Shown here: in pieces, positions 1 through 64,000 of the stretch
Layout: each line of letters opens with the position of its first letter
How positions within the stretch are numbered: position 1 is the first letter of the stretch
Source: Methylophilus sp. QUAN
GTDB taxonomy: Bacteria > Pseudomonadota > Gammaproteobacteria > Burkholderiales > Methylophilaceae
DNA: 64,000 nt
Assembly (NCBI RefSeq): GCF_015354445.1
Contig: NZ_JADKYT010000001.1
Location: 372,001 to 436,000 of the forward strand
Direction of reading: 5' to 3'
The notes under the pieces: model-generated
Told to the model about the DNA's origin: nothing
Seen by the model: the letters and a program-made list of their open reading frames with translations, nothing else
Database searches by the model: none
Translations under genes and position numbers: made by a program

Positions 1-113
1 CCATTACACTCGTTCAGCGTCTGTAGAGGACGTCAATCTGCCTCATTTATGTGTGTTTGTCTTTGAAAGTATTGCTGGCTGTCCGCGGGTGGATGCCAGC
101 GCATCGCTAATTT

Positions 114-1691
114 ATGTCCAACGAATTCTATTTCAATCTGATTTTATTTTTTCTGGTAGCGATTATTGCGCTGGAAGTCTTGGCAAAGAAATTACGCTGG
201 CCACCTGCTGTAGCGCAACTCATCGGCGGGGCGCTGATCGCCTTTATTCCGGGCTTGCCTGCGTTTGAAATTGATCCGGCTCTAGTGTTGGTGGTGTTTT
301 TGCCGCCCTTGCTGATGGCGGGCGCTTATTTCACGGTCTGGCATGAATTCAGGCGACACCTGGTGGGCATTTTGCTCCTAGCGGTAGGCGCGGTGTTATT
401 TACCACCCTGGTGGTCGGGTTGGCGCTGCATAGCCTGACCCCGGCGCTGCCGTGGGCGGCCTGTTTTGCCTTAGGCGCCATTGTGTCGCCGCCGGATGCC
501 ATCGCCGCCAAGGCGGTGTTGCAACGGGTGGCATTGCCGCGCAAATTGCTGGTGTTGCTGGAGGGCGAAAGCCTGCTCAATGATGCCACCGGACTGGTGT
601 TGTACAAGTTTTCGATTGTGGCCATGCTCACCGGCGTGTTTTCCATGACTGGCGCGATTGAAGAATTCGCCTGGCTCAGCGTGGGTGGCATCTTGCTCGG
701 TGGCGCGTTTGGTTATCTGGTGTATAAAACCTTGCGCTATCTGCACGACACCGAGCTGATGATTCTCGCCTCTGCCTTGCCGGGCTGGATTTGCTATGTG
801 GTCGGCGAACATATTGGCGTGTCAGGCGTGATCGCTACCGTCACTTACGGCATGATGCTGGGTTGGCACCAGCACGAAATCATGACCGCCACTGCCAGAC
901 GTCGTGGTGCTGCTTTTTGGGAAATCATGATTTTTGTCTTTGAGTCGCTGGTGTTTATCCTGATTGGTCTCTCGTTACGTGGCGTGTGGGATCGCATTGC
1001 CGAAGGCAGCAAATCAATCGCCGATTACAGCATGGAAGTGTTGCTGGTATTGGCGGTGGTGATTGTGTCACGCTTTGTCTGGGTGTTTGCCGTTGATGGC
1101 CTGGCTAGGTTGTTCAGCAAGCGTGCCTCACAGGCGCAAAGTAGCTGGCGCGAATCGTTTGTCACCAGTTGGGCTGGCATGCGTGGCGTGGTCACATTGG
1201 CGGCGGCGCTGGCCGTGCCTGCCGAAGTGCCGGGGCGGGACCTGATGCTGCTATGTGCGTTTGCCGTCATTCTAGTGACGGTGTTGTTTCAGGGGACGAC
1301 CATCGGCTGGATCATCCGCGTGCTCAAATTAAAAGCCACGGCACATGAACGGGTTTATTTAAATGAGCCACAAACCTGGGCGCGCATAGAGCAGGCGCAG
1401 TATGCAGTGGTGAACAAGCTGGCTTACGACGAGCAAGGTGTGCTGAAACACCCGCGTTTGCTGGAACAATATGGCTATCGCCAGAGCTTGTCGGACAAGC
1501 ATAAAAATGACGCCATGTTGCCGGACGATATCCGTAAAGCCCATTTTAATGTGGTGCTGGCCGCGGTGGCTGCTGGGCGCGAGGAGCTGCTTAAACTGCA
1601 TCGCTCCGGCCAGATTCATGATGAGTTGCTGCATATGATGGAGCGCGATCTGGATATCCAGGAAATTGCCGCGCTGCATAGCCGTGGTTAG
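114..1691 (+). CDS. Na+/H+ antiporter, CPA1 family
   Basis: A 525-residue polytopic inner-membrane protein that should exchange Na+ (or K+) for protons. About twelve hydrophobic segments fill residues 1-400. The CPA1 core motif GESLLNDATGL, with its Asn-Asp pair, lies near residue 150 and is preceded by GAIVSPPDA. A hydrophilic cytoplasmic tail of about 120 residues follows the last membrane segment. The ATG at 114 is the first start that gives a hydrophobic N-terminus. The ribosome site is weak. Ion specificity cannot be read from the sequence. The next gene lies convergent, only 11 bp away. Confidence 0.88.
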   Translation: MSNEFYFNLILFFLVAIIALEVLAKKLRWPPAVAQLIGGALIAFIPGLPAFEIDPALVLVVFLPPLLMAGAYFTVWHEFRRHLVGILLLAVGAVLFTTLVVGLALHSLTPALPWAACFALGAIVSPPDAIAAKAVLQRVALPRKLLVLLEGESLLNDATGLVLYKFSIVAMLTGVFSMTGAIEEFAWLSVGGILLGGAFGYLVYKTLRYLHDTELMILASALPGWICYVVGEHIGVSGVIATVTYGMMLGWHQHEIMTATARRRGAAFWEIMIFVFESLVFILIGLSLRGVWDRIAEGSKSIADYSMEVLLVLAVVIVSRFVWVFAVDGLARLFSKRASQAQSSWRESFVTSWAGMRGVVTLAAALAVPAEVPGRDLMLLCAFAVILVTVLFQGTTIGWIIRVLKLKATAHERVYLNEPQTWARIEQAQYAVVNKLAYDEQGVLKHPRLLEQYGYRQSLSDKHKNDAMLPDDIRKAHFNVVLAAVAAGREELLKLHRSGQIHDELLHMMERDLDIQEIAALHSRG

Positions 1692-1702
1692 TGCATGGCC
1701 GC

Positions 1703-2497
1703 TTATTTCGCTGGCAGGTTTTGATAGTAGGCTGACGGACTGAGGCCGAAGTGCTTTTTAAATACGGCTGAGAAAGCACTTTGGCTCTGGTAGCCTACAG
1801 ACAGCGCCACATGCAGTAGTTTGTGTCCTTGGGCAATGGCTTCCACCGCTTTAAGCATACGTGCCTGTTCACGCCATTGGCCAAAGGTGATGCCCGTCTC
1901 CTGCTTGAAATGCCGGTGCAGCGATTTGTCGCTAATGCCCAGCTGCAACGCCCACGCCTGCGAGGGTCTGGCATCATCCAGTTGTTGCGTCATTTGCTCA
2001 CACACTTGCTTTAGTCGCGGCGAACTGGGCCAGGGCAAATGAAAAGGCAGGGCCGGGTATAACTGGATTTCATCCAGAATCAGTTGTGCGATCCTGGCCT
2101 CGCGCGAATCCTGGGCATAACTTAAACCGGCCTGGGCAATTTCCACAATCAGTGCTTTCATCAGTGGCTGGATATCCAGCACACAAGTGCTAGTGGGCAA
2201 GCCTGCCGCTGCATCCGCATCAATAAACAGTGTATGCATGCTGACGTCACCATGCATTTTCACTGAGTGCAACTCGCCTTGTTTGATCCATACCCCGCGT
2301 GTAGGCGGTACAATCCAGCGGCCATGGTCAGCATCTATCGCCATCACCCCGCGAATGGCGTACAGCAATTGCGCACGGCAATGGCTGTGGGGCGGAATCA
2401 GCCAGCCATTGGCGTAATCAGCACGCATGCCTGTGACCGGCATGGTTGCCAGTTCGTAGGGTTTATGTTGATCGTGTGCTGGTGTCAGTAAGTCCAT
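1703..2497 (-). CDS. AraC-family transcriptional regulator
   Basis: 264 residues. The N-terminal half is a cupin-like sensing domain (PPHSHCRAQLLYAIRG, with metal/ligand-type histidines). The C-terminal 100 residues hold two helix-turn-helix motifs, ending in the classic second HTH (VALSVGYQSQSAFSAVFKKHFG...SPSAYY). The frame stays open far upstream, but I chose the ATG that begins MDLLTPAHD because the extension would overlap the divergent transporter gene and is not protein-like. It is divergent from the EamA exporter with about 87 bp between starts, so it probably controls that exporter (inference). Confidence 0.85.
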   Translation of the reverse strand: MDLLTPAHDQHKPYELATMPVTGMRADYANGWLIPPHSHCRAQLLYAIRGVMAIDADHGRWIVPPTRGVWIKQGELHSVKMHGDVSMHTLFIDADAAAGLPTSTCVLDIQPLMKALIVEIAQAGLSYAQDSREARIAQLILDEIQLYPALPFHLPWPSSPRLKQVCEQMTQQLDDARPSQAWALQLGISDKSLHRHFKQETGITFGQWREQARMLKAVEAIAQGHKLLHVALSVGYQSQSAFSAVFKKHFGLSPSAYYQNLPAK

Positions 2498-2584
2498 TTT
2501 TAGATAAAGATTGACTGATTGTCGAGAGATGGTGATGGTTTTGCACTTTACCATGTTCATTTTCAACGTGACAGGAAGATGTGC

Positions 2585-3472
2585 ATGAAGGGGATTGCTT
2601 TTCCATTGCTGGCTATCATGATGTGGTCGGGGAATGTCCTGGTTTCCAAGTTGGCTGCCGGATTGATCCAGCCGCTGGCGATGACATTTTGCCGTTTGCT
2701 GGTTGCCCTGGCCGTGATGGCGACATTTATACTGCCATCCATCTGGCGCGATCGGGCGGTGATTATTCAAGTCTTGCCCAAGCTGGCCGTGCTGGGTTTT
2801 CTCAGTATGGCGTTGTATCAGTGTTTGTCTTATCAGGCGGCATCGACAACCACGGCAAATCATATGGCGGTGATGACGGCGCTGAACCCTTTGCTGACGA
2901 TGCTGGTAAGTGCTTGCTTGCTGGGTGAGGTCCTGACCTTGGGCATGGTCATGGGCGGTTTGACCGCCTTGCTGGGGATTATCGTTCTGGTGGCGCATGG
3001 CAACCTGATGTCACTGGTGCAGGAGGGGGCACCTGAAGGGGATGTACTGATGTTGGTGGCCTCCGGGGTATATGCGTTTTATAGTGTGCTGATCCGTAAA
3101 TGGTCGCTGCCACTGACCGTGTGGCAATCGACATTCATGCAGGCAGTGAGCGCCTGTATATGTATATGTATGGGGTTTGCATTGCTATTTACCCGGCCTG
3201 CTATCAGTATCACTTCGCAAACGTTGCCACTGATTTTGTATGCTGGTGTACTAGCATCGGTACTCTTGCCTTATTTCTGGATTAAGGGTGTGCTCTTGAT
3301 AGGCCCGGCGCGCTGCAGCCTGTTTATGAATGTGTTACCGGTCTTGACGGCCATTCTGTCCAGCGTCTGGTTACAGGCACCAGTAGATGCTTATTTTGTG
3401 GCCGGCACCAGCTTGGCATTGGGCGGGGTCATGTTGGCGCAAGTGCTGCAACGCCCGCTGCGGCAGCGGTAA
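2585..3472 (+). CDS. EamA/DMT-family transporter
   Basis: 295 residues with ten predicted membrane segments arranged as two EamA repeats, typical of drug/metabolite exporters of the inner membrane. I chose the ATG beginning MKGIAFPL because AGGAAG lies six bases upstream. An ATG two codons earlier touches the ribosome site. It is divergent from an AraC-type regulator, a common arrangement for efflux of an amino acid or similar metabolite sensed by the regulator. The substrate is unknown. Confidence 0.82.
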   Translation: MKGIAFPLLAIMMWSGNVLVSKLAAGLIQPLAMTFCRLLVALAVMATFILPSIWRDRAVIIQVLPKLAVLGFLSMALYQCLSYQAASTTTANHMAVMTALNPLLTMLVSACLLGEVLTLGMVMGGLTALLGIIVLVAHGNLMSLVQEGAPEGDVLMLVASGVYAFYSVLIRKWSLPLTVWQSTFMQAVSACICICMGFALLFTRPAISITSQTLPLILYAGVLASVLLPYFWIKGVLLIGPARCSLFMNVLPVLTAILSSVWLQAPVDAYFVAGTSLALGGVMLAQVLQRPLRQR

Positions 3473-3498
3473 ACACAGGGGGTGGTACTTGTGTGCTG

Positions 3499-3524
3499 TC
3501 CACATTTTTTGTGGATAACTTTTT
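3499..3524 (+). terminator. Weak hairpin after the EamA gene
   Basis: TCCACA and TGTGGA form a six-base stem around a five-T loop, followed by TAACTTTTT. It may end transcription of the exporter gene. The right arm also reads as a perfect DnaA-box (TGTGGATAA), which could be coincidence. Confidence 0.3.
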
Positions 3525-3702
3525 GGTTGTGTTGTGGGTGAGTGCTGTAACCCTATGATTTAATGATTAAAAGCAGTGGTGATTAAAATCTGCACGCAAA
3601 AAATAAATAGCAAAAAACCTTGCTGGACGCTATTTTTTGTGTATTGCCAGCCCGCAGTCGGCGGCGTAGCATAGGCTGATCACTGTTGCAAATCAGGAGG
3701 CC

Positions 3703-3927
3703 ATGATGAAACGTCTGTTTTATATCGATTATCCGCAAGAGCATTTTGAAGGCCAGGCGCATCGTTATCGTTGTGTGTTTTGCAAGCAGGAAACCACGCA
3801 GATCAACGGCCGTCTCGAAGGGCATTTGCCCAGTTGTGAATACCGCGTGACGCTGGAAAATGCAGGCTTTGAATGTAACCGCAACTCGCCCACGCCGCAT
3901 GAAGATATGGCAGATGAAGTTGATTAG
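3703..3927 (+). CDS. Small C2HC zinc-finger-like protein, unknown function
   Basis: 74 residues, preceded by a strong AGGAGG. I do not recognise a named family. Cysteines 24 and 27 (RCVFC), His41 and Cys45 (HLPSC) form a C-x2-C-x13-H-x3-C pattern that could bind one zinc ion. Cys58 is extra. The acidic tail (HEDMADEVD) and the lack of any signal peptide suggest a cytoplasmic protein. It lies 38 bp before the sulfur cluster, so a thiol- or metal-related role is possible, but this is only position. A second ATG one codon in is an equally good start. Confidence 0.65.
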   Translation: MMKRLFYIDYPQEHFEGQAHRYRCVFCKQETTQINGRLEGHLPSCEYRVTLENAGFECNRNSPTPHEDMADEVD

Positions 3928-3965
3928 CCAGCTTTTGACATTTAACCATTCATACTGAGTCCCGC

Positions 3966-4391
3966 ATGACCACGTTTACCCCTTTGTCATCGCTGATCGG
4001 CGGCTTGCTGATTGGTTTTTCTACCTTGTTGCTCATCCGTTGGCTGGGCCAGATTGCCGGTATCAGCAGTATTGTGGGCCAGTTATGGACCGCAACTGCT
4101 GGTGACCGCGGCTGGCGCTTTGCTTTTGTGGCTGGCCTGATGATGGCACCGCTACTGTATGCGCTGGTGACACCTTTGCCTGCCATGCAGATTGTCACCA
4201 GTACGCCCGGACTGATTGTCTCTGGTTTGCTGGTGGGGTTTGGTACGCGACTGGGGTCAGGTTGCACCAGTGGTCATGGCGTATGCGGCTTGTCGCGCTT
4301 ATCGTTACGCTCGCTGGTAGCGACGCTGATGTTTATGCTGACAGCGATGCTGATGGTTTGGCTGGTGCGCCATGTGCTGGTGGCGGGCTAG
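3966..4391 (+). CDS. YeeE/YedE family protein, N-terminal-type half (PmpA-like)
   Basis: 141-residue membrane protein with about four segments. It carries the family's GSGCTSGHGVCGLSRLS motif (two cysteines) near residue 100. Full-length YeeE/YedE (TsuA) proteins import thiosulfate through a chain of cysteines. Here the family is split into two half-size proteins, this one and the next gene, which should form a two-chain transporter for a sulfur compound (inference from family). The next gene begins eight bases after this stop, indicating co-translation. Confidence 0.8.
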   Translation: MTTFTPLSSLIGGLLIGFSTLLLIRWLGQIAGISSIVGQLWTATAGDRGWRFAFVAGLMMAPLLYALVTPLPAMQIVTSTPGLIVSGLLVGFGTRLGSGCTSGHGVCGLSRLSLRSLVATLMFMLTAMLMVWLVRHVLVAG

Positions 4392-4398
4392 GGGGCAC

Positions 4399-4821
4399 AT
4401 GATGGTCATTGTGATGGCATGGTTGGCTGGTGTGGTGTTTGGGCTGGGCTTGATTGTGGGCGGGATGACCAATCCTGCCAAGGTCCTCGCGTTTCTGGAT
4501 ATTAGTGGTGATTGGGATCCCTCACTGGCGTTTGTCATGATGGGCGCGATTGCTGTTGGATTTTTTGCGTTTAAAGCGGCGGCTAAACAATCGCGCAGCT
4601 TATTGGGGTTGCCGATGCAGTTACCTGCCATGAAACAGGTGGATCGCAAGTTGGTCATAGGCGCACTACTGTTTGGTGCCGGCTGGGGCCTGGCTGGCTT
4701 TTGCCCTGGTCCGGCGGTCGCCTCGCTCTTGGTTGGCGGTTCTGCCGTGTGGATATTTGTCGCCAGCATGTTGGTGGGCATGGCGCTACATACGCTGGCC
4801 GTGCGCCGCGGCTGGCTTTAA
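4399..4821 (+). CDS. YeeE/YedE family protein, C-terminal-type half (PmpB-like, DUF6691)
   Basis: About 140 residues, four membrane segments. It carries GGMTNPAKVLAFLDI near the N-terminus and GFCPGPAVASL, with the conserved cysteine, near residue 100. It is the partner half of the preceding gene. Two adjacent ATGs (4399, 4402) are possible. The purine-rich AGGGGG next to the upstream stop favours either of these over the ATG at 4372, which lies inside the upstream gene. It is followed by a persulfide dioxygenase, the arrangement seen in BigR-type sulfide-detoxification operons, although no ArsR-type BigR is present here. Confidence 0.8.
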   Translation: MMVIVMAWLAGVVFGLGLIVGGMTNPAKVLAFLDISGDWDPSLAFVMMGAIAVGFFAFKAAAKQSRSLLGLPMQLPAMKQVDRKLVIGALLFGAGWGLAGFCPGPAVASLLVGGSAVWIFVASMLVGMALHTLAVRRGWL

Positions 4822-4870
4822 TCACTCGCTTTTCACCGTCTCTCATAAAACTCTCCTGAGGCACTGACGC

Positions 4871-5575
4871 ATGATTTTCCAACAGTTTTTTGAGGCAGAG
4901 AGTTGCACGTATACCTATCTGCTCGGGTGTGAGCAAAGCAAACAGGCGGTGTTGATCGACCCGGTGGAAAGTGAGGTTGCGCGCTATATTGAAACCTTGA
5001 ATAGCCTGGGGCTCACGCTGGCCTATACGCTGGAAACCCATGTGCACGCTGATCATGTGACTGCAGCGGATGCACTACGCCAGCGATTGGGTAGCCAAAG
5101 TGTTGTCCACCGTGATGCGGGGGTGCTTTGCGGTGACCTGCTGGTGACCGATGGCATGCATTTGGGCGTGGGGTCACTGAATATCGAGGTGCGCTACACA
5201 CCTGGCCATACCAACGGTTGTGTGAGCTACTACCTGGGTGACCGTATTTTTACCGGTGATGCTTTGCTGATTAATGGCTGTGGCCGGACTGACTTTCAGC
5301 AGGGGGATGCCGGTCAGCTATACGACAGTGTACATCGTCAAATTTTCAGTCTGCCGGATGCCACCCTGGTCTACCCCGGCCATGATTATCATGGCCAAAC
5401 GGTATCGACGGTCGGTAAAGAAAAGCAGTATAACTCGCGCCTGGGTGGCCAAATTTCGCGTGCCGCGTTTGTACAGCTCATGGCTAACCTCAAGCTGGCA
5501 ACGCCAAAACAAATGGCGGTGGCACTGCCAGCCAATCAGTCCTGCGGCAGGCAAGTGATTAATCAATCGTCATGA
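4871..5575 (+). CDS. MBL-fold persulfide dioxygenase (ETHE1/Blh type)
   Basis: 234 residues. A metallo-beta-lactamase fold with THVHADH (His57, His59, Asp61, His62), His113 in TPGHTNG, Asp130 in FTGDALL and His171 in YPGHDYH. The ETHE1-type GRTDFQQGD stretch at 138-146 marks the persulfide dioxygenase branch, in which one iron is held by His57, His113 and Asp130. It would oxidise glutathione persulfide to sulfite in the cytoplasm. There is no C-terminal rhodanese domain. Position after the two YeeE halves points to handling of imported or endogenous sulfane sulfur. Confidence 0.83.
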   Translation: MIFQQFFEAESCTYTYLLGCEQSKQAVLIDPVESEVARYIETLNSLGLTLAYTLETHVHADHVTAADALRQRLGSQSVVHRDAGVLCGDLLVTDGMHLGVGSLNIEVRYTPGHTNGCVSYYLGDRIFTGDALLINGCGRTDFQQGDAGQLYDSVHRQIFSLPDATLVYPGHDYHGQTVSTVGKEKQYNSRLGGQISRAAFVQLMANLKLATPKQMAVALPANQSCGRQVINQSS

Positions 5576-5615
5576 TGTTTTGGCGATAGACAGACAATCC
5601 ATCGCGATTAAAACA

Positions 5616-6623
5616 TTAAATTTGCAGACAGATTTTGCCAAAGTGCTGGTTAGTTTCCTGGTATTGAAACGCCTGCACGATTTCCTCTATAGCAAATACT
5701 TTATCTACCACAGGCTGCATGCCGTTAGCATCAATCGCTTTGATCATGGCCTGTTGCTGCGCACGATTGCCGACCAGCACACCTTGCAGGCGTAATTGCT
5801 TGATAAGTGCGGTCACCAGCGGAAAATCGCCTGCCAGGCCAGTCAATATGCCGATGACCGACACATGGCCACCGACGCGGGCCGCAAGCATGGATTGTTC
5901 CAGTGTTGCCGGACCACCCACTTCGACGATATGGTCGACGCCGCGACCGCCCGATATTTCACGCGCCAGTGTGCCCCATTGCGGCGTGCTTTTGTAATTA
6001 ATCAGGTGGTCTGCGCCCAGGGCGTTGAGTTTCTCCAGTTTGGCGTCGCTGGACGACGTGGCAATCACGGTGGCACCAGCCAGTTTGGCAAATTGCAGCG
6101 CAAAAATAGACACGCCGCCTGTGCCTTGCACGAGTACGGTATCGCCCGGTTTCAGGTGGTCATCTGCCATCAGGGCCCGCCATGCGGTAAGGGCCGCAGT
6201 CGTCAGGGTGGAGGATGCCAGATGGCTCCAGCCTTTGGGGGCTAGGGTAAAGGATGCTACCGATGTGGTGACCAGCTCGCGGGCGTAACCATCAATGCCA
6301 TCACCCGGCACGGTGGCAAAGCCTTCAACCAGTGGCTCACCTGATTGCCAGGTGGGAAAGAAGGTGCTGACTACAGCATCTCCTATTTTAAATTCAGTGA
6401 CGTCTGCGCCTACGGCAATCACTTCCCCGGCGCCGTCGGCCATCGGAATGCGTGGCTCAGTCGGCCCCCACATGCCACTAACCACGGCAAAATCATGATA
6501 GTTCAGCGAGTTGGCATGTAGCCTGACCGTGATCTCGCCTGCTTTGGGGGCGGCCGCTTCACAGTTGCCTATAGTCACGTTTTGGTAGCCGCCGCCGGGT
6601 TGCACAATGATGGCTTTGCTCAT
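5616..6623 (-). CDS. Zinc-independent MDR-family NAD(P)H:quinone oxidoreductase-like protein
   Basis: 335 residues of the medium-chain dehydrogenase/reductase superfamily. The N-terminal GroES-like domain has NSLNYHDF where zinc enzymes have a cysteine ligand, so catalytic zinc is probably absent. A Rossmann motif (QGTGGVSIFALQFAK) sits near residue 170. I start at MSKAII because GAGGAG lies seven bases upstream. The native substrate cannot be told: quinones, enones or alcohols are all possible. A 15-bp palindrome lies in its leader. It is divergent from the molybdenum hydroxylase operon. Confidence 0.82.
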   Translation of the reverse strand: MSKAIIVQPGGGYQNVTIGNCEAAAPKAGEITVRLHANSLNYHDFAVVSGMWGPTEPRIPMADGAGEVIAVGADVTEFKIGDAVVSTFFPTWQSGEPLVEGFATVPGDGIDGYARELVTTSVASFTLAPKGWSHLASSTLTTAALTAWRALMADDHLKPGDTVLVQGTGGVSIFALQFAKLAGATVIATSSSDAKLEKLNALGADHLINYKSTPQWGTLAREISGGRGVDHIVEVGGPATLEQSMLAARVGGHVSVIGILTGLAGDFPLVTALIKQLRLQGVLVGNRAQQQAMIKAIDANGMQPVVDKVFAIEEIVQAFQYQETNQHFGKICLQI

Positions 6624-6644
6624 TGTTGGTCTCCTCAATGAATG

Positions 6645-6659
6645 TGATGATTATCATCA
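6645..6659. promoter_or_regulatory. Operator-like palindrome in the MDR gene leader
   Basis: TGATGAT-T-ATCATCA is a perfect inverted repeat with one central base, 22 bp upstream of the MDR oxidoreductase start. It resembles a binding site for a dimeric repressor. No regulator gene is adjacent. Confidence 0.4.
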
Positions 6660-6758
6660 TCGGATGCGTGTGATAGTTGGATTGTGCCGTGTTGTGATGA
6701 CGATGTAAATTCTCAGCCCCTTCGTTATATACAGCCTTATATAGCGTGCCTGTAGATA

Positions 6759-6779
6759 AAATTTAACATCGTTAAATTT
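6759..6779. promoter_or_regulatory. Operator-like palindrome between MDR gene and iorAB
   Basis: AAATTTAAC-ATC-GTTAAATTT, a perfect nine-base inverted repeat with a three-base spacer in the divergent intergenic region. It could serve either direction. The sequence is AT-rich but the symmetry is exact. Confidence 0.4.
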
Positions 6780-6807
6780 CCTGTTTTATCGTGCATGAAA
6801 CACACAT

Positions 6808-6825
6808 ACATACAGATGTGTATGT
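6808..6825. promoter_or_regulatory. Second inverted repeat upstream of iorAB
   Basis: ACATACA-GATG-TGTATGT, a seven-base inverted repeat 80 bp before the iorA-like start and just upstream of an AT-rich stretch that could hold a -10 element. It may be the operator of the molybdenum hydroxylase operon. Confidence 0.35.
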
Positions 6826-6904
6826 TAGTATATTTTTCATCATAGCCAACGTTCAGATTGGTTTAGCCCCCAGGCACAACAGATATTCACAAGGAACCTA
6901 CCCG

Positions 6905-7360
6905 ATGAAACTAATGATTAATGGCAAAGAAACCGAGTTAAATGTCAGTGAAGACATGCCTATTTTGTGGGCGATTCGCGACGTGGCTGGCATGACTGGC
7001 ACCAAGTTTGGCTGTGGCATGGCGCAGTGCGGTGCCTGTACCGTGCATCTGGATGGCCAGGCCATCCGTTCATGCGTGACGCCGGTGAGTGCTGCAGTGG
7101 GTAAAAAGATCACCACGATTGAAGCCATGCAGGAAGACAAAGTCGGGCAAGCCGTGCAGGCTGCCTGGCAGCAGATTGATGTGGTGCAATGTGGCTACTG
7201 CCAGTCTGGCCAGATCATGTCTGCCACCTCATTACTCAAACAAAATCCCAAGCCCAGCGATGCCGATATCGACGCCGCCATGAGTGGCAATATCTGCCGT
7301 TGCGGGACTTATCAACGTATCCGCACAGCGATTCACGAAGCTGCTGCCAAACTGGCTTAA
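6905..7360 (+). CDS. (2Fe-2S) subunit of a xanthine-oxidase-family molybdenum hydroxylase (IorA-like)
   Basis: 151 residues. A plant-type ferredoxin cluster is bound by Cys37, Cys42, Cys45 and Cys57. A second cluster is bound by Cys96, Cys99, Cys131 and Cys133 (CGYC...CRCG). This is the small subunit of two-subunit hydroxylases such as isoquinoline 1-oxidoreductase, passing electrons from the molybdenum centre. The start is the ATG after AAGGAACC; the frame extends upstream without protein-like sequence. The large subunit begins 11 bp downstream. The substrate is unknown. Confidence 0.88.
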
Positions 7361-7371
7361 GGAGAGACACC

Positions 7372-9531
7372 ATGAACGATATGATTAATCTCTCGCGCCG
7401 CAGCTTTATTAAAAGTACCGCGCTGGTCGCTGGTGGCTTGGTGGTGGCTTTCAGCATTCCGCAGGCCAAACGTTTTATGGGTGTGGCCAATGCGGCCGAG
7501 GCTATGCCGTTGCCTGCGCCCAATGCATTCTTGCGCATAGGTGCCGATGACAGTATTACGGTGATGCTGGCGCACAGTGAAATGGGGCAGGGCGTGTGGA
7601 CGACGCTACCGATGCTGATCGCCGATGAGCTGGATGCCGACTGGAATACGATCAAGGTTGAGCATGCGCCTGCGGCACCGGCTTATATTCACACCGCTTA
7701 TGGCATACAAATTACCGGTGGCTCGTCTACCACCTGGTCAGAGTTTGATCGCTACCGTCAGGCTGGCGCTTTAACGCGTGCGCTGTTAATGCAGGCGGCT
7801 GCCAAACAATGGAACGTGCCTGTGGCTGGGTTACGCACTGAAAACGGGGCGGTGATCAACGGCAGCCAAAAGTTGCGTTATGGTCAGTTGGTAGAAACCG
7901 CCAGCCAGTTGCCAACACCGGCCAGCGTCACGCTGAAAAAACCGGAAGAGTGGAAGTTTATTGGCAAAGCCACCAAACGCCTGGATAGTGCAGAAAAAAT
8001 TAATGGCACCGCCAAGTTTGGCCAGGATGTGCAATTTGACGGCCTGAAAATTGCCATGGTGGCACGTGCACCGGTATTTGGTACCAAACTGAAAAGTGTC
8101 GCTGACGGTGATACGCTGAAAGTACCGGGTGTGATCAAGGTGGTCAAGGTGCCGACAGGTGTGGCGGTGATTGCCGAGCATTACTGGGCGGCCAAGCAAG
8201 GCCGCGAAGCACTCAAACTGGAGTGGGATTTGGCCGGGCATGATAAACCGGATTCTGCGGCCTTATTAAAGCAATACCAGGCGTTGGCACAACAGCCAGG
8301 CGTGCAGGCCGCCAAGGCGGGTGATATTGCCAGCAGCAAACAGGCCAAGCAGACCGTGACCGCCGAATATGTATTGCCTTATTTGTCACATGCGCCCATG
8401 GAGCCACTCAATTGCGCGGTAAAAATTTCTGAGCAGGGGTGTGACATCTGGACCGGAACGCAAATGCAAACCACGGACCAGGCCTCTGCGGCCAAGATCC
8501 TGAGTCTCAAACCGGAACAAGTGAAAATTCATACCCAGTTTTTAGGCGGTGGCTTTGGCCGTCGCGCTAATCCGCGCGCGGACTTTGTGTCTGAAGCCGT
8601 CGAAGTTGCAAAAGCCGCTGGCTTGCCAGTGAAAACCGTGTGGAGCCGTGAGGATGATGTTAAAGGCGGTTTTTATCGGCCGATGTTTGTGCACCGCGCA
8701 ACGGTATCCCTGGACAAGCAGGGCAAACCATTGGCCTGGCAACACACCCTGGTCGGGCAGTCCATCATCAAAGGCACGCCGTTTGAAGGCGTGATGATCA
8801 AGGATGGCATTGATGCCACCTCGGTGGAAGGAGTGGCGGATTCACCTTATGTCAAAGGCACGGCCAACCATCTGGTGCAATTACATTCGGTGCAGAGCGA
8901 TGTGCCAGTGTTGTGGTGGCGCTCGGTTGGGCATAGCCACTCCGGCTTTGCTATGGAAAGCCTAATCGACGAGCTGGCGCATGCCAGTAAACAGGATCCG
9001 CTGGCTTACAGACGCCAGTTACTCAAAGACCATCCACGTCATCTGGCAGCGCTCAACCTGGCCGCCGATAAAGCTGGCTGGGGCAAACCATTAGCTAAGG
9101 GCGTGTTCCGCGGCATTGCCGTGCATGAATCATTTGGCAGCTATGTGGCGCAAGTGGCTGAAGTTTCGGTCAAAGAAGGCGAAGTCAAAGTGCACCGTGT
9201 GGTGGTGGCGATTGATTGCGGCCTGGCGGTGAATCCGGATGGCGTGAAGGCACAAATGGAATCTTCAGTGGCTTATGCCTTGGGCGCCGCACTGAGCAGC
9301 GAAATCAGCTTTAAAGATGGGCAAGTGGTGCAATCGAATTTCCACGATTACCAGGTGTTACGCATGAAAGACATGCCTAAGGTAGATGTACATATTGTAG
9401 CCAGCACCGAGAAAATGGGCGGTGTTGGTGAGCCAGGCGTACCGCCGTTGGCGCCTGCGGTGGCCAATGCCGTATTTGCCGCTACTGGTAAACGTATCCG
9501 CCGCCTGCCGATAGGCGACCAACTGGCTTAA
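7372..9531 (+). CDS. Molybdopterin-binding subunit of xanthine-oxidase-family hydroxylase (IorB-like)
   Basis: 719 residues. A twin-arginine export signal (NLSRRSFIKS then a hydrophobic run) places the enzyme in the periplasm. The start at 7372 follows AAGGAGAG. The family cofactor motif GGGFGRRA lies near residue 395, and GGVGEPGVPPLAPA near the C-terminus carries the catalytic glutamate. It has no FAD subunit, so electrons should leave to a cytochrome or quinone carrier. With IorA and XdhC it forms a hydroxylase operon acting on an aldehyde or N-heterocycle not identifiable here. Confidence 0.88.
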   Translation: MNDMINLSRRSFIKSTALVAGGLVVAFSIPQAKRFMGVANAAEAMPLPAPNAFLRIGADDSITVMLAHSEMGQGVWTTLPMLIADELDADWNTIKVEHAPAAPAYIHTAYGIQITGGSSTTWSEFDRYRQAGALTRALLMQAAAKQWNVPVAGLRTENGAVINGSQKLRYGQLVETASQLPTPASVTLKKPEEWKFIGKATKRLDSAEKINGTAKFGQDVQFDGLKIAMVARAPVFGTKLKSVADGDTLKVPGVIKVVKVPTGVAVIAEHYWAAKQGREALKLEWDLAGHDKPDSAALLKQYQALAQQPGVQAAKAGDIASSKQAKQTVTAEYVLPYLSHAPMEPLNCAVKISEQGCDIWTGTQMQTTDQASAAKILSLKPEQVKIHTQFLGGGFGRRANPRADFVSEAVEVAKAAGLPVKTVWSREDDVKGGFYRPMFVHRATVSLDKQGKPLAWQHTLVGQSIIKGTPFEGVMIKDGIDATSVEGVADSPYVKGTANHLVQLHSVQSDVPVLWWRSVGHSHSGFAMESLIDELAHASKQDPLAYRRQLLKDHPRHLAALNLAADKAGWGKPLAKGVFRGIAVHESFGSYVAQVAEVSVKEGEVKVHRVVVAIDCGLAVNPDGVKAQMESSVAYALGAALSSEISFKDGQVVQSNFHDYQVLRMKDMPKVDVHIVASTEKMGGVGEPGVPPLAPAVANAVFAATGKRIRRLPIGDQLA

Positions 9532-9535
9532 GCAT

Positions 9536-10519
9536 ATGCAATCGTCAGATTGGGAAGTGCTGCAACGTGCCAGCGATTGGCTGCAACAAGGCTATCGCGC
9601 GCACCTGTTCACCGTGATCCAGACCTGGGGCTCGGCACCGCGTTTGCCGGGCGCCATTCTGGTGGTGCGTGAAGATGGCCATCTGGTTGGCTCGGTGTCC
9701 GGCGGCTGTATTGAGGACGACCTGGCGGATAAGGCACAGCACCAGCAATTGCCTGCCCAACCCGCCATTCTTGAATATGGCATTCACCAGGATGAGGCGC
9801 AGCGCTTTGGGATTCCGTGTGGTGGGCAGCTGAAAATCTTTGCCGAGCCGCTGACACAGGCGGCGCAACTGGCACCCATGCTGCAAAGCCTGGCACAACG
9901 CCGTTTGTTAAAGCGTTCGGTCAATTTGCAGAGTGGCGAAGTACGCCACCAGCCTGTGTTGCCAGAGGGCTTGCCTTACCTGGATAACGACTGGTTCCAC
10001 AGTTATTTTGGGCCACAGTGGCGCTTGCTCATCATCGGCGCCAACCAGTTAGGGTCAGTGCTGGCAGCCATGGCGCAAGCGCTGGATTTTCATGTCATGA
10101 TCTGCGACCCTCGTGAAGAAATGCGTGCCGAATGGCATGTGGAAGGCGCGGACTGGTTGCCCGGTATGCCGGATGATGTGGTGCTAGACATTGCACCAGA
10201 TCCGCACACGGCGATTGTGGCGGTGACGCATGACCCTAAACTGGATGATATGGCTTTGCTTGAGGCGCTCAAATCAGATGCGTTTTATATCGGCGCGCTG
10301 GGCTCAGTCAAAAACCAGGAGAAGCGCAAGCAGCGTTTGCGCAGTTTTGATTTAAGCGAGCAGGAAGTGAATCGCCTGCATGGCCCGGTCGGTTTGCGCA
10401 TAGGCAGCCGCACGCCAGCCGAAATTGCCGTCTCTATTCTGGCTGAGCTGATTCAGGCGCGGGCACAATTGCAACAAGTCGGACTCGCTCAAGCCAGTGC
10501 CAATCTGGCTGCGGCTTGA
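9536..10519 (+). CDS. XdhC-family molybdenum cofactor maturation protein
   Basis: 327 residues. The N-terminal XdhC/CoxI domain shows GSAPRLPGA and GSVSGGCIEDDL. The C-terminal half is the XdhC Rossmann domain (LLIIGANQLGSVLA, YIGALGSVKNQEKR). XdhC proteins bind molybdenum cofactor, help its sulfuration and insert it into xanthine-oxidase-family enzymes. It begins four bases after the iorB-like stop and is therefore translationally linked, so its client is almost certainly that hydroxylase. Confidence 0.88.
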   Translation: MQSSDWEVLQRASDWLQQGYRAHLFTVIQTWGSAPRLPGAILVVREDGHLVGSVSGGCIEDDLADKAQHQQLPAQPAILEYGIHQDEAQRFGIPCGGQLKIFAEPLTQAAQLAPMLQSLAQRRLLKRSVNLQSGEVRHQPVLPEGLPYLDNDWFHSYFGPQWRLLIIGANQLGSVLAAMAQALDFHVMICDPREEMRAEWHVEGADWLPGMPDDVVLDIAPDPHTAIVAVTHDPKLDDMALLEALKSDAFYIGALGSVKNQEKRKQRLRSFDLSEQEVNRLHGPVGLRIGSRTPAEIAVSILAELIQARAQLQQVGLAQASANLAAA

Positions 10520-10530
10520 GCGAAATTGGC

Positions 10531-11142
10531 TCACGCCAGGTCTGCAGGGGTATCGATATCCTTTAAGATGCCTGCATCCTGGCATTCAAATCTTAAAATC
10601 TCGGCCTGATGCGCGCGCAACACTTCACGCGCGCCCTGGTCTCCCTCGACCAGCAGTAATTCCGGTATCAGGTCACTGGTAAAGCCAACCGGGTGCCCGG
10701 GTTGGCCCTGAAACATGGGCTGCACCAGTCGTGCTTGCGTCAGTTGTTGCGCGACGCGCGTAATGGTTGCTGCCTGAATGTATGGCATATCTGCCAGCGC
10801 AATGACCAGTCCGGATAGGTGTGGAAAGTGCGTTTGTGCCGTGACAACCCCTAATTTCAGGCTGTCCGCCATCTGTTGATGCTGTTCTTCACAAGTCACT
10901 ACCTTAAATCCCAGTGACATGAGCTGGCCAGTGAGCGGCGACGCATAGGCACGTATCACCGCAATGCTGTTCGGCAACGCTTGAATTAAAGCTTGCGCAG
11001 CACTCAGCGCCATTAATTGTCCATCGGCGAGTGGTTGTAGCAATTTGTTCTGCGCGCCAAAGCGGCGTGAAAAGCCACCTGCCAGCAATAAGCCGACGAC
11101 CGGTTGTTGTATGGGGGCAAGTGGTGTCATATTTCTGTTCAT
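10531..11142 (-). CDS. MocA/MobA-like nucleotidyltransferase
   Basis: 203 residues. The signature LLLAGGFSRRFGAQNKLL lies near the N-terminus, with LADMPYI near residue 120, as in molybdenum cofactor cytidylyltransferase (MocA), which makes the MCD form of the cofactor used by xanthine-oxidase-family enzymes. It is convergent with XdhC and only 11 bp away, which supports a role in cofactor supply for the IorAB-like enzyme. Family members with other sugar or alditol substrates exist. An ATG four codons in is an alternative start. Confidence 0.8.
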   Translation of the reverse strand: MNRNMTPLAPIQQPVVGLLLAGGFSRRFGAQNKLLQPLADGQLMALSAAQALIQALPNSIAVIRAYASPLTGQLMSLGFKVVTCEEQHQQMADSLKLGVVTAQTHFPHLSGLVIALADMPYIQAATITRVAQQLTQARLVQPMFQGQPGHPVGFTSDLIPELLLVEGDQGAREVLRAHQAEILRFECQDAGILKDIDTPADLA

Positions 11143-11224
11143 GCATCGATTGAGCTCAAGCGGTCAACAACTCACTTCACTGGCGCGTTCATGTATGCTT
11201 TCCATACGCCTGTCTGGAGTATCT

Positions 11225-12145
11225 ATGATGTTGCCTAAACGATTATATTACCCTGTGTTGCTGGGCTTGCTGACTTTTCCTGCGCTGGTGCGGGCCGGTC
11301 TTGCGGCGGGCGATGATGAATTTGCCGTGACTGTGAACGGAGACCAGCGTCCTTATCTGGCCCATGTGCCCAAGCAGGCACTGTCTGGGCAGGCCTTGCC
11401 TATGGTGCTGGTGCTACATGGTGGCCTGGGTAATATGCAAGTGCAGGCCAATGAGCGTTTTTACCACCAGGTGTCGGCCGCTGAAAAATACGGTTATATT
11501 GTGGTGTTCCCCAATGGCTACAGCCGCCTGCCGGGTGGCAAGTTTGCGACCTGGAATGCGGGCAATTGCTGTGGCCCGGCGGTTAAAAAGCAGAGTGATG
11601 ATGTTGCTGTTATCCGTGCCATCATCCAGGACATGCGGCAACGTGCCAATGTCGATGCCAAACGCATTTTTGTCGATGGCATGTCGAATGGCGGCATGAT
11701 GAGCTACCGATTGGCTTGTGAGCTATCTGACACCGTGAGTGCCATCGCCTCGGTCGCTGGCACCGACAATACCCAACGCTGCCAGCCAGCCAAGCCGGTA
11801 GCGGTGCTGCATATCCATGCCAAAGACGATGACCATGTGCCGTTTAATGGCGGCAAAGGTCAGCAGTCCATGGTTGATGTGAGTTTTAACTCAGTGCCAG
11901 CGACGATACAGAAGTGGGTGCAGCTCAACCAGGCCAATAGCCAGGCCGAGCGCATCCTAGATGTGCCCGGCGCTTATTGCGAAATCCACCGTGGCGGACT
12001 GGCCCCAGTGCAGCTGTGCGTTACGGATACTGGCGGCCACTCCTGGCCCGGAGGCAGTAAACCGCGTGGTGGGCAGGCTGGTTCGGATGCGATCTCTGCC
12101 AATGATGTGATCTGGCAGTTTTTTAACGCTAACGGCCGCCGCTAG
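11225..12145 (+). CDS. Secreted PHB-depolymerase/feruloyl-esterase family hydrolase (LpqC type)
   Basis: 306 residues with a signal peptide (hydrophobic residues 8-22 ending near LVRAG). Alpha/beta hydrolase fold: oxyanion region LVLHGGLGN, nucleophile Ser154 in GMSNGG, acid in KDDDHVPF and His in GGHSWPGG. The family covers extracellular polyhydroxybutyrate depolymerases, acetylxylan and feruloyl esterases. The substrate here is unknown, and no substrate-binding domain follows. I start at ATGATG after a GGAG; the longer frame runs back through the convergent neighbour. Confidence 0.82.
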   Translation: MMLPKRLYYPVLLGLLTFPALVRAGLAAGDDEFAVTVNGDQRPYLAHVPKQALSGQALPMVLVLHGGLGNMQVQANERFYHQVSAAEKYGYIVVFPNGYSRLPGGKFATWNAGNCCGPAVKKQSDDVAVIRAIIQDMRQRANVDAKRIFVDGMSNGGMMSYRLACELSDTVSAIASVAGTDNTQRCQPAKPVAVLHIHAKDDDHVPFNGGKGQQSMVDVSFNSVPATIQKWVQLNQANSQAERILDVPGAYCEIHRGGLAPVQLCVTDTGGHSWPGGSKPRGGQAGSDAISANDVIWQFFNANGRR

Positions 12146-12165
12146 CTGAGTTAAAAACAGGTGAG

Positions 12166-12957
12166 TTAAAAAGGAATACTGTAGCCGACATAGGCCATCG
12201 GCTGGATTCTGGTTTCGGTAATCGGGCTGTTATGTTGTGCGTTGCTCAGTCGCGTCACAAAGGCGCCAAATAAAAGGGAGTGGTCTTTAAAGGCAGGCAT
12301 CATGCCATTGACACCCGCCTGCCATTCTACGCCAGAGCCTGCGCGGTAAACCGGGCGGCTGGCAGTCGCTTCGCTGTTGTCGACGCCGAAATAATAGTCG
12401 TTAAATTTCTGGTTGTTCCAGGTGGCGCCAACCACCCCGTTCAAGCGTAGTTGCGGAGCGCGCACCAGGCTTTTAATGTATTGCAACTGAACCTGTTGGC
12501 CATTGCTGTTGCCGCTGGCATCTGTGGTCCATTGCGCATTAAACGTGCCATAGTCTGTTTGCCAGCGTAGCAAGGGGCCGACAAAAATCGAAAAGTCGCG
12601 GTCATGCATGCCACGGGTGCGATCACCTTTGCTGGCATCCCAGCCAAATTTGGCTTCAGCAGACAGCCCAAAGCGCACACGCTGGTCATCGCTGTCCAGC
12701 AGCCAGACACCTGCTTGTAATGCATTGATGAAAAAGCGATCACCATAGTTGGCATTGATAATTGGCAATGCAAGTACGCGGTACTCATCAGAGCCTGAGG
12801 TCTTGGGCAAGACGCCTACGCCTATGCCGTATAAGTTTTGTGCTCTGGGCACGGCCGTTTCAGTTTGGCGGTCTATGCGAGACTCAGCTTCTGCCATGGC
12901 ACTAAGTAAGGCGATGGTCAGCCCGGTGGTGGTGCGTGTTACTGCGTGTTTCATCAT
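12166..12957 (-). CDS. MipA/OmpV family outer-membrane protein
   Basis: 263 residues with a signal peptide cleaved near AMAEA. The mature part alternates polar and hydrophobic residues and ends in YVGYSIPF with a terminal Phe, as in outer-membrane beta barrels. The MipA/OmpV family includes scaffolds for murein synthesis and small porins. The role here is unknown. An ATG four codons upstream is also possible; the chosen one has TGGAT at a good distance. Confidence 0.82.
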   Translation of the reverse strand: MMKHAVTRTTTGLTIALLSAMAEAESRIDRQTETAVPRAQNLYGIGVGVLPKTSGSDEYRVLALPIINANYGDRFFINALQAGVWLLDSDDQRVRFGLSAEAKFGWDASKGDRTRGMHDRDFSIFVGPLLRWQTDYGTFNAQWTTDASGNSNGQQVQLQYIKSLVRAPQLRLNGVVGATWNNQKFNDYYFGVDNSEATASRPVYRAGSGVEWQAGVNGMMPAFKDHSLLFGAFVTRLSNAQHNSPITETRIQPMAYVGYSIPF

Positions 12958-13065
12958 GTGTGTATCCATTATTGTTATGCGCTGCATGCTTGAACAGCAT
13001 TTGCCTGAGAGAGTTCCCGCAAGCAAGATATTTTCTGGCCTGTTTCACCAGCTTAATACGGCGTG

Positions 13066-14082
13066 TTAACTGCCTTGTTTCAGTTGAATAATTTGCTGCG
13101 TGACTTTTTCGCCCTGGTCTTTATCCACTGCGCTGATCGCCGGTTGCAGTGACTGCAAGGTAGTCAGGTCTTTTTGCGTAAATGCCACGCGTGACAATGC
13201 CAGCATGGCGTCATAGTCGCGCTGGTTCAAGTCATAAGCATGCTTGAGGTCTTGCTCAGCCTGCGCAAACTGTTGCAGGCCTTCTTCTGCCAGGCCGAGA
13301 AAGTACCACGCATCGGCTGAGCTGGGCTCTTTATGCGCCCATTCGCTGGCAATCGACTTTAAATTAGCCCAATCTGCATTCTGGTAAGGAATCACCACCT
13401 GCATAAAGTAAGGCCGTTGTTCGAGTGGCAATGCCCAGAACGGTACCTCATTGGTTTTGAGTGAGATAATTTCAGGTGCCTCCATGAGCTCTTTGATCCA
13501 CTCCACTGGCAGGCTGTAGTAAAACGCCTGGTGGCCCGGGCTCTTGAAGGTGGTGAGCCCGATCAGGTTGAAATTTTGGTCAAACAGGGCACCGCCACTG
13601 GAGCCCATTAAGAACGAGGCGTTCGAGCGCACAATCATGCTGCCATCGTAAGGGTAAATACCTTTGATATTGCCATAAGACAGTTGTGGCACCGGCGCGG
13701 CCGCTGGAAAACTCAAACTAAACACTTCTTCTTCGTATTGCAGGGTTTTGCTATCGCGCATGGGGAGTGGCTTGAACGGCAGCGGGTCAAACTTGAGCAG
13801 GCAGACATCGCGTTTCCAGTTGGCCTTGAGCGCAATAGGGCGGTAACCATCACGGAACTTGGCAATATTGGCGCCATTGCTATTGGCAATGACATGGCAG
13901 TTGGTGGCCACGTATTCCGGGCTCACCACCACACCAGAGCCGCGGCCATTAGAGCCGCCAGGCATATCGGTCGTGACCATGACAATCGAGTGGCCAAGCT
14001 CCAGTGTGTCGACGATGCTGGGCTGTGCCTGCACCTGCCCAACCCCTGTCCACATTATCAGCAATAGCAATAACCGTTTCAT
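13066..14082 (-). CDS. Trypsin-like serine protease with C-terminal TPR region
   Basis: 338 residues. A signal peptide (residues 1-19, ending VQAQ) sends it to the periplasm. The trypsin-fold triad is His63 (ATNCHVIA), Asp92 (WKRDVCLLKF) and Ser162 (GSSGGALFD). Residues about 250-335 hold two TPR-like helix pairs (ADAWYFLGLAEEGLQQFAQA, then DYDAMLALSRVAF) in place of a PDZ domain. A close paralogue with the triad at identical positions is encoded near 47 kb. The target is unknown; TPRs could hold substrate or partner. The start follows GGGAG. Confidence 0.82.
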   Translation of the reverse strand: MKRLLLLLIMWTGVGQVQAQPSIVDTLELGHSIVMVTTDMPGGSNGRGSGVVVSPEYVATNCHVIANSNGANIAKFRDGYRPIALKANWKRDVCLLKFDPLPFKPLPMRDSKTLQYEEEVFSLSFPAAAPVPQLSYGNIKGIYPYDGSMIVRSNASFLMGSSGGALFDQNFNLIGLTTFKSPGHQAFYYSLPVEWIKELMEAPEIISLKTNEVPFWALPLEQRPYFMQVVIPYQNADWANLKSIASEWAHKEPSSADAWYFLGLAEEGLQQFAQAEQDLKHAYDLNQRDYDAMLALSRVAFTQKDLTTLQSLQPAISAVDKDQGEKVTQQIIQLKQGS

Positions 14083-14292
14083 ACAGGCTCCCATCGACAA
14101 AGGCCAATCATTCTGATCATGCATCATGCACGAGTATGAGCACTCTGACCAGAATATCGCGTAAATGTTTTCTGCGGTAGCTATTTTGTAAGCATTATCT
14201 GACAAGTAAATCGGCACCTGCCTACTTATTCAATCCATTTCGACTCTCTACTATAGCGCATGAGATCGCCTGAGAAAAATCGAGTATTAAAC

Positions 14293-14670
14293 ATGCAACG
14301 AACCAAGTCCTATATGTTACCCAAGCTGATTTTGTTAAACATGCTTGCCTTGATGATGATTACTTTCGAGCACGAAGTCCCCGCTGATAATAATCCTTTA
14401 CTGAGTGCAACTCAGTCCGGGCAGGTGGTGGCACCGGAGGCCGCTGAAACCGTGGCCGCCGCCAATGCATCGCCGCCTGCGGTAAAAGTGGCAGCGGTAG
14501 ATGAAGCGAAAGTCGACGAAGATAAACAGACTGCCATGAAAAAACCGGCTGTTTATAAAAAACGTGTGCAACAAAAGCATTCGGCGAACAAATCATCTGG
14601 CATGGTGTTAAATGCTAATTACACCGCCAATACGCCGTTGGGCTGCTGCTTCCGCGGTAACCGCATCTAG
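14293..14670 (+). CDS. Small membrane-anchored Ala/Lys/Val-rich protein, unknown
   Basis: 125 residues from the ATG at MQRTKSYM. A hydrophobic stretch (LPKLILLNMLALMMITF) could be an uncleaved anchor or signal. It is followed by a low-complexity alanine/valine/lysine linker and a basic patch (KKPAVYKKRVQQKH). The tail ends NTPLGCCFRGNRI, with two adjacent cysteines. No family recognised. A clean terminator follows immediately, so it is a single-gene unit. An in-frame ATG eleven codons upstream is possible. Confidence 0.6.
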   Translation: MQRTKSYMLPKLILLNMLALMMITFEHEVPADNNPLLSATQSGQVVAPEAAETVAAANASPPAVKVAAVDEAKVDEDKQTAMKKPAVYKKRVQQKHSANKSSGMVLNANYTANTPLGCCFRGNRI

Positions 14671-14695
14671 CATTCATACACGTGACAACACATAA

Positions 14696-14718
14696 AGCCT
14701 CCTCACGGAGGCTTTTTT
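14696..14718 (+). terminator. Rho-independent terminator
   Basis: AGCCTCC-TCAC-GGAGGCT stem-loop followed by a T run. It ends the small anchored-protein gene before sbmA. Confidence 0.85.
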
Positions 14719-14804
14719 GTTGCAGGTCTTTTCAAGAGCCAATACACTGGCAGACAATTACTTTCCCCACAAACATCCAAACAAAAATCGTCAAAGAAAG
14801 CGCT

Positions 14805-16037
14805 ATGTTTAAATCTTTTTTCCCTGATTCTCGCTGGTTCTGGCCTTCTGTCATTGTGTGGGCAACCGTGTGTTGTGGTGTCTGGTTTGAGTTTTCTACT
14901 GCTATTGGTGCCATATTTGGCTTATCCGTGGCTGAGGCGGAACCTGTCATTGGCCTAGGTCACTTTGTCACCGATTCATTCAAGTTGTTTTATGGCTACT
15001 ATGCCGTGAGCGTGGCCCTGTTTGCGCTGGCCTGGTTTCAGTTAAAGCCTACACGCTGGCAGTGGTGGTCTATTGTCGGTTCGTCGTTTATCCTGTTTTC
15101 GACCTATTACTCGGTGCAAGTATCCGTGGCGATTAATAACTGGCGCCGACCATTTTTTGACGGCGTGCAGGCAGCCTTGTCACCCAACTCCAAAGTGACC
15201 ACAGCCGAGTTGTACACGCTGATGTTGCAGTTTGCCGAAATTGCGTTTGTGGCGATTTTTATCTACGTCATCACGCGTTTTTTTGTCAGCCATTATATTT
15301 TCCGTTGGCGCACGGCGATGAACGATTTTTATACTAGCCAGTGGTCACAGGTGCGCCGCATTGAAGGTGCTTCGCAGCGGGTGCAGGAAGACACCATGCG
15401 TTTTGCCACCATTATGGAGGGCCTGGGTGTGTCTATGGTGGAGGCGATCATGACGCTATTCGCGTTCTTGCCTGTGCTATGGAGCCTGTCTTCTTATGTC
15501 AGCGAATTGCCGGTGTTTGGCACCGTGCCTGCGCCACTGTTTACTTCCGCGATTGCCTGGTCGGTATTTGGTACTTTATTACTGGCTGCTGTAGGGATTA
15601 AGTTGCCGGGGCTGGAATTCAGGAACCAGCGTGTGGAAGCCGCCTACCGTAAAGAGCTGGTGTATGGTGAAGACAATATTGAGCGCGCACAACCGGCAAC
15701 ACTCAAGTCATTGTTTATGGATGTACGTAAAAACTACTTCCGCCTGTATTTCCACTATATGTATTTCAACGTGGCGCGCAGCCTGTATTTGCAGGCAGAC
15801 AATATTTTCGCTTACCTGATTCTGGTGCCGACGATTGCGGCTGGCCGGATTACCTTTGGTATTTTGCAGCAGATCCTGACTGCATTTTCACAAGTCAGCA
15901 ACTCGTTCCAATACCTGGTGAATTCCTGGACGACGATTGTTGAACTCTTGTCGGTATACAAACGGTTGACCGCATTTGAAGCGGCCATTAAACACGAGGC
16001 GTTGCCTGACATTGAAGTAGAGCAGGCCGCGGTTTAA
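14805..16037 (+). CDS. sbmA: SbmA/BacA-type peptide antibiotic transporter
   Basis: 410 residues, close to the E. coli SbmA length of about 406. It has seven to eight membrane helices and no nucleotide-binding domain. Recognisable stretches are PDSRWFWPSVIVW at the N-terminus, NNWRRPFFDGVQ, RWRTAMNDFY, RVQEDTMRFA and the C-terminal FSQVSNSFQYLVNSW. SbmA imports proline-rich antimicrobial peptides and other peptides using the proton gradient. The start at MFKSFF fits the family; the frame is open 41 codons further upstream across the terminator, which is not used. Confidence 0.88.
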   Translation: MFKSFFPDSRWFWPSVIVWATVCCGVWFEFSTAIGAIFGLSVAEAEPVIGLGHFVTDSFKLFYGYYAVSVALFALAWFQLKPTRWQWWSIVGSSFILFSTYYSVQVSVAINNWRRPFFDGVQAALSPNSKVTTAELYTLMLQFAEIAFVAIFIYVITRFFVSHYIFRWRTAMNDFYTSQWSQVRRIEGASQRVQEDTMRFATIMEGLGVSMVEAIMTLFAFLPVLWSLSSYVSELPVFGTVPAPLFTSAIAWSVFGTLLLAAVGIKLPGLEFRNQRVEAAYRKELVYGEDNIERAQPATLKSLFMDVRKNYFRLYFHYMYFNVARSLYLQADNIFAYLILVPTIAAGRITFGILQQILTAFSQVSNSFQYLVNSWTTIVELLSVYKRLTAFEAAIKHEALPDIEVEQAAV

Positions 16038-16049
16038 CCAGAAAGCACT

Positions 16050-16071
16050 GTGGCCAGGATTACCTGGCCAC
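16050..16071. terminator. Perfect hairpin at the sbmA / GGDEF-EAL convergence
   Basis: GTGGCCAGG-ATTA-CCTGGCCAC, a perfect nine-base stem that includes the stop codon of the minus-strand gene. It lacks a T run, so it may block read-through from both sides weakly or only protect the mRNA ends. Confidence 0.4.
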
Positions 16072-18225
16072 CTGCTGAAAATGATCGAATTTTGGCTGCT
16101 GTTCGCGCATAAATTGCGCCAGCGCTTCATCCGATAATGGTCGGCTGTAATAGTATCCCTGCCCGACATCACATCCACTATGCAGTAAAAAGCGGTGCTG
16201 GTATTCGGTTTCTATGCCCTCGGCAGTGACTGATTTATGCAAGCTTTTGCCCAGATTAATCAGCGCCAGCAAAATGTTGCCGTTGGTCACGCTCTGCTCC
16301 AGGTCCTGTACAAAGGCCTTGTCGATTTTGAGCTCATCAATCGGGTAGTTCTTGAGGTAGGCCATGTTCGAGTAGCCGATGCCAAAATCATCAATCGCGA
16401 TGCACACGCCCAGTCGCTTTAGCTGCTCCAGCGTGCGCGTGAACATGGCCTCATCCTTGAAGCGGGCATTTTCGGTGACTTCCAGCGTAATCAGGTGCGG
16501 CGGCACGCGCTCCTGCCGCAGTACGCGTTGTACGGTTTCAACCAGGTTGCCGCGCAAAAACTGGATAGGCGAGACATTGACCGCAATCGGCACCATATAG
16601 CCCCACTCGGTCTGCATGGACTTGATCTTCTGGCAGGCGGTTTGCAATACCCATTCACCAATGGCAAAAATGTGGCCGGTTTCTTCGGCCACCGGGATAA
16701 ACTGGTCGGGCGGGATCAACCCGCGCTCAGGATGTTGCCAGCGGATCAGCGCTTCCAGTGCGCTGATATTGCCATGTTGCATATTGATTTGCGGCTGGTA
16801 ATACAGCATCAATTCTTGCCGTTGCATGGCATGGCCCAAGCCATATTCAATTTCGTTGCGTTCGCCCAGTTGTTGCGCCAGTGTGCCGCTAAACATCTGC
16901 ACCTTGTTTTTGCCAGCGTTTTTTGCACTGTAAAGTGCTGAATCGGCACAGCTCAGCAAAGCGTCTATCTCTTTGGCATGGTCGGGGTAAATACTGACGC
17001 CGACGCTGCAGGTCATGTTAAATACATAATCGCCAATGGCAATCGGTTGTGAAATGGCTTCCATCACGCGTGCTAGCAATGGCTCGGCATCTTCCGCCAC
17101 GCGCAGGCCGGGGTAAAGCATGACAAATTCATCACCGCCAAAGCGCACAATGGCATCGGTTGGGCGCGTGCTTTGGATCAGCCGTTGTGCGACATTCTCC
17201 AGCAGTTTGTCACCAGCGCGATGCCCCAGTGTGTCGTTAATCAGCTTGAAATGGTCGAGGTCGATAAAAGCAATGGCAATCTTGTTTTGTGTTTTATCGG
17301 CTTCGGCAATCAGGCTGGCCAGTTTGCCACTGAAGGCATGGCGGTTGAGCAGGCCGGTCAGGTTGTCGGTGACAGCCAGTTGGCGGATTTGCAGCTCATG
17401 GTTCTTGCGGTCGGTAATGTCTTCTACCGTGCCTTCGTAGTAAAGAATCTGGCCTTGCGGGTCGCAGACGGCATGGGCGTTTTCTGAAATCCAGATGGTT
17501 TCACCATTGAGCCGGTAAACCTCAGATTCAAAATTATGTACCCGGCCTTGCGCGCGGATGGCTTCGGTAAATTCACCGCGCCTGCTTTCGGCCACGTAGA
17601 GCTGGGTGCTGATATTGTTGAGATCGCTGATGAGTGCTTCCGGCGACACATAGCCATACAATTTGGCCAGTGCCGGATTGGCGTTGAGGTAGGTGCCGGA
17701 CTCCGTGGTCTGGAACATGCCCAGGGTGGAGTTCTCAAACATCGAGCGGTATTTTTGCTCGGTGCTGAATAGCTCGTGTTCGATGCGTTTGCGGCAACTG
17801 ATGTCTTGGATAATGCCTTCCAGCGCCACTGGTTTGCCCTCACTATCAAACACCGCACTGCCGCGCTCGGCCACCCAGGTGATGTCGCCATTGGCGCGTA
17901 TGATGCGGTACTCCAGCTCGAAACGCTCGCCTTTTTGAATCGCCGCATCAATCGTGGTGCGTGCTTTTTCCCTGTCATCTGGATGGGTGATGATTTCGTA
18001 AGAAGTGGTTTTGTTGAGCAGCAAGTCTGGTGCCGGATAGCCGGTCAGGGTTTCGCAGCCCTTGCTCACGTAAATCATGGTCCAGTTGCTGTCGTACAGG
18101 CAGCGGTAAATCATGCCATCCAGATTATCCAGCAGCGTATCCAGCAATCGCTGTTGCTGCGCGGTGAGTAAGGATTCCATGATGTCGTTTTGCATGACTC
18201 CAAAAAGGGTCGTCTGACTATTCAT
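16060..18225 (-). CDS. PAS-PAS-GGDEF-EAL cyclic-di-GMP protein
   Basis: 721 residues, no membrane segment. PAS/PAC units lie at about 25-145 and 155-275, GGDEF at 285-445 and EAL at 460-710. The cyclase motif is intact (GGDEF at 363-367), with an RPTD inhibitory I-site five residues before it. The phosphodiesterase motif is also intact: E491-A-L, Asn550, DDFG at 612-615, Lys633 and EGIE at 669. Both activities are therefore possible. Its ATG overlaps the stop of the upstream CheW-sensor gene by one base (TGATG), so the two are made together. Confidence 0.9.
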   Translation of the reverse strand: MNSQTTLFGVMQNDIMESLLTAQQQRLLDTLLDNLDGMIYRCLYDSNWTMIYVSKGCETLTGYPAPDLLLNKTTSYEIITHPDDREKARTTIDAAIQKGERFELEYRIIRANGDITWVAERGSAVFDSEGKPVALEGIIQDISCRKRIEHELFSTEQKYRSMFENSTLGMFQTTESGTYLNANPALAKLYGYVSPEALISDLNNISTQLYVAESRRGEFTEAIRAQGRVHNFESEVYRLNGETIWISENAHAVCDPQGQILYYEGTVEDITDRKNHELQIRQLAVTDNLTGLLNRHAFSGKLASLIAEADKTQNKIAIAFIDLDHFKLINDTLGHRAGDKLLENVAQRLIQSTRPTDAIVRFGGDEFVMLYPGLRVAEDAEPLLARVMEAISQPIAIGDYVFNMTCSVGVSIYPDHAKEIDALLSCADSALYSAKNAGKNKVQMFSGTLAQQLGERNEIEYGLGHAMQRQELMLYYQPQINMQHGNISALEALIRWQHPERGLIPPDQFIPVAEETGHIFAIGEWVLQTACQKIKSMQTEWGYMVPIAVNVSPIQFLRGNLVETVQRVLRQERVPPHLITLEVTENARFKDEAMFTRTLEQLKRLGVCIAIDDFGIGYSNMAYLKNYPIDELKIDKAFVQDLEQSVTNGNILLALINLGKSLHKSVTAEGIETEYQHRFLLHSGCDVGQGYYYSRPLSDEALAQFMREQQPKFDHFQQVAR

Positions 18226-20807
18226 CAGGCATACACCTGTTCAGCGGATTGTGAACGCACGGAAAGCACTTTGTCCCACAGGCTTTGTGCGGTGATCAGG
18301 GTCAGCATGCTGTTTTGGGCGATATTGGCAATGGCAATGCCCGGGTTGTGGCTGGCACCCCGGAAAAAGGTATTCATCGGCTGAATTTGCGTTGGCGCCA
18401 GATAAGGGATTTCGCCCAGGGCTGAGACAAACAGGCCAAATCTGAGCGAGGCGGTTTTGTCTTCAATGACGATGATTTGCCGGTAATCCGTGAAATAGTG
18501 CGGATGTCCCAGCATGCGTGCCAGGTCAATCACCGGAATCACCTCTCCCCGGTAGGCGTGCATGCCTGCGATAAACGGTGCGGACTCAGGCAAGGTGCGC
18601 AGCTGGTCTTCATCAATCGCCTCGCGCACAAAGCGTGCTTCTATGCCCATCCACGAGTCACCCACATAGAAGGTGGCATATTCCTGGCAGTCCTGCCCGG
18701 ACTGGGCAAACAGGTTGGGGTTAAATTTGTTGTGGATGACTTGCGCCTCGGCGTGGATACGCTGATTGATTTCATCCTCCTTGCCCAGAGGCGTGAAAAT
18801 CAGCGCAACCACCTTGTTGCGGTAGCTATCCTGCTCACTCTTGAATTCACGGTAGCCATAGGCTGCGCGCGCGCCAACGGCATAATAGGTATTCTGGTAA
18901 ATCGCAATATCAAACAGCTGCTCGCTTTCTTTCAGTTTGCTAATGGCGGGCATCAGCTCAAACGGCTCGCCCATGGCAAAGTCTTTATGCGTGCTTGAAA
19001 TCACATGGAGTTGTTCGTTCACAAACAGGGTGAAGCTGCCATTGACCGGCGTATCGGTCTTGTCACGTGGAATCACATCGCGCAGCATGGCCTGAAATTG
19101 CGGTGTGCTGTCAAACACGATGGCAATGCCACCGACGATACTGTTACCATCCAGATGCCGTATAGGCGCGGCATAAATGTAAGTGTGTTTGTTATTGTAG
19201 AGAGGGGTGGGTTCAAACGGGGAGACCACATAATCTTGGGTTGAGGCGCAACTGCGCGTTCGGCCTACCCATTCATCCGCCAGCTGGGTGCCGAGCAGAT
19301 GGTTGTATTGATGGTTAGACACCGCCATCACTTCACCTTTGCGGTCAAACACAATCAGATTGTCATACACGGTATACAGGCTATTGATATAGCGCAGCAC
19401 CTCTGTCATGGTGCTTTTATCTTCAGCCTGCAAGCTAGCCTTCGCCAGCAAATCCCTGAACACATGCGTCAGTGCCCACCAACGCACATCGTTGGCACGT
19501 TCATACAGGTTGCGGTCCATGATTTCTACCGCCAGCTGTGCATAAAAACTGGAGTTTTCCAGCATCACAGACACCACGGTCTGGTAGAGCTCAGAGACCA
19601 TGTTTTCAATGATCTGCTGCGTTTTGTGGCCGGTATGGCTGATTTCAGAAAGCAGGCTTTTGGAAAAATTTTTCTGCTGGGTATTCACATCATTGCTTTG
19701 CCGGATATTACCGTTCCACACTGACTGATTCAGTTTGCTCTGGATATTGGCCGCCTGCTTGGGAATATTCAACAAGCTTTCGGAGAAAATCAGCGGGCTA
19801 CGCATCACTTTACGCAGAATGTCCGCATCAATATTGTTGACCATGTCGCGAATGCTCTGGTTAAACGCATGTTCTATCGGGATCATGGCCTGGCCCAACC
19901 AGCCTGGCCCCAGGTAACCCTGGTAGCCCTCTGACTGTTTGGTCACGCACAGGTATTCGCGCCCGCTAAAACGCGTAATAAACCAGTCCGTGTCGGTATC
20001 CACACAGAGCGAAATGCCTAGCGGAATCTGGTACGGATCGCTGGAGGCAATCACGTTGCGTTCTTCGTCCAGCAACACGCCTATGGTCCAGTCATGATGC
20101 GGAATCAGGTTGTGAAAGATGGTATCCAGCTCATTGACGAACTTAAAGCACAGGCATAGCACGCCCAGTGTACGCTGGCCGTCTTTGCTGCGTACGGCAT
20201 GCGCGTAGACCAGAGATTTATGCATCTTGCCGCCGATCTCTGTTTCATAAAAACGCTCTACATATGGTTCTGTCGATTGCCGCGCCAGTGCCACAATCGG
20301 GTGGTAATGAAACAAGGTGGTTTGCGTGTCATCCAGTTGATGCAGCAATTGGCCCTCTTCATCAAACAGCACAATGTTGTCGTAGACGGTGTATTTTTTC
20401 TGGTATTCCTGGAAACGAAATGCAAGTCTGTCCTGATCGGCATCTTCCACGATGTCCGCAGCCTGTTTTTCGAGATAGTCGCGCACATCATCGTCGGTCG
20501 CGAAAAATCCAATGTCAGCCGTACGCTCAAACAGGTTGCGCACCAGCAGGTTGATGATTTCAAATGCTTTTGACGACAGTTGTGCAGCGGTTTTATGCAG
20601 GGTTTCCTGCGATAAATGACGTAATACATCATTTGAAATGGTGTTAAACGCGCTGCGGGTTTCTTCCATTTCGGAGCCGGTGCCGGACAGTTGTGCCATC
20701 AATGCCAGGCTATCCCAGGCGTGTTGCAGTTGGTAAATATTTGAACGAAAGTCATTGACCTTCTTGAAGTGGTTAGCCAAGTCCTCGGTTAACGGTTGCG
20801 GGTGCAT
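18225..20807 (-). CDS. Soluble double-sensor CheW-domain protein
   Basis: 860 residues without signal peptide or membrane helix. The C-terminal 150 residues are a CheW-like domain (EYATFYVGDSWMGIEA, GEVIPVIDLARMLG). The N-terminal 700 residues contain two related sensor modules: RNLFERTADIGFFA plus YTVYDNIVLFDEEG (residues 90-155), and RNLYERANDVRWWA plus YTVYDNLIVFDRKG (432-495). They look Cache-like but are predicted cytoplasmic. There is no methyl-accepting coiled coil. It would connect a small-molecule signal to a CheA kinase complex. The start at MHPQPL has GAGG seven bases upstream. It is coupled to the downstream GGDEF-EAL gene. Confidence 0.8.
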   Translation of the reverse strand: MHPQPLTEDLANHFKKVNDFRSNIYQLQHAWDSLALMAQLSGTGSEMEETRSAFNTISNDVLRHLSQETLHKTAAQLSSKAFEIINLLVRNLFERTADIGFFATDDDVRDYLEKQAADIVEDADQDRLAFRFQEYQKKYTVYDNIVLFDEEGQLLHQLDDTQTTLFHYHPIVALARQSTEPYVERFYETEIGGKMHKSLVYAHAVRSKDGQRTLGVLCLCFKFVNELDTIFHNLIPHHDWTIGVLLDEERNVIASSDPYQIPLGISLCVDTDTDWFITRFSGREYLCVTKQSEGYQGYLGPGWLGQAMIPIEHAFNQSIRDMVNNIDADILRKVMRSPLIFSESLLNIPKQAANIQSKLNQSVWNGNIRQSNDVNTQQKNFSKSLLSEISHTGHKTQQIIENMVSELYQTVVSVMLENSSFYAQLAVEIMDRNLYERANDVRWWALTHVFRDLLAKASLQAEDKSTMTEVLRYINSLYTVYDNLIVFDRKGEVMAVSNHQYNHLLGTQLADEWVGRTRSCASTQDYVVSPFEPTPLYNNKHTYIYAAPIRHLDGNSIVGGIAIVFDSTPQFQAMLRDVIPRDKTDTPVNGSFTLFVNEQLHVISSTHKDFAMGEPFELMPAISKLKESEQLFDIAIYQNTYYAVGARAAYGYREFKSEQDSYRNKVVALIFTPLGKEDEINQRIHAEAQVIHNKFNPNLFAQSGQDCQEYATFYVGDSWMGIEARFVREAIDEDQLRTLPESAPFIAGMHAYRGEVIPVIDLARMLGHPHYFTDYRQIIVIEDKTASLRFGLFVSALGEIPYLAPTQIQPMNTFFRGASHNPGIAIANIAQNSMLTLITAQSLWDKVLSVRSQSAEQVYA

Positions 20808-21103
20808 CTTGTTGCCTCTTTCCCTATACATATTTTATTGTTGCCAGGGCGTATACAGCAAAAATGGTTCCTGTTTGGGTAGGTCGAATTGAAAAACAAT
20901 GGCAAGAAAAATGCTTTTATTACAATATTAAGGCCCTAAATGCACTCAATGTGGCTTGAAAATCGCTTATGAATCGTTGAACTAACATTTAAAACGTTAT
21001 TTTTTCGCAGAATTGTTTTCTTCATGCTTTTTTCTAGTGCATCCAAAACCAAAAGAGTGCGTTTTTGGTGCCTGACTCTCCGTTTGCAAGTACCTTCCTG
21101 CCT

Positions 21104-21559
21104 ATGATTAATACCATGATAGAAATCCACAGTGTGTCTGAAGCCATCCGTGATGCGGTAGCGCCGGTGTTTTTATTAACCGGTATCGGCTCGATTTTAG
21201 GCGTGCTGATTGGCCGCCTGGGGCGCTCGATAGATCGCGCCCGTTTTTTGACCGATGCACCAGAAGAAAAGCGTGAGCGCTTTAAAGATGAGCTGAGGAT
21301 TATTGTGCGGCGCACAAAGTGGCTGCGGCGGGCCATTGCTGCGGCCACTTTTGCTGCCTTGTGTATTTGCGTCTCGATTGCCAGTATGTTTTTGTCGGTA
21401 GAGACGGGTTTGCGGCTGCCGCACTTGGTGATGGTGTCATTTATTATTTCGATGGCCTCGCTGATTTTTGGCCTGTTATGCTTTTTGCGCGAGATTGTGC
21501 TGGCGTCACGTGAAGTGATTGTGCCGTTTCAGCAGCGCGACAAGCCTGCCCAACCTTAA
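21104..21559 (+). CDS. DUF2721 membrane protein
   Basis: 151 residues with three hydrophobic helices (about 15-37, 75-100, 110-132) around a charged cytoplasmic segment (RSIDRARFL, then KRERFKDEL). This layout matches DUF2721 proteins, whose function is not known. The ATG at 21104 lacks a clear ribosome site; the one at 21116 is an alternative. The last four bases overlap the end of the convergent HPP gene. Confidence 0.75.
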   Translation: MINTMIEIHSVSEAIRDAVAPVFLLTGIGSILGVLIGRLGRSIDRARFLTDAPEEKRERFKDELRIIVRRTKWLRRAIAAATFAALCICVSIASMFLSVETGLRLPHLVMVSFIISMASLIFGLLCFLREIVLASREVIVPFQQRDKPAQP

Positions 21560-22698
21560 CGGTATAACGCACGAATCACGTCTGTTTGCGTCAGAATGCC
21601 GACCAGTTTGTTGGATTCATCGACCACCGGCAGCAATTGCAAATGGTGGCTGGTCATGAGCGGGATGGTATGCATGAGATGCATGTGCTCGGTGATGGTG
21701 ATCGCCGGTGTGGTCATGATCTGGCCGACCACTTCCGGTTTGTCGCTATGCGTGGTAGGTGACCAGCGGATCAGGCGTTTTAAGGCAGGTGCCACTTCGC
21801 GGTAGCTCTCTGCCTTGGCGTGGCGCATAAAGTCAGACACGCTGAGCAGGCCTATCACCAATTGGGCCTTGTTCACCACGGGAATCGCTGGCTCGGTCTG
21901 TTTAAGTATGGTTTGCCAGGCGGTTTCCAGCGCGTCGCCAAACTCCAGCATGGTTGAGACCGGACGCATAATTTCCCGGCACTCAATCGCTTCCAGCTTG
22001 CGCCTGTAAGCAATCAGTTCGGTTTGTTCCAGCAAGCTTTGTAATTGTTCCGGGTGGATATCCAGCACTTCATGAAACTGCCCCAGCGCGGTCTGTAAGT
22101 CTTCTGTTTTAAAACCAAACTGGTAGTGCATATGGGTAGGCGAATTGGGCGCATGCTCGTGATGTGTGGCAGGATAGCGGTAGCCGGTCAGCGTATGGTA
22201 CAGCCAGGCCGTGAGTACCAGTAACACACTATTTGCCAGCACCGGCCACCAGACAAAACTGTAGCCCAGGCTATGAATGGCTTCGCCGCCTAACACGGCA
22301 GTGAGGGCGACCGCGCCACTGGGTGGATGCAGGCATCGCAGCGCGAACATGAGTGCGATGGCGCTCAGCATGGCCAGCGCCGCGGCAAACACCAGTTGTT
22401 GCGGTAACAGTTGCGTGAAAAATACCCCGGCCAGTGCTGCCAGGGTGTTGCCCGCTAAAATGGCCCAAGGTTGTGCCAATGGGCTGGATGGCAGGCAAAA
22501 CAGGATGACGGCGGAGGCGCCCATGGGGGCAATTAAAAACACCGCACTATGCCAGTCACCTGGTACCACATTCAGGGCAATCAGCCCGGTACACAAAATC
22601 CCTAATCCGGCACCAATAGCCGCCCGCGCATAGTCGCGCAAAGTGCCTGTCATTCGGCGGGGCCAATAGGGCTTTAAAAAAGACGGTAAATCTGTCAT
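21556..22698 (-). CDS. HPP-family membrane protein with two CBS domains
   Basis: 380 residues. Residues about 15-180 are an HPP transmembrane domain (APMGASAVILF, and CLHPPSGAVAL with the His-Pro-Pro signature). After a linker come two CBS domains (about 245-300 and 320-380, ending VGILTQTDVIRALYR) that usually bind adenine nucleotides. Some HPP proteins move nitrite or related ions; the substrate here is unknown. The start MTDLPSF has a weak ribosome site. Confidence 0.83.
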   Translation of the reverse strand: MTDLPSFLKPYWPRRMTGTLRDYARAAIGAGLGILCTGLIALNVVPGDWHSAVFLIAPMGASAVILFCLPSSPLAQPWAILAGNTLAALAGVFFTQLLPQQLVFAAALAMLSAIALMFALRCLHPPSGAVALTAVLGGEAIHSLGYSFVWWPVLANSVLLVLTAWLYHTLTGYRYPATHHEHAPNSPTHMHYQFGFKTEDLQTALGQFHEVLDIHPEQLQSLLEQTELIAYRRKLEAIECREIMRPVSTMLEFGDALETAWQTILKQTEPAIPVVNKAQLVIGLLSVSDFMRHAKAESYREVAPALKRLIRWSPTTHSDKPEVVGQIMTTPAITITEHMHLMHTIPLMTSHHLQLLPVVDESNKLVGILTQTDVIRALYR

Positions 22699-22742
22699 TG
22701 CACGGTCAAAAAAGCAAAAAGTGCAGTGTATCACGGGTGGTA

Positions 22743-22763
22743 CATATTCCATTTTGGAATATG
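22743..22763. promoter_or_regulatory. Perfect 9+3+9 palindrome upstream of degQ
   Basis: CATATTCCA-TTT-TGGAATATG lies between the divergent HPP and DegQ genes, 45 bp from the HPP start. It has the form of an operator for a dimeric regulator. No regulator gene is beside it. Confidence 0.45.
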
Positions 22764-22906
22764 GCGTCGGCATAGGTATGCCTGGTAGGGTTGCCGATAC
22801 ATGAGGATACAAAAACAGTGAAACTTCGAGGCGTTTTTATCGCTCATATGCGCAGAGGCACTTTGAATGAAGCGCCAATATTAAAAAAGCAAGAAAGGAC
22901 GTTGTG

Positions 22907-24367
22907 ATGCAATCGTTTTTACAATCAAGACTGACACATTGGGTGACTGTACCGTTGGCGGTGGCTGCTTTGTTCGGCGCTGGTTACTGGATCCAGGGTA
23001 ATGCGCTGGTGAACCATGCGCAGGCCACGGCGCCGGTATCGGCAAAAGCCATAACGGCGCCAAGCGCCTATATTACCTTGCCTAATTTTGCCAGCATCGC
23101 CTCTAGCCAGGGGGCGGCCGTAGTCAATATCAGCGTCACCGGTACGGTGAAAACAGCGGGTATTCCGGGTGTGGATCCTAACGACCCGATGTTTGAATTG
23201 TTCCGTCGTTTTCAACCCAACCTGCCACAAACCGAAACGCCCATGAACGGCCTGGGTTCAGGCTTTATCGTCAAGTCTGATGGCGTGATCCTGACCAATG
23301 CGCATGTGGTCGACAAGGCGGATGTGGTGACGGTAAAACTGTCTGACAAGCGTGAATTTCAGGCCAGGGTGATTGGCGTGGATAAATTAACCGATGTTGC
23401 CGTACTGAAAATTGAGGCCAAAGATTTACCAATCGTGCATATCGGCAGCACCAAAAACAGCAATGTCGGTGACTGGGTAGTGGCGATCGGTTCGCCATTC
23501 GGTTTTGATAACACGGTGACAGCAGGCATTATTTCAGCCAAGTCGCGCGCACTGCCAGACGAAGGCTATGTGCCTTTCCTGCAAACTGATGTGGCGATTA
23601 ACCCGGGCAATTCGGGTGGTCCGCTGTTTAACCTCAATGGCGAAGTGATTGGTATCAACTCGCAAATTTACAGCCGCAGTGGCGGCTATCAGGGCTTGTC
23701 GTTCGCGATCCCGATTGATGTTGCCATGGGGATTGAGCAGCAGCTGCTGGAGAAAGGTAAAGTCAGCCGTGGCCGTTTGGGCATCGGTGTGCAGTCGATC
23801 AACCAGGACCTAGCGAGCTCGTTTGGTTTGCAGTCGCCGAGTGGTGCGCTGGTCAGCAATATTGAGAAAAATGGCCCGGCCGACAAAGCAGGCCTGGAAC
23901 CTGGTGATGTGATTGTCAAATTCAATGGCCAGAGCATAGACCGCTCCAGCGATTTGCCACCGATGGTGGCGAATGTGAAGCCGGGCAGCACCGTCAGTAT
24001 GGAAGTCTGGCGCAATAAACAGTTGAAGAAACTGTCTGTGCGCATTGATGAAATGCAAACGGCTCAAGCCGGTCCGGCGGTCGTGCCAGACAGCCAGCAA
24101 TCTAAACTGGGCGTCAGCGTGCGTCCGCTGACGTCGCAGGAGCTGGCGCAAACCCAGCTCAAGCAAGGCTTGCTGGTTGAGGAAGTGGCTAAAGGGCCAG
24201 CAGCCACCGCTGGGATACAACCGGGAGATGTGATTTTGGCGGTGAACGGCGACCAGGTGAAGAATGTGAGCCAGCTGCACGACAAGCTGTCGCAAAACGG
24301 CAAGAACGTGGCCTTGCTGGTGATGCGTGGTGACAGCAAGATTTATGTCCCGGTCAAAATCAGTTAA
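22907..24367 (+). CDS. degQ: Periplasmic serine endoprotease, DegP/DegQ (Do) family
   Basis: 486 residues. N-terminal membrane signal/anchor (residues 13-30), protease domain with His133 (LTNAHVVDKA), Asp163 (LTDVAVLK) and Ser236 (GNSGGPLF), then two PDZ domains (about 285-375 and 400-485). It degrades or refolds damaged envelope proteins. The ATG at 22907 follows AAGGA; a GTG just before is possible. GAAACTT about 85 bp upstream with TCATA 17 bases on vaguely resembles a sigma-E promoter (weak). DegP, DegQ and MucD are not separable here. Confidence 0.9.
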   Translation: MQSFLQSRLTHWVTVPLAVAALFGAGYWIQGNALVNHAQATAPVSAKAITAPSAYITLPNFASIASSQGAAVVNISVTGTVKTAGIPGVDPNDPMFELFRRFQPNLPQTETPMNGLGSGFIVKSDGVILTNAHVVDKADVVTVKLSDKREFQARVIGVDKLTDVAVLKIEAKDLPIVHIGSTKNSNVGDWVVAIGSPFGFDNTVTAGIISAKSRALPDEGYVPFLQTDVAINPGNSGGPLFNLNGEVIGINSQIYSRSGGYQGLSFAIPIDVAMGIEQQLLEKGKVSRGRLGIGVQSINQDLASSFGLQSPSGALVSNIEKNGPADKAGLEPGDVIVKFNGQSIDRSSDLPPMVANVKPGSTVSMEVWRNKQLKKLSVRIDEMQTAQAGPAVVPDSQQSKLGVSVRPLTSQELAQTQLKQGLLVEEVAKGPAATAGIQPGDVILAVNGDQVKNVSQLHDKLSQNGKNVALLVMRGDSKIYVPVKIS

Positions 24368-24392
24368 CTTTTGCGTGTGATCCTTCGAGCTT

Positions 24393-24416
24393 GCCCCGCT
24401 TAGGCGGGGCTTTTTT
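24393..24416 (+). terminator. Rho-independent terminator after degQ
   Basis: GCCCCGC-TTAG-GCGGGGC followed by six T. Confidence 0.9.
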
Positions 24417-24492
24417 ATATGCTGGGTAAATTCAGGCCAGACGTTGCATAATTCTGCTACGCTTTCGTTTTCGCTCGTTAAAATAATTAATT

Positions 24493-25539
24493 ATGCAGAC
24501 ATTTCATATTGAGCCTACTCATGACGCGCTGTTGCAAGCTGCGCTGGTGAATCAGATTAATCAAAAGACCAAACCACTTGGCGCATTAGGCCGTCTGGAA
24601 ACCCTTGCTTTGCAATTAGGCCTGGTGCAGCAGACCGAGCGTCCTGTGTTGCAGCAGCCGACCATGCTGGTGTTTGCCGGCGATCATGGCATTGTGGAAG
24701 AAGGGGTGAGTCCTTATCCGCAGGCAGTCACCGCACAAATGGTGCTGAATTTTCTCAATGGTGGTGCAGCGATTAACGTGTTCGCGCGTCAGCATGGTTT
24801 TGATTTGCATGTGGTGGATAGCGGCGTGAATGCTGTGTTCCAGCCGCATCCGTTGCTGATAGATGCCAAAATCGGTATGGGCACGGAGAATTTCCGGCAT
24901 CACCCTGCCATGACCGCTGACCAATGTACGCAGGCGATCACACGTGGTGCACAAATTGCGCGTAATGCGATTGCGCAGGGCTGTAACGTCATGGCGTTGG
25001 GGGAGATGGGCATAGGCAACACGTCCAGTGCCAGCTGCCTCATGAGTGTGCTGTGTGACTTGCCTATGCATCAGTGCGTGGGGCGTGGCACCGGTTTGAG
25101 TGACAAAGGTTTGCAGCACAAGCTCTCTGTGCTGACCTCTGCCTTGCAGATGCATCATGTTGCAGCCGATGAACCATTGCAGGCGTTGGCGGCATTTGGC
25201 GGTTTTGAAATTGCCATGATGGTAGGTGCATTGCTGGCTGCCGCAGAAGCCAGGACAACCTTGCTGATTGATGGCTTTATTGCGACCTCTGCCTTGCTGG
25301 TGGCTGCCAAGCTGTATCCGCAAGTGATTGATTATTGTGTATTTGCCCATTGCTCTGATGAAAGCGGGCACAGCATGATGTTGTCGCACCTCAAGGCACA
25401 GCCTTTGCTGCATCTGTCCCTGCGTTTGGGGGAGGGCACTGGTGCGGTGCTGGCGTATCCCTTGTTGCAGTCAGCTGTGGCTTTCCTCAATGAAATGGCC
25501 AGTTTTGAAAGTGCTGGCGTGAGTGGGCAGTTGCAGTGA
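24493..25539 (+). CDS. cobT: Nicotinate-nucleotide:dimethylbenzimidazole phosphoribosyltransferase
   Basis: 348 residues, the usual CobT length. It activates 5,6-dimethylbenzimidazole to alpha-ribazole-5'-phosphate for the lower loop of cobalamin. Family stretches visible are [10 protein letters not shown] near the N-terminus, [20 protein letters not shown] and FALISA-like [13 protein letters not shown], with a glutamate near the C-terminus in [11 protein letters not shown] as the catalytic base. First gene of cobT-cobS-cobC; its stop overlaps the cobS start by four bases. The base is presumably supplied by BluB, encoded 10 kb to the right. Confidence 0.95.
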
Positions 25540-26342
25540 GGCTGGCTGTAGTGAATCTGCAATGGCGCTATTTCGTGTTGGCGGTTGGTTTTTTTACGCG
25601 ACTGCCTGTGCCTGCGGTGACGGACTTCCAGGAGTCTGACCTCAATCACGCTGCCAGGTATTTTCCGCTGGTCGGTTTGCTGATTGGCCTGATTGCCGCC
25701 ATCGCCTGGTGGCTGGCCAGTTGGGTGTTTCCGCCAGCCTTGGCCGTCTTATGCAGTATGGCGATGACCATTTACCTGACAGGCGCGTTTCATGAGGATG
25801 GCCTGGCAGATAGTGCCGATGGCCTCGGTGGCGGCATGGACCGCGCGCGCAAATTGGAGATCATGCAGGATTCACGCCTGGGCAGCTACGGCGCGATTGC
25901 GCTGGTCGGCATGCTGTTGTTCAAATTTCAGGCTTTATCTGCACTCACGCCTGCCATCTTGCCGTTTGCGCTCATTTCCGCGCATGCGCTTAGCCGACTG
26001 GCGGCGGTGTACATCATGGCGAGTGCTAACTATGTGCGCTTTGCCGGTAAGTCCAAACCCCTGGCGACCACACTTTCAAAGCAGGATATCTGGTGCGCCA
26101 GTGCCTTTGGCCTGGTGTGCTGGCTAGGCTTTTGCCTGATGCTGGGCGTGAATCATTCTGCGCTGAGCACGATACGCTTTGCCCTGATCACTGGATTACC
26201 TGTGCTGGCCATCTGGTGGTGGTGGCGTCGCCTGATTTTGCGCCATTTGCAGGGCTACACCGGCGACACCTTGGGTGCAACACAACAATTGACTGAACTG
26301 GTCTTTTATTTAGGCTTGCTGGCCTGGGAACATTTAGCATGA
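25536..26342 (+). CDS. cobS: Adenosylcobinamide-GDP ribazoletransferase (cobalamin synthase)
   Basis: 268 residues, inner-membrane enzyme with about seven helices. It joins alpha-ribazole (phosphate) to adenosylcobinamide-GDP. Motifs: FFTRLPVP at the N-terminus, [19 protein letters not shown] and [16 protein letters not shown]. The GTG start overlaps the cobT stop (GTGA), giving translational coupling. A second GTG five codons in is the alternative. The stop overlaps cobC by four bases. Confidence 0.93.
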
Positions 26343-26905
26343 AACTGACCTTAGTCCGCCATACCAGTTTGCAAATCGCCGAGGGCATTTGCTATGGTCA
26401 GAGTGATATTGATGTTTCGATTAACTTTGCCAGTGAGTTATCACAACTCAAGCAGAAGCTGATTCACGAGCAAATTGATGCCGTCTATGCCAGTCCTCTA
26501 CAGCGTTGCAGCAAGTTGGCATATGCGTTGGGTTTCGACGGCATTACGCATGATGAGCGCCTGAAAGAACTGCATTTTGGCGATTGGGAAATGCAGTCGT
26601 GGAACGACATTCCACGCGAGTTGTTTGATGTGTGGGCACAGAATTATGCTGAGCTGGCGCCACCCAATGGTGAAACGTTTGCCGGGTTGCAGCAGCGTGG
26701 TGTGGACTTTTTGCAGGAAGTGCAGGCGCGTCATGCAGGCCAGCACGTACTGGTGGTCACGCACGGCGGCATGATACGCGCCCTCATTGCGCACGTGCTC
26801 AATATGCAGCTCAAAGGCCTGTTCCGCTTTCACGTCGACTATGCCAGTCTGACTCGGCTGGATCTGTCTGGTGCGATTCCCAAAATTGAGTTTGTGAACC
26901 GCTAA
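26339..26905 (+). CDS. cobC: Alpha-ribazole phosphatase, histidine phosphatase family
   Basis: 188 residues. The phosphoglycerate-mutase fold is shown by LVRHTS (phosphohistidine), ASPLQRCSKLA, the acid in KELHFGDWE and the second histidine in VVTHGGMIRAL. It removes the 5'-phosphate from alpha-ribazole or from adenosylcobalamin phosphate. ATGA overlap with cobS indicates co-translation and supports the cobalamin role over other phosphatases of this family. Confidence 0.88.
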   Translation: MKLTLVRHTSLQIAEGICYGQSDIDVSINFASELSQLKQKLIHEQIDAVYASPLQRCSKLAYALGFDGITHDERLKELHFGDWEMQSWNDIPRELFDVWAQNYAELAPPNGETFAGLQQRGVDFLQEVQARHAGQHVLVVTHGGMIRALIAHVLNMQLKGLFRFHVDYASLTRLDLSGAIPKIEFVNR

Positions 26906-28311
26906 GCTTTTCTCAATAATTCAAATACCTTGTCATGCTCACAATGGGCCACGTTAAAACGTAGCCACGACGAAGGTTCCTGATAAGGCCGGAACAGGTT
27001 GCCAGGGGCCAGCATAATGTTCTGTCTCGATGCCTCGCTGGCCACCTCCGCAGCATTTTTGTCGTTGGCCAGTTTTGCCCACACAAACATGCCACCGGCA
27101 GGCTCGGCATGAATACTCAAACCACATTCTTCCAGGGCACGTATCACCTGCGTCCTTTTCAGCTCCAGCCGGTTACGCACTTTCTCCATGTGCTTGCGGT
27201 ATCTGCCTTCGACCAAAATCTGGTACATCACGCGCTGGTTAATTTCTGAGCTGGTGAGGCCGGTGAGCAGTTTGAGGTCGAGCAATCGGTTGGCCAGTTC
27301 GGCCTGGCAGGCAATAAAACCCACGCGCAAGCTAGCCGAAATGGTTTTGGAGTAACTGCTGACGTAAATGACGCGGTTGAGCTGATCCAGTGCCGCCAGG
27401 CGCGGCGCATTCTGCGGGTGAAAGTCACCGTAAATATCGTCTTCCACAATATATAAACCGTATTTTTCTGCCAGTTGTAAGATCTGGTGGGCGACCGCCA
27501 GGCTAGTGCTGGTGCCAGTGGGGTTGTGTAATACGGTATTGGTGAAAAACAGTTTGGGCCTATGTTCTTGCAGGAGCTGCTGCAAGGCGCTAACGTCCGG
27601 GCCATTCAGGAGTCGTGGCACGCCCATAATGCGCGCCCCCATGGATTTTAAAAATCCAAACAAAGTGTAGTAGCCAGGGTCGTCTACCAATACCACATCG
27701 CCAGGTTTGATGAACAGCCGTGCGACTAAATCCAGGCCATGTGAAGCGCCATTGGTCATGAGGATATGTTGCGCCTCTGCATGAATGCCAATGTCGGCCA
27801 GGTTCTTTTGTGTCAATTGTTGCCGCAATGGTAAGTACCCACTTACATCGCCATAGCCAGTTAAAAAATACCCCGATTTTCGTGACAGCTCATTCAGGCT
27901 TTTTTGAATGACTTTTTCATCCAGCCAGTCTTTGGGTAGCCAGCCACAGCCAGGCCTGATGGCATCGGGCACGTCCCTGAAAGTGTTATGCAGCAGCCAT
28001 AACACATCGTCAGCCCTATCCAGGTAAGAGGTGCTTGAAACGCTTTCTTCGGGTTTGTTGAGTGGCGCCACATAAAAGCCTGAGCCGCGCCGCGACAGCA
28101 GATAACCCAGTGCTACCAGGCGGTCATAGGCATCGACCACCGTAAAGCGACTGATGCCATGTTGCAATGCAAAGTCACGGATGGAAGGCAGGCGTGTGCC
28201 CGTGCGCAACACACGTTGCTCCACCAGTTGTTTGATGCCAATGACAATTTGTTCGACCAGTGGTACCGGGTCTTGCGGGTTGATGGTAATGAGTGATTGC
28301 GTGACTGGCAT
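26902..28311 (-). CDS. MocR-type regulator (GntR HTH fused to aminotransferase-like domain)
   Basis: 469 residues. A winged HTH (residues 20-85: GTRLPSIRDFALQHGISRFT) is joined to a fold-type-I PLP domain with NPTGT near 270, the YIVEDDIYGDF segment, and the PLP lysine in SSYSKTISASLRVGF. MocR regulators sense PLP or an amino compound. The start MPVTQS avoids the TGTACA repeats upstream; the frame continues 16 codons further. It is divergent from a small secreted protein and PaiB, and convergent (four-base overlap) with cobC. Confidence 0.87.
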   Translation of the reverse strand: MPVTQSLITINPQDPVPLVEQIVIGIKQLVEQRVLRTGTRLPSIRDFALQHGISRFTVVDAYDRLVALGYLLSRRGSGFYVAPLNKPEESVSSTSYLDRADDVLWLLHNTFRDVPDAIRPGCGWLPKDWLDEKVIQKSLNELSRKSGYFLTGYGDVSGYLPLRQQLTQKNLADIGIHAEAQHILMTNGASHGLDLVARLFIKPGDVVLVDDPGYYTLFGFLKSMGARIMGVPRLLNGPDVSALQQLLQEHRPKLFFTNTVLHNPTGTSTSLAVAHQILQLAEKYGLYIVEDDIYGDFHPQNAPRLAALDQLNRVIYVSSYSKTISASLRVGFIACQAELANRLLDLKLLTGLTSSEINQRVMYQILVEGRYRKHMEKVRNRLELKRTQVIRALEECGLSIHAEPAGGMFVWAKLANDKNAAEVASEASRQNIMLAPGNLFRPYQEPSSWLRFNVAHCEHDKVFELLRKA

Positions 28312-28322
28312 GGTATATGGAC

Positions 28323-28372
28323 CTGTACAGTGCTTTATATTGATGTGCAAATTGTACATGTGGTGTACATGT
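28323..28372. promoter_or_regulatory. TGTACA repeat cluster, probable MocR operator
   Basis: Two exact copies of TGTACATGT start 11 bp apart (28353 and 28364), and a third TGTACA core lies at 28325. Each core is itself palindromic. An 11-bp step places the cores on one face of the helix. They sit between the MocR gene and the divergent small gene. MocR proteins often bind tandem direct repeats, so this is the likely autoregulatory/target site. Confidence 0.5.
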
Positions 28373-28416
28373 TTGGGGCGATAGTATGTGGTTTATATTT
28401 TCAGGATAAACCGTCG

Positions 28417-28665
28417 ATGAAATCCTCACTTGCACTATTCATGTTGGCATTGATGACTTTGCCGCTTTTGTTAAACGGTCAACATAATCCAGTGCATGAT
28501 GCGCGTATGGAGGCTACCAATCAACCGGTATGCCTGAGTAATCTACATGGCATGGAGGCGTGTGATGCAGCGGTGATCTCACAGCAAACCATGCAGCCTG
28601 CCAAGCAACAAACCATGGTGCTGGTGAGAGGGCAGTTGCTGCCACTACAGCCGGATCATCGCTAA
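28417..28665 (+). CDS. Small secreted protein, unknown function
   Basis: 82 residues. A signal-peptide-like N-terminus (KSSLALFMLALMTLPLLL) is followed by a short mature part with two cysteines (VCLSNLHGMEACDAA) that may form a disulfide. No family recognised. AGGA lies upstream at a slightly long distance. It precedes PaiB by 16 bp and shares the TGTACA-containing upstream region with the divergent MocR gene, so it may be part of a MocR-controlled unit. Confidence 0.55.
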   Translation: MKSSLALFMLALMTLPLLLNGQHNPVHDARMEATNQPVCLSNLHGMEACDAAVISQQTMQPAKQQTMVLVRGQLLPLQPDHR

Positions 28666-28681
28666 ATACCGCAATCTTCTC

Positions 28682-29314
28682 ATGTATACACCCAAACATT
28701 TTTCTGCCCCCAGTGAGGCGGCGCTACACGAACTGATACGGACATATCCATTTGCCACCTTGATCATGACCACAGGCAGTGATGTGGAGGTGAATCATTT
28801 GCCGCTGTATTTAGATGACGAAGGTGTGTTGAGCGGCCACCTGGCGCGTGCAAATCCCTTATGGCAAGCCGTGCAGGCTGAGCAACCGGTGATGGCGGTT
28901 TTTCATGGCCCGCATGCGTATGTGACGCCGTCATGGTATGCCACTAAAGCCCAAACCGGCATGGTGGTGCCGACCTGGAATTATGTGGTGGTGCATGTGC
29001 GTGGCACGCTGCGGGTAATTGAGGATGTCCATTGGTTACGCGCACATCTGGCAGCGCTGGCGGCGCAACAGGAAGCAGCATTTGAACAACCGTGGCAGTT
29101 GGAAGATGCGCCAACGGGCTTCATCGATAAGCTGATGCAGGCGGTAGTGGGCATTGAAATTGAAATCACGCAACTCACCGGCAAATGGAAGGTAAGCCAG
29201 AACCAGCCACTGGCCAATCAACTGGGTGTAATACAGGGCTTAAGTGCGAGTGAGGCTGAGCATAGCAAAGCCATGGCTGACATTGTCCAGGCGGTTAACT
29301 ACTTATCGACTTAG
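28682..29314 (+). CDS. PaiB-like FMN-binding protein
   Basis: 210 residues matching the PaiB family: MYTPKHF at the N-terminus, ATLIMTTG, LPLYLD, GHLARANPLWQA, FHGPHAYVTPSWY, VPTWNYVVVHVRG and LTGKWKVSQNQP. Members have a split-barrel FMN-binding fold and were named as negative regulators of sporulation and protease genes in Bacillus; the biochemical role elsewhere is unclear. PaiB next to a MocR regulator is a recurring pairing. Its end overlaps the convergent cobD by 20 bases. Confidence 0.85.
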   Translation: MYTPKHFSAPSEAALHELIRTYPFATLIMTTGSDVEVNHLPLYLDDEGVLSGHLARANPLWQAVQAEQPVMAVFHGPHAYVTPSWYATKAQTGMVVPTWNYVVVHVRGTLRVIEDVHWLRAHLAALAAQQEAAFEQPWQLEDAPTGFIDKLMQAVVGIEIEITQLTGKWKVSQNQPLANQLGVIQGLSASEAEHSKAMADIVQAVNYLST

Positions 29315-30287
29315 AGGCCTTGTCTAACGCTTGTGCTAGCCGTGACCAGGCGGTGGGTGGCGGTAATCCAAACCGCAGTGCTTGCGGTGCTGCAAAATAA
29401 CGCGTCCATACGCCTTGTTCAGCCAATGCCTGCTGCAATGAACGGCTGGCAGGATGCGGCACATATTGAAATAAATCTGTGCCGCCTGTTGGTGTCAGCC
29501 CATACTGGCTAAGTAGTTGTGCTAACTGTGCTGATTGTGTCGGCAGGTGTTCGCGCATCTGCTGTTGCCAGTGGTGGTCTGCGAGCGCTTGGCTGGCGAT
29601 AAATTGACTCGGCCCTGTGATGGACCATGGGCCGAGTAATGATTCAAGCCGTGCCAACGCTTGTGGCTCGCCAAGCAGAAAGCCCACCCGTAGCCCGGCC
29701 AAGCCAAAAAACTTGCCCAGCGATCGTAACACCCATAACCCTGCTTGCCCGCTATGGCTGGCAAGGCTATGTTGTGGTGTGGTGTCCATAAACGCTTCGT
29801 CTACCACCAGCCAGCCACCGTGTGCGGCCAGTTGTGCATGCCAGTCTAACAGCGTGTCGGTTGTATACAAGTACCCGGTGGGATTGTTGGGGTTACACAC
29901 CAGCAATACGTCAATATTCTGCAACAGAAGGTCGTCTGGCCTTTGGTCAAAGAATTGCACCTGATGCCCGGCACGTTGCCAGGCATGCGCGTGTTCCTGG
30001 TACATGATGCGTGGCATAGCGACACGACTCGGCACACGTAAGGTGGGCAATGCTTGCAGGGCTGCCTGTGAGCCTGCGCAGGCCAATACATGCTGGCAAC
30101 CGTAATAAGCTCGAGCCGCAGCCTGCAACGCATCGGGTGCGGGCGGTAGCCGTTGGAACAGCGCAGGTGATAATGCCGGGATCGGGTAATGCTGTGGGTG
30201 AATGCCGGTGGAGATATCCAGCCAGTCTGCCAGTGGCCTGCCAAACTGCTGTGCGGCCTGCTGCAAATTGCCGCCATGCTCAAGCAT
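29295..30287 (-). CDS. cobD: L-threonine-O-3-phosphate decarboxylase
   Basis: 330 residues, fold-type-I PLP enzyme of the histidinol-phosphate aminotransferase family. The N-terminus HGGNLQQAAQQFG, then DISTGIHP, is typical of CobD (called CobC in the aerobic pathway). VCNPNNPTGYLY and the PLP lysine in RSLGKFFGLAGLRVGF are present. It makes (R)-1-amino-2-propanol phosphate for the aminopropanol arm. The start overlaps the cbiB stop by eight bases, so the pair is co-translated. Confidence 0.9.
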   Translation of the reverse strand: MLEHGGNLQQAAQQFGRPLADWLDISTGIHPQHYPIPALSPALFQRLPPAPDALQAAARAYYGCQHVLACAGSQAALQALPTLRVPSRVAMPRIMYQEHAHAWQRAGHQVQFFDQRPDDLLLQNIDVLLVCNPNNPTGYLYTTDTLLDWHAQLAAHGGWLVVDEAFMDTTPQHSLASHSGQAGLWVLRSLGKFFGLAGLRVGFLLGEPQALARLESLLGPWSITGPSQFIASQALADHHWQQQMREHLPTQSAQLAQLLSQYGLTPTGGTDLFQYVPHPASRSLQQALAEQGVWTRYFAAPQALRFGLPPPTAWSRLAQALDKASKSISS

Positions 30288-31233
30288 AAGTCACTGCTCC
30301 AAGCAGAACAGCAAGCACCAGCCAAATGAGGATGCCATTGCGTACTAATTGCAACGCGCGGGGAATATCCTCTTTGGTGGGGGCAATGTTAGTGCCCAGG
30401 CACGGGCGATCATGCCACTCACCATGATAGCGGGCGCGTCCGCCTAATTGCACATTCAGCGCGCCTGCTCCGGCGGCCATTACCGGGCCTGCATTCGGGC
30501 TATCCCATAACGGTGCTTGTTGCCGCCAAGCTTGCCATGCCAGCCGTGTCTGTCCGAGTAATGCATAGGTGAGTGCCGTCAGTCTGGCGGGCACATAATT
30601 CAGCGCATCGTCCAGCCGCGCGGCTGCCCAGCCATAATAGAAATAACGCGGTGTTTTATACCCCCACATGGCGTCCAGCGTGTTCACCAGGCGGTAAGCC
30701 AATGCACCCGGCCCACCGGCGATAAAAAACCAGAACAATGCCCCAAACACACTATCGCTGCCGTTTTCTAGCACGGATTCAATCGTCGCACTCACCGGCT
30801 CAATCGCGTCTACATCACGGCTGACCATATAAGAAGTCGCGCGTTGGGCCTCTTGAAACTGGCCATGTTGCAAAGCATGGTAGACCGCCAGGCCATGCTG
30901 ACGCAGGCTGCGGTGGCCGATGGCAAAGTACAGCAAGTAGATATGCAAGGCGAGCGCAAGCCACATGGACAGCTGCATGGCATAGATGACCAGCAAGGTA
31001 GGTGGCAGCACGAGTAAGACCACCCCAAAGGCACCAGTGAGACGTTGGCGAGCTTGTGGCTGCTGGCTGGGGGGATTCAGGCGCTTTTCAAGCTGTGTCA
31101 CCAGCCAGCCAAAGCCCACCAGTGGATGCCAGCGCTTGGGTTCACCTAGCCAAAGATCAAGCAGCACAGCGCCGCAGGCAAGCCCGGCGAGTGTGAGATA
31201 ATTGAGCGATGGATAAACAGGCAGTGAAAACAT
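30280..31233 (-). CDS. cbiB: Adenosylcobinamide-phosphate synthase
   Basis: 317 residues, inner-membrane protein (about five helices), CbiB/CobD family: [18 protein letters not shown] near the start, [25 protein letters not shown], and [21 protein letters not shown]. It attaches the aminopropanol (phosphate) made by the next gene to adenosylcobyric acid. The ATG chosen (MFSLPVYP) lies 25 bases inside the divergent cobQ gene's annotated start, so either this gene or cobQ may start slightly later. No good ribosome site is visible. Confidence 0.9.
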
Positions 31234-32687
31234 TAATGATTCAGGGCACCACGTCGGATGCCGGTAAAAGTACGCTGGTGGCCGGATTGTGCCGCGTATT
31301 GTACCGCAGCGGGGTGGCGGTGGCGCCATTCAAGCCGCAAAACATGGCGCTCAATGCCGCCGTGACCGCTGATGGCGGTGAGATTGGCAGAGCGCAGGCG
31401 GTGCAAGCCATGGCCTGCGGATTGCCTCCGCATACCGATATGAACCCGGTGTTGCTTAAGCCGAATTCTGACACGGGCTGCCAGGTGATTATTCACGGCC
31501 AGGTGGTGGGTAACCAGGAAGCGAGTACTTACCACGACTATAAAAAGACCGCCATGCAGGCGGTGCTGCAATCCTACCAGCGCCTGCAACAGCAGTATGA
31601 CTGCGTGGTAGTTGAAGGCGCTGGCAGCCCGGCTGAGATCAATCTGCGCGCCAATGATATTGCCAATATGGGTTTTGCCGAGGCGGTGGATTGCCCGGTG
31701 ATGTTGGTGGCCGATATTGATAAAGGTGGCGTGTTTGCGCACCTGGTTGGAACGCTGGCCTTGTTATCTGAAAGCGAACAAGCGAGGGTAGTCGGTTTTG
31801 TGATTAATAAATTCCGTGGTGATATTGCCTTGCTGCAGCCAGGCTTGGATTGGCTGGAAGCGCGCACCGGCAAACCCGTGATCGGGGTGTTGCCCTATCT
31901 GCATGACTTGCACCTGGAGGCAGAAGATGCCGTGGCCAGGACGAGGAGCAAAAAGACCGGTGCACAGTTAACGGTCGTCGTGCCCGTGTTGCCGCATATT
32001 GCCAACCATACCGACTTTGACGCACTACGCCTGCATCCGCAAGTAGACTTGCAGTTTGTGCGCTTGAGTGAGCCTGTGCCCGCGGCTGATTTAATTATTT
32101 TGCCCGGTAGCAAGAATGTGCGTGGCGATTTGGCGGCTTTGCGCGAGTATGGCTGGAAGCCTGCGATTGCGCGGCATTTGCGTTACGGCGGCAAAGTGCT
32201 GGGGATTTGTGGCGGCTTCCAGATGCTCGGCCAGCAGTTGCATGACCCGTTGGCGCTAGAGGGCGAGGCGGGCAGTAGTGCTGGCTTTGGCTGGCTGGAG
32301 ATGGAGACGACGCTAGAAGCACACAAACAGCTCAAACAAGTCTCAGGCAAGCTGGCTTTTGCCGATGCAGAGTTGCAGGGTTATGAAATTCATATGGGCG
32401 TGAGTACCGGCGCTGCGTTGGCGCGCCCGGTGCATGTGATCGCGGGGCAGGCAGAGGGTGCATTGTCCGCCGATGGTCAGGTCGCAGGCAGCTATATTCA
32501 TGGTTTGTTTGACCACCCGCAAGCCTGTGCCGCCTGGTTGCAATGGGCGGGGTTGTCTACCCAGGTGGATTACGACTACACGCAATTGCGCGAACAGAGC
32601 CTGGAACAATTGGCCGACAGTGTGAGCCAGCATCTGAACTGGTCCGTACTCGCTCCTTATCTGCCAGCAGGGTTTAAGCCAGTTTAG
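31209..32687 (+). CDS. cobQ: Cobyric acid synthase
   Basis: 492 residues. An N-terminal P-loop ATPase domain ([17 protein letters not shown]) is followed by a class-I glutamine amidotransferase domain with the nucleophile in [10 protein letters not shown] and His in [10 protein letters not shown]. It amidates four carboxylates of adenosylcobyrinic a,c-diamide. The ATG at 31236 (MIQGTTSD) is an alternative that would remove the overlap with the divergent cbiB start. The stop overlaps the convergent S4 gene by four bases. Confidence 0.94.
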
Positions 32688-32902
32688 CCTGCCACCACTT
32701 TAATTGTCTGCTCAAAGGCTTGCACCACTTGCCCGGCGCGGATTTTGGCGGTTTTTCTGCGCTCAATGGCGCCATCGACCTTAATCAGTCCTTCGGCCAC
32801 CATAGACTTGCCCTGGCCGCCACTGTCGGCCACGCCTTCCAGTTTGAGCAGGTCACACAGCGCGATAAATTCGCCTCTCAGTTCAAAAGTCGTCGTTGCC
32901 AT
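32684..32902 (-). CDS. S4-domain RNA-binding protein (YbcJ-like)
   Basis: 72 residues forming essentially one S4 domain: [21 protein letters not shown], then [20 protein letters not shown]. Such small proteins are thought to bind structured RNA, perhaps on ribosomes. It is the last gene of the minus-strand run, 32 bp after the DUF4198 gene, and has no evident link to cobalamin. Confidence 0.85.
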
Positions 32903-32934
32903 GGTTAGTCCTGTGCTTATCTGAAAACGTCATT

Positions 32935-33750
32935 TTAAGGCTTGTTTGCGGTTTCTGGCGGTAAATTCACCTCCAGTGTCAGTGAGGCATTCTGGCTTTC
33001 CCACAAATTTTCATTCAACTGGTGATGCACGGTGACAAATAGAAAATTCAACCCGGCTTTTTGCGGATGAAAGCTAAACTCGCCTTGCTGGTTGGCATGA
33101 AGGTTGGAAGTTCTGACATTGTCGAGGTCGTATAAATCTTCAACTCTATGTTTAATAAAATGCTCGTTATCCGTCACCACAATAATGCGTGCATCCGGTA
33201 CCGGCTTGCCATTTTCCAGCACGCGGAAACTGAGTTCACCGCCCAGCAGCAGGCCATTGGGTGACGCCAGTGGAATAATCTCCAGGCCTTGGTTAAAGGG
33301 CTTGGCTGTGTATTTTTGCTGGCCTTTAAAAATATAGGTGTCAGCATAGCTGTAGTAATTCATGGTGGTCGGCTTGCCGGTCACGCGTTTCATATCAGCG
33401 GCAAAATACAGTTTTTTATCAGCCGTCTCTACCGCTTTATATACCGGGCCCACGCGTAGTCCGGTGCTGATGCGATAAGTGCCTTCTTCTTTTAATTCTG
33501 GCTCGAGATACACCGCTGCTTTGGTCTTGGCGATAGGTTTGATCGCCGAGGTCGTGCCGTTAGGCGCCGTGATCGTAAAGTTGGGGGAATCCATGGCAAA
33601 GTCGGCCTGGAATGGAAACTCGGTAAACGCCGATTCAATGGTCAGGCGGTGATGCGTGACATTGAACTGGTTGGGCTTTAAAAACGGCACATGCGCCTCG
33701 GCAGCCAGGGAGGCAACGAAGGCGATGATGGCTAAGGAAAGTTTTTTCAT
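32935..33750 (-). CDS. Periplasmic DUF4198 protein
   Basis: 271 residues with a signal peptide (cleaved near AAEAH), leaving an N-terminal His-Val-Pro as in many DUF4198 proteins. The rest is beta-sandwich-like, with a Pfam-type carboxypeptidase-regulatory segment (LSFRVLENGKPVPDARIIVV) and HPQKAGLNFLFVTVHHQ. DUF4198 genes often accompany nickel or cobalt transporters. Its position 15 bp after cobU suggests a role in cobalt or corrinoid acquisition (inference). Confidence 0.78.
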   Translation of the reverse strand: MKKLSLAIIAFVASLAAEAHVPFLKPNQFNVTHHRLTIESAFTEFPFQADFAMDSPNFTITAPNGTTSAIKPIAKTKAAVYLEPELKEEGTYRISTGLRVGPVYKAVETADKKLYFAADMKRVTGKPTTMNYYSYADTYIFKGQQKYTAKPFNQGLEIIPLASPNGLLLGGELSFRVLENGKPVPDARIIVVTDNEHFIKHRVEDLYDLDNVRTSNLHANQQGEFSFHPQKAGLNFLFVTVHHQLNENLWESQNASLTLEVNLPPETANKP

Positions 33751-33765
33751 GGTATTTCTTTCTTG

Positions 33766-34290
33766 TTATTTAAGCTTTAACGGCAAGCCTGCTGCAATAA
33801 AACTGACTGCATTGGCAATTGCGGCCACATGCTGGTTCAAGCGACCTTGTTCATCCTGAAATTGGCGATTTATTTCGCCCAGCGGCACGATGCCCATGCC
33901 GACTTCATTGCTGACCAAAAACACTGTGGCTTGCAATTGTGGCAACGCGTCCAGCAAGGCCTGCTTTTCGGCCTGCCAATCCAGCCGCTCTGGTTTGTCG
34001 CAGTCGGGGCAGATGCATTGTGCTAACCACAAGGTGAGGCAATCAACGATTAAACAACTGTCGGGCGCATCGTTATCCAGCAATGTTTGCCCGAGGTTAA
34101 ACGGCGCTTCTACCAGCGCCCAATGGGGTGGGCGACGTTCTTTGTGGTGCGACACCCGCTTGGCAAACTCATCGTCATACACTTGCGCGGTGGCGATATA
34201 AGTCACTGGACACTCAAGTGCAGAAGCCAGCCGCTCTGCATAAGCACTTTTGCCGCTACGCGCACCGCCTAAAATCAGGTGACTAGTCAT
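33766..34290 (-). CDS. cobU: Adenosylcobinamide kinase / adenosylcobinamide-phosphate guanylyltransferase
   Basis: 174 residues. P-loop GGARSGKSAYAERLA at the N-terminus, the CobU stretch ATAQVYDDEFAKRVSHHKERR with the guanylylated His region, VDCLTLWLAQ, and VSNEVGMGIVP. It phosphorylates adenosylcobinamide and transfers GMP to give adenosylcobinamide-GDP, the substrate of CobS. The ATG overlaps the btuF-like stop (ATGA). Confidence 0.93.
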   Translation of the reverse strand: MTSHLILGGARSGKSAYAERLASALECPVTYIATAQVYDDEFAKRVSHHKERRPPHWALVEAPFNLGQTLLDNDAPDSCLIVDCLTLWLAQCICPDCDKPERLDWQAEKQALLDALPQLQATVFLVSNEVGMGIVPLGEINRQFQDEQGRLNQHVAAIANAVSFIAAGLPLKLK

Positions 34291-35093
34291 AAAACACTCC
34301 CGTGCTGCTGTTGCCAGCGTTGAATAATGAGTTGCAATTGCGGTAGGCCTTCCGTAAACAATGCGGGGCCGGGCTGCAAAATATCGACGGATTTGATTTC
34401 GTAAATGTGCCCATCACGAATCGCTGGCATCGCTTGCCAACCTGCACGTGCAGCCACTTTTGTTGGCTGAAATTTTTTACCGCACCAGGAGCCGATGATG
34501 ATGTCAGGCTGCGCGGCTAATACCTGCTCGGCGGTGACTTGGCGGTCACGTGCGCTGTGAAACTGGCTTAAGTGCGGGAAGCAATCGACGCCACCTGCGG
34601 CTTCAATGAGCTCGGCTGCCCAGCGGATGCTGCACATCATGGGCTCGTCCCATTCTTCAAAATAGACCTTGGGTTTGCGTGACCAAGCTGCGGCTTGCTG
34701 GCGCGCGGCAGTCAGTTGTGCCTGGTAAGTTCCTACCAGTTTCTCAGCTTTGTCGCTGGCCCCGACCAAGTCGCCAACGGTGAGTATCATTTGCAAGGTT
34801 TCGTCCAGGCTGCGCTGGTTAAACACATGCACCTGGCAACCGGCTTTAATCAGTGACGCGGCAATGTCGGCCTGCAAGTTAGAAAAACACAGCACCAGGT
34901 CTGGTTGCAGGGCCAGAATTTTTTCGATATTGGCGCTGGTAAATGCACTGATTTTAGGTTTTTCTTTGCGTGCAATCACCGGGCGCGTGGTGAAGCCAGA
35001 AATGCCGACAAGGCGGTCTTGCTCACCCAGGAGGTACAACACTTCCACCGTTTCCGTGGTCAGGCAGACGATGCGTTGCGGCCAGCGCTTCAT
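34287..35093 (-). CDS. Cobalamin-binding BtuF-like protein without signal peptide
   Basis: 268 residues of the BtuF/FecB periplasmic-binding fold: RIVCLTTETVEVLYLLG at the N-terminus, LQPDLVLCFSNLQ, FEEWDEPMM and VLAAQPDIIIGSWCG. The protein starts directly with the domain (MKRWPQRIV), and no in-frame start upstream gives a leader, so it should be cytoplasmic as encoded. No BtuC or BtuD is nearby. It overlaps bluB and cobU by four bases each, so it belongs to the cobalamin operon. It may bind corrinoid inside the cell or be exported by an unrecognised route. Confidence 0.78.
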   Translation of the reverse strand: MKRWPQRIVCLTTETVEVLYLLGEQDRLVGISGFTTRPVIARKEKPKISAFTSANIEKILALQPDLVLCFSNLQADIAASLIKAGCQVHVFNQRSLDETLQMILTVGDLVGASDKAEKLVGTYQAQLTAARQQAAAWSRKPKVYFEEWDEPMMCSIRWAAELIEAAGGVDCFPHLSQFHSARDRQVTAEQVLAAQPDIIIGSWCGKKFQPTKVAARAGWQAMPAIRDGHIYEIKSVDILQPGPALFTEGLPQLQLIIQRWQQQHGSVL

Positions 35094-35761
35094 GGCTGCG
35101 CCTCGTGATTGTGCCAGCCGTTTTCCATCAACATGTCTGAGAGTGGTTTTTCGGTAGCCCAGCCTTGTTCAACCAGCATGGGTGATTTGTAAAAAGTATT
35201 CACGTAACCCAGGCATAAAATCGCCACCGGTTTGGCATCCTCTGGCATGCCTAATAATTGCGCCAGGGCTTGCGGGTCAAACAGGCTGACCCAGCCCATG
35301 CCTATGCCTTCTGCGCGCGCAGCTAGCCACAGGTTTTGAATCGCACAACTGACTGAAGCCAAGTCCATTTCGGGCAGTGTGCGACGGCCAAATACATATT
35401 TCTCGCGCTGGTCACACAAGGTGGCGACCAGTAATTCGCCACAGTCCAAAATGCCTTCAACCTTGAGTCGCATAAATTCGGCCATGCGCGCGGTATTTTC
35501 AACTTCGCCTATCGCCTGTGCCGTGCGTTTACGTTCTTCATCCACCAGCGCATGTATATGTTTGCGTAAGCTAGCGTCGCTGATACGGATAAAGCGCCAT
35601 GGCTGCATCAGGCCAACGCTGGGGGCATGGTGTGCGGCTTGCAATAGTGTTTGCAATAATTCAGGCGCAATCGGCGTCGGCAAAAAATGCCGCATGTCGC
35701 GCCGCTCGGCAATGACTTTGTAGATCGCCGCTTTGTCAGTCTCTGAATAGGCAAAACTCAT
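35090..35761 (-). CDS. bluB: 5,6-dimethylbenzimidazole synthase
   Basis: 223 residues, flavin-destructase of the nitroreductase fold. RRDMRHF at 20-26, LLQAAHHAPSVGLMQPWRFI, the catalytic-type aspartate region RTLPEMDLASVSCAIQNLW, and GIGMGWVSLFDP match BluB. It converts reduced FMN with oxygen to dimethylbenzimidazole, the lower ligand used by CobT. It implies aerobic cobalamin assembly. Four-base overlaps with both neighbours. Confidence 0.93.
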   Translation of the reverse strand: MSFAYSETDKAAIYKVIAERRDMRHFLPTPIAPELLQTLLQAAHHAPSVGLMQPWRFIRISDASLRKHIHALVDEERKRTAQAIGEVENTARMAEFMRLKVEGILDCGELLVATLCDQREKYVFGRRTLPEMDLASVSCAIQNLWLAARAEGIGMGWVSLFDPQALAQLLGMPEDAKPVAILCLGYVNTFYKSPMLVEQGWATEKPLSDMLMENGWHNHEAQP

Positions 35762-37038
35762 GGCAGGAAAAAATGTGCGGCCAGCGCCGGGTTCGACGGG
35801 AAGTAAAAATGCAGAAAACTAGCGGTGATATTCTGGTGGCGATAGACCGCTTCACCCGCGCCATATTTGCCTTTGCCTTGGGCAATCACCGGCATATCAG
35901 TGTCAAAGCGGCCATAGTGAAAGGTGTGTGCACCTATGCTGGCCGCGTCGTCGTCCGTCGTTGCAAACGTGGCGTGTTGCGTGCCCAGGCCTTGTAGCTT
36001 GGGTTGAATCTCACTGTTGCCTGGCAGCAGCCCGAACACAGGCTGGCCATTCAGTGTGTCACCCAGCGCCAGCATGCCGCCGCATTCGGCCAGGATAGGT
36101 TTGCCCGCTTGGGCGGCGGCGTGTAGCCCGTCGCGCATGCTGTGGTTATGTTGCAATTGGTCCAAATGCAGTTCGGGATAGCCGCCAGGTAGCCAATAAG
36201 CATCTGCGGCAGGTAACTGCGCATCGTGCACAGGTGAGAAAAACGCAATATTGGCACCCAGTGTTTGCAGTAAATCCAAATTCGCTTGATAAGTAAAACA
36301 GAACGCAGCATCTTTCGCCACGGCAATGGTTTTGTCTTGCAGCAATGGCGTCGTAGCAAGTGACTCCGGTGCTTGAAAGCTAACGGTGGGCGGCAAAGGA
36401 ATCTCTGGCCCAAGTAATTGCGCAGCGGTTTCTATGCGCTGCTCAATATCGTCAATCTCTTGTGCCAGGTGCAGACCGAGGTGGCGCTCTGGCAAACTCA
36501 GTTGTGGGTCATGCTTCATGGCGCCCAGCCAGGGGATATCGGCTGGCAAGGCGGCTTGGATCATCTTGGCGTGGCCATCGCTGCCCACCTGATTGGCAAA
36601 TACGCCTGCCCGTTTCAAGCTTGGCCTAAACGCGTACAAGCCAAAGGCAATCGCGGTAAAAGTTTGTGCCATGGCTTTGGCGTTAATCACCAAGCCGACG
36701 GCAATGCCAAAACGCTCGGCAATGTCGGCACAAGAAGGCGTGCCATCATACAGACCCATCACGCCTTCGAGCAGAATAACGTCATTTTGCTGGGCGGCTT
36801 GATAGAGCAAGCGCTGCGCATCGGCTTCACCACACATGCCGAGGTCGAGGTTATAGACTGGCTTGCCAGTGGCGACTTGCAGAATCATGCCGTCAATAAA
36901 GTCCGGGCCGCATTTAAAGGCTTGCACACGCAGGCCGCGCTTGCGGTAAGCGCGAGCCAACGCGGCTGTGGTCATGGTTTTGCCTTGGCCGGAAGCAGGC
37001 GCAGCCATGAGCATGGCGTGACAGCTGGCTGCTTGCAT
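35758..37038 (-). CDS. cbiA: Cobyrinate a,c-diamide synthase
   Basis: 426 residues. P-loop APASGQGKTMTTAALARAY at the N-terminus, then a glutamine amidotransferase domain with Cys in LAECGGMLALG and His in HTFHYGRFD. It amidates the a and c side chains of (hydrogeno)cobyrinic acid. I chose the ATG that overlaps the cobO stop by one base (TAATG). CbiA acts before CobO, so its presence means that the cell either makes the corrin ring elsewhere or takes up early corrinoids. Confidence 0.92.
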   Translation of the reverse strand: MQAASCHAMLMAAPASGQGKTMTTAALARAYRKRGLRVQAFKCGPDFIDGMILQVATGKPVYNLDLGMCGEADAQRLLYQAAQQNDVILLEGVMGLYDGTPSCADIAERFGIAVGLVINAKAMAQTFTAIAFGLYAFRPSLKRAGVFANQVGSDGHAKMIQAALPADIPWLGAMKHDPQLSLPERHLGLHLAQEIDDIEQRIETAAQLLGPEIPLPPTVSFQAPESLATTPLLQDKTIAVAKDAAFCFTYQANLDLLQTLGANIAFFSPVHDAQLPAADAYWLPGGYPELHLDQLQHNHSMRDGLHAAAQAGKPILAECGGMLALGDTLNGQPVFGLLPGNSEIQPKLQGLGTQHATFATTDDDAASIGAHTFHYGRFDTDMPVIAQGKGKYGAGEAVYRHQNITASFLHFYFPSNPALAAHFFLP

Positions 37039-37643
37039 TAGAGGTCTATCCCAGCCTGGGCTTTGATGCCTGCGCGCCAAGCGTGTTTGACGTCCATCAG
37101 TTCAGACACAGTATCGGCCGCATTTCTCAATGCCTCAGAAGCACCGCGGCCAGTAATCACCACGTGCTGCATGGGCGGGCGCTTGGCGATGGCGTCCAGC
37201 ACCATTTGCTCATCCAGGTAACCGTATTTGAAGGTGTAAGTGAGCTCGTCCAGCACCACGAGATTGATCGCAGGGTCTTGCAGCATCTGCACCACAATTT
37301 GCCAGCCACGCATGGCCGTTTCGGTGTCACGCTGGCGATCTTGTGTGTTCCAGGTAAAGCCTTCGCCCAGCACATGCCAGGTCACTGACGGATGCTGGCG
37401 GAAAAAGGCTTCTTCGCCGGTATCTGAACGGCCTTTGATAAATTGGGCAACGCCGACACGCATGCCGTGGCCGAGGGAGCGGGCCACCATGCCAAAGGCG
37501 GAAGAGCTTTTGCCTTTGCCGTTGCCGGTGAGAATGAGGAGCAGGCCTTTTTCCTGATTGGCCTGCTCGATTTTTTCGTCAATGACCGCTTTTTTGCGGA
37601 TCATGCGCGCCTTATGGCGGCTGTCACGGTCATTGGTTTCCAT
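37038..37643 (-). CDS. cobO: Cob(I)yrinic acid a,c-diamide adenosyltransferase
   Basis: 201 residues, CobO/BtuR/CobA type. An N-terminal basic helix (RHKARMIRKKAVIDEKI) precedes the P-loop TGNGKGKSSSAFGMVARSLGH-type stretch. VVLDELTYTFKYGYLD and HVVITGRGASEAL follow. It transfers the 5'-deoxyadenosyl group of ATP to cobalt, in synthesis and in salvage. Followed directly by cbiA and preceded by the btuM-like gene with a 14-bp gap. Confidence 0.93.
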   Translation of the reverse strand: METNDRDSRHKARMIRKKAVIDEKIEQANQEKGLLLILTGNGKGKSSSAFGMVARSLGHGMRVGVAQFIKGRSDTGEEAFFRQHPSVTWHVLGEGFTWNTQDRQRDTETAMRGWQIVVQMLQDPAINLVVLDELTYTFKYGYLDEQMVLDAIAKRPPMQHVVITGRGASEALRNAADTVSELMDVKHAWRAGIKAQAGIDL

Positions 37644-37657
37644 GATGCAGTTATAGC

Positions 37658-38227
37658 TTAAGCGTTTTCGCGCACGGAACGCTTGGCCAGGCCAAACACC
37701 ACATGTGCAATCAGTGCTACCACCACCCAGAATGCAATCGCTTCGAGCTGTTTTGGGAAGTATTTCACTAAACGTGGCACGAATTCGGCAAAGGTCGGGT
37801 CAGGATAACGGCCACCAAAGAAGTAGAAGCCACCACTGGAGAACAACTCAGCAATCGCAGAAGCGGCAACCACTACGCCCGTCAATTTAAACAGGCTGCT
37901 GAATGCCCAGGTGGTGTTGTCTGCCAGCCAGCGGCCAGCCAACCACATGGTGCCATAGGCTGGTAACAAAAAGCCATAGGCAGGCGTCACGCAAAAGTTG
38001 CTCACGCCACCCCAGGTCACTGCTGCCATATCCAGGCCAGCGCACAAAGCCAGCAGGGCAACAAACATGATTGTCGAGCGCAGGTAGTAACCGGCAATCA
38101 AAAACGCAGCGTAAGAAGCGCTAGGCAAAAAATCGATAGAAGCGAAATGATGACCGCGTGTGACGATGACCATCAGCGCAATAACAAGCGCAACTGCCAG
38201 AGATTGAGTTGAAATTTTACTTGGCAT
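37658..38227 (-). CDS. btuM: Probable BtuM, solitary ECF-type S-component for cobalamin
   Basis: 189 residues with about six membrane helices and no soluble domain. The length, the loop HHFASIDFLPSASYAAFLIAG and the segment SNFCVTPAYGFLLPAYGTMW fit BtuM, a family described from Thiobacillus denitrificans in which a single cysteine (Cys80 there) ligates the cobalt of B12. Cys79 here is at the matching place. BtuM works without an ECF energising module. It sits between btuB and cobO. I base the call on remembered family features plus context, without alignment. Confidence 0.7.
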   Translation of the reverse strand: MPSKISTQSLAVALVIALMVIVTRGHHFASIDFLPSASYAAFLIAGYYLRSTIMFVALLALCAGLDMAAVTWGGVSNFCVTPAYGFLLPAYGTMWLAGRWLADNTTWAFSSLFKLTGVVVAASAIAELFSSGGFYFFGGRYPDPTFAEFVPRLVKYFPKQLEAIAFWVVVALIAHVVFGLAKRSVRENA

Positions 38228-38261
38228 GCCAACGACTCCAAAAAATAAGATTAATCACAAG

Positions 38262-38307
38262 GGGTGAATTTTAGCCCAATTCCTTTAGGCTTGGGCAAAA
38301 TCCACCC
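38262..38307 (-). repeat. Long imperfect hairpin between btuB and btuM
   Basis: Arms GGGTGAATTTTAGCCCAA (38262-38279) and TTGGGCAAAATCCACCC (38291-38307) pair along about 17 positions with one bulge and one mismatch, loop 11 bases. No T run follows on either strand, so it is not a typical terminator. It could be an mRNA processing or stability element between receptor and biosynthetic genes. Confidence 0.5.
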
Positions 38308-38315
38308 TGGCAGGG

Positions 38316-40169
38316 TTACTTCATGTCGTAATTCAGGCTCACGAACACATTTGTGCCCATAGTGTTGTAGTCCACCGTAGAGGATGCAGCGGCTAACACG
38401 TAGTTTTTATCTAGAATGTTATTTGCGCGTGCTTGTAACTTCCATTGCGGATTGATTCGGTAAGCCAGCGTGCTATTTAATAATGCATAACCACTCAGGT
38501 TGAGTCTGATGCTTTTATCATAATCGTCACGTTGTGATGATGCGGTTAATTCTGTTGACCAGTCCCAAGGGCCATCTGAATATTGCAGAATCAGGTTGCC
38601 GTAACGTTGCGCGCGACGGGCTAATAGTCTGTCTGTTGCATCTACGCGAGGTGACTGTATTGTTAAGTTTCCACTTAATTGCCAGTAATCATTAATCGAG
38701 AGTTTGCTCTCCAGTGTGGCTCCTTGAATTTCCACTTTGCCAGCGTTTGCTGCACAGGTAGCGGTTCCGTTTGGGCAACCTGCTCTGAAGGTTTGGATAA
38801 AGTTACGAATATGGTTATCAAATACCGTCAATTTGGCCTGGAATGTTTGACTTTGGTAACGGGCACTTGCCTCAATATTGTCAGCTTTTTCTGAAGGTAA
38901 GTCGGCATTACCAAAGCTAGCAGCATAAAGCTGATTAAATGTTGGTGCCCTGAATGATGAGCCGTATTGTGCTGTCAATCGCCATGCTGAAGAGAGGTCA
39001 TAACCGTAACCGATCCCTCCCGTTGTGAAATTGCCAAACTGGCTATTATGGTCCTCACGTAATGAAAGCTGAGCACTATGTGCCTCATAATTGGCTGTAT
39101 ACCCTAATACGAACGCATCATTATTGCGGCTTCTATCTAAGGTCTGCTTGCCATTAGATTTTGTTACGACATCTTGCTCCAGCCTGTCATACGCAAAGGT
39201 CAGTGTGCCATGGGATAAACTGTAATCATGCTGCCAAGAGAGTTGACGTTGTTCCGTATCAATATTGCTATTAGAGGTTGGGTTGCTAACGTTAAATAAA
39301 CTGTCACGGCCAACGCTGTACTCCAATTTACTGTTCCAATGTTCAGTGAGCGCATTTCTGAGTGCAATCCCATATCCTTGTTGATGGCGCTCAGACTTAC
39401 TGAATGCACTGCCGCCGTCATATTGGTTTTGACCACTGCTTTCTAAATAGTGTATGCCCAATGAATGGCCTGGTGAAAACTCAAGGTCTGCATAAGACGA
39501 GCTACTAAAGTTGTTATAGCCATCCCTATCTTGGTCGGCCAATTTTGGCGGGTGTTTGAGTGCAGAAATACCACGCGTGTCATAGTTGCTGATTTGTGCG
39601 CCAAATTTTAGAGCTTGATAGCTCGTGTCAAAGCCAGCATTACCACTGTATGAATCATAGCTGCCTGCACCGGCACTACCGTAAATATGGGTTTTATTGC
39701 CTTTGCCTCGCTTGGTGAAAATTTGAATAACGCCACCGATAGCATCTGAGCCATAGAGACTAGACGCAGGACTGCGTAAAATCTCGATGCGCTCAATGAG
39801 TGCAAGCGGAATGTTTTCAAAAGCAGTGGTACCTGTGGTGGCGGAATTAATACGCACGCCATCCACTAAGACAATCAGCTGATTGTCATTGGTGCCGCGC
39901 AGGGCGATGTTACTACTCGTGCCCATGCCACCATTGGTGTAGCTTTGCACACCAGGTTGAAGCCTCAATAAGTCTGCAAGAGAGCCACCCTGCAGCCTCT
40001 TGATTTCTTCGCTATCGATCACGGTGATATCGCCAGTGACTGTTTTGGTGGATTGTGCAGTTCTACTCGAAGTGACGACTACTTCGTCCAATGCTGGGGT
40101 GATGTTGTCTGTTGCGTAGGTGTTAATAGGCAGTGCCGTGACTAACCCTAATAATGCTATTTTTTTCAT
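38316..40169 (-). CDS. btuB: TonB-dependent cobalamin receptor BtuB, copy 1
   Basis: 617 residues. Signal peptide (to about residue 19, ending TYA), TonB box LDEVVVTSSR, plug domain with NDNQLIVLVDGVRIN and IEILRSPASSLYGSDAIGGV, then a 22-strand-type barrel ending FVSLNYDMK. It imports cobalamin or other corrinoids across the outer membrane using TonB. It is a paralogue of the upstream receptor, which lies 72 bp away. The DNA looks poorer in G+C than the neighbouring biosynthetic genes (by eye). Confidence 0.88.
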   Translation of the reverse strand: MKKIALLGLVTALPINTYATDNITPALDEVVVTSSRTAQSTKTVTGDITVIDSEEIKRLQGGSLADLLRLQPGVQSYTNGGMGTSSNIALRGTNDNQLIVLVDGVRINSATTGTTAFENIPLALIERIEILRSPASSLYGSDAIGGVIQIFTKRGKGNKTHIYGSAGAGSYDSYSGNAGFDTSYQALKFGAQISNYDTRGISALKHPPKLADQDRDGYNNFSSSSYADLEFSPGHSLGIHYLESSGQNQYDGGSAFSKSERHQQGYGIALRNALTEHWNSKLEYSVGRDSLFNVSNPTSNSNIDTEQRQLSWQHDYSLSHGTLTFAYDRLEQDVVTKSNGKQTLDRSRNNDAFVLGYTANYEAHSAQLSLREDHNSQFGNFTTGGIGYGYDLSSAWRLTAQYGSSFRAPTFNQLYAASFGNADLPSEKADNIEASARYQSQTFQAKLTVFDNHIRNFIQTFRAGCPNGTATCAANAGKVEIQGATLESKLSINDYWQLSGNLTIQSPRVDATDRLLARRAQRYGNLILQYSDGPWDWSTELTASSQRDDYDKSIRLNLSGYALLNSTLAYRINPQWKLQARANNILDKNYVLAAASSTVDYNTMGTNVFVSLNYDMK

Positions 40170-40241
40170 TAAATTCTTTCGAGCAAGTACGGGCGCTTCA
40201 GCTGTAGCTGTGGCGCGCTAATTTAGTTTTTTCTGGCCAAC

Positions 40242-42113
40242 TTATTTGCCTGGAGTGTAGCGTATGCTCACAAACAGGTTGCTCCCCGGTGTGTTGTATG
40301 GCACGGAGTAGCTTGTTGTGCCAAAGTTTCCATCAATAGCTGTTGAGCCGTAAGCAAGTGCATAATCTTTGTTTAGAACGTTGTTGATGCGCGCTTGAAG
40401 ATTCCACTCACGGTTGACTTTGTAGTCAGCTGTTAGGTTGAGTAAACCATAGCCTGCGAGCCGAACTTGGTTATCAGGGTCGTTGTAACGTGCGGACGAG
40501 GCAATCAACTCTGCTGCAAGATGCCAATTTTCCCAATCTCGGCTTAGATTGATACTGGCATGCCTGTTGGCCCGGCGAACCAGCAGGTTGTCATTGCCAG
40601 TGTTTCTGGGAGATTGAATATCTGCGCTTCCTTTTAACACCCATTCATCCAGCCTGCGGCTGGCCCCGATAGAAATCCCTTCAATTTCAGCATTGACGTT
40701 AATTGGAAGAAAAGATGAGTCCAATGTGATGAAGTTATGGATATTGTTGTGATATAGCGTGAGGTTGGCTGTTTGCAATGTGTCTTGATATCTCAAGCTT
40801 GCCTCAATGTTTTCAGACTTTTCGGCTTGCAGGTTGGGATTGTTGGATGGGTAAACCACTCCACCGTATACATAAGCAAAGTATAAGTCGTTAAATGTTG
40901 GTGCACGGAATGCTTTGCCGTAGCTACCAGTTACACGCCAGTTAGGGGTGATTTTGTAGCCATAGCCTATTCCACCGGTATTGTTTGTGCCAAATTGACT
41001 GCTATGGTCGGTCCTAAGTGTTGTTTGCACGCTGTGTGGCCCAACATCAGCCAAGTATCCAACCAAGAATCCGTCGGTATTGCGTGTTGTTTTCTCAAAT
41101 GGCGTGTCGGAAATGATTTTTTGCTCTAATCTGTCATACATTAATGTCATGCTTCCAACTGGCAGGCTGATATCGTTTTGCCAGGAAAATTGGGTTTGCT
41201 TGGTTTTGTATTTGACGCTTGAGTTGGCATCTAATTTGTTGTACTGGTCATCAATTCCTTCTCCAATACGTGCAGTAGACTTCCAGTACTTAGTAAACTG
41301 GTTTTTGCTAAACAGGCCATAACTTAATTGTGATAAATTGACATAATTCTTATATGTATTGATGCCACTATCATAGTTACTGTGACCTTCACTGTTAAAA
41401 ATCTGTAAGCCGACTTCATGTCCTTCAGTCAGTTGCTGGGAAATAGAACCACTTACCGACAGGTTGCGATAACTATCTCGGTCTTTATCAATGTTGTAAT
41501 GCGTTTTCAGTGCTGAAAAGCCATCGCTATCAGAGCTCGATGCAGTCAGTGAGAATTTCGTGTCTTGATAGGCCCCATTTACGCCAGCATCTGCTGTCAG
41601 GGTGTGGTAGCTGCCATAGCCAAGCCCTGCATAAAATTGAGGTTTTCCCTCACCCTTTTTTGTGAAAATCTGAATAACACCGCCAATAGCATCTTGTCCA
41701 TATAAGCTGGTGGCTGGACCGCGTAAAATTTCGATGCGATCAATTTGCGCTAAAGGAATGTTTTCAAAAGTAGTGGTGCCAGCAGTTGCTGAACTGACAC
41801 GCAAGCCATCAATCAGAACGACGACTTGGCCAGGGTTTGTGCCACGCAAAAAAACACTACTGGTTTTACCTGCACCACCATTAGAGCTGATTTCGATACC
41901 TTGTTGCGCTTGTAATAACTCTATGAATGTAGATTGGCCAGCTCGCAAGATTTCTTCCCGATTAATCACGGTGATATCGGCAATCACAGACTCCAGCTGT
42001 TGAGGTGTACGTGTTGCGGTTACGACGACTTCGTCTAGCGTTAGATTGTCTGCAGCGTAAGCAAGCTCGCTGAAAGAAAGGCCAATAAGGCCTTTAAGAA
42101 TGACTTTTTTCAT
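40242..42113 (-). CDS. btuB: TonB-dependent cobalamin receptor BtuB, copy 2
   Basis: 623 residues. Signal peptide ending ELAYA, TonB box LDEVVVTATR, plug with PGQVVVLIDGLRVS and IEILRGPATSLYGQDAIGGV, and a barrel ending SNLFVSIRYTPGK. It is the first gene after the cobalamin riboswitch, so its expression should fall when B12 is plentiful. Plug regions of the two copies are very similar while barrel loops differ, suggesting different corrinoid preference (inference). Confidence 0.9.
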   Translation of the reverse strand: MKKVILKGLIGLSFSELAYAADNLTLDEVVVTATRTPQQLESVIADITVINREEILRAGQSTFIELLQAQQGIEISSNGGAGKTSSVFLRGTNPGQVVVLIDGLRVSSATAGTTTFENIPLAQIDRIEILRGPATSLYGQDAIGGVIQIFTKKGEGKPQFYAGLGYGSYHTLTADAGVNGAYQDTKFSLTASSSDSDGFSALKTHYNIDKDRDSYRNLSVSGSISQQLTEGHEVGLQIFNSEGHSNYDSGINTYKNYVNLSQLSYGLFSKNQFTKYWKSTARIGEGIDDQYNKLDANSSVKYKTKQTQFSWQNDISLPVGSMTLMYDRLEQKIISDTPFEKTTRNTDGFLVGYLADVGPHSVQTTLRTDHSSQFGTNNTGGIGYGYKITPNWRVTGSYGKAFRAPTFNDLYFAYVYGGVVYPSNNPNLQAEKSENIEASLRYQDTLQTANLTLYHNNIHNFITLDSSFLPINVNAEIEGISIGASRRLDEWVLKGSADIQSPRNTGNDNLLVRRANRHASINLSRDWENWHLAAELIASSARYNDPDNQVRLAGYGLLNLTADYKVNREWNLQARINNVLNKDYALAYGSTAIDGNFGTTSYSVPYNTPGSNLFVSIRYTPGK

Positions 42114-42214
42114 TATCTTGTCCCTGTATCACATGCGTCCCCGCATGTGGTTTGTCTATCAATACTTGGGGGTAGGGATAATGAATGAAGGCTTTGCGTG
42201 TTGAACAGCAAAGC

Positions 42215-42455
42215 CTATACATCATCAGACACCGTCACCCCGCGGTATTGCAATGGTTGGTTGCGAGGCCGGTCTCCGGGCTTGCAAGTTTTGATCTATC
42301 GCCTTCCCGAGCTTGCGCTCAGTGGCATTTGGATAGACCCGCACTTGCTTACCGTTGCGGGGGCAGCACAGGAGTTGCGAATATTGTTCGCGCACCTGTT
42401 TCCCAGTTTCACCTTGCCTGTAGAAATACAGCGAAGGCACCTGACAACTGGTCGC
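42215..42455 (-). promoter_or_regulatory. Cobalamin riboswitch
   Basis: Read on the minus strand, all core elements occur in order: AGGTGCC near 42442, GGTGAAACTGGGAA, CTGCCCCCGCAACGGTAA, GCCACTG at 42326-42320, GGGAAGGC at 42308-42301, and the B12 box AGCCCGGAGACCGGCC at 42282-42267. About 100 bases separate the B12 box from the btuB start. It should reduce expression of the two btuB genes, and perhaps the whole downstream run, when adenosylcobalamin binds. It fills most of the 470-bp gap before the zap genes. Confidence 0.95.
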
Positions 42456-42585
42456 TATTTTAGTCTAAAGCCTGCTTTTTTGCCAGCAAGCCTACTTTCG
42501 ACAGCAATGCTCAAATTATCAATTTACTTTGAAAAAACGCGCTTAGCTATTGACCACACTCATTTTTTTAAAAGATAATGGGCTG

Positions 42586-42786
42586 ATGGATGCCGATTTG
42601 AAAAGTCTTGAAGAGCGTGTGACGAAGCTGATTGCTTTGTGCGGCCAGCTGCGTGACGAAAATGTGGAGTTGCGTCAGGAGGTCACACGGCTGCATCAGG
42701 AGTCTCAATCGTTGAAGCTGAATATGACGCAAGCCAGTGTTCAGTTAGAACGGTTATTGTCGGCATTGCCTGAGGAAGGTCATTAA
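42586..42786 (+). CDS. ZapB-like coiled-coil cell-division protein
   Basis: 66 residues, nearly all heptad coiled coil (LKSLEERVTKLIALCGQL, then ENVELRQEVTRLHQE). Size, composition and position two bases before zapA match the small coiled-coil protein often called ZapB-like in beta- and gammaproteobacteria, which organises FtsZ rings through ZapA. The start MDADLKS is chosen; the frame runs 12 codons further upstream. Confidence 0.75.
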   Translation: MDADLKSLEERVTKLIALCGQLRDENVELRQEVTRLHQESQSLKLNMTQASVQLERLLSALPEEGH

Positions 42787-42788
42787 TC

Positions 42789-43091
42789 ATGGCAAGTAAT
42801 CCGATTGATATCGAAATCATGGGCCGCGCGCTCAGCGTGACCTGTACCGATGAAGAGCGCGACAGTTTATTGCAGGCAGTTGGTTATTTGGATGGTAAAA
42901 TGCGCGAAATTCGTGACGCTGGTAAAATGGTCAGCGTTGAGCGGATTGCGATTATGGCGGCGCTTAACATTACGCACGAATTGCTGAACACGCGCAGCGG
43001 CGGTGTGGATGTGGGCGATGTGAAAAAACGCATTTCAACCATGCAGCAGCAGATTGATGATGTATTATCCGGCCAGCATAAACTGTTGTAA
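42789..43091 (+). CDS. zapA: Cell division protein ZapA
   Basis: 100 residues. The N-terminal globular part (IDIEIMGRALSVTCTDEERDSLLQAVGYLDGKM) and the C-terminal coiled coil (DVKKRISTMQQQIDDVL) match ZapA, which cross-links FtsZ filaments. It follows the ZapB-like gene and precedes 6S RNA, the same order as in many proteobacteria. Confidence 0.92.
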   Translation: MASNPIDIEIMGRALSVTCTDEERDSLLQAVGYLDGKMREIRDAGKMVSVERIAIMAALNITHELLNTRSGGVDVGDVKKRISTMQQQIDDVLSGQHKLL

Positions 43092-43138
43092 TCCGCTTCA
43101 ATTCACAAAATTTTCATCGTCATTTTTACTAATTGGCG

Positions 43139-43144
43139 TATCAT
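43139..43144 (+). promoter_or_regulatory. -10 element of the 6S RNA promoter
   Basis: TATCAT sits six bases before the inferred 5' end of 6S RNA. No good -35 hexamer is visible at 17 bp. Confidence 0.4.
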
Positions 43145-43150
43145 AAAAAC

Positions 43151-43351
43151 GGTGTGCTAAGGCGTTGCCTGAGTCTAAAATTCCTTGAACTAGTCTTTGT
43201 TATAGGTTTCGGCTCATCAGGTGCTGTGCGATCGCACTAAGTTGGGTGGTCTTTTAAGGCTCCCTTGGCGTGTGAACCTAATGTACCTTAGGCTGTTACC
43301 ACCTGAACTTTTTGGTTCAGGATCTCGGCTCAGGTAACCCCTTAGCACACC
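43151..43351 (+). ncRNA. ssrS: 6S RNA
   Basis: A 201-base unit whose ends pair perfectly (GGTGTGCTAAGG with CCTTAGCACACC). The next stem pairs GCCTGAG with CTCAGGT. The 3' half has the hairpin CCTGAAC-TTTTT-GTTCAGG, equivalent to the one in the E. coli RNA (CCTTGAAC...GTTCAAGG). The middle is mostly unpaired, as needed for the open-promoter mimic. 6S RNA binds sigma-70 RNA polymerase in stationary phase. Position directly after zapA matches other proteobacteria. The remaining 150 bp to the next gene show nothing else. Confidence 0.87.
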
Positions 43352-43500
43352 TTCTTCGCTTTTATTGCACACATCTCCCACATCCAAGTGATTTTCTTGT
43401 AGAGCGTTGCTGCGTTCATATTTCTATTGCAATCTTCGTTTGATTGGTCAAAAATCTAGTTGCTTGATGTAAATTAACAATTAAATTCAGGGAGGAAGTC

Positions 43501-44397
43501 ATGCGCAAGCTATTGTTCTGGTTTTTTGCATTGGTGTTGTTTTCCCCGCAGGTGTTTGCCTATAGCGGCATTACTGCGATTGGCGATAGTCTTTTTGATG
43601 GCGGCAATGAAGATACGGCGGTGGTCAGTTATTACAAGCTGTTTGGTGCTGGGCTGACGGATGCGCCTTATAGCAATTACCGTTTTACCAATGGCCCGAC
43701 AGCGGTTGAATATCTGGCTACCGGGCTTGGGCTGAATTCACCGGCCAGTTTCCAGAATTTTGCGGTTGGTGGCGCCACCACTGCGGATATGCTGACGTTT
43801 ATGACGAGTTACCTGAATACCGTGCCGTCGATTGATGCTGGACATTTATATGTGCTGGATGGCGGCGGAAACGGTATTGAGACATTCTCAGCACAAGACT
43901 CTGCACAAAATATGATTGATATGGTGGCGTTATTGCATAGCAAGGGCGCCACTGACTTTTTGGTGTTAGGTTTACCGGCGCTGGTTGATGCGCCACGTTT
44001 TAGTGCTGCTGCGCCAGGCGTGGTCCAGTTTTTAGAGGATTACACGCGAGACTATAACGACTACCTGGTTGCGGGGTTAGCAGGGTTGGGGCTGCCAACG
44101 ACTGCGAACCTGACTTACTTTGATACCAAAACCGAATTGGAAAACGGCATAGCCTTGGCCGTGAGCAATGGATTCACCAATTTAACAGATGCTTGTTATG
44201 ACGGTGCAACGGTTTGCGCTAATCCTGATCAATATCTTTTTTGGGATGATTTGCATATGACGACCAAGGTGCATGAATATCTTGGCCAGCGTCTGTTTGC
44301 TGCGATTTCACCTGTACCAGAGCCTACACAGGCAGGGTTGCTCTTCGCTGGCCTGCTGTTGGTCTTTGCGCGACGCAGTCTGCGTCCGGCCATATAA
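43501..44397 (+). CDS. PEP-CTERM GDSL/SGNH hydrolase
   Basis: 298 residues. Signal peptide ending VFAY, then the GDSL block AIGDSLFDGGN with nucleophile Ser30, and block V DDLH (Asp249, His252). The C-terminus is a PEP-CTERM sorting signal: VPEP at 272-275, a hydrophobic helix and RRSLRP. It should be exported, processed by an exosortase and act as a lipase or esterase on the cell surface or in exopolymer. A strong GGGAGGAAG precedes the ATG. The exosortase is not in this window. Confidence 0.87.
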   Translation: MRKLLFWFFALVLFSPQVFAYSGITAIGDSLFDGGNEDTAVVSYYKLFGAGLTDAPYSNYRFTNGPTAVEYLATGLGLNSPASFQNFAVGGATTADMLTFMTSYLNTVPSIDAGHLYVLDGGGNGIETFSAQDSAQNMIDMVALLHSKGATDFLVLGLPALVDAPRFSAAAPGVVQFLEDYTRDYNDYLVAGLAGLGLPTTANLTYFDTKTELENGIALAVSNGFTNLTDACYDGATVCANPDQYLFWDDLHMTTKVHEYLGQRLFAAISPVPEPTQAGLLFAGLLLVFARRSLRPAI

Positions 44398-44432
44398 CTG
44401 GTTCGCTGCAACAGCGAGTTTGGCTGATCTGC

Positions 44433-44792
44433 TTATCGTAATGCGTGATACATCAGATCGGCCAGGCTGACCACTTCCAGGCAACTTTCATCACAAGACT
44501 CTAGAATCACCGGCGGCGCATAGCCAGCTTCACTGGCATCTAGCCAACGCCTTGCACATAAGCACCAGCGATCGCCTGCTTTGAGACCAGGAAATCCATA
44601 TTCAGGCATGGGTGTGGATAAATCATTGCCTTGTGCCTGTGAGAATGCCAGGAATTCATCTGTCATTTCTGCACACACGGTATGCCTGCCGAGGTCTTCG
44701 GGGTGAAATCCGCAACAACCATCACGCACAAAGCCGGTGATCGGGCGCATGCTGCAGGGGATGAGTAGGGTGCCAAGAACGTTTTTTGCCAT
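44433..44792 (-). CDS. DUF2237 family protein
   Basis: 119 residues: KNVLGTLLIPCS at the N-terminus, GFVRDGCC, CAEMTDEFLAFSQAQGNDLSTP, and GDRWCLCARRWLDA. This is the small DUF2237 family with several conserved cysteines. Its function is unknown. Convergent with the GDSL gene, divergent from the EVE gene. Confidence 0.85.
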   Translation of the reverse strand: MAKNVLGTLLIPCSMRPITGFVRDGCCGFHPEDLGRHTVCAEMTDEFLAFSQAQGNDLSTPMPEYGFPGLKAGDRWCLCARRWLDASEAGYAPPVILESCDESCLEVVSLADLMYHALR

Positions 44793-44860
44793 GATTGTCA
44801 GCTGTACTGTAACTTGGTTTATGATACTGGCATTTGTTGGACATAAGAAGGTTTTCAGGC

Positions 44861-45325
44861 ATGGCGCGTTACTGGTTGATGAAATCCGAGCCCTCGGACG
44901 TTTCGATTGATGATTTGGCAGGGTTCCCGAACCAGACGGTCGATTGGTATGGTGTACGTAATTATCAGGCGCGTAACTTTATGCGTGACCAGATGAAATT
45001 GGGCGATGGCGTGCTGTTTTACCACTCCAACTGTGATACGCCTGGCATTGTCGGCATTTGTGAGGTCAGCCAACTGGCTTACCCGGACAGGTTCCAGTTT
45101 GTCGAAGGCCATAAATATTTTGATCCAAAATCCACACCGGAAAATCCGCGCTGGGTGAATGTGGATGTCAAGCTGGTGCGCAAAACCCGCTTGCTGAGCT
45201 TGAAGGAAATGCGGGAAGCGCCAGAGCTGGCTAATATGCGTACGCTGCAAAAAGGGAACCGCTTGTCGATTACACCTGTCGACCCCAAAGAGTGGGCATA
45301 TATTTCGGCATTGCTGGCTAAGTGA
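44861..45325 (+). CDS. EVE-domain protein
   Basis: 154 residues: YWLMKSEPSDVSIDDL at the N-terminus, VDWYGVRNYQARNFMRD, GDGVLFYHSNCDTPGIVGI, and YFDPKS. The EVE domain is a PUA-like fold, related to thymocyte nuclear protein 1, that binds modified bases in DNA or RNA. The exact role is unknown. I chose the ATG at MARYWLM, where the conserved domain begins. Confidence 0.88.
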   Translation: MARYWLMKSEPSDVSIDDLAGFPNQTVDWYGVRNYQARNFMRDQMKLGDGVLFYHSNCDTPGIVGICEVSQLAYPDRFQFVEGHKYFDPKSTPENPRWVNVDVKLVRKTRLLSLKEMREAPELANMRTLQKGNRLSITPVDPKEWAYISALLAK

Positions 45326-45386
45326 TGGTTAACCTGATCAGGACAATACCCTAAATTCCAGACGCATTATTCACATAGAGCCGCTT

Positions 45387-46559
45387 ATGAACAGACAGCG
45401 AAAAAATGCCGTTTTGTATATTCTGGTCGCCGGGTTCCTGATTGCGTTTGTCGGCGTATTGCTGTTTGTGTGGATTTATTTCTCCAGCATGCGTGAGATG
45501 CACCAAACCACACGCAAGCTCTATGAGCAGCCTTTTGCCGTGGCCAATGCGGCACTCGCATTAGAGGCAGACCTCTACCAGATTCGCGGTAGTTTGCTGT
45601 ATGCCACCCTGATTGAGGCTGATCGCACGCAACTGGCCGCAACGGTGGATTTTATTGCAGCACACGAGCAACTGGCACAGCAGAAAATCGCCATCATTGC
45701 CCGCAGTTATTCTGGCGACCAGCAGCAAGTGACGCAGCTCAAGCAAAAGCTGGCGTTGTTGCACCAGGTGCGCGACCAGATTCTGCACGCACTGGAAACA
45801 GCACATTATGCCGATGCCAACCGCTTGATAGAGGCGCAGTGGACTGAGCGTTTTAGCGAGGTCGCCAGCCTCAACGAGGCGCTGCTTAAGCATGCCAACC
45901 AACGTGCTACCCAATATGTGAATGAAAGCCAGCAGCGCCTGGAAAAACACACGCGACATGGTTTGACTTACGCCGCCTTATTGCTCAGCCTGTTTTTGGT
46001 CGTGGGTGTTTTTGTGGCCTGGCGTATCTATCAGTTGCATATCGAAGCTGACAAATTCGCATTTACCGACTTTTTAACCGGCATTGCCAATCGTCGGCAT
46101 TTTATTCACGAGCTGGAGTCTGAAATCAGGCGTAGTCAGCGTTATGGATCTGCATTTGCGTTTGCCATGGTCGATATTGACCACTTCAAGAAAATCAACG
46201 ATCAGTACGGACATCACGCCGGTGACCTCATTCTGCAGAACTTCTGTTTGCGCTGTGTCAGTGCCCTGCGCACCAGTGATATGGTGGGCCGTCTGGGTGG
46301 TGAAGAGTTCGGTATTTTGATGCCGATGACGGATCTGCATGAAGCCGCGCGCGTGATTGAGCGTTTGCGCTCTGAAATAGATCACAGTGTCATGAGTGAT
46401 CATGGCGAGCAAATTCACTACACGGCGTCATTCGGGCTGGTGTCTACCTCGCAACTGAGTGAACAGCAGGGCTTGGCGCATTTGATGAAAATGGCCGATG
46501 CCGCCTTGTATGCGGCAAAGCAGCAAGGGCGCAACCGGGTCTTTATCGCCAATCATTAA
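45387..46559 (+). CDS. Membrane-bound diguanylate cyclase
   Basis: 390 residues. Two membrane helices (about 10-32 and 190-212) enclose a helical periplasmic sensor of about 155 residues resembling four-helix-bundle MCP sensors. The GGDEF domain (about 220-390) has an intact GGEEF active site in VGRLGGEEFGIL, with an RTSD I-site five residues before it for product inhibition. It should make cyclic di-GMP on an unknown periplasmic signal. Confidence 0.88.
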   Translation: MNRQRKNAVLYILVAGFLIAFVGVLLFVWIYFSSMREMHQTTRKLYEQPFAVANAALALEADLYQIRGSLLYATLIEADRTQLAATVDFIAAHEQLAQQKIAIIARSYSGDQQQVTQLKQKLALLHQVRDQILHALETAHYADANRLIEAQWTERFSEVASLNEALLKHANQRATQYVNESQQRLEKHTRHGLTYAALLLSLFLVVGVFVAWRIYQLHIEADKFAFTDFLTGIANRRHFIHELESEIRRSQRYGSAFAFAMVDIDHFKKINDQYGHHAGDLILQNFCLRCVSALRTSDMVGRLGGEEFGILMPMTDLHEAARVIERLRSEIDHSVMSDHGEQIHYTASFGLVSTSQLSEQQGLAHLMKMADAALYAAKQQGRNRVFIANH

Positions 46560-46648
46560 TCCTACGCCATGCTTTAGATTGAATTATCTTGGTGCATGAA
46601 TACATGAGGTTTCTGCTTCATGCTTATTGATTGTGCATCCACTTTATT

Positions 46649-46680
46649 AACGCACCTTAATGGTGCGTTTTGTCTTTTTT
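46649..46680 (+). terminator. Rho-independent terminator after the diguanylate cyclase
   Basis: AACGCACC-TTAAT-GGTGCGTT followed by T-rich sequence. Confidence 0.8.
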
Positions 46681-46973
46681 GCTTCTTTAGAAATAAGGAT
46701 GTTTCCTCTTTTTGTTTGTTGTTTTACCTTGTTCTGCAAGAACATCGGTAATCTTATCTGTTTTAGGTGTTTTTCATATAACTGTTTGATTGTTAATGAA
46801 TTAATTTAAATTATCCAGGAGGTTTCTCGTCAGGTTGTGCCTATTTTTTTGTGCATGTGGGCGGTGTTTTCAGGGTTGGAATGCATCTTGCTGAAATGAC
46901 AGTGCAGGCTTTCCAACGACACACTGCAGATTGCGGAAAACGGCCGATACGCTGTAATAGATTGGAGCACAAC
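46681..46973 (+). other. AT-rich leader before the second protease
   Basis: About 290 bp with no convincing gene. It contains an AT-rich near-palindrome around TTAATGAATTAA (46795-46806), a stray AGGAGG at about 46816 without a start codon at the right distance, and no clear sigma-70 promoter. It is presumably the promoter and 5' untranslated region of the protease gene. Confidence 0.3.
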
Positions 46974-47981
46974 ATGACAAAGTTATTGATTGGGTTACTG
47001 ATAGGGTGCTTGAGTGCACCATTAATGGCAGAACCAGCCGATGCACTGGTTCAGGATTTAAACAGTCGTGTGTTGCGTGTCCAGGTCGGTTTGAAAAATG
47101 GTCAATACGGCCTGGGTTCCGGAGTGGTGGTGGCTGAAAACCAAGTCGTGACTAACTGCCATGTGGTCGCTAACGCCAGCAGCATCAGTGTGATGAGTGG
47201 CGGCGCGGCTTACCATGCGGTCGGCGTGAAGCCGGACTGGGAACATGATGTGTGTATGCTGCAAATGGAAGATTTGCCACTGTCCCCCGTGACCATGAAA
47301 TCCAGTCGCGAGCTCAAATACGAACAACCCGTCTTCACCATCGGCTACCCCAGCTTTGTGGCTGCGCCTGTCAGCACCAGTGGTGTGGTCAAAGGCTTGT
47401 TTACCATGGATGACTCAGTTATTGTGCGGGCAACCAGCACCTTTAGGCAGGGCGCCAGTGGTGGTGGCCTGTTTGATGACAGCGGTGCACTGGTTGGCTT
47501 GATTACCCTAAAGAGCCCTGGCAAAGATGCTTATTATTACTACATGTCAGTGGATTGGGTGAAAGCCTTGATCAGTAAACCAGCAGGTCCGATTGTGGTA
47601 AAAAGTGAATTGCCTTTCTGGGGTAAACCAGCCGCTGAATGGCCATATTTCATGAAGGTGGTGTTTCCCTACCTGCATAAAGACTGGAATGGCCTGAAAG
47701 TGATTGCCGAGCAATGGACGACAAAGGAGCCAAGCAATACTGAAGCCTGGTTTTACCTGGCAGCGGCAGAGTATGAAACACATGATTTCACGATTGCCGA
47801 ACAGCATCTGCACCGTGTAGTGAGCATGAACGATCAACATAGCCAAGCGTTTTATTACCTGGGCATGATTGCTGAAGCCAGTGGCAAACATGGTGAAGCG
47901 ATGGCTAGCGTGGATGCGTTAAAACAACTGGATGCAGAGACTGCTGAAGCGCTGACAGTCGCAATGAAGAGCTTGCCTTAG
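46974..47981 (+). CDS. Trypsin-like serine protease with C-terminal TPR region (paralogue)
   Basis: 335 residues. Signal peptide ending PLMAE. Triad at His63 (TNCHVVANA), Asp92 (EHDVCMLQM) and Ser162 (QGASGGGLFD), the same numbers as in the homologue near 13 kb. Residues 245-330 hold TPR-like helices (EAWFYLAAAEYETHDFTIA, then AFYYLGMIAEASGKHGEA). It has no PDZ domain. Periplasmic. The start MTKLLIG follows TTGGAGC. The frame is open further upstream but without protein-like sequence. Confidence 0.83.
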   Translation: MTKLLIGLLIGCLSAPLMAEPADALVQDLNSRVLRVQVGLKNGQYGLGSGVVVAENQVVTNCHVVANASSISVMSGGAAYHAVGVKPDWEHDVCMLQMEDLPLSPVTMKSSRELKYEQPVFTIGYPSFVAAPVSTSGVVKGLFTMDDSVIVRATSTFRQGASGGGLFDDSGALVGLITLKSPGKDAYYYYMSVDWVKALISKPAGPIVVKSELPFWGKPAAEWPYFMKVVFPYLHKDWNGLKVIAEQWTTKEPSNTEAWFYLAAAEYETHDFTIAEQHLHRVVSMNDQHSQAFYYLGMIAEASGKHGEAMASVDALKQLDAETAEALTVAMKSLP

Positions 47982-48016
47982 CAAGTAAGCAGCAAAAGAA
48001 TAGTAGGTTAAATAGA

Positions 48017-48043
48017 AAAAAGCGCCCAACCGGGCGCTTTTTC
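48017..48043. terminator. Bidirectional terminator
   Basis: AGCGCCC-AACC-GGGCGCT stem flanked by A run and T run, so it can end the plus-strand protease and the minus-strand 49-residue gene. Confidence 0.88.
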
Positions 48044-48067
48044 TATTTAAATCGAGTGTGCAATCGC

Positions 48068-48217
48068 TTATGCCACTGCCATGTCCAGTTCTTCCACATG
48101 GTAGTAATGTTCATCATCCCACAGGGTGAAATCTTGTGCGGTGTAAATCGCTTCCTGAAAATGATGAAAGGTTGCGATGCAATGATTCTCTTCGTCCATC
48201 ACTTGATACATTGTCAT
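48068..48217 (-). CDS. 49-residue acidic/aromatic small protein
   Basis: Begins MTMYQVMDEENHCIATFHHF and ends EELDMAVA; a second ATG two codons in is possible. AAGGTGG lies five bases upstream of the start, and a bidirectional terminator lies just after the stop, so it looks like a real gene. It is rich in His, Tyr, Phe, Asp and Glu, with a single Cys. No family recognised. It is cytoplasmic by composition. Confidence 0.6.
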   Translation of the reverse strand: MTMYQVMDEENHCIATFHHFQEAIYTAQDFTLWDDEHYYHVEELDMAVA

Positions 48218-48409
48218 ACGAGCCACCTTTCCTGATGTTGGTTGTCTGTGTATTGCCGTGATGACATCATGGCACAGGTGTATGACACTGATTTTGCAGA
48301 GCAGCAGGGTGTAATCGTTTCAGTTTGAGGGATGGTGTTTTGCAGTCTGTAGACGGTGTATTTACGTGGGATTTAGGTCGCTGTTTCACGCTTGGCCGCC
48401 GCTGCTTTT

Positions 48410-48437
48410 TTGTAAAATGCCCGGGTTGGCGTATAAT
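48410..48437 (+). promoter_or_regulatory. Sigma-70 promoter of ahcY
   Basis: TTGTAA (48410-48415), 16-bp spacer, perfect TATAAT (48432-48437). Transcription should start around 48444, at the 5' edge of the riboswitch. Confidence 0.75.
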
Positions 48438-48445
48438 CCGCAACT

Positions 48446-48521
48446 TCTGAGGAACGCTGCGAGAGTCATCCGACTCCCAGGCTCAGAGCATTTGCTGCAA
48501 AGCATCTCAACGGCGTTCACT
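48446..48521 (+). promoter_or_regulatory. S-adenosylhomocysteine (SAH) riboswitch
   Basis: P1 pairs CTGAG (48447-48451) with CTCAG (48482-48486). The small hairpin GAGTC-ATCC-GACTC lies inside. The conserved CCAGGCTC follows. The pseudoknot pairs GAACGC (48452-48457) with GCGTTC (48513-48518); the usual sequence is GAGCGC/GCGCTC, so here a base pair has changed on both sides. SAH riboswitches turn on ahcY when SAH builds up. About 95 bp to the ahcY start. Confidence 0.92.
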
Positions 48522-48617
48522 TTTCACTGTGCGAGCACGGAAAAAAGGTGAACAAACGTTTCCACCGGTTCTTAGAACTTTTCCTGCTCAGTTTTCATCT
48601 TTTTAAGGATTTGAAAC

Positions 48618-50027
48618 ATGAATACTGTAGCTGATATCAAAGATTACATCGTGGCCGACATGGGCCTGGCCGATTGGGGTCGCAAGGAGATTGCGATTGC
48701 CGAAACTGAAATGCCAGGCTTGATGGCGATTCGCGAAGAGTATGCGGCGCAACAACCACTGAAGGGCGCACGTATTACCGGCTCTTTGCATATGACTATC
48801 CAGACCGCAGTGTTGATTGAAACACTGAAAGACCTGGGTGCTGATGTGCGCTGGGCGTCCTGTAATATTTTCTCTACACAAGACCACGCTGCGGCGGCGA
48901 TTGCGGCGACTGGCACTGCCGTGTTTGCTGTCAAGGGCGAAACACTGGAAGAGTACTGGGATTACACCCACCGCATTTTTGAGTGGGCTGACGGTGGTTA
49001 TTCCAACATGATTCTGGACGATGGTGGCGATGCCACTTTGTTGCTGCATTTGGGTAGCCGTGCCGAGAAAGATTTGTCCGTGGTGGCGAATCCAACCTCA
49101 GAAGAAGAGATTTGCCTGTTTAATGCGATTAAAGCCAAGCTGAAAACAGACCCAAACTGGTATTCAGTGCGTTTGGCGGCGATCAAGGGCGTAACCGAAG
49201 AAACCACCACCGGTGTGCATAGGCTGTACCAGATGCATAAAGAAGGCAAACTGGCGTTCCCGGCGATTAACGTCAACGATTCTGTGACCAAGTCCAAGTT
49301 TGACAACCTGTATGGTTGCCGTGAGTCTTTGGTTGACGGTATCAAGCGCGCAACTGACGTGATGATTGCCGGTAAAATTGCTGTAGTAGCCGGTTACGGT
49401 GACGTGGGTAAAGGGTCGGCACAAGCCATGCGTGCCTTGTCTGCACAGGTATGGGTGACTGAAATTGACCCGATTTGCGCGCTGCAAGCCGCGATGGAAG
49501 GCTACCGGGTAGTGACCATGGATTACGCCGCAGAACATGCGGATATTTTCGTTACCGCGACCGGTAACTACCATGTGATTACGCATGACCATATGGCCAA
49601 AATGAAAGACCAGGCCATCGTCTGTAACATTGGCCACTTCGACAACGAAATCGACGTTGCCGGTATTGAAAAATACCAGTGGGAAGAGATCAAGCCACAA
49701 GTGGATCACGTGATTTTCCCGGATGGCAAACGTATCATCCTGCTGGCTAAAGGCCGCCTGGTCAACCTGGGCTGCGGCACTGGCCATCCGAGCTATGTGA
49801 TGAGCTCCAGCTTTGCTAACCAGACCATTGCGCAAATTGAGTTGTTTACGCAAACCGACAAATATCCAGTGGGCGTCTACACCTTGCCCAAGCACCTGGA
49901 TGAAAAAGTGGCCATTTTGCAGTTGAAAAAACTCAACGCCCAATTAACCACGCTGACAGACGCGCAAGCGGCCTACATCGGCGTGAGCAAAAACGGCCCA
50001 TACAAGCCCGACCATTATCGTTACTAA
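48618..50027 (+). CDS. ahcY: Adenosylhomocysteinase
   Basis: 469 residues, the proteobacterial length. It splits S-adenosylhomocysteine to homocysteine and adenosine, restoring the methyl cycle. Family stretches: [47 protein letters not shown], the NAD motif [26 protein letters not shown] and the C-terminus [10 protein letters not shown]. It is under an SAH riboswitch and followed by YvlD-type and metF genes. Confidence 0.97.
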
Positions 50028-50115
50028 GCTGTTTGCATAAGCCCCAAATCTGCGTCAGATGTGCTGGCGCGGGTTTGGGTGTACACTCTGCCCATGTGAG
50101 TCATGGGGAATCAGC

Positions 50116-50466
50116 ATGTTTAAACTGTTGGTCGTGTGGGTGTTAAATGCCTTGGCACTGATGGCTGTGGCTTATCTGGTGCCAGGCATTCATGTGGCAA
50201 ATTTTACGGCGGCCTTGCTGGCGGCAGTGGTGATTGGGTTTGCCAATGTGCTGGTGAAACCGATATTGGTAATTTTAACGTTGCCGATCACCTTGCTGAC
50301 ACTGGGGTTGTTTTTACTGGTGATTAATGGCTTGCTATTCTGGTTTGTCGGCCACCTGTTGCAAGGTTTCTCGGTTAATAGTGTGCTGACCGGTGTGATT
50401 GGTGCGCTGGTGTATAGCGTGATTGCATGGATATTGAGCGCGATTGTGCTAAATGAAAAAGACTAA
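50116..50466 (+). CDS. YvlD/phage holin family 4 membrane protein
   Basis: 116 residues with four hydrophobic helices (FKLLVVWVLNALALMAVAYL, then VVIGFANVLVKPILVILTLP). It belongs to the YvlD (DUF360/holin family 4) group. Despite the name, such proteins are common in chromosomes and are not lysis proteins by context here. Function unknown. The start at MFKLLV follows GGGGAATCAGC; the same 5' leader bases also precede fmt. It lies between ahcY and metF. Confidence 0.85.
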   Translation: MFKLLVVWVLNALALMAVAYLVPGIHVANFTAALLAAVVIGFANVLVKPILVILTLPITLLTLGLFLLVINGLLFWFVGHLLQGFSVNSVLTGVIGALVYSVIAWILSAIVLNEKD

Positions 50467-50506
50467 GCCCAGATTGCGAACATTGGTCGCGCAACATAAA
50501 TAAAAG

Positions 50507-51343
50507 ATGAAACAAGTGAATCCTAAAACCTCTTACAGTTTTGAATTCTTCCCGCCTAAAACCGCGGAAGGCATGGCAAATCTGCGTAACGTGCGTGATG
50601 AGTTGGCCGCGTTTTCACCAGAGTTTTTCTCGGTGACGTTTGGTGCAGGTGGCTCTACGCGTGACCGCACCATGGAAAGTGTGCTTGAAATCCAGGCCGC
50701 AGGCCATGGCGCCGCGCCGCATATTTCCTGTATTTCTTCGAGTAAAGAAGAAATCCGTGAGTTGTTGCAAACGTATCAAAGCAAAGGCATCAAGCGTTTG
50801 GTGACCTTACGTGGCGACATCCCTTCGGGTGAGGTGAGCGCAGGTGATTTTAAATACGCCAATGAGCTGGTGAGCTTTATCCGCGCCGAAACGGGTGACT
50901 GGTTTCACCTCGAAGTGGCTGCTTATCCTGAGTTTCATCCCGAAGCAGGTTCTGCGCAAAAAGACCTAGACAACTTCAAACGTAAAATCGATGCGGGGGC
51001 GGATTCTGCCATCACGCAGTATTTTTACAATGTGGATGCGTATTTCCGCTTTGTTGAGGCCGCGCAAAAGCTGGGTGTGACCGCGCCGATTATTCCCGGC
51101 ATCATGCCTATCTATAATTACACGCAGTTGGCACGATTCTCTAATGTGTGCGGTGCCGAGATTCCGCGCTGGCTGCGCTTGCGTTTAGAGGCTTATGGCG
51201 ATGATCTCCCGTCCTTGCGTGCGTTTGGTGCCGAGGTGGTGACAGATATTTGTGCCAGGCTGATTGCTGCGGGCGTGGATAAAATGCATTTTTATACGCT
51301 AAACCAGGCCGGCATTATTGGCCAGATTATTCGGCAGCTATAA
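50507..51343 (+). CDS. metF: 5,10-methylenetetrahydrofolate reductase
   Basis: 278 residues. SYSFEFFPPKTAEG at the N-terminus, SVTFGAGGSTRD, RLVTLRGDIPSG, EVAAYPEFHPEA and AITQYFYNVDAYFRF match MetF. With FADH2 it makes 5-methyl-tetrahydrofolate, the methyl donor for methionine synthase. It is placed after ahcY, so methyl-cycle steps are grouped. If MetH is used, cobalamin from the neighbouring region would be its cofactor (inference). Confidence 0.95.
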   Translation: MKQVNPKTSYSFEFFPPKTAEGMANLRNVRDELAAFSPEFFSVTFGAGGSTRDRTMESVLEIQAAGHGAAPHISCISSSKEEIRELLQTYQSKGIKRLVTLRGDIPSGEVSAGDFKYANELVSFIRAETGDWFHLEVAAYPEFHPEAGSAQKDLDNFKRKIDAGADSAITQYFYNVDAYFRFVEAAQKLGVTAPIIPGIMPIYNYTQLARFSNVCGAEIPRWLRLRLEAYGDDLPSLRAFGAEVVTDICARLIAAGVDKMHFYTLNQAGIIGQIIRQL

Positions 51344-51360
51344 CGCGATCAAACAAAAAA

Positions 51361-51389
51361 GCGCGACCTGTATAGGCCGCGCTTTTTTT
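51361..51389 (+). terminator. Rho-independent terminator after metF
   Basis: GCGCGACC-TGTATA-GGCCGCGC (one mismatch) followed by seven T. The A run on the left lets it also serve the convergent smg gene. Confidence 0.85.
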
Positions 51390-51400
51390 ACGCTGAAAAC

Positions 51401-51868
51401 TTACTGCAGTGAAAGTCCTTGTGGGTTAAACAAGGCGTCTTCGACAAACAGGTAGTCCTGCTTGCGCGTTTCATCCCACAGTACCATCATGGTGATCCAG
51501 CGGATATCCTCCATGCTCAGTGTTTCCTGCGGTAGCACCATGGCGCGATCCACAATCAAGTCACGCTCATAGGCGGTGATGATGTCGCTGCGTTGCAACA
51601 GGGTGAGAAAGTTCAAGCTCTCGTCATTGATTTTGCTACGCTCCATCTCGCAAAAAATGCGGATGGCTGCCGGGTCGTGCAGATATTGCGGTTGTTGTAC
51701 CGAGCGGCGCAGGTCTTTGACCCAGTCTACCGCATGTAAAATGTCCTGATGATTAAATCCTGCCTGGGATAACTCGTAAGCCATGATGGTTTCGTCGGTT
51801 TCTTTCAACTCGAGCGCATCATGTTTATCCCAGTAATTTTGATAAATAAATATCAATACTTCCAACAT
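51401..51868 (-). CDS. smg: Smg/DUF494 family protein
   Basis: 155 residues: MLEVLIFIYQNYWDKHD at the N-terminus, YELSQAGFNHQDILHAVDWV, and MVLWDETRKQDYLFVEDAL near the end. Smg lies next to dprA in most beta- and gammaproteobacteria; its function is unknown. I start at MLEVL because GAGGAG is nine bases upstream. A GTG seven codons earlier would overlap that ribosome site. Confidence 0.9.
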   Translation of the reverse strand: MLEVLIFIYQNYWDKHDALELKETDETIMAYELSQAGFNHQDILHAVDWVKDLRRSVQQPQYLHDPAAIRIFCEMERSKINDESLNFLTLLQRSDIITAYERDLIVDRAMVLPQETLSMEDIRWITMMVLWDETRKQDYLFVEDALFNPQGLSLQ

Positions 51869-51933
51869 GTATATAGTCTCCTCAAACACGCTGTTGCATA
51901 GACAGCGCTGTTGGGGTGGGTCTGAGTCTCTCT

Positions 51934-53049
51934 TCAGGCGAGTCGTTGGAACTGACCGCTGGCGAGATGGCTGACCACACCTTCTAATTCAAGTAGTGTT
52001 AGCATGGTGGAAACTTGTTCGGGCGTCAAGCCTGAGCGGGCTGAGATCTGTTCTGCAAACAGGGGGTCGAATCCCATGCAAACCAAGACAGGGATTGCTT
52101 CGGCGGGTAAATTAGTCCAATCGGGTGATGGCCCGTTCGGGCTAATCGCCAACGCCTGGTTTGACAGGCGGATGTGCCGTAATTCACTCAAAATGTCGTC
52201 GGTCGATTCGACCAGTTTTGCGCCTTGCTTGATCAGGGCGTGGCAACCTTTGGCCACTGGCGAGTGAATCGAGCCTGGAATGGCAAACACTTCGCGTCCT
52301 TGCTCGATAGCTTGTTTGGCGGTGATCAACGAGCCGCTGTCAATATTGGCCTCTACCACCAGGCAACCTTCAGATAATCCGCTGATAATGCGGTTACGCC
52401 GTGGGAAGTTATGCGTGAGCGATGGCGTACCCAGCGGGTATTCAGAGAGAATCAGTCCGTATTGCGCAATCTGGTGCGCCAATGCCTTGTGCCTGGCCGG
52501 GTACACAATATCCAGCCCGGTGCCGACCACGGCAATGGTAGCACCATCTGCTTTTAATGCGCCTCGGTGCGCGGCGCCATCAATGCCGAGCGCCAGGCCA
52601 CTCACCACCGCAAACCCGGCGCGGCATAGGCTTTCGGCAAAATTTTCGGCCGTCGCTTCACCTTGCGGTGTGGCATGACGGCTACCAACAATGGCGAGGC
52701 CTGGTCTTTTAAGGGTTTGCAGGTTGCCTTTGGCGTACAACACTGGCGGCGGCTGGTCTGTGTCCAGCAGTCGTTGCGGATAGTAAGGGTCGCCTAGAGT
52801 GATCAAGTGGTTATCGGTTTGATCCAGCCAGGCCAGCGTGTGTGCAATGTGCGGGTCATCCATGGCGCGCTGGATACCGTCAGCGACCTCTTTGCTGACC
52901 AGGTCGCGCAAGGCTGAGTAAGGTGCAGCCAGAATGGCTTCAGGCGTTTTGAAACTAAGCAGTAACTGGCAGTAAGTGACACTGCCCAGCCCGTCGACCA
53001 GGCTGAGCGCAATCCATGGGGCGTTTTGTTCAGTGGTGACGTTGACCAT
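51934..53049 (-). CDS. dprA: DNA-processing protein DprA (Smf)
   Basis: 371 residues. A short helical N-terminal domain is followed by the Rossmann-like fold with GSRHATPQGE, SGLALGIDGAAH, VVGTGLDIVYPARH, SEYPLGTPSLTHNFPRRNRI and GSLITA, then a C-terminal winged helix (SGLTPEQVSTMLTLLELEG). DprA brings incoming single-stranded DNA to RecA during natural transformation. It is followed by smg and preceded by a LysM gene. Confidence 0.95.
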   Translation of the reverse strand: MVNVTTEQNAPWIALSLVDGLGSVTYCQLLLSFKTPEAILAAPYSALRDLVSKEVADGIQRAMDDPHIAHTLAWLDQTDNHLITLGDPYYPQRLLDTDQPPPVLYAKGNLQTLKRPGLAIVGSRHATPQGEATAENFAESLCRAGFAVVSGLALGIDGAAHRGALKADGATIAVVGTGLDIVYPARHKALAHQIAQYGLILSEYPLGTPSLTHNFPRRNRIISGLSEGCLVVEANIDSGSLITAKQAIEQGREVFAIPGSIHSPVAKGCHALIKQGAKLVESTDDILSELRHIRLSNQALAISPNGPSPDWTNLPAEAIPVLVCMGFDPLFAEQISARSGLTPEQVSTMLTLLELEGVVSHLASGQFQRLA

Positions 53050-53061
53050 TTAGTGTGTGGG

Positions 53062-54096
53062 TTATGGTGTGCGCACCACATCTTCTGTGTGTATCGGTTG
53101 CGATGCTTGCATCACCAACGCGTAAGAGAGCTTGGCAAAGGTCTTGAATACCATGACCAGGCCAACCGGTTCGTCTGGAAGCTCGATGGTGACCGGGTGT
53201 TTAGGATCGGATTCAGGGTCAATCATGCTTGCCCCTTTGCGCAGTACGGATAATACGTGACCACGCTCCAGGCCTTGTTCTTCGCCACGGTTGAGTACTA
53301 CCACGCGGCCATAGCCGGTTTCGTTAATGCCCTCACTCACGCGCGCAATCTGGCCCTGGATTTGTGCCTCTGGTGCATGTGGAATATATGACGGGCTGAG
53401 CTCATCTTCCAGCGCAATCAGCTTGTCTTTCACCGCAATTTCTTCTTTGGCTTGCGTCACCGTCAAGGTGGCTGGTTGGCCCGGGCGCAACAACCTGGCT
53501 TCTCCCAGATAATGTGCTTCATTGCCCAGGATTTCGCCATTCTCAGGATTTTTAACTGGCTCGCCTTCGCGGTAAATCGCCCAGGCACTTCTGGTCGATT
53601 CCGGCAGGTTCTGTACATAAATATGTGTGCCCGGGCTGAGTATTTCGCGTTCTTCCTGAGCTGCAATAATTCTAGGGGCTGCTTTCAGGTCTTCCGGCGA
53701 GATCAGCATGGGTTTGGTCAGGAACGGCAGAATCGTGTTCGGTTGTATCGCTGGAATCGCATCGCCTTTAATCGGCGTCACAATCACGCCGGGTTCTAGC
53801 GTCACCGATTCACGCACCAGTTTCAATACCGGTTTGCCACTGCTGGTGTCGAGTACAATCACATCGCCGGGGTAAATCCAGTGTGGGTTTTTAATGCGCT
53901 CGCGGTTGAGTTGCCAGATTTGTGGCCATTGCCAGGGGTTCTTGAGAAATTTGGCCGAAATGTCCCACAAGGTGTCGCCTTTGACCACCACATGGCGGTC
54001 AGGATGTTGCGGGCGCAAAGGAATTTCTTCGGCATGTACCAACAAGCTGCTACAAGCCAGTGCAAGCGAGGTTATAATTTGAACAATTTTGGTCAT
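53062..54096 (-). CDS. LysM-domain envelope protein
   Basis: 344 residues. Signal peptide ending LLVHAEE, then one LysM domain (HVVVKGDTLWDISAKFLKNP...WIYPGDVIVL, residues 35-90) that binds peptidoglycan. The remaining 250 residues resemble the conserved partner of dprA in betaproteobacteria (ARVSEGINETGYGRVVVLNRGEEQGLERGHVLSV). It has no catalytic domain. The start MTKIVQI gives the signal peptide. Twelve bases separate it from dprA. Confidence 0.88.
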   Translation of the reverse strand: MTKIVQIITSLALACSSLLVHAEEIPLRPQHPDRHVVVKGDTLWDISAKFLKNPWQWPQIWQLNRERIKNPHWIYPGDVIVLDTSSGKPVLKLVRESVTLEPGVIVTPIKGDAIPAIQPNTILPFLTKPMLISPEDLKAAPRIIAAQEEREILSPGTHIYVQNLPESTRSAWAIYREGEPVKNPENGEILGNEAHYLGEARLLRPGQPATLTVTQAKEEIAVKDKLIALEDELSPSYIPHAPEAQIQGQIARVSEGINETGYGRVVVLNRGEEQGLERGHVLSVLRKGASMIDPESDPKHPVTIELPDEPVGLVMVFKTFAKLSYALVMQASQPIHTEDVVRTP

Positions 54097-54265
54097 GTGG
54101 CGTCTCTGTAATATGCAGTGCAAAAGAGGGGCAGCATCAATGGTGCGCACCATCTGCGCAATATCGACCAATCTAGCATGGGTTTAAAGTTCTTATCAAG
54201 GTGAAAAAGCGGGCGTTTTGCCCTGTTTTTCCCACAAACTATTTGAATGGAAAGATTTGTAGAGC

Positions 54266-54781
54266 ATGGCACTACTTCCAATTTTGCAATATCCTGACCC
54301 GCGCTTGCATACGGTGGCCAAGCCGGTGCAAGTGTTTGACGACGCATTGCAGCAGCTGGTGAGTGATATGGCCGAGACCATGTACGATGCGCCTGGCATT
54401 GGGTTGGCCGCGACGCAAATAGATCGCCACATTCAGTTGATTGTGATAGACCTGAGCAAAGAAAAAGATGATTTGCTGGTGCTTATTAACCCGAAAATCA
54501 TTGCGCAGTCTGGTAGCCAGGACTACGAAGAAGGGTGTTTATCTGTGCCCGGCATTTATGAAAATGTCACCCGTGCCGAATTTATCACCGTTGAAGCGCA
54601 GGATGCGACCGGTAAAACATTCAGGCTGGATGCGGATGGTTTACTCAGTGTTTGTATCCAGCATGAGATGGATCACCTCAAGGGCAAGGTGTTTGTTGAA
54701 TACCTGTCAACGCTCAAACGCAACCGCATTCGCAGCAAGATGGTCAAACACGCGCGCGAAATCGAACGCAATAGTTACTAA
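54266..54781 (+). CDS. def: Peptide deformylase
   Basis: 171 residues with all three motifs: [16 protein letters not shown] (metal Cys) and HEMDHLKG (two metal His and catalytic Glu). It removes the formyl group from new proteins. It is divergent from the LysM gene and 15 bp before fmt. Confidence 0.97.
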
Positions 54782-54796
54782 GCACGGGGAATCAGC

Positions 54797-55717
54797 ATGC
54801 GAATTATTTATGCCGGAACCCCGGAGTTTGCCGTGCCTGCTTTGCAGGGTTTGATCGATGCCGGTCATGAGATTGTGATGGTATTAACACAACCAGACCG
54901 GCCCGCTGGCCGTGGCATGCAGTTGAAAGCCAGCCCGGTGAAACAGCTGGCCTTGCAACATGGTTTGCGTGTGTTTCAACCCGAGAGCCTGAAACCTGCC
55001 GAAGTGCAGGCCGAGGTCGCGGCGGTGAATGCCGATGTCATGATCGTCGCTGCCTATGGCCTGATTATTCCAACCGCTGTGTTGAATATCCCCACGCGTG
55101 GCTGTTACAACATCCATGGCTCATTGTTGCCGCGCTGGCGCGGTGCGGCACCGATTCATAGAGCGATTCTGGCAGGGGATGCCGAGACGGGTGTCACCAT
55201 TATGGAAGTGGTGCCCAAGCTGGATGCCGGTAATATGATCAGCAAATGGGCCGTCGCTATTACCGAGGCGGACACGACCCAAAGCCTGCATGATGCCATC
55301 AGCCGCGAAGGTGCCCGCTTGATGGTGGAGGCCATGCACATACTGCAAAGCACCGGTGAGCTAACGTCTGAAGTGCAGGATGAATCGCTGGTGACGTATG
55401 CGCACAAGCTGGAGAAATCCGAATCCGCCATAGACTGGACAGTCTCTGCGCAACAATTATCACGCCAGGTACGTGCATTTAATCCTTTTCCGGTGGCAAC
55501 TGCCAAGTTTAAAGATCAGGTGTGCAAAGTATGGTTTGCGCAGTCTGCGACTGGCAAAGGACAGCCCGGTGCTGTGGTGGAAACACAGCCTTTGCGCGTG
55601 GCTTGCGGTGACGGTGTGCTGGAAATCCACGAGCTGCAAATGCCGGGTGGCAAGCGCCAGACTGCGCAGCAGTTTGTGCAGGGGCAGCATGTGCAGGTGG
55701 GTGACCAGTTTGCTTAG
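54797..55717 (+). CDS. fmt: Methionyl-tRNA formyltransferase
   Basis: 306 residues. FAGTPEFAVPALQ-type N-terminus (YAGTPEFAVPALQGL), QPDRPAGRGMQL, and HGSLLPRWRGAAPIHRAIL with the catalytic region. It formylates initiator Met-tRNA with 10-formyl-tetrahydrofolate. The C-terminal OB-type domain is complete. Confidence 0.97.
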   Translation: MRIIYAGTPEFAVPALQGLIDAGHEIVMVLTQPDRPAGRGMQLKASPVKQLALQHGLRVFQPESLKPAEVQAEVAAVNADVMIVAAYGLIIPTAVLNIPTRGCYNIHGSLLPRWRGAAPIHRAILAGDAETGVTIMEVVPKLDAGNMISKWAVAITEADTTQSLHDAISREGARLMVEAMHILQSTGELTSEVQDESLVTYAHKLEKSESAIDWTVSAQQLSRQVRAFNPFPVATAKFKDQVCKVWFAQSATGKGQPGAVVETQPLRVACGDGVLEIHELQMPGGKRQTAQQFVQGQHVQVGDQFA

Positions 55718-55811
55718 TGTGCGCATCTATTCAACGGGCAGCAACTATTGAAAAATCGCTGTCATCACCGCATATTAGGATGGCAGTGTTGAATGTATTC
55801 AAGGAGTAAGT

Positions 55812-56684
55812 ATGTTAGGTAACTGGACCAAAACCTTTGTGCTGATGGCGGCGATTACGGCCCTGTTTGTGGCAGTCGGCGGGGCATTGGGTGGCCAGGG
55901 TGGTATGTTGATGGCCTTGTTGCTGGCAGGCGGCATGAACTTTTATGCCTATTGGTTCAGTGACCAGGCCGTGCTGAAGATGTATGGTGCGGTTGAGATT
56001 AATGCCGACAATAATTTTGGCAACGGCCAGTTCCGCAACTATTACAACATGGTCAAAGAGTTGGCTGAGCGCGCCGAGTTGCCGATGCCGCGCGTGTTTG
56101 TGATGAACGAAAGCCAGCCGAATGCGTTTGCCACCGGCCGTAACCCAGAACATGCTGCGGTAGCCGCGACGACCGGCATCATGCAGATTTTGAGTGAGCG
56201 CGAGTTGCGTGGTGTGATGGCGCATGAACTGGCGCACGTAAAAAACCGCGATACCCTGATTTCGACTATTTCAGCCACCGTGGCTGGTGCGATTTCATCG
56301 ATTGCACAATTTGGCCTGATGTTTGGTGGTGGCCATCGTGATGGTGAAGACAGACCTAACCCCATGATTGGTATCCTGATCATGGTGCTGGCGCCTTTGG
56401 CGGCTTCGCTGATCCAGATGGCGATTTCACGTTCACGTGAATATGAGGCCGATCGTATGGGCGCTGACATTAGTCGCGATCCAAAAGCCCTGGCTGCGGC
56501 TTTGGAGAAAATCCATAATTACGCGCACCAGATTCCTAACATGACAGCTGAGCAGCATCCTGAAACCGGGCAGATGATGATTATCAACCCATTATCTGGC
56601 GCAGACCTCAAGGGCTTATTTAGCACTCACCCGCAAACGGAAGAACGTATTCGCCGCTTGCTGGCGTTAGCCAATCAATATTAA
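55812..56684 (+). CDS. htpX: Membrane zinc protease HtpX
   Basis: 290 residues. Two N-terminal membrane helices, the zinc motif [13 protein letters not shown] (two His, catalytic Glu), two more helices, and the third ligand in [14 protein letters not shown]. It degrades misfolded inner-membrane proteins together with FtsH. A GGAGTAAG ribosome site precedes the ATG. Confidence 0.95.
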
Positions 56685-56704
56685 CCAGTGTGATGATTAA
56701 AAAA

Positions 56705-56728
56705 GGCTTTCTGAGGAAAGCCTTTTTT
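56705..56728 (+). terminator. Rho-independent terminator after htpX
   Basis: GGCTTTC-TGAG-GAAAGCC followed by six T. Confidence 0.88.
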
Positions 56729-56799
56729 ATTGTGCGCGTTTTTCACTGCCTAATTGAGACGCATCAAGTAGAATAGCTTTTTTTGCCCAGAGATTATCG

Positions 56800-58089
56800 T
56801 TGCAAGTTGCCCAGCTCATTGCCGCACATGCGGTGGCCGAAGTATTGGCCGGACATAACCTGACTGTTTCCATGCCCAAGGCCTTGCGCAAGGTCAAAGC
56901 AGCCACGCCGCAACAACAGGCCGCTGCGCAGGATTACAGCTACCTGACGTTACGTTTTTATGCGGAAGCCGCGGCTTACCTGCAAGCGTTGACGCCCAAG
57001 CCGGTCACGGATGAACGTGTGCATGCTTTATTGCTGGTGGCATTGTCACAGCTGTTGCATAGCACAGATGATGACTTCACTGTGGTCAACCAGGCGGTAG
57101 AAGCGGCCGGTAAAACCGGGCAACGTTGGGCCAAAGGCCTGGTCAACGCCGTGCTGCGCAACTTTTTGCGTCAGCGCACGGATTTGCAATCTCAGGTCGC
57201 CCAGCGCGAAGAAGTGCAATTTAACTATCCACAATGGTGGATAGATACCCTTAAGCAGCAATACCCGCAGGATTGGCAGGCGATTCTTCAAGTAGGTAAT
57301 AGCCATCCGCCCATGACCTTGCGTGTAAATGTGCGCAAGACAGATGCGGCGACTTATCTGCAGTTGTTGCAGTCTGTGGGCATCGCCGCTAGCCATTTGG
57401 GCGGTACGGCCATTCAGTTACAGCAGCCCTTGCCAGTGAGCAAGCTGCCTTATTTTGAAGAGGGCTGGGTCAGTGTGCAGGATGCCGGTGCGCAATGGGC
57501 CGCGCCTTTACTGGATTTGCAGCCTGGCATGCGTGTGCTGGATGCCTGCAGTGCACCAGGTGGCAAGACTTGCCACGTGCTGGAAACCAGTGATGTGGAA
57601 TTACTGTCGCTGGATGTAGAGGCCGAACGTTTGCGGCGTGTACACGAAAACCTGCAGAGATTGGGGCTGCAAGCCAAGGTGATCACAGGGGATGCTGCCC
57701 AGTCAGACTGGTTTGATGACCAGCTATTTGACCGTATCCTGGCAGATGTGCCTTGTAGTGCCTCGGGCATTGTGCGCCGCCATGTGGATATGAAGTGGTT
57801 GCGTAGACCTCAGGATCTGGCAACATTTGCCCGTACACAGCAGGAAATTTTATCGAATTTGTGGCAAATGCTGGCAAAAGGCGGTAAATTGCTCTACGTG
57901 ACATGCTCGATATTCCAACAAGAAAACGAAATGCAAATTCAGCAATTTTTAACCACGCACGCGGATGCGACAAGGTTGCCGGTCGCTTTTGATGTGTCGA
58001 TATTACCTTGTCAGCATCAGATAGGCGGGCAGTTGCTGCCTGCGGCTGAGCATGACGGATTGTTTTATGCACTTTTGCAAAAACATTAA
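56800..58089 (+). CDS. rsmB: 16S rRNA (cytosine-967-C5)-methyltransferase
   Basis: 429 residues. An N-terminal NusB-like helical domain (residues 1-140) is followed by a SAM methyltransferase domain with VQDAGAQWAAPLLDLQPG, LDACSAPGGKTCHVLE, DVPCSASGIVRRHVDMKWLR (motif IV Cys) and YVTCSIFQQENE (motif VI Cys). The start is TTG: no ATG or GTG lies between the upstream stop at 56755 and the beginning of the conserved domain. The end overlaps the DUF4390 gene. Confidence 0.93.
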   Translation: MQVAQLIAAHAVAEVLAGHNLTVSMPKALRKVKAATPQQQAAAQDYSYLTLRFYAEAAAYLQALTPKPVTDERVHALLLVALSQLLHSTDDDFTVVNQAVEAAGKTGQRWAKGLVNAVLRNFLRQRTDLQSQVAQREEVQFNYPQWWIDTLKQQYPQDWQAILQVGNSHPPMTLRVNVRKTDAATYLQLLQSVGIAASHLGGTAIQLQQPLPVSKLPYFEEGWVSVQDAGAQWAAPLLDLQPGMRVLDACSAPGGKTCHVLETSDVELLSLDVEAERLRRVHENLQRLGLQAKVITGDAAQSDWFDDQLFDRILADVPCSASGIVRRHVDMKWLRRPQDLATFARTQQEILSNLWQMLAKGGKLLYVTCSIFQQENEMQIQQFLTTHADATRLPVAFDVSILPCQHQIGGQLLPAAEHDGLFYALLQKH

Positions 58090-58642
58090 TCGCTGGTTAT
58101 GGATAGGGCTGCTGTTGAGCCTGACTAGCTGGATGGTATTTGCTGGCGGCAATCACGCGCATATCCGCAGTGCGGAGTTGGTGCTGCGGGATGAAATATG
58201 GACACTGGATGCTGACATTGATATCCAGTTCGGCCGCGCGTTGGAAGAGGCACTGAGTAAGGGGGTCGCGCTGACTTTTTTATATGAATTTCAAATTATT
58301 AAACCGCTCAAATACTGGTTTGATGATGAGGTGGTGACTGAGCGCCGCGCCGTGACCCTCAATTACCATGCACTCACCAAGCAATACCTGCTCAATTATC
58401 CGCAACAACAAAAAGTGTTCGATAGCCTGGGTGAAGCCAGGCGCGAATTGGGCTCTATTCACGATTGGCGGCTGGTGCCGCATGCCACGCTTGAAAAAAA
58501 CCAGCCTTACCAGGCCGCGCTCAAAATGCACCTGGATACCAGCAAACTGCCCAAAGCCCTGCAACTAGATGCTCTCGGGGAAAGTGACTGGGAACTGGTC
58601 ACGCCTACCTTTAGCTGGTGGGTGAAGGAAACCCAGCGCTAG
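58067..58642 (+). CDS. DUF4390 protein
   Basis: About 191 residues. A signal or anchor helix ([19 protein letters not shown]), then a beta-rich periplasmic part ([38 protein letters not shown]). The function is unknown, but the gene stands between rsmB and ntrY in many betaproteobacteria. Two ATGs are possible (58052, 58067); I prefer the second, which has ACGGA seven bases upstream. It overlaps the rsmB end and stops just before ntrY. Confidence 0.85.
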
Positions 58643-58646
58643 CCTT

Positions 58647-60809
58647 ATGCGTTATGTCCTGATTTTGTCTATTGCGCTGGCAGCAGCCCTGCTTTACCTG
58701 CTGTCGCTCGCCAGCGCCAATACTGCCATCAGTGGTGATTACTATCTGGTATTGCTCTATATCAATGCTGGCCTGGCCTTGCTCTTGTTGGGTGTGATTG
58801 CTTACCAGTTGCGCCATCTCTACCGCACCACCAAAGCCAAACAGGTTGGCAGTAAACTCAATTTCAGGTTACTGGTCACGTTTGCGCTGATGGCGCTCAT
58901 CCCCGGCATGATTGTTTACCTGGTATCGGTGAATTTCCTCTCGCGCTCGATTGAGTCCTGGTTTAACGTCAAGGTGGAGTCTGCGCTGGATGGCGGCTTG
59001 AATTTGGGCCAGCGGGCACTGGATATTATGCTGGGGGATGTGAAGGAGAAGGCGCAAAGCATGGCGGTGTCGCTGTCTCTGCAGCCTGCGCGTTCTCATT
59101 ACAGCCAGATCAACGATTTACGCGAAAAAGCAGGCATTCAGGATGCGGCCTTGCTCAGTGCGCAAGGTGCTATTTTAGCCGTGAGTAGTTCTGACCCCAG
59201 CAGCTTTTTGCCTGAATTGCCGTCGGTGCCGCAGTTGCGCCAGGCCAGGAGTGGTGTTTACGGAAAGATCGAGCCGATTCCAGGCAAGGGCCTATATATG
59301 CGTGTGCTCACCCCTGTGGAGCCTCTGGGCATTACGGGTGAACTACGTATTTTGCAATTGATGCAGCCGGTGCCCAAAGCGCTGTCGAATACGGCTGAGT
59401 CGGTACAGGACGTCTATCGCGAGTATCAAACGCTGTCTTATAGCCGTCAGTCATTGAAAGACATTTTCATGCTGACGCTGACCATGATTCTGTTGTTGTC
59501 GATGTTAGGCGCATTGACCATTGCGTTTGCGCTGAGCCGCCGCATGGCACAACCCCTCACCGTGCTGGCAGAAGGCACGCGCCTGATTGCCAGTGGTGAT
59601 TATTCGCAGCAACTACCTTCGTTTGGTAAAGATGAACTCAGTGTGCTGGTGAAGTCATTTAACAGTATGACGCGCCAGTTGCAGGAGGCGAAAAATGCCT
59701 CTGAGCAAAGCCGTCAGCATGTGGAGTCTGCGCGTGCTTACCTGGAAGCGATTCTGTCGCATTTAAGCTCGGGCGTGATGACCATTAATGAGCGTGCAGA
59801 GTTGCGTGTATATAACCTGGCGGCCACCAATATTCTGGGGATTTCGCTAGTCGGCTTTAAAAACAAGATTTTTACCGAGGTGGCTGCTGAAAACAGGTAT
59901 CTCAGCCCGTTCACCGAGCTGGTGATGCAGCACTACGAAGATACCTTGCAGTTTGACCATCATGAGCGGCACCTGACCAGCCAAATTGAAATTGAGGGCG
60001 TGCATGGTACGCAGATACTGATGTTACGGGTGACGCGCTTGCCGGAAGGTGCAGGGCACGGCCTGGTGGTGGTGTTTGATGATGTGACCGCCATGGCGCA
60101 AGCGCAGCGTGATGCAGCCTGGGCGGAAGTGGCCAGGCGTTTGGCGCACGAGATTAAAAACCCGTTGACGCCGATACAGCTTTCGGCCGAACGCTTGCAA
60201 CTTAAGTTGCAGGACAAACTGGATAGCAAAGATGCCGAGATGTTATTCAAGTCGACGGATACCATTGTGAACCAGGTGCAGGCCATGAAGAACATGGTCA
60301 ACGAGTTTAGTGAATACGCCAGAACCCCGGCCGTGCAGTTGGTAAAGCTGGATTTAAATGCTTTAATTCGTGATGTCAGCCGCCTGTATAACGCCTCGGC
60401 AGTCAAGCTGGTATTAACGCTGCATGAGCAATTGCCAGAGATACATGCCGATGCAACCATGATGCGGCAAATTTTGCATAACTTGCTGCAAAATGCCCAG
60501 GATGCCCTGACACAAGTGAGTGAGCCGCACATTGTTATCTTGACCGATTATGATGGCGAGCGTATAAAATTAACCGTGACCGATAACGGCAGTGGTTTTC
60601 CGACCGATGTGATGGCCAGGGTGTTCGAGCCCTATGTCACCACCAAGTCTCACGGGACAGGGTTAGGATTAGCCATTGTGAAAAAAATGATAGAAGAGCA
60701 GCGTGGACAGATTCGCATAGACAATCTGCCACAAGGGGGCGCCAGCGTCACCATCAGCTTGCCGGTAGATAAACAACAACAGCGTCGGCGCGTTGAGCGC
60801 ATCGTGTAA
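58647..60809 (+). CDS. ntrY: Sensor histidine kinase NtrY
   Basis: 720 residues. Membrane helices at about 3-23, 33-54, 73-95 and 275-297 enclose a periplasmic sensor of about 175 residues. A HAMP domain (298-350), a PAS domain (360-480), the dimerisation helix with phospho-acceptor His501 ([13 protein letters not shown]) and an ATPase domain ([33 protein letters not shown]) follow. NtrY-type kinases signal nitrogen, redox or oxygen state to NtrX, the next gene, ten bases away. Confidence 0.93.
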
Positions 60810-60818
60810 GGAAGTACC

Positions 60819-62081
60819 ATGGCTTCACGTAATATTTTGGTGGTCGATGACGAAATAGGCATCAGGGAGTTGTTGAGCGACATCTTGCGGGATGAAGGGC
60901 ATGTCGTGCGCTTGGCGGAGAACGCACAGGTTGCGAGGGACGAACGTCTCAAGCTACGCCCGGATCTGGTCTTGCTGGACATCTGGATGCCGGATTGCGA
61001 CGGGATCAGCCTGCTTAAGGAGTGGGCCAATGCCGGATTGCTGACCATGCCGGTCATTATGATGTCCGGCCATGGCACGATTGATACGGCTGTAGAGGCG
61101 ACACGCCTCGGCGCATTCGATTTTCTCGAGAAGCCCATCGCGTTGCAAAAGTTGCTCAAAACCGTGGGTGCGGCGATTAAACACACTGAGCACCTCGCGC
61201 ATACTGAAATCAACCTCTCCAGCTTTGGCAAAAGCGCGGTGATCCAGGAGCTCAAACAGCGTCTGGAGCAATTGGCACGCCATAAAAATACCTTGTTCCT
61301 GATTGGCAAAAAAGGCGGCAGCGTGCCTTTATGCGCCAAATTCCTACGTCCGCACAATACGCCCTGGGTGGCACTCACCGAGTATGAAAAGTTAGTCACA
61401 GCGCCTATGGAAATCCTGGAGCAGGCACGTGAGGGCGTGGTGTTTGTGGATGAAGTCACCAAGCTGGGCAAGACAGAGCAAAAAGGCCTGAGCCTCTTGA
61501 TTAATAAATCGGAGAAATATGGCGTGCGCGTGATTTGTGCCAGTGAGCATGGGTTGCCCCAACTGATTGAAAAAGCCATGCTGGAGCAGTCTTTATTGCA
61601 AACGCTGGCTGGTGCTGCGGTGAAAGTGCCGTGCCTGGATGAGCACAAGGAAGATATTCCTGATCTGGTGAGTGCCATGGCGACCTTGATGGTGGAGGCC
61701 AGCAAGATCGACTATAAGTCGTTTGATGTGGCGGCGCTGAATGCCTTGCGCAATGCCGACTGGCCGGGGGATCTGGATGAGCTCGAGTCTGTGGTGCAAA
61801 ACCTGCTGATGACCAGTCTGGCCGATGTGATTACGCAAGCGGATGTGCAGCGCGTGTTGGCCAACTTTCAGGGCCAGGCCACCGAGTCAGCTGAGCAGCA
61901 TATGCCGCTCAACCTCGACCAGCCCTTGCGTGAAGCGCGCGATGAGTTTGAGCGTTTTTACTTTCAGTACCACATGCGTCTGGTGAAAAATAATATGAGC
62001 CGTTTGTCTGAGATTTCTGGCCTGGAGCGCACGCACTTGTACCGTAAGCTCAAGCAACTGGGTATCAAGATCAAAGGTTAA
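60819..62081 (+). CDS. ntrX: NtrX-like response regulator with degenerate AAA+ domain
   Basis: 420 residues. An intact receiver (DDE at 10-12, phospho-acceptor Asp54 in LLDIWMP, Lys105 in LEKP) is followed by a region at the place of the AAA+ domain and a Fis-type HTH (SRLSEISGLERTHLYRKLKQLG). The AAA+ part has lost the Walker A motif (LIGKKGGSVP at 161-170), has no GAFTGA loop, and the usual arginines before EDIP are replaced (LDEHKEDIP). A Walker-B-like VVFVDE remains. It probably cannot open sigma-54 promoters and may act as a simple DNA-binding regulator. Confidence 0.88.
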   Translation: MASRNILVVDDEIGIRELLSDILRDEGHVVRLAENAQVARDERLKLRPDLVLLDIWMPDCDGISLLKEWANAGLLTMPVIMMSGHGTIDTAVEATRLGAFDFLEKPIALQKLLKTVGAAIKHTEHLAHTEINLSSFGKSAVIQELKQRLEQLARHKNTLFLIGKKGGSVPLCAKFLRPHNTPWVALTEYEKLVTAPMEILEQAREGVVFVDEVTKLGKTEQKGLSLLINKSEKYGVRVICASEHGLPQLIEKAMLEQSLLQTLAGAAVKVPCLDEHKEDIPDLVSAMATLMVEASKIDYKSFDVAALNALRNADWPGDLDELESVVQNLLMTSLADVITQADVQRVLANFQGQATESAEQHMPLNLDQPLREARDEFERFYFQYHMRLVKNNMSRLSEISGLERTHLYRKLKQLGIKIKG

Positions 62082-62105
62082 CTTGAGATTGCTGTCAATA
62101 AAAAA

Positions 62106-62128
62106 GCCGGGATTGTCCCGGCTTTTTT
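62106..62128 (+). terminator. Rho-independent terminator after ntrX
   Basis: GCCGGGA-TTG-TCCCGGC followed by six T, with an A run upstream that may serve the convergent doxX gene. Confidence 0.9.
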
Positions 62129-62143
62129 ATTGGTGATGATTGC

Positions 62144-62524
62144 TTATTTTTTGCGGTTATCTAGGCTGCAAGCCGTGTCAGGGTAAATGCTCAGTAGCCA
62201 CATGCCACCGGCGATGCCCATGTAAGCGAAGAACGCGTCCAGTGAAGCCTGGGCCAGGATCACGGCCATAAAGGCTGCCAGTACGCCCAGTACACGGGCT
62301 GACAAGCGGGTTTTAAAGCCGATGATCAATAGCAGGCCAAACACAAATTGAACCAGGATCAGCAACGGGGCAAACACCGCTGGCAGCCCAAACTGGCCCA
62401 GGGTCATCTGATATTGCAGGTAACCATCAGGCGTATTCAAAATCGCCATCAGTTTTAAAATTACGACCCCAAAAAACACCAGCCCCAGCAAAATCCTGGC
62501 CGCTGCGGTTTGAAAACGACACAT
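62144..62524 (-). CDS. DoxX-family membrane protein
   Basis: 126 residues with four hydrophobic helices, typical of DoxX/DUF417-like small membrane proteins (ILLGLVFFGVVILKLMAI near the start, GLLLIIGFKTRLSA in the middle). The function is unknown. The ribosome site GAGGAAAAG is near the ATG. Convergent with ntrX. Confidence 0.78.
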   Translation of the reverse strand: MCRFQTAAARILLGLVFFGVVILKLMAILNTPDGYLQYQMTLGQFGLPAVFAPLLILVQFVFGLLLIIGFKTRLSARVLGVLAAFMAVILAQASLDAFFAYMGIAGGMWLLSIYPDTACSLDNRKK

Positions 62525-62625
62525 AGCTTTTCCTCAAATCCTGTTTTTAATAAAGGACGTATGATGCCTGCGGCTAACTACAATTGCAATACAGGTACAA
62601 TGGCGATATTTGATCCGGAGGGGCG

Positions 62626-63066
62626 ATGGCCGTGCAACGTATTCAGCTCAGTATCCATCACCTGGATAGGCATCATCCCTTATGGGCGGAGTGCCGCATG
62701 ATCCGGCAGCGTGTATTCATAGAAGAGCAACACGTGCCGGTGGATCTGGAATGGGATGCGGCAGATGAAACAGCCATTCATCTGCTGGCATGCCGGGATG
62801 ATCAATCCCTGGCATGCGCCAGAGTGTTGCCTGACGGGCATATTGGCCGCATGGCGGTGCTCGCAGAGTGGCGCGGGCGCGGGGTTGGAGAGGCATTGTT
62901 GTTGCAGGCCATACAAGTTTGCCAGCAGTTGGATGTCAGTCATGCGCGGCTGTCGGCGCAAATGCATGCAGTTGGTTTTTATCAGCAAGTGGGCTTTGAG
63001 GTATGCAGTGAGCCTTACAGTGATGCCGATATATTACATATAGATATGCAACTTGAACTGGTATAA
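62626..63066 (+). CDS. GNAT-family N-acetyltransferase
   Basis: 146 residues: RMIRQRVFIEEQHVPVDLEWD, CARVLPDGHIGRMAVLAEWRGRGVG (acetyl-CoA pyrophosphate loop RGRGVG), and LSAQMHAVGFYQQVGFEV. This is the ElaA/YjcF-like branch. The substrate is unknown. GGAGGGG precedes the ATG. The end contains the -10 element of the fae promoter. Confidence 0.88.
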   Translation: MAVQRIQLSIHHLDRHHPLWAECRMIRQRVFIEEQHVPVDLEWDAADETAIHLLACRDDQSLACARVLPDGHIGRMAVLAEWRGRGVGEALLLQAIQVCQQLDVSHARLSAQMHAVGFYQQVGFEVCSEPYSDADILHIDMQLELV

Positions 63067-63067
63067 T
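63059..63067 (+). promoter_or_regulatory. Extended -10 promoter of fae
   Basis: TGG followed by TATAAT forms an extended -10 element (TGnTATAAT) overlapping the stop codon of the GNAT gene. It leaves a short untranslated leader of about 40 bases to fae. There is no strong -35 hexamer, as is usual for extended -10 promoters. Confidence 0.55.
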
Positions 63068-63113
63068 TGCGGTTTCCGTTTTTCTCCAACTTGCAGACAT
63101 AAAAGGAATTCTC

Positions 63114-63656
63114 ATGTCAAAAATCGTATTTAAAGCCGGTGAAGCAACCGTGTTTTCTGAAGGTAAAGATGTTACCGCCGCGATGCCGGAAATCTTGATC
63201 GGTTCTGTAGATGGCCCAGTGGGCGCTGCATTTGCCAACATGATGGCGCAGACCAAAGGCCACACAGCTATGTTTGCCGTACGTGATATCAACCAGATGG
63301 TACGCCCAGCGACCATGATGGTGCCAAAAGTGACATTGAAAGATTCACTGAACATTGAATTGTTCGGTGGCGTGGTGCAAGCAGGTGTGGCTGATGGCAT
63401 TACCGATGCCGTGATCGAGGGTATCATTCCTAAAGAGCTGGTGAACGATCTGTGTATCGTGGCATTGCTGTGGGTTGACCCGGGCTGTGCTAAAGAAGCG
63501 AACCTGGACAAGGCTGACCTGTACAAAAACAACTACGAAGCGATCAAGCTGGCATTGAAACGTGCCTTGAACGACGAGCCTAGCATTGATGAACTGATTG
63601 CTAACCGTCACAAAATCAGACACTGTATGTGGGAAGATAGCTGGGATCAGAAGTAA
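63114..63656 (+). CDS. fae: Formaldehyde-activating enzyme
   Basis: 180 residues. It speeds the condensation of formaldehyde with tetrahydromethanopterin. Family stretches: LIGSVDGPVGAAFANMMAQTKGHTA with the catalytic histidine, NQMVRPATMMVPKVTLK, and VADGITDAVIEGIIPKE. A strong AAGGAA lies before the ATG. This is the clearest sign of a methylotroph using the H4MPT route. No other H4MPT gene is in the window. fae has its own promoter and terminator, in line with high single-gene expression. Confidence 0.97.
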   Translation: MSKIVFKAGEATVFSEGKDVTAAMPEILIGSVDGPVGAAFANMMAQTKGHTAMFAVRDINQMVRPATMMVPKVTLKDSLNIELFGGVVQAGVADGITDAVIEGIIPKELVNDLCIVALLWVDPGCAKEANLDKADLYKNNYEAIKLALKRALNDEPSIDELIANRHKIRHCMWEDSWDQK

Positions 63657-63673
63657 TCCTGCTGTTTCTGCCT

Positions 63674-63697
63674 AACCCCGCAATTGCGGGGTTTTTG
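63674..63697 (+). terminator. Rho-independent terminator after fae
   Basis: AACCCCGC-AATT-GCGGGGTT with a following T run. Confidence 0.9.
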
Positions 63698-63714
63698 TTA
63701 TGTGGACTTAAAAC

Positions 63715-64000
63715 ATGAAGCATTTAATTAAACGCTATCTGGCGGTTGTGTATGAAGCGCTATTGCTGCTGGCGTTGGCGCTGGCACTGACTGCTGCGTA
63801 CATCATGATCATCGGCGATGCCAGTCATGGCTGGAAAAGACTGGGTTTACAGGCCTTGTTGTGGCTGGTGATAGGGGCTTATTTTGTGCGTTGCTGGGTG
63901 GTGACCGGGCAAACCCTGGCCAGTCAGACCTGGCAGTTAAAGGTGGTTGGCCAGCATGGGCAGTTGCTCGACCGGCAGCAAGCGATGATGCGTTATGTGT
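63715..64000 (+). CDS. RDD-family membrane protein, 3' end outside window
   Basis: The first 95 codons are present: MKHLIKRYLAVVYEALLLLA at the N-terminus, then a second helix and RCWVVTGQTLASQTWQLKVV with the RDD-family GQTL-x-W pattern. RDD proteins are small membrane proteins of uncertain role, some linked to Na+/H+ exchange. The gene runs off the right edge. Confidence 0.8.
   Translation, partial: MKHLIKRYLAVVYEALLLLALALALTAAYIMIIGDASHGWKRLGLQALLWLVIGAYFVRCWVVTGQTLASQTWQLKVVGQHGQLLDRQQAMMRYV

Follow-up and report, generated by a model that had tools for sequence, protein, structure and literature searches.

The closest known counterpart of the protein described here is BtuM of Thiobacillus denitrificans (Tbd_2719), which restores B12-dependent growth to an Escherichia coli strain without BtuC and BtuF, an ability that its C80S variant does not possess (PMC6072759). 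According to the portion of that report on which we draw, BtuM alone restores uptake, hydroxocobalamin included; the protein binds cobinamide, as does the C80S variant, for which cobalamin binding is not detectable; the residues His28, Asp67, Cys80, Tyr85, and Arg153 are named in the pocket; the adenosyltransferase gene (btuR/cobO) lies close to btuM in T. denitrificans and in most hosts; and transport is proposed to occur by facilitated diffusion followed by trapping by BtuR (PMC6072759). The axial cysteine has been reported to be invariant in the BtuM family. A 2024 study on decyanation by BtuM is said to identify His28 as the upper ligand. The ABC importer BtuCDF, which handles the same class of substrate, requires the permease BtuC and an exported BtuF, and ECF complexes require an EcfT partner.

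In the present work, we have analyzed a stretch of 64,000 nucleotides from Methylophilus sp. QUAN (hereafter the window) together with homologous loci from related bacteria. The window BtuM is a further BtuM of a kind that is already known, and the gene itself is ordinary; the noteworthy result lies outside the window, in relatives whose BtuM proteins are devoid of the cobalt-binding cysteine.

Identification of BtuM in Methylophilus sp. QUAN

A first-pass annotation of the window had proposed a probable BtuM of 189 residues and six helices between btuB and cobO. The open reading frame starts with ATG, its ends fall exactly at the positions given in Table 1, and its neighbors are the btuB2 and cobO genes. 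A phmmer search of the PDB with its product yielded one match, 8c7p/8ovv (E 1.5e-44), in which 78 of the 173 residues aligned with 8c7p are identical (45%). The titles of these entries in Foldseek describe tagless BtuM with cyanocobalamin and with hydroxycobalamin; they represent the one solved BtuM sequence in the PDB copy searched, and 8c7p is, from the matching residue numbers, presumably the T. denitrificans protein. No ECF S-component was present among the PDB sequence matches at E up to 1, no Pfam model matched at E up to 1, and the NCBIfam search returned a single meaningless match (E 0.06).

The AlphaFold2 model of the protein (mean pLDDT 88.1, pTM 0.85) contains the six helices that had been expected (residues 7–27, 38–48, 52–71, 82–104, 109–137, and 146–188), with Cys79 located in loop 3, which links helices 3 and 4. 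The entry 8c7p was the top match of this protein by phmmer, by Foldseek (E 1.4e-10, TM 0.83/0.88) and by VIA-align (Z 22.0, rmsd 2.4 over 176 residues; Z 21.9 for 8ovv). The ECF S-components (viz. FolT, RibU, and BioY) share its six-helix fold and were matched below 8c7p, at Z 9–12 (11.8 being the best among the matches listed), in agreement with the S-component-like topology that had been anticipated. The cysteine singled out by the first-pass annotation in the motif SNFCVTPAYG is present and lies opposite Cys80 in the phmmer alignment with 8c7p, and a position-by-position check places His27, Asp66, Cys79, Tyr84, and Arg152 opposite His28, Asp67, Cys80, Tyr85, and Arg153, the residues named for the pocket of the T. 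denitrificans protein (PMC6072759). The window BtuM has the fold of that protein and all five of these residues. With the phmmer and fold matches (E 1.5e-44, Z 22.0), what had been a probable assignment to the BtuM family is now near-certain.

Organization of the operon

The earlier description of this btuM as a riboswitch-linked operon copy is borne out by the cobalamin riboswitch that heads its operon (Table 1). Additional late corrinoid genes (viz. cobT, cobS, cobC, cobD, cbiB, and cobQ) are found further along, and the presence of cob, cbi, and bluB genes around btuM makes the operon part of a cluster for corrinoid salvage and finishing.

Table 1. Coordinates of btuM, its cobalt-site codons, and the associated operon features in the window.
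Feature	Position	Strand	Evidence
Cobalamin riboswitch aptamer RF00174, operon head	42250..42459	-	105.7 bits (gathering 31.5)
btuB1, TonB-dependent outer-membrane B12-type receptor	40242..42113	-	TIGR01779 426.5 bits (best NCBIfam match, under cut-off 599.7); Pfam plug and barrel above cut-off
btuB2, second TonB-dependent B12-type receptor, directly 5' of btuM	38316..40169	-	TIGR01779 413.8 bits (best NCBIfam match, under cut-off 599.7); Pfam plug and barrel above cut-off
btuM, solitary S-component-like vitamin B12 importer, 189 aa, six helices	37658..38227	-	phmmer, predicted fold
His27 codon, opposite T. denitrificans His28	38147..38149	-	alignment
Cys79 codon, alpha-axial cobalt ligand by alignment with T. 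denitrificans Cys80	37991..37993	-	alignment, counting
cobO/btuR, ATP:corrinoid adenosyltransferase	37038..37643	-	PF02572 207.9 bits, NF004637 262.6 bits, both above cut-off
cbiA/cobB, cobyrinic acid a,c-diamide synthase	35758..37080 (from TTG; an internal ATG may be the real start)	-	NF002204 411.1 bits, above cut-off
bluB, 5,6-dimethylbenzimidazole synthase	35090..35761	-	TIGR02476 256.3 bits, above cut-off
btuF-like periplasmic-binding-fold protein	34287..35093	-	PF01497 163 bits; PDB 5ysc (vitamin B12-binding protein) E 1.5e-14
cobU, adenosylcobinamide kinase/guanylyltransferase	33766..34290	-	NF004469 205.8 bits, above cut-off

The locus resembles that of T. denitrificans and most hosts in the proximity of btuR/cobO to btuM (PMC6072759). 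It contains two btuB genes, as well as a btuF-like gene whose product has no visible signal peptide. The two B12-type btuB genes (38316–40169 and 40242–42113) differ from one another and are arranged in tandem behind a single riboswitch. By eye, no hydrophobic leader could be found for the btuF-like protein (34287–35093) back to the preceding in-frame stop, nor was one seen in any of its 15 homologues in the first 100 loci (L059, L060, L062, L064–L066, L069, L070, L072, L086, L087, L089, L090, L096, and L097). The absence of this leader makes the protein an unlikely exported partner, and it is possible that it acts as a cytoplasmic corrinoid binder. Two further elements of the window are a DUF4198 protein beside the cob genes (32935–33750, minus strand, 114.1 bits) and a SAH riboswitch (RF01057; 48443–48525, plus strand, 48.8 bits). 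DUF4198 proteins are frequently associated with metal uptake.

Proposed uptake route and alternative explanations

Based upon the family, fold, and site residues of BtuM, its operon, and a genome in which EcfT is unmatched and the only FecCD permease is of the heme type, we consider, with a probability of about 0.9, that in the salvage of B12 the btuM product performs the step at the inner membrane. The riboswitch would repress the operon at high B12, as is usual for its class, and BtuB1 and BtuB2 would carry cobalamin or cobinamide across the outer membrane. By analogy with the T. denitrificans protein, from which we infer the binding, decyanation, transport, toppling, and trapping steps, the corrinoid would be bound by BtuM in the base-off form, on the periplasmic side, the lower cobalt ligand being Cys79 and the upper one probably His27. 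The protein would remove cyanide when this is present and would then topple to free the corrinoid inside, where CobO, encoded next door, would adenosylate it and so trap it in the cell. The genome also encodes a MetE-type synthase, and B12 is therefore perhaps dispensable for methionine in this organism.

It is unlikely that BtuM instead serves to import a non-cobalamin corrinoid, e.g., cobinamide to feed the salvage enzymes encoded alongside it. The cobinamide-finishing genes cobU, cbiB, cobS, cobT, cobC, and bluB around btuM, and the binding of cobinamide by T. denitrificans BtuM, as recorded in the text available (PMC6072759), are consistent with such a role; however, the characterized BtuM handles both compounds, which makes this proposal an addition more than an alternative, and at four related loci (L075, L076, L077, and L093) btuM is kept behind a cobalamin riboswitch in a stretch where cob genes were not detected.

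The first-pass annotation had also found no btuC, btuD, or ECF genes in the region, and this absence extends to the genome, in which a search for CbiQ/EcfT (PF02361; the T-component) gave no match, arguing against a hidden ECF module, and a single FecCD permease was found, located in a heme-type operon. It appears quite improbable that BtuM acts in its native host as an S-component to which a T-component and a shared ATPase supply the energy. Its fold is that of the ECF S-components (Z 9–12), and a member of the CbiQ family, some 200 aa long, occurs in several relatives (40.2 bits in G284, 37.5 bits in G398, weaker in others); however, its gene is unmatched in the window genome, its product is poorly conserved (19–30% identity to the first alignment row), no ATPase gene adjoins it at the four loci read, and, in the part of the report concerned, T. 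denitrificans BtuM functions in E. coli without an ECF module (PMC6072759). These four loci (L302, 3047–3676; L303, 3075–3674; L304, 2783–3394; and L305, 2832–3455, on the minus strand) come from organisms with solitary BtuM and contain one and the same gene, flanked by genes that by eye look like fimV and truA. CbiQ (PF02361) matches were obtained in 15 of 76 BtuM genomes, 8 of them above the cut-off, and the strong matches (107–123 bits) are in five class-level genomes; the one of these five that was followed (L298) is a cbiM-cbiQ-ATPase cobalt cluster. The presence of a weak EcfT-like gene in several relatives means that the term "strictly solitary" depends on the sensitivity of the search.

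The top-scoring models for the FecCD permease are BtuC models, under whose cut-offs it falls, and the binding protein of its operon has a hemin-binding structure as its best PDB match (E 2e-69; the next three at E 1.2e-52 or below), so that this system is ruled out as a hidden BtuCDF by the best matches of its binding protein. Entry of B12 through an ordinary BtuCDF-type ABC importer, with BtuM as a decyanating or accessory protein of the periplasmic side, is scarcely tenable, since the btuF-like gene within the operon and the BtuC-like (below cut-off) permease elsewhere in the genome, which would favor it, are opposed by the heme-type nature of the FecCD system, the missing leader of the btuF-like protein and its 15 homologues, and the uptake restored by BtuM alone, also for hydroxocobalamin, in the text available (PMC6072759).

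Distribution of BtuM within the Methylophilaceae

A BtuM homologue was found in 29 of the 274 genomes of a class-wide sample, the window genome included. Within the family Methylophilaceae BtuM is near-universal, being present in 166 of 187 genomes and in 116 of the 119 good assemblies. The family contains two BtuM clades, the other clade being about 30% identical to that of the window. The clade of the window has cobO directly 3' of btuM in all 26 family loci read (L001, L032–L056), whereas btuM of the other clade often sits in the equivalent position, flanked by btuB and bluB/cobU, with no cobO in the stretch read. Both clades occur in the window genus (14 genomes with one, 8 with the other). 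In the sample of relatives, four genomes (G304, G311, G323, and G328) carry one BtuM paralogue of each clade, separated by 3 to 12 kb of the same contig.

Absence of the cobalt-binding cysteine in related species

Behind the first-pass annotation lay the belief that the cysteine is common to every member of the BtuM family. Cys79 is kept by all 22 genomes of the genus that were read (the window genome included), and by all 31 read outside the family, but this belief fails in more distant relatives within the Methylophilaceae, where it was found in 133 of 161 genomes read (out of 166 with BtuM; G321, G417, G422, G483, and G489 were left out). Of 204 distinct BtuM homologues that were aligned (236 loci), 176 have Cys79 and 28 do not, whereas His27 is found in 202, Asp66 and Tyr84 in all 204, and Arg152 in 96. 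The 28 Cys-less proteins (loci L075/L257, L102–L106, L156–L176, L236/L261, and L292) all retain Asp66 and Tyr84, and His27 in all 27 cases where this position is covered, and none has Arg152. A Ser in the His27 column was observed in L030, whose branch is very long.

Cys-less BtuM proteins belong to 6 of the 11 members read of the genus-level group g235, 21 of 29 of g237, and 1 of 42 of g228, the last being a contig of a Methylotenera oryzisoli MAG. One g235 protein (G325) is identical to that of Candidatus Methylopumilus universalis MMS-RIV-52 (L257), and a g237 gene (G393) is that of Methylophilaceae LSUCC0401 (L292); g237 appears to be the marine OM43 lineage. The two named examples are of the same family as the window protein, are preceded by a cobalamin riboswitch, and keep His27, Asp66, and Tyr84, but have Pro (L257, 27% identical to the window BtuM) or Tyr (L292, 19% identical) at the site of the cobalt-binding Cys. 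The model of the M. universalis protein (pLDDT 89.1) matches 8ovv at Z 21.1 over 170 residues. Our literature search for BtuM together with Methylophilaceae returned no paper, and we make no wider claim that Cys-less BtuM is unpublished.

Position 79 of the Cys-less proteins is occupied by Asn (11), Pro (5), Tyr, Ile, and Leu (2 each), and Ser, His, Arg, Ala, Gly, and Thr (1 each), the residue in L175 and L176 being uncertain due to a one-residue insertion. A replacement His as the common ligand is rejected, as His is found once at position 79 and at position 77 in only 9 of 28. Misalignment can likewise be discounted: the stretch is gap-free in the alignment, 12 of the 24 full-length Cys-less proteins contain no cysteine at all (14 of 28 when truncated ones are included), and the M. 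universalis BtuM aligns to 8c7p (E 1.5e-7) with Pro opposite Cys80. The 28 genomes each comprise at most 1.4 Mb of sequence, several of them being incomplete drafts; small size alone does not account for the loss, as 13 genomes of g235 and g237 still have Cys79. A tree built without the columns near the cysteine requires a minimum of three losses, a figure that is a minimum and not a proof because the tree comes from a quick search, and many of its forks are weak and its branches long.

Possible exchange of the btuB-btuM cassette

At eight Methylopumilus loci (L139, L140, L142–L145, L147, and L075), seven of which were compared with one reference locus, a btuB-btuM cassette occupies the same place, a spot that is common to species with and without the BtuM cysteine. 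Most of the flanking genes are 84–99% identical (some 58–73%), compared with 26–58% for btuB and 37–73% for btuM, as if the cassette had been swapped in place. BtuB-type receptors are targets of phages and colicins, which would offer one explanation for the turnover.

Evidence that the Cys-less copies are maintained

The Cys-less btuM genes are under purifying selection, with dN/dS values of 0.17–0.37 for 15 Methylopumilus pairs and 0.10–0.32 for 21 g237 pairs; the Cys-bearing Methylopumilus genes gave 0.20–0.26 (6 pairs). The range of 0.10–0.37 over the 36 Cys-less pairs rules out decay as the cause of the missing cysteine. A cobalamin riboswitch lies upstream on the same strand in 22 of the 26 Cys-less contexts read (covering 26 of the 28 copies, G391 and G416 being left out), and the remaining four contexts (L138, L245, L251, and L253) run into a contig end. 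In all 21 cases checked out of these 22, the stretch between the riboswitch and btuM contains an ORF that matches one of three BtuB-type references, one of which is the M. universalis ORF itself.

Among the 28 Cys-less genomes, 27 gave a match to the B12 domain of MetH, in G413 only in broken pieces; the exception is G407, which is 78% complete. A search for MetE (PF01717) gave no match in 27 of the 28, and the match in G400 (104.8 bits) is to a 349-aa frame that is too short for MetE. No FecCD permease was found in any of the 28, and no CbiQ above the cut-off, with weak matches in five. According to the available part of a report on pelagic Methylophilaceae, these bacteria are without cobalamin synthesis and the isolates were grown in cobalamin-containing media (PMC6794327). 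The Cys-less copies look functional, and the species that carry them seem still to depend on BtuM. Their existence indicates that the cysteine is not required for every BtuM to be kept.

Significance of the loss of the cysteine

We consider it rather likely that several genome-reduced lineages of the Methylophilaceae (viz. Methylopumilus and the LSUCC0401 genus) have given up the cobalt-thiolate bond of BtuM in favor of another mode of binding, in which the conserved His would be the sole protein ligand or the corrinoid would be bound base-on without decyanation, and that the Cys-less BtuM is the leading candidate for carrying B12 across the inner membrane of these bacteria. The C80S variant no longer supports growth and has no detectable cobalamin binding but does bind cobinamide, hence a Cys-less BtuM should bind its corrinoid otherwise. 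Cyanocobalamin is expected to be scarce in sunlit water, and decyanation may for this reason be dispensable there. Sulfur thrift, which is described for streamlined genomes in the part of the report available (PMC6794327), may also add to the loss of the cysteine.

The BtuM of the window is a clean, riboswitch-linked addition to a sparsely solved family, and its Cys-less relatives bear on how a solitary S-component moves B12 and on the part of cobalt-sulfur ligation in this transport. They represent natural tests of the need for a cobalt-thiolate bond in transport, and as Ca. M. universalis is a named isolate, the question is directly testable. If our reading of these relatives is true, ligation by cysteine would be an optional chemistry added upon a general transport by solitary S-components and not the basis of that transport.
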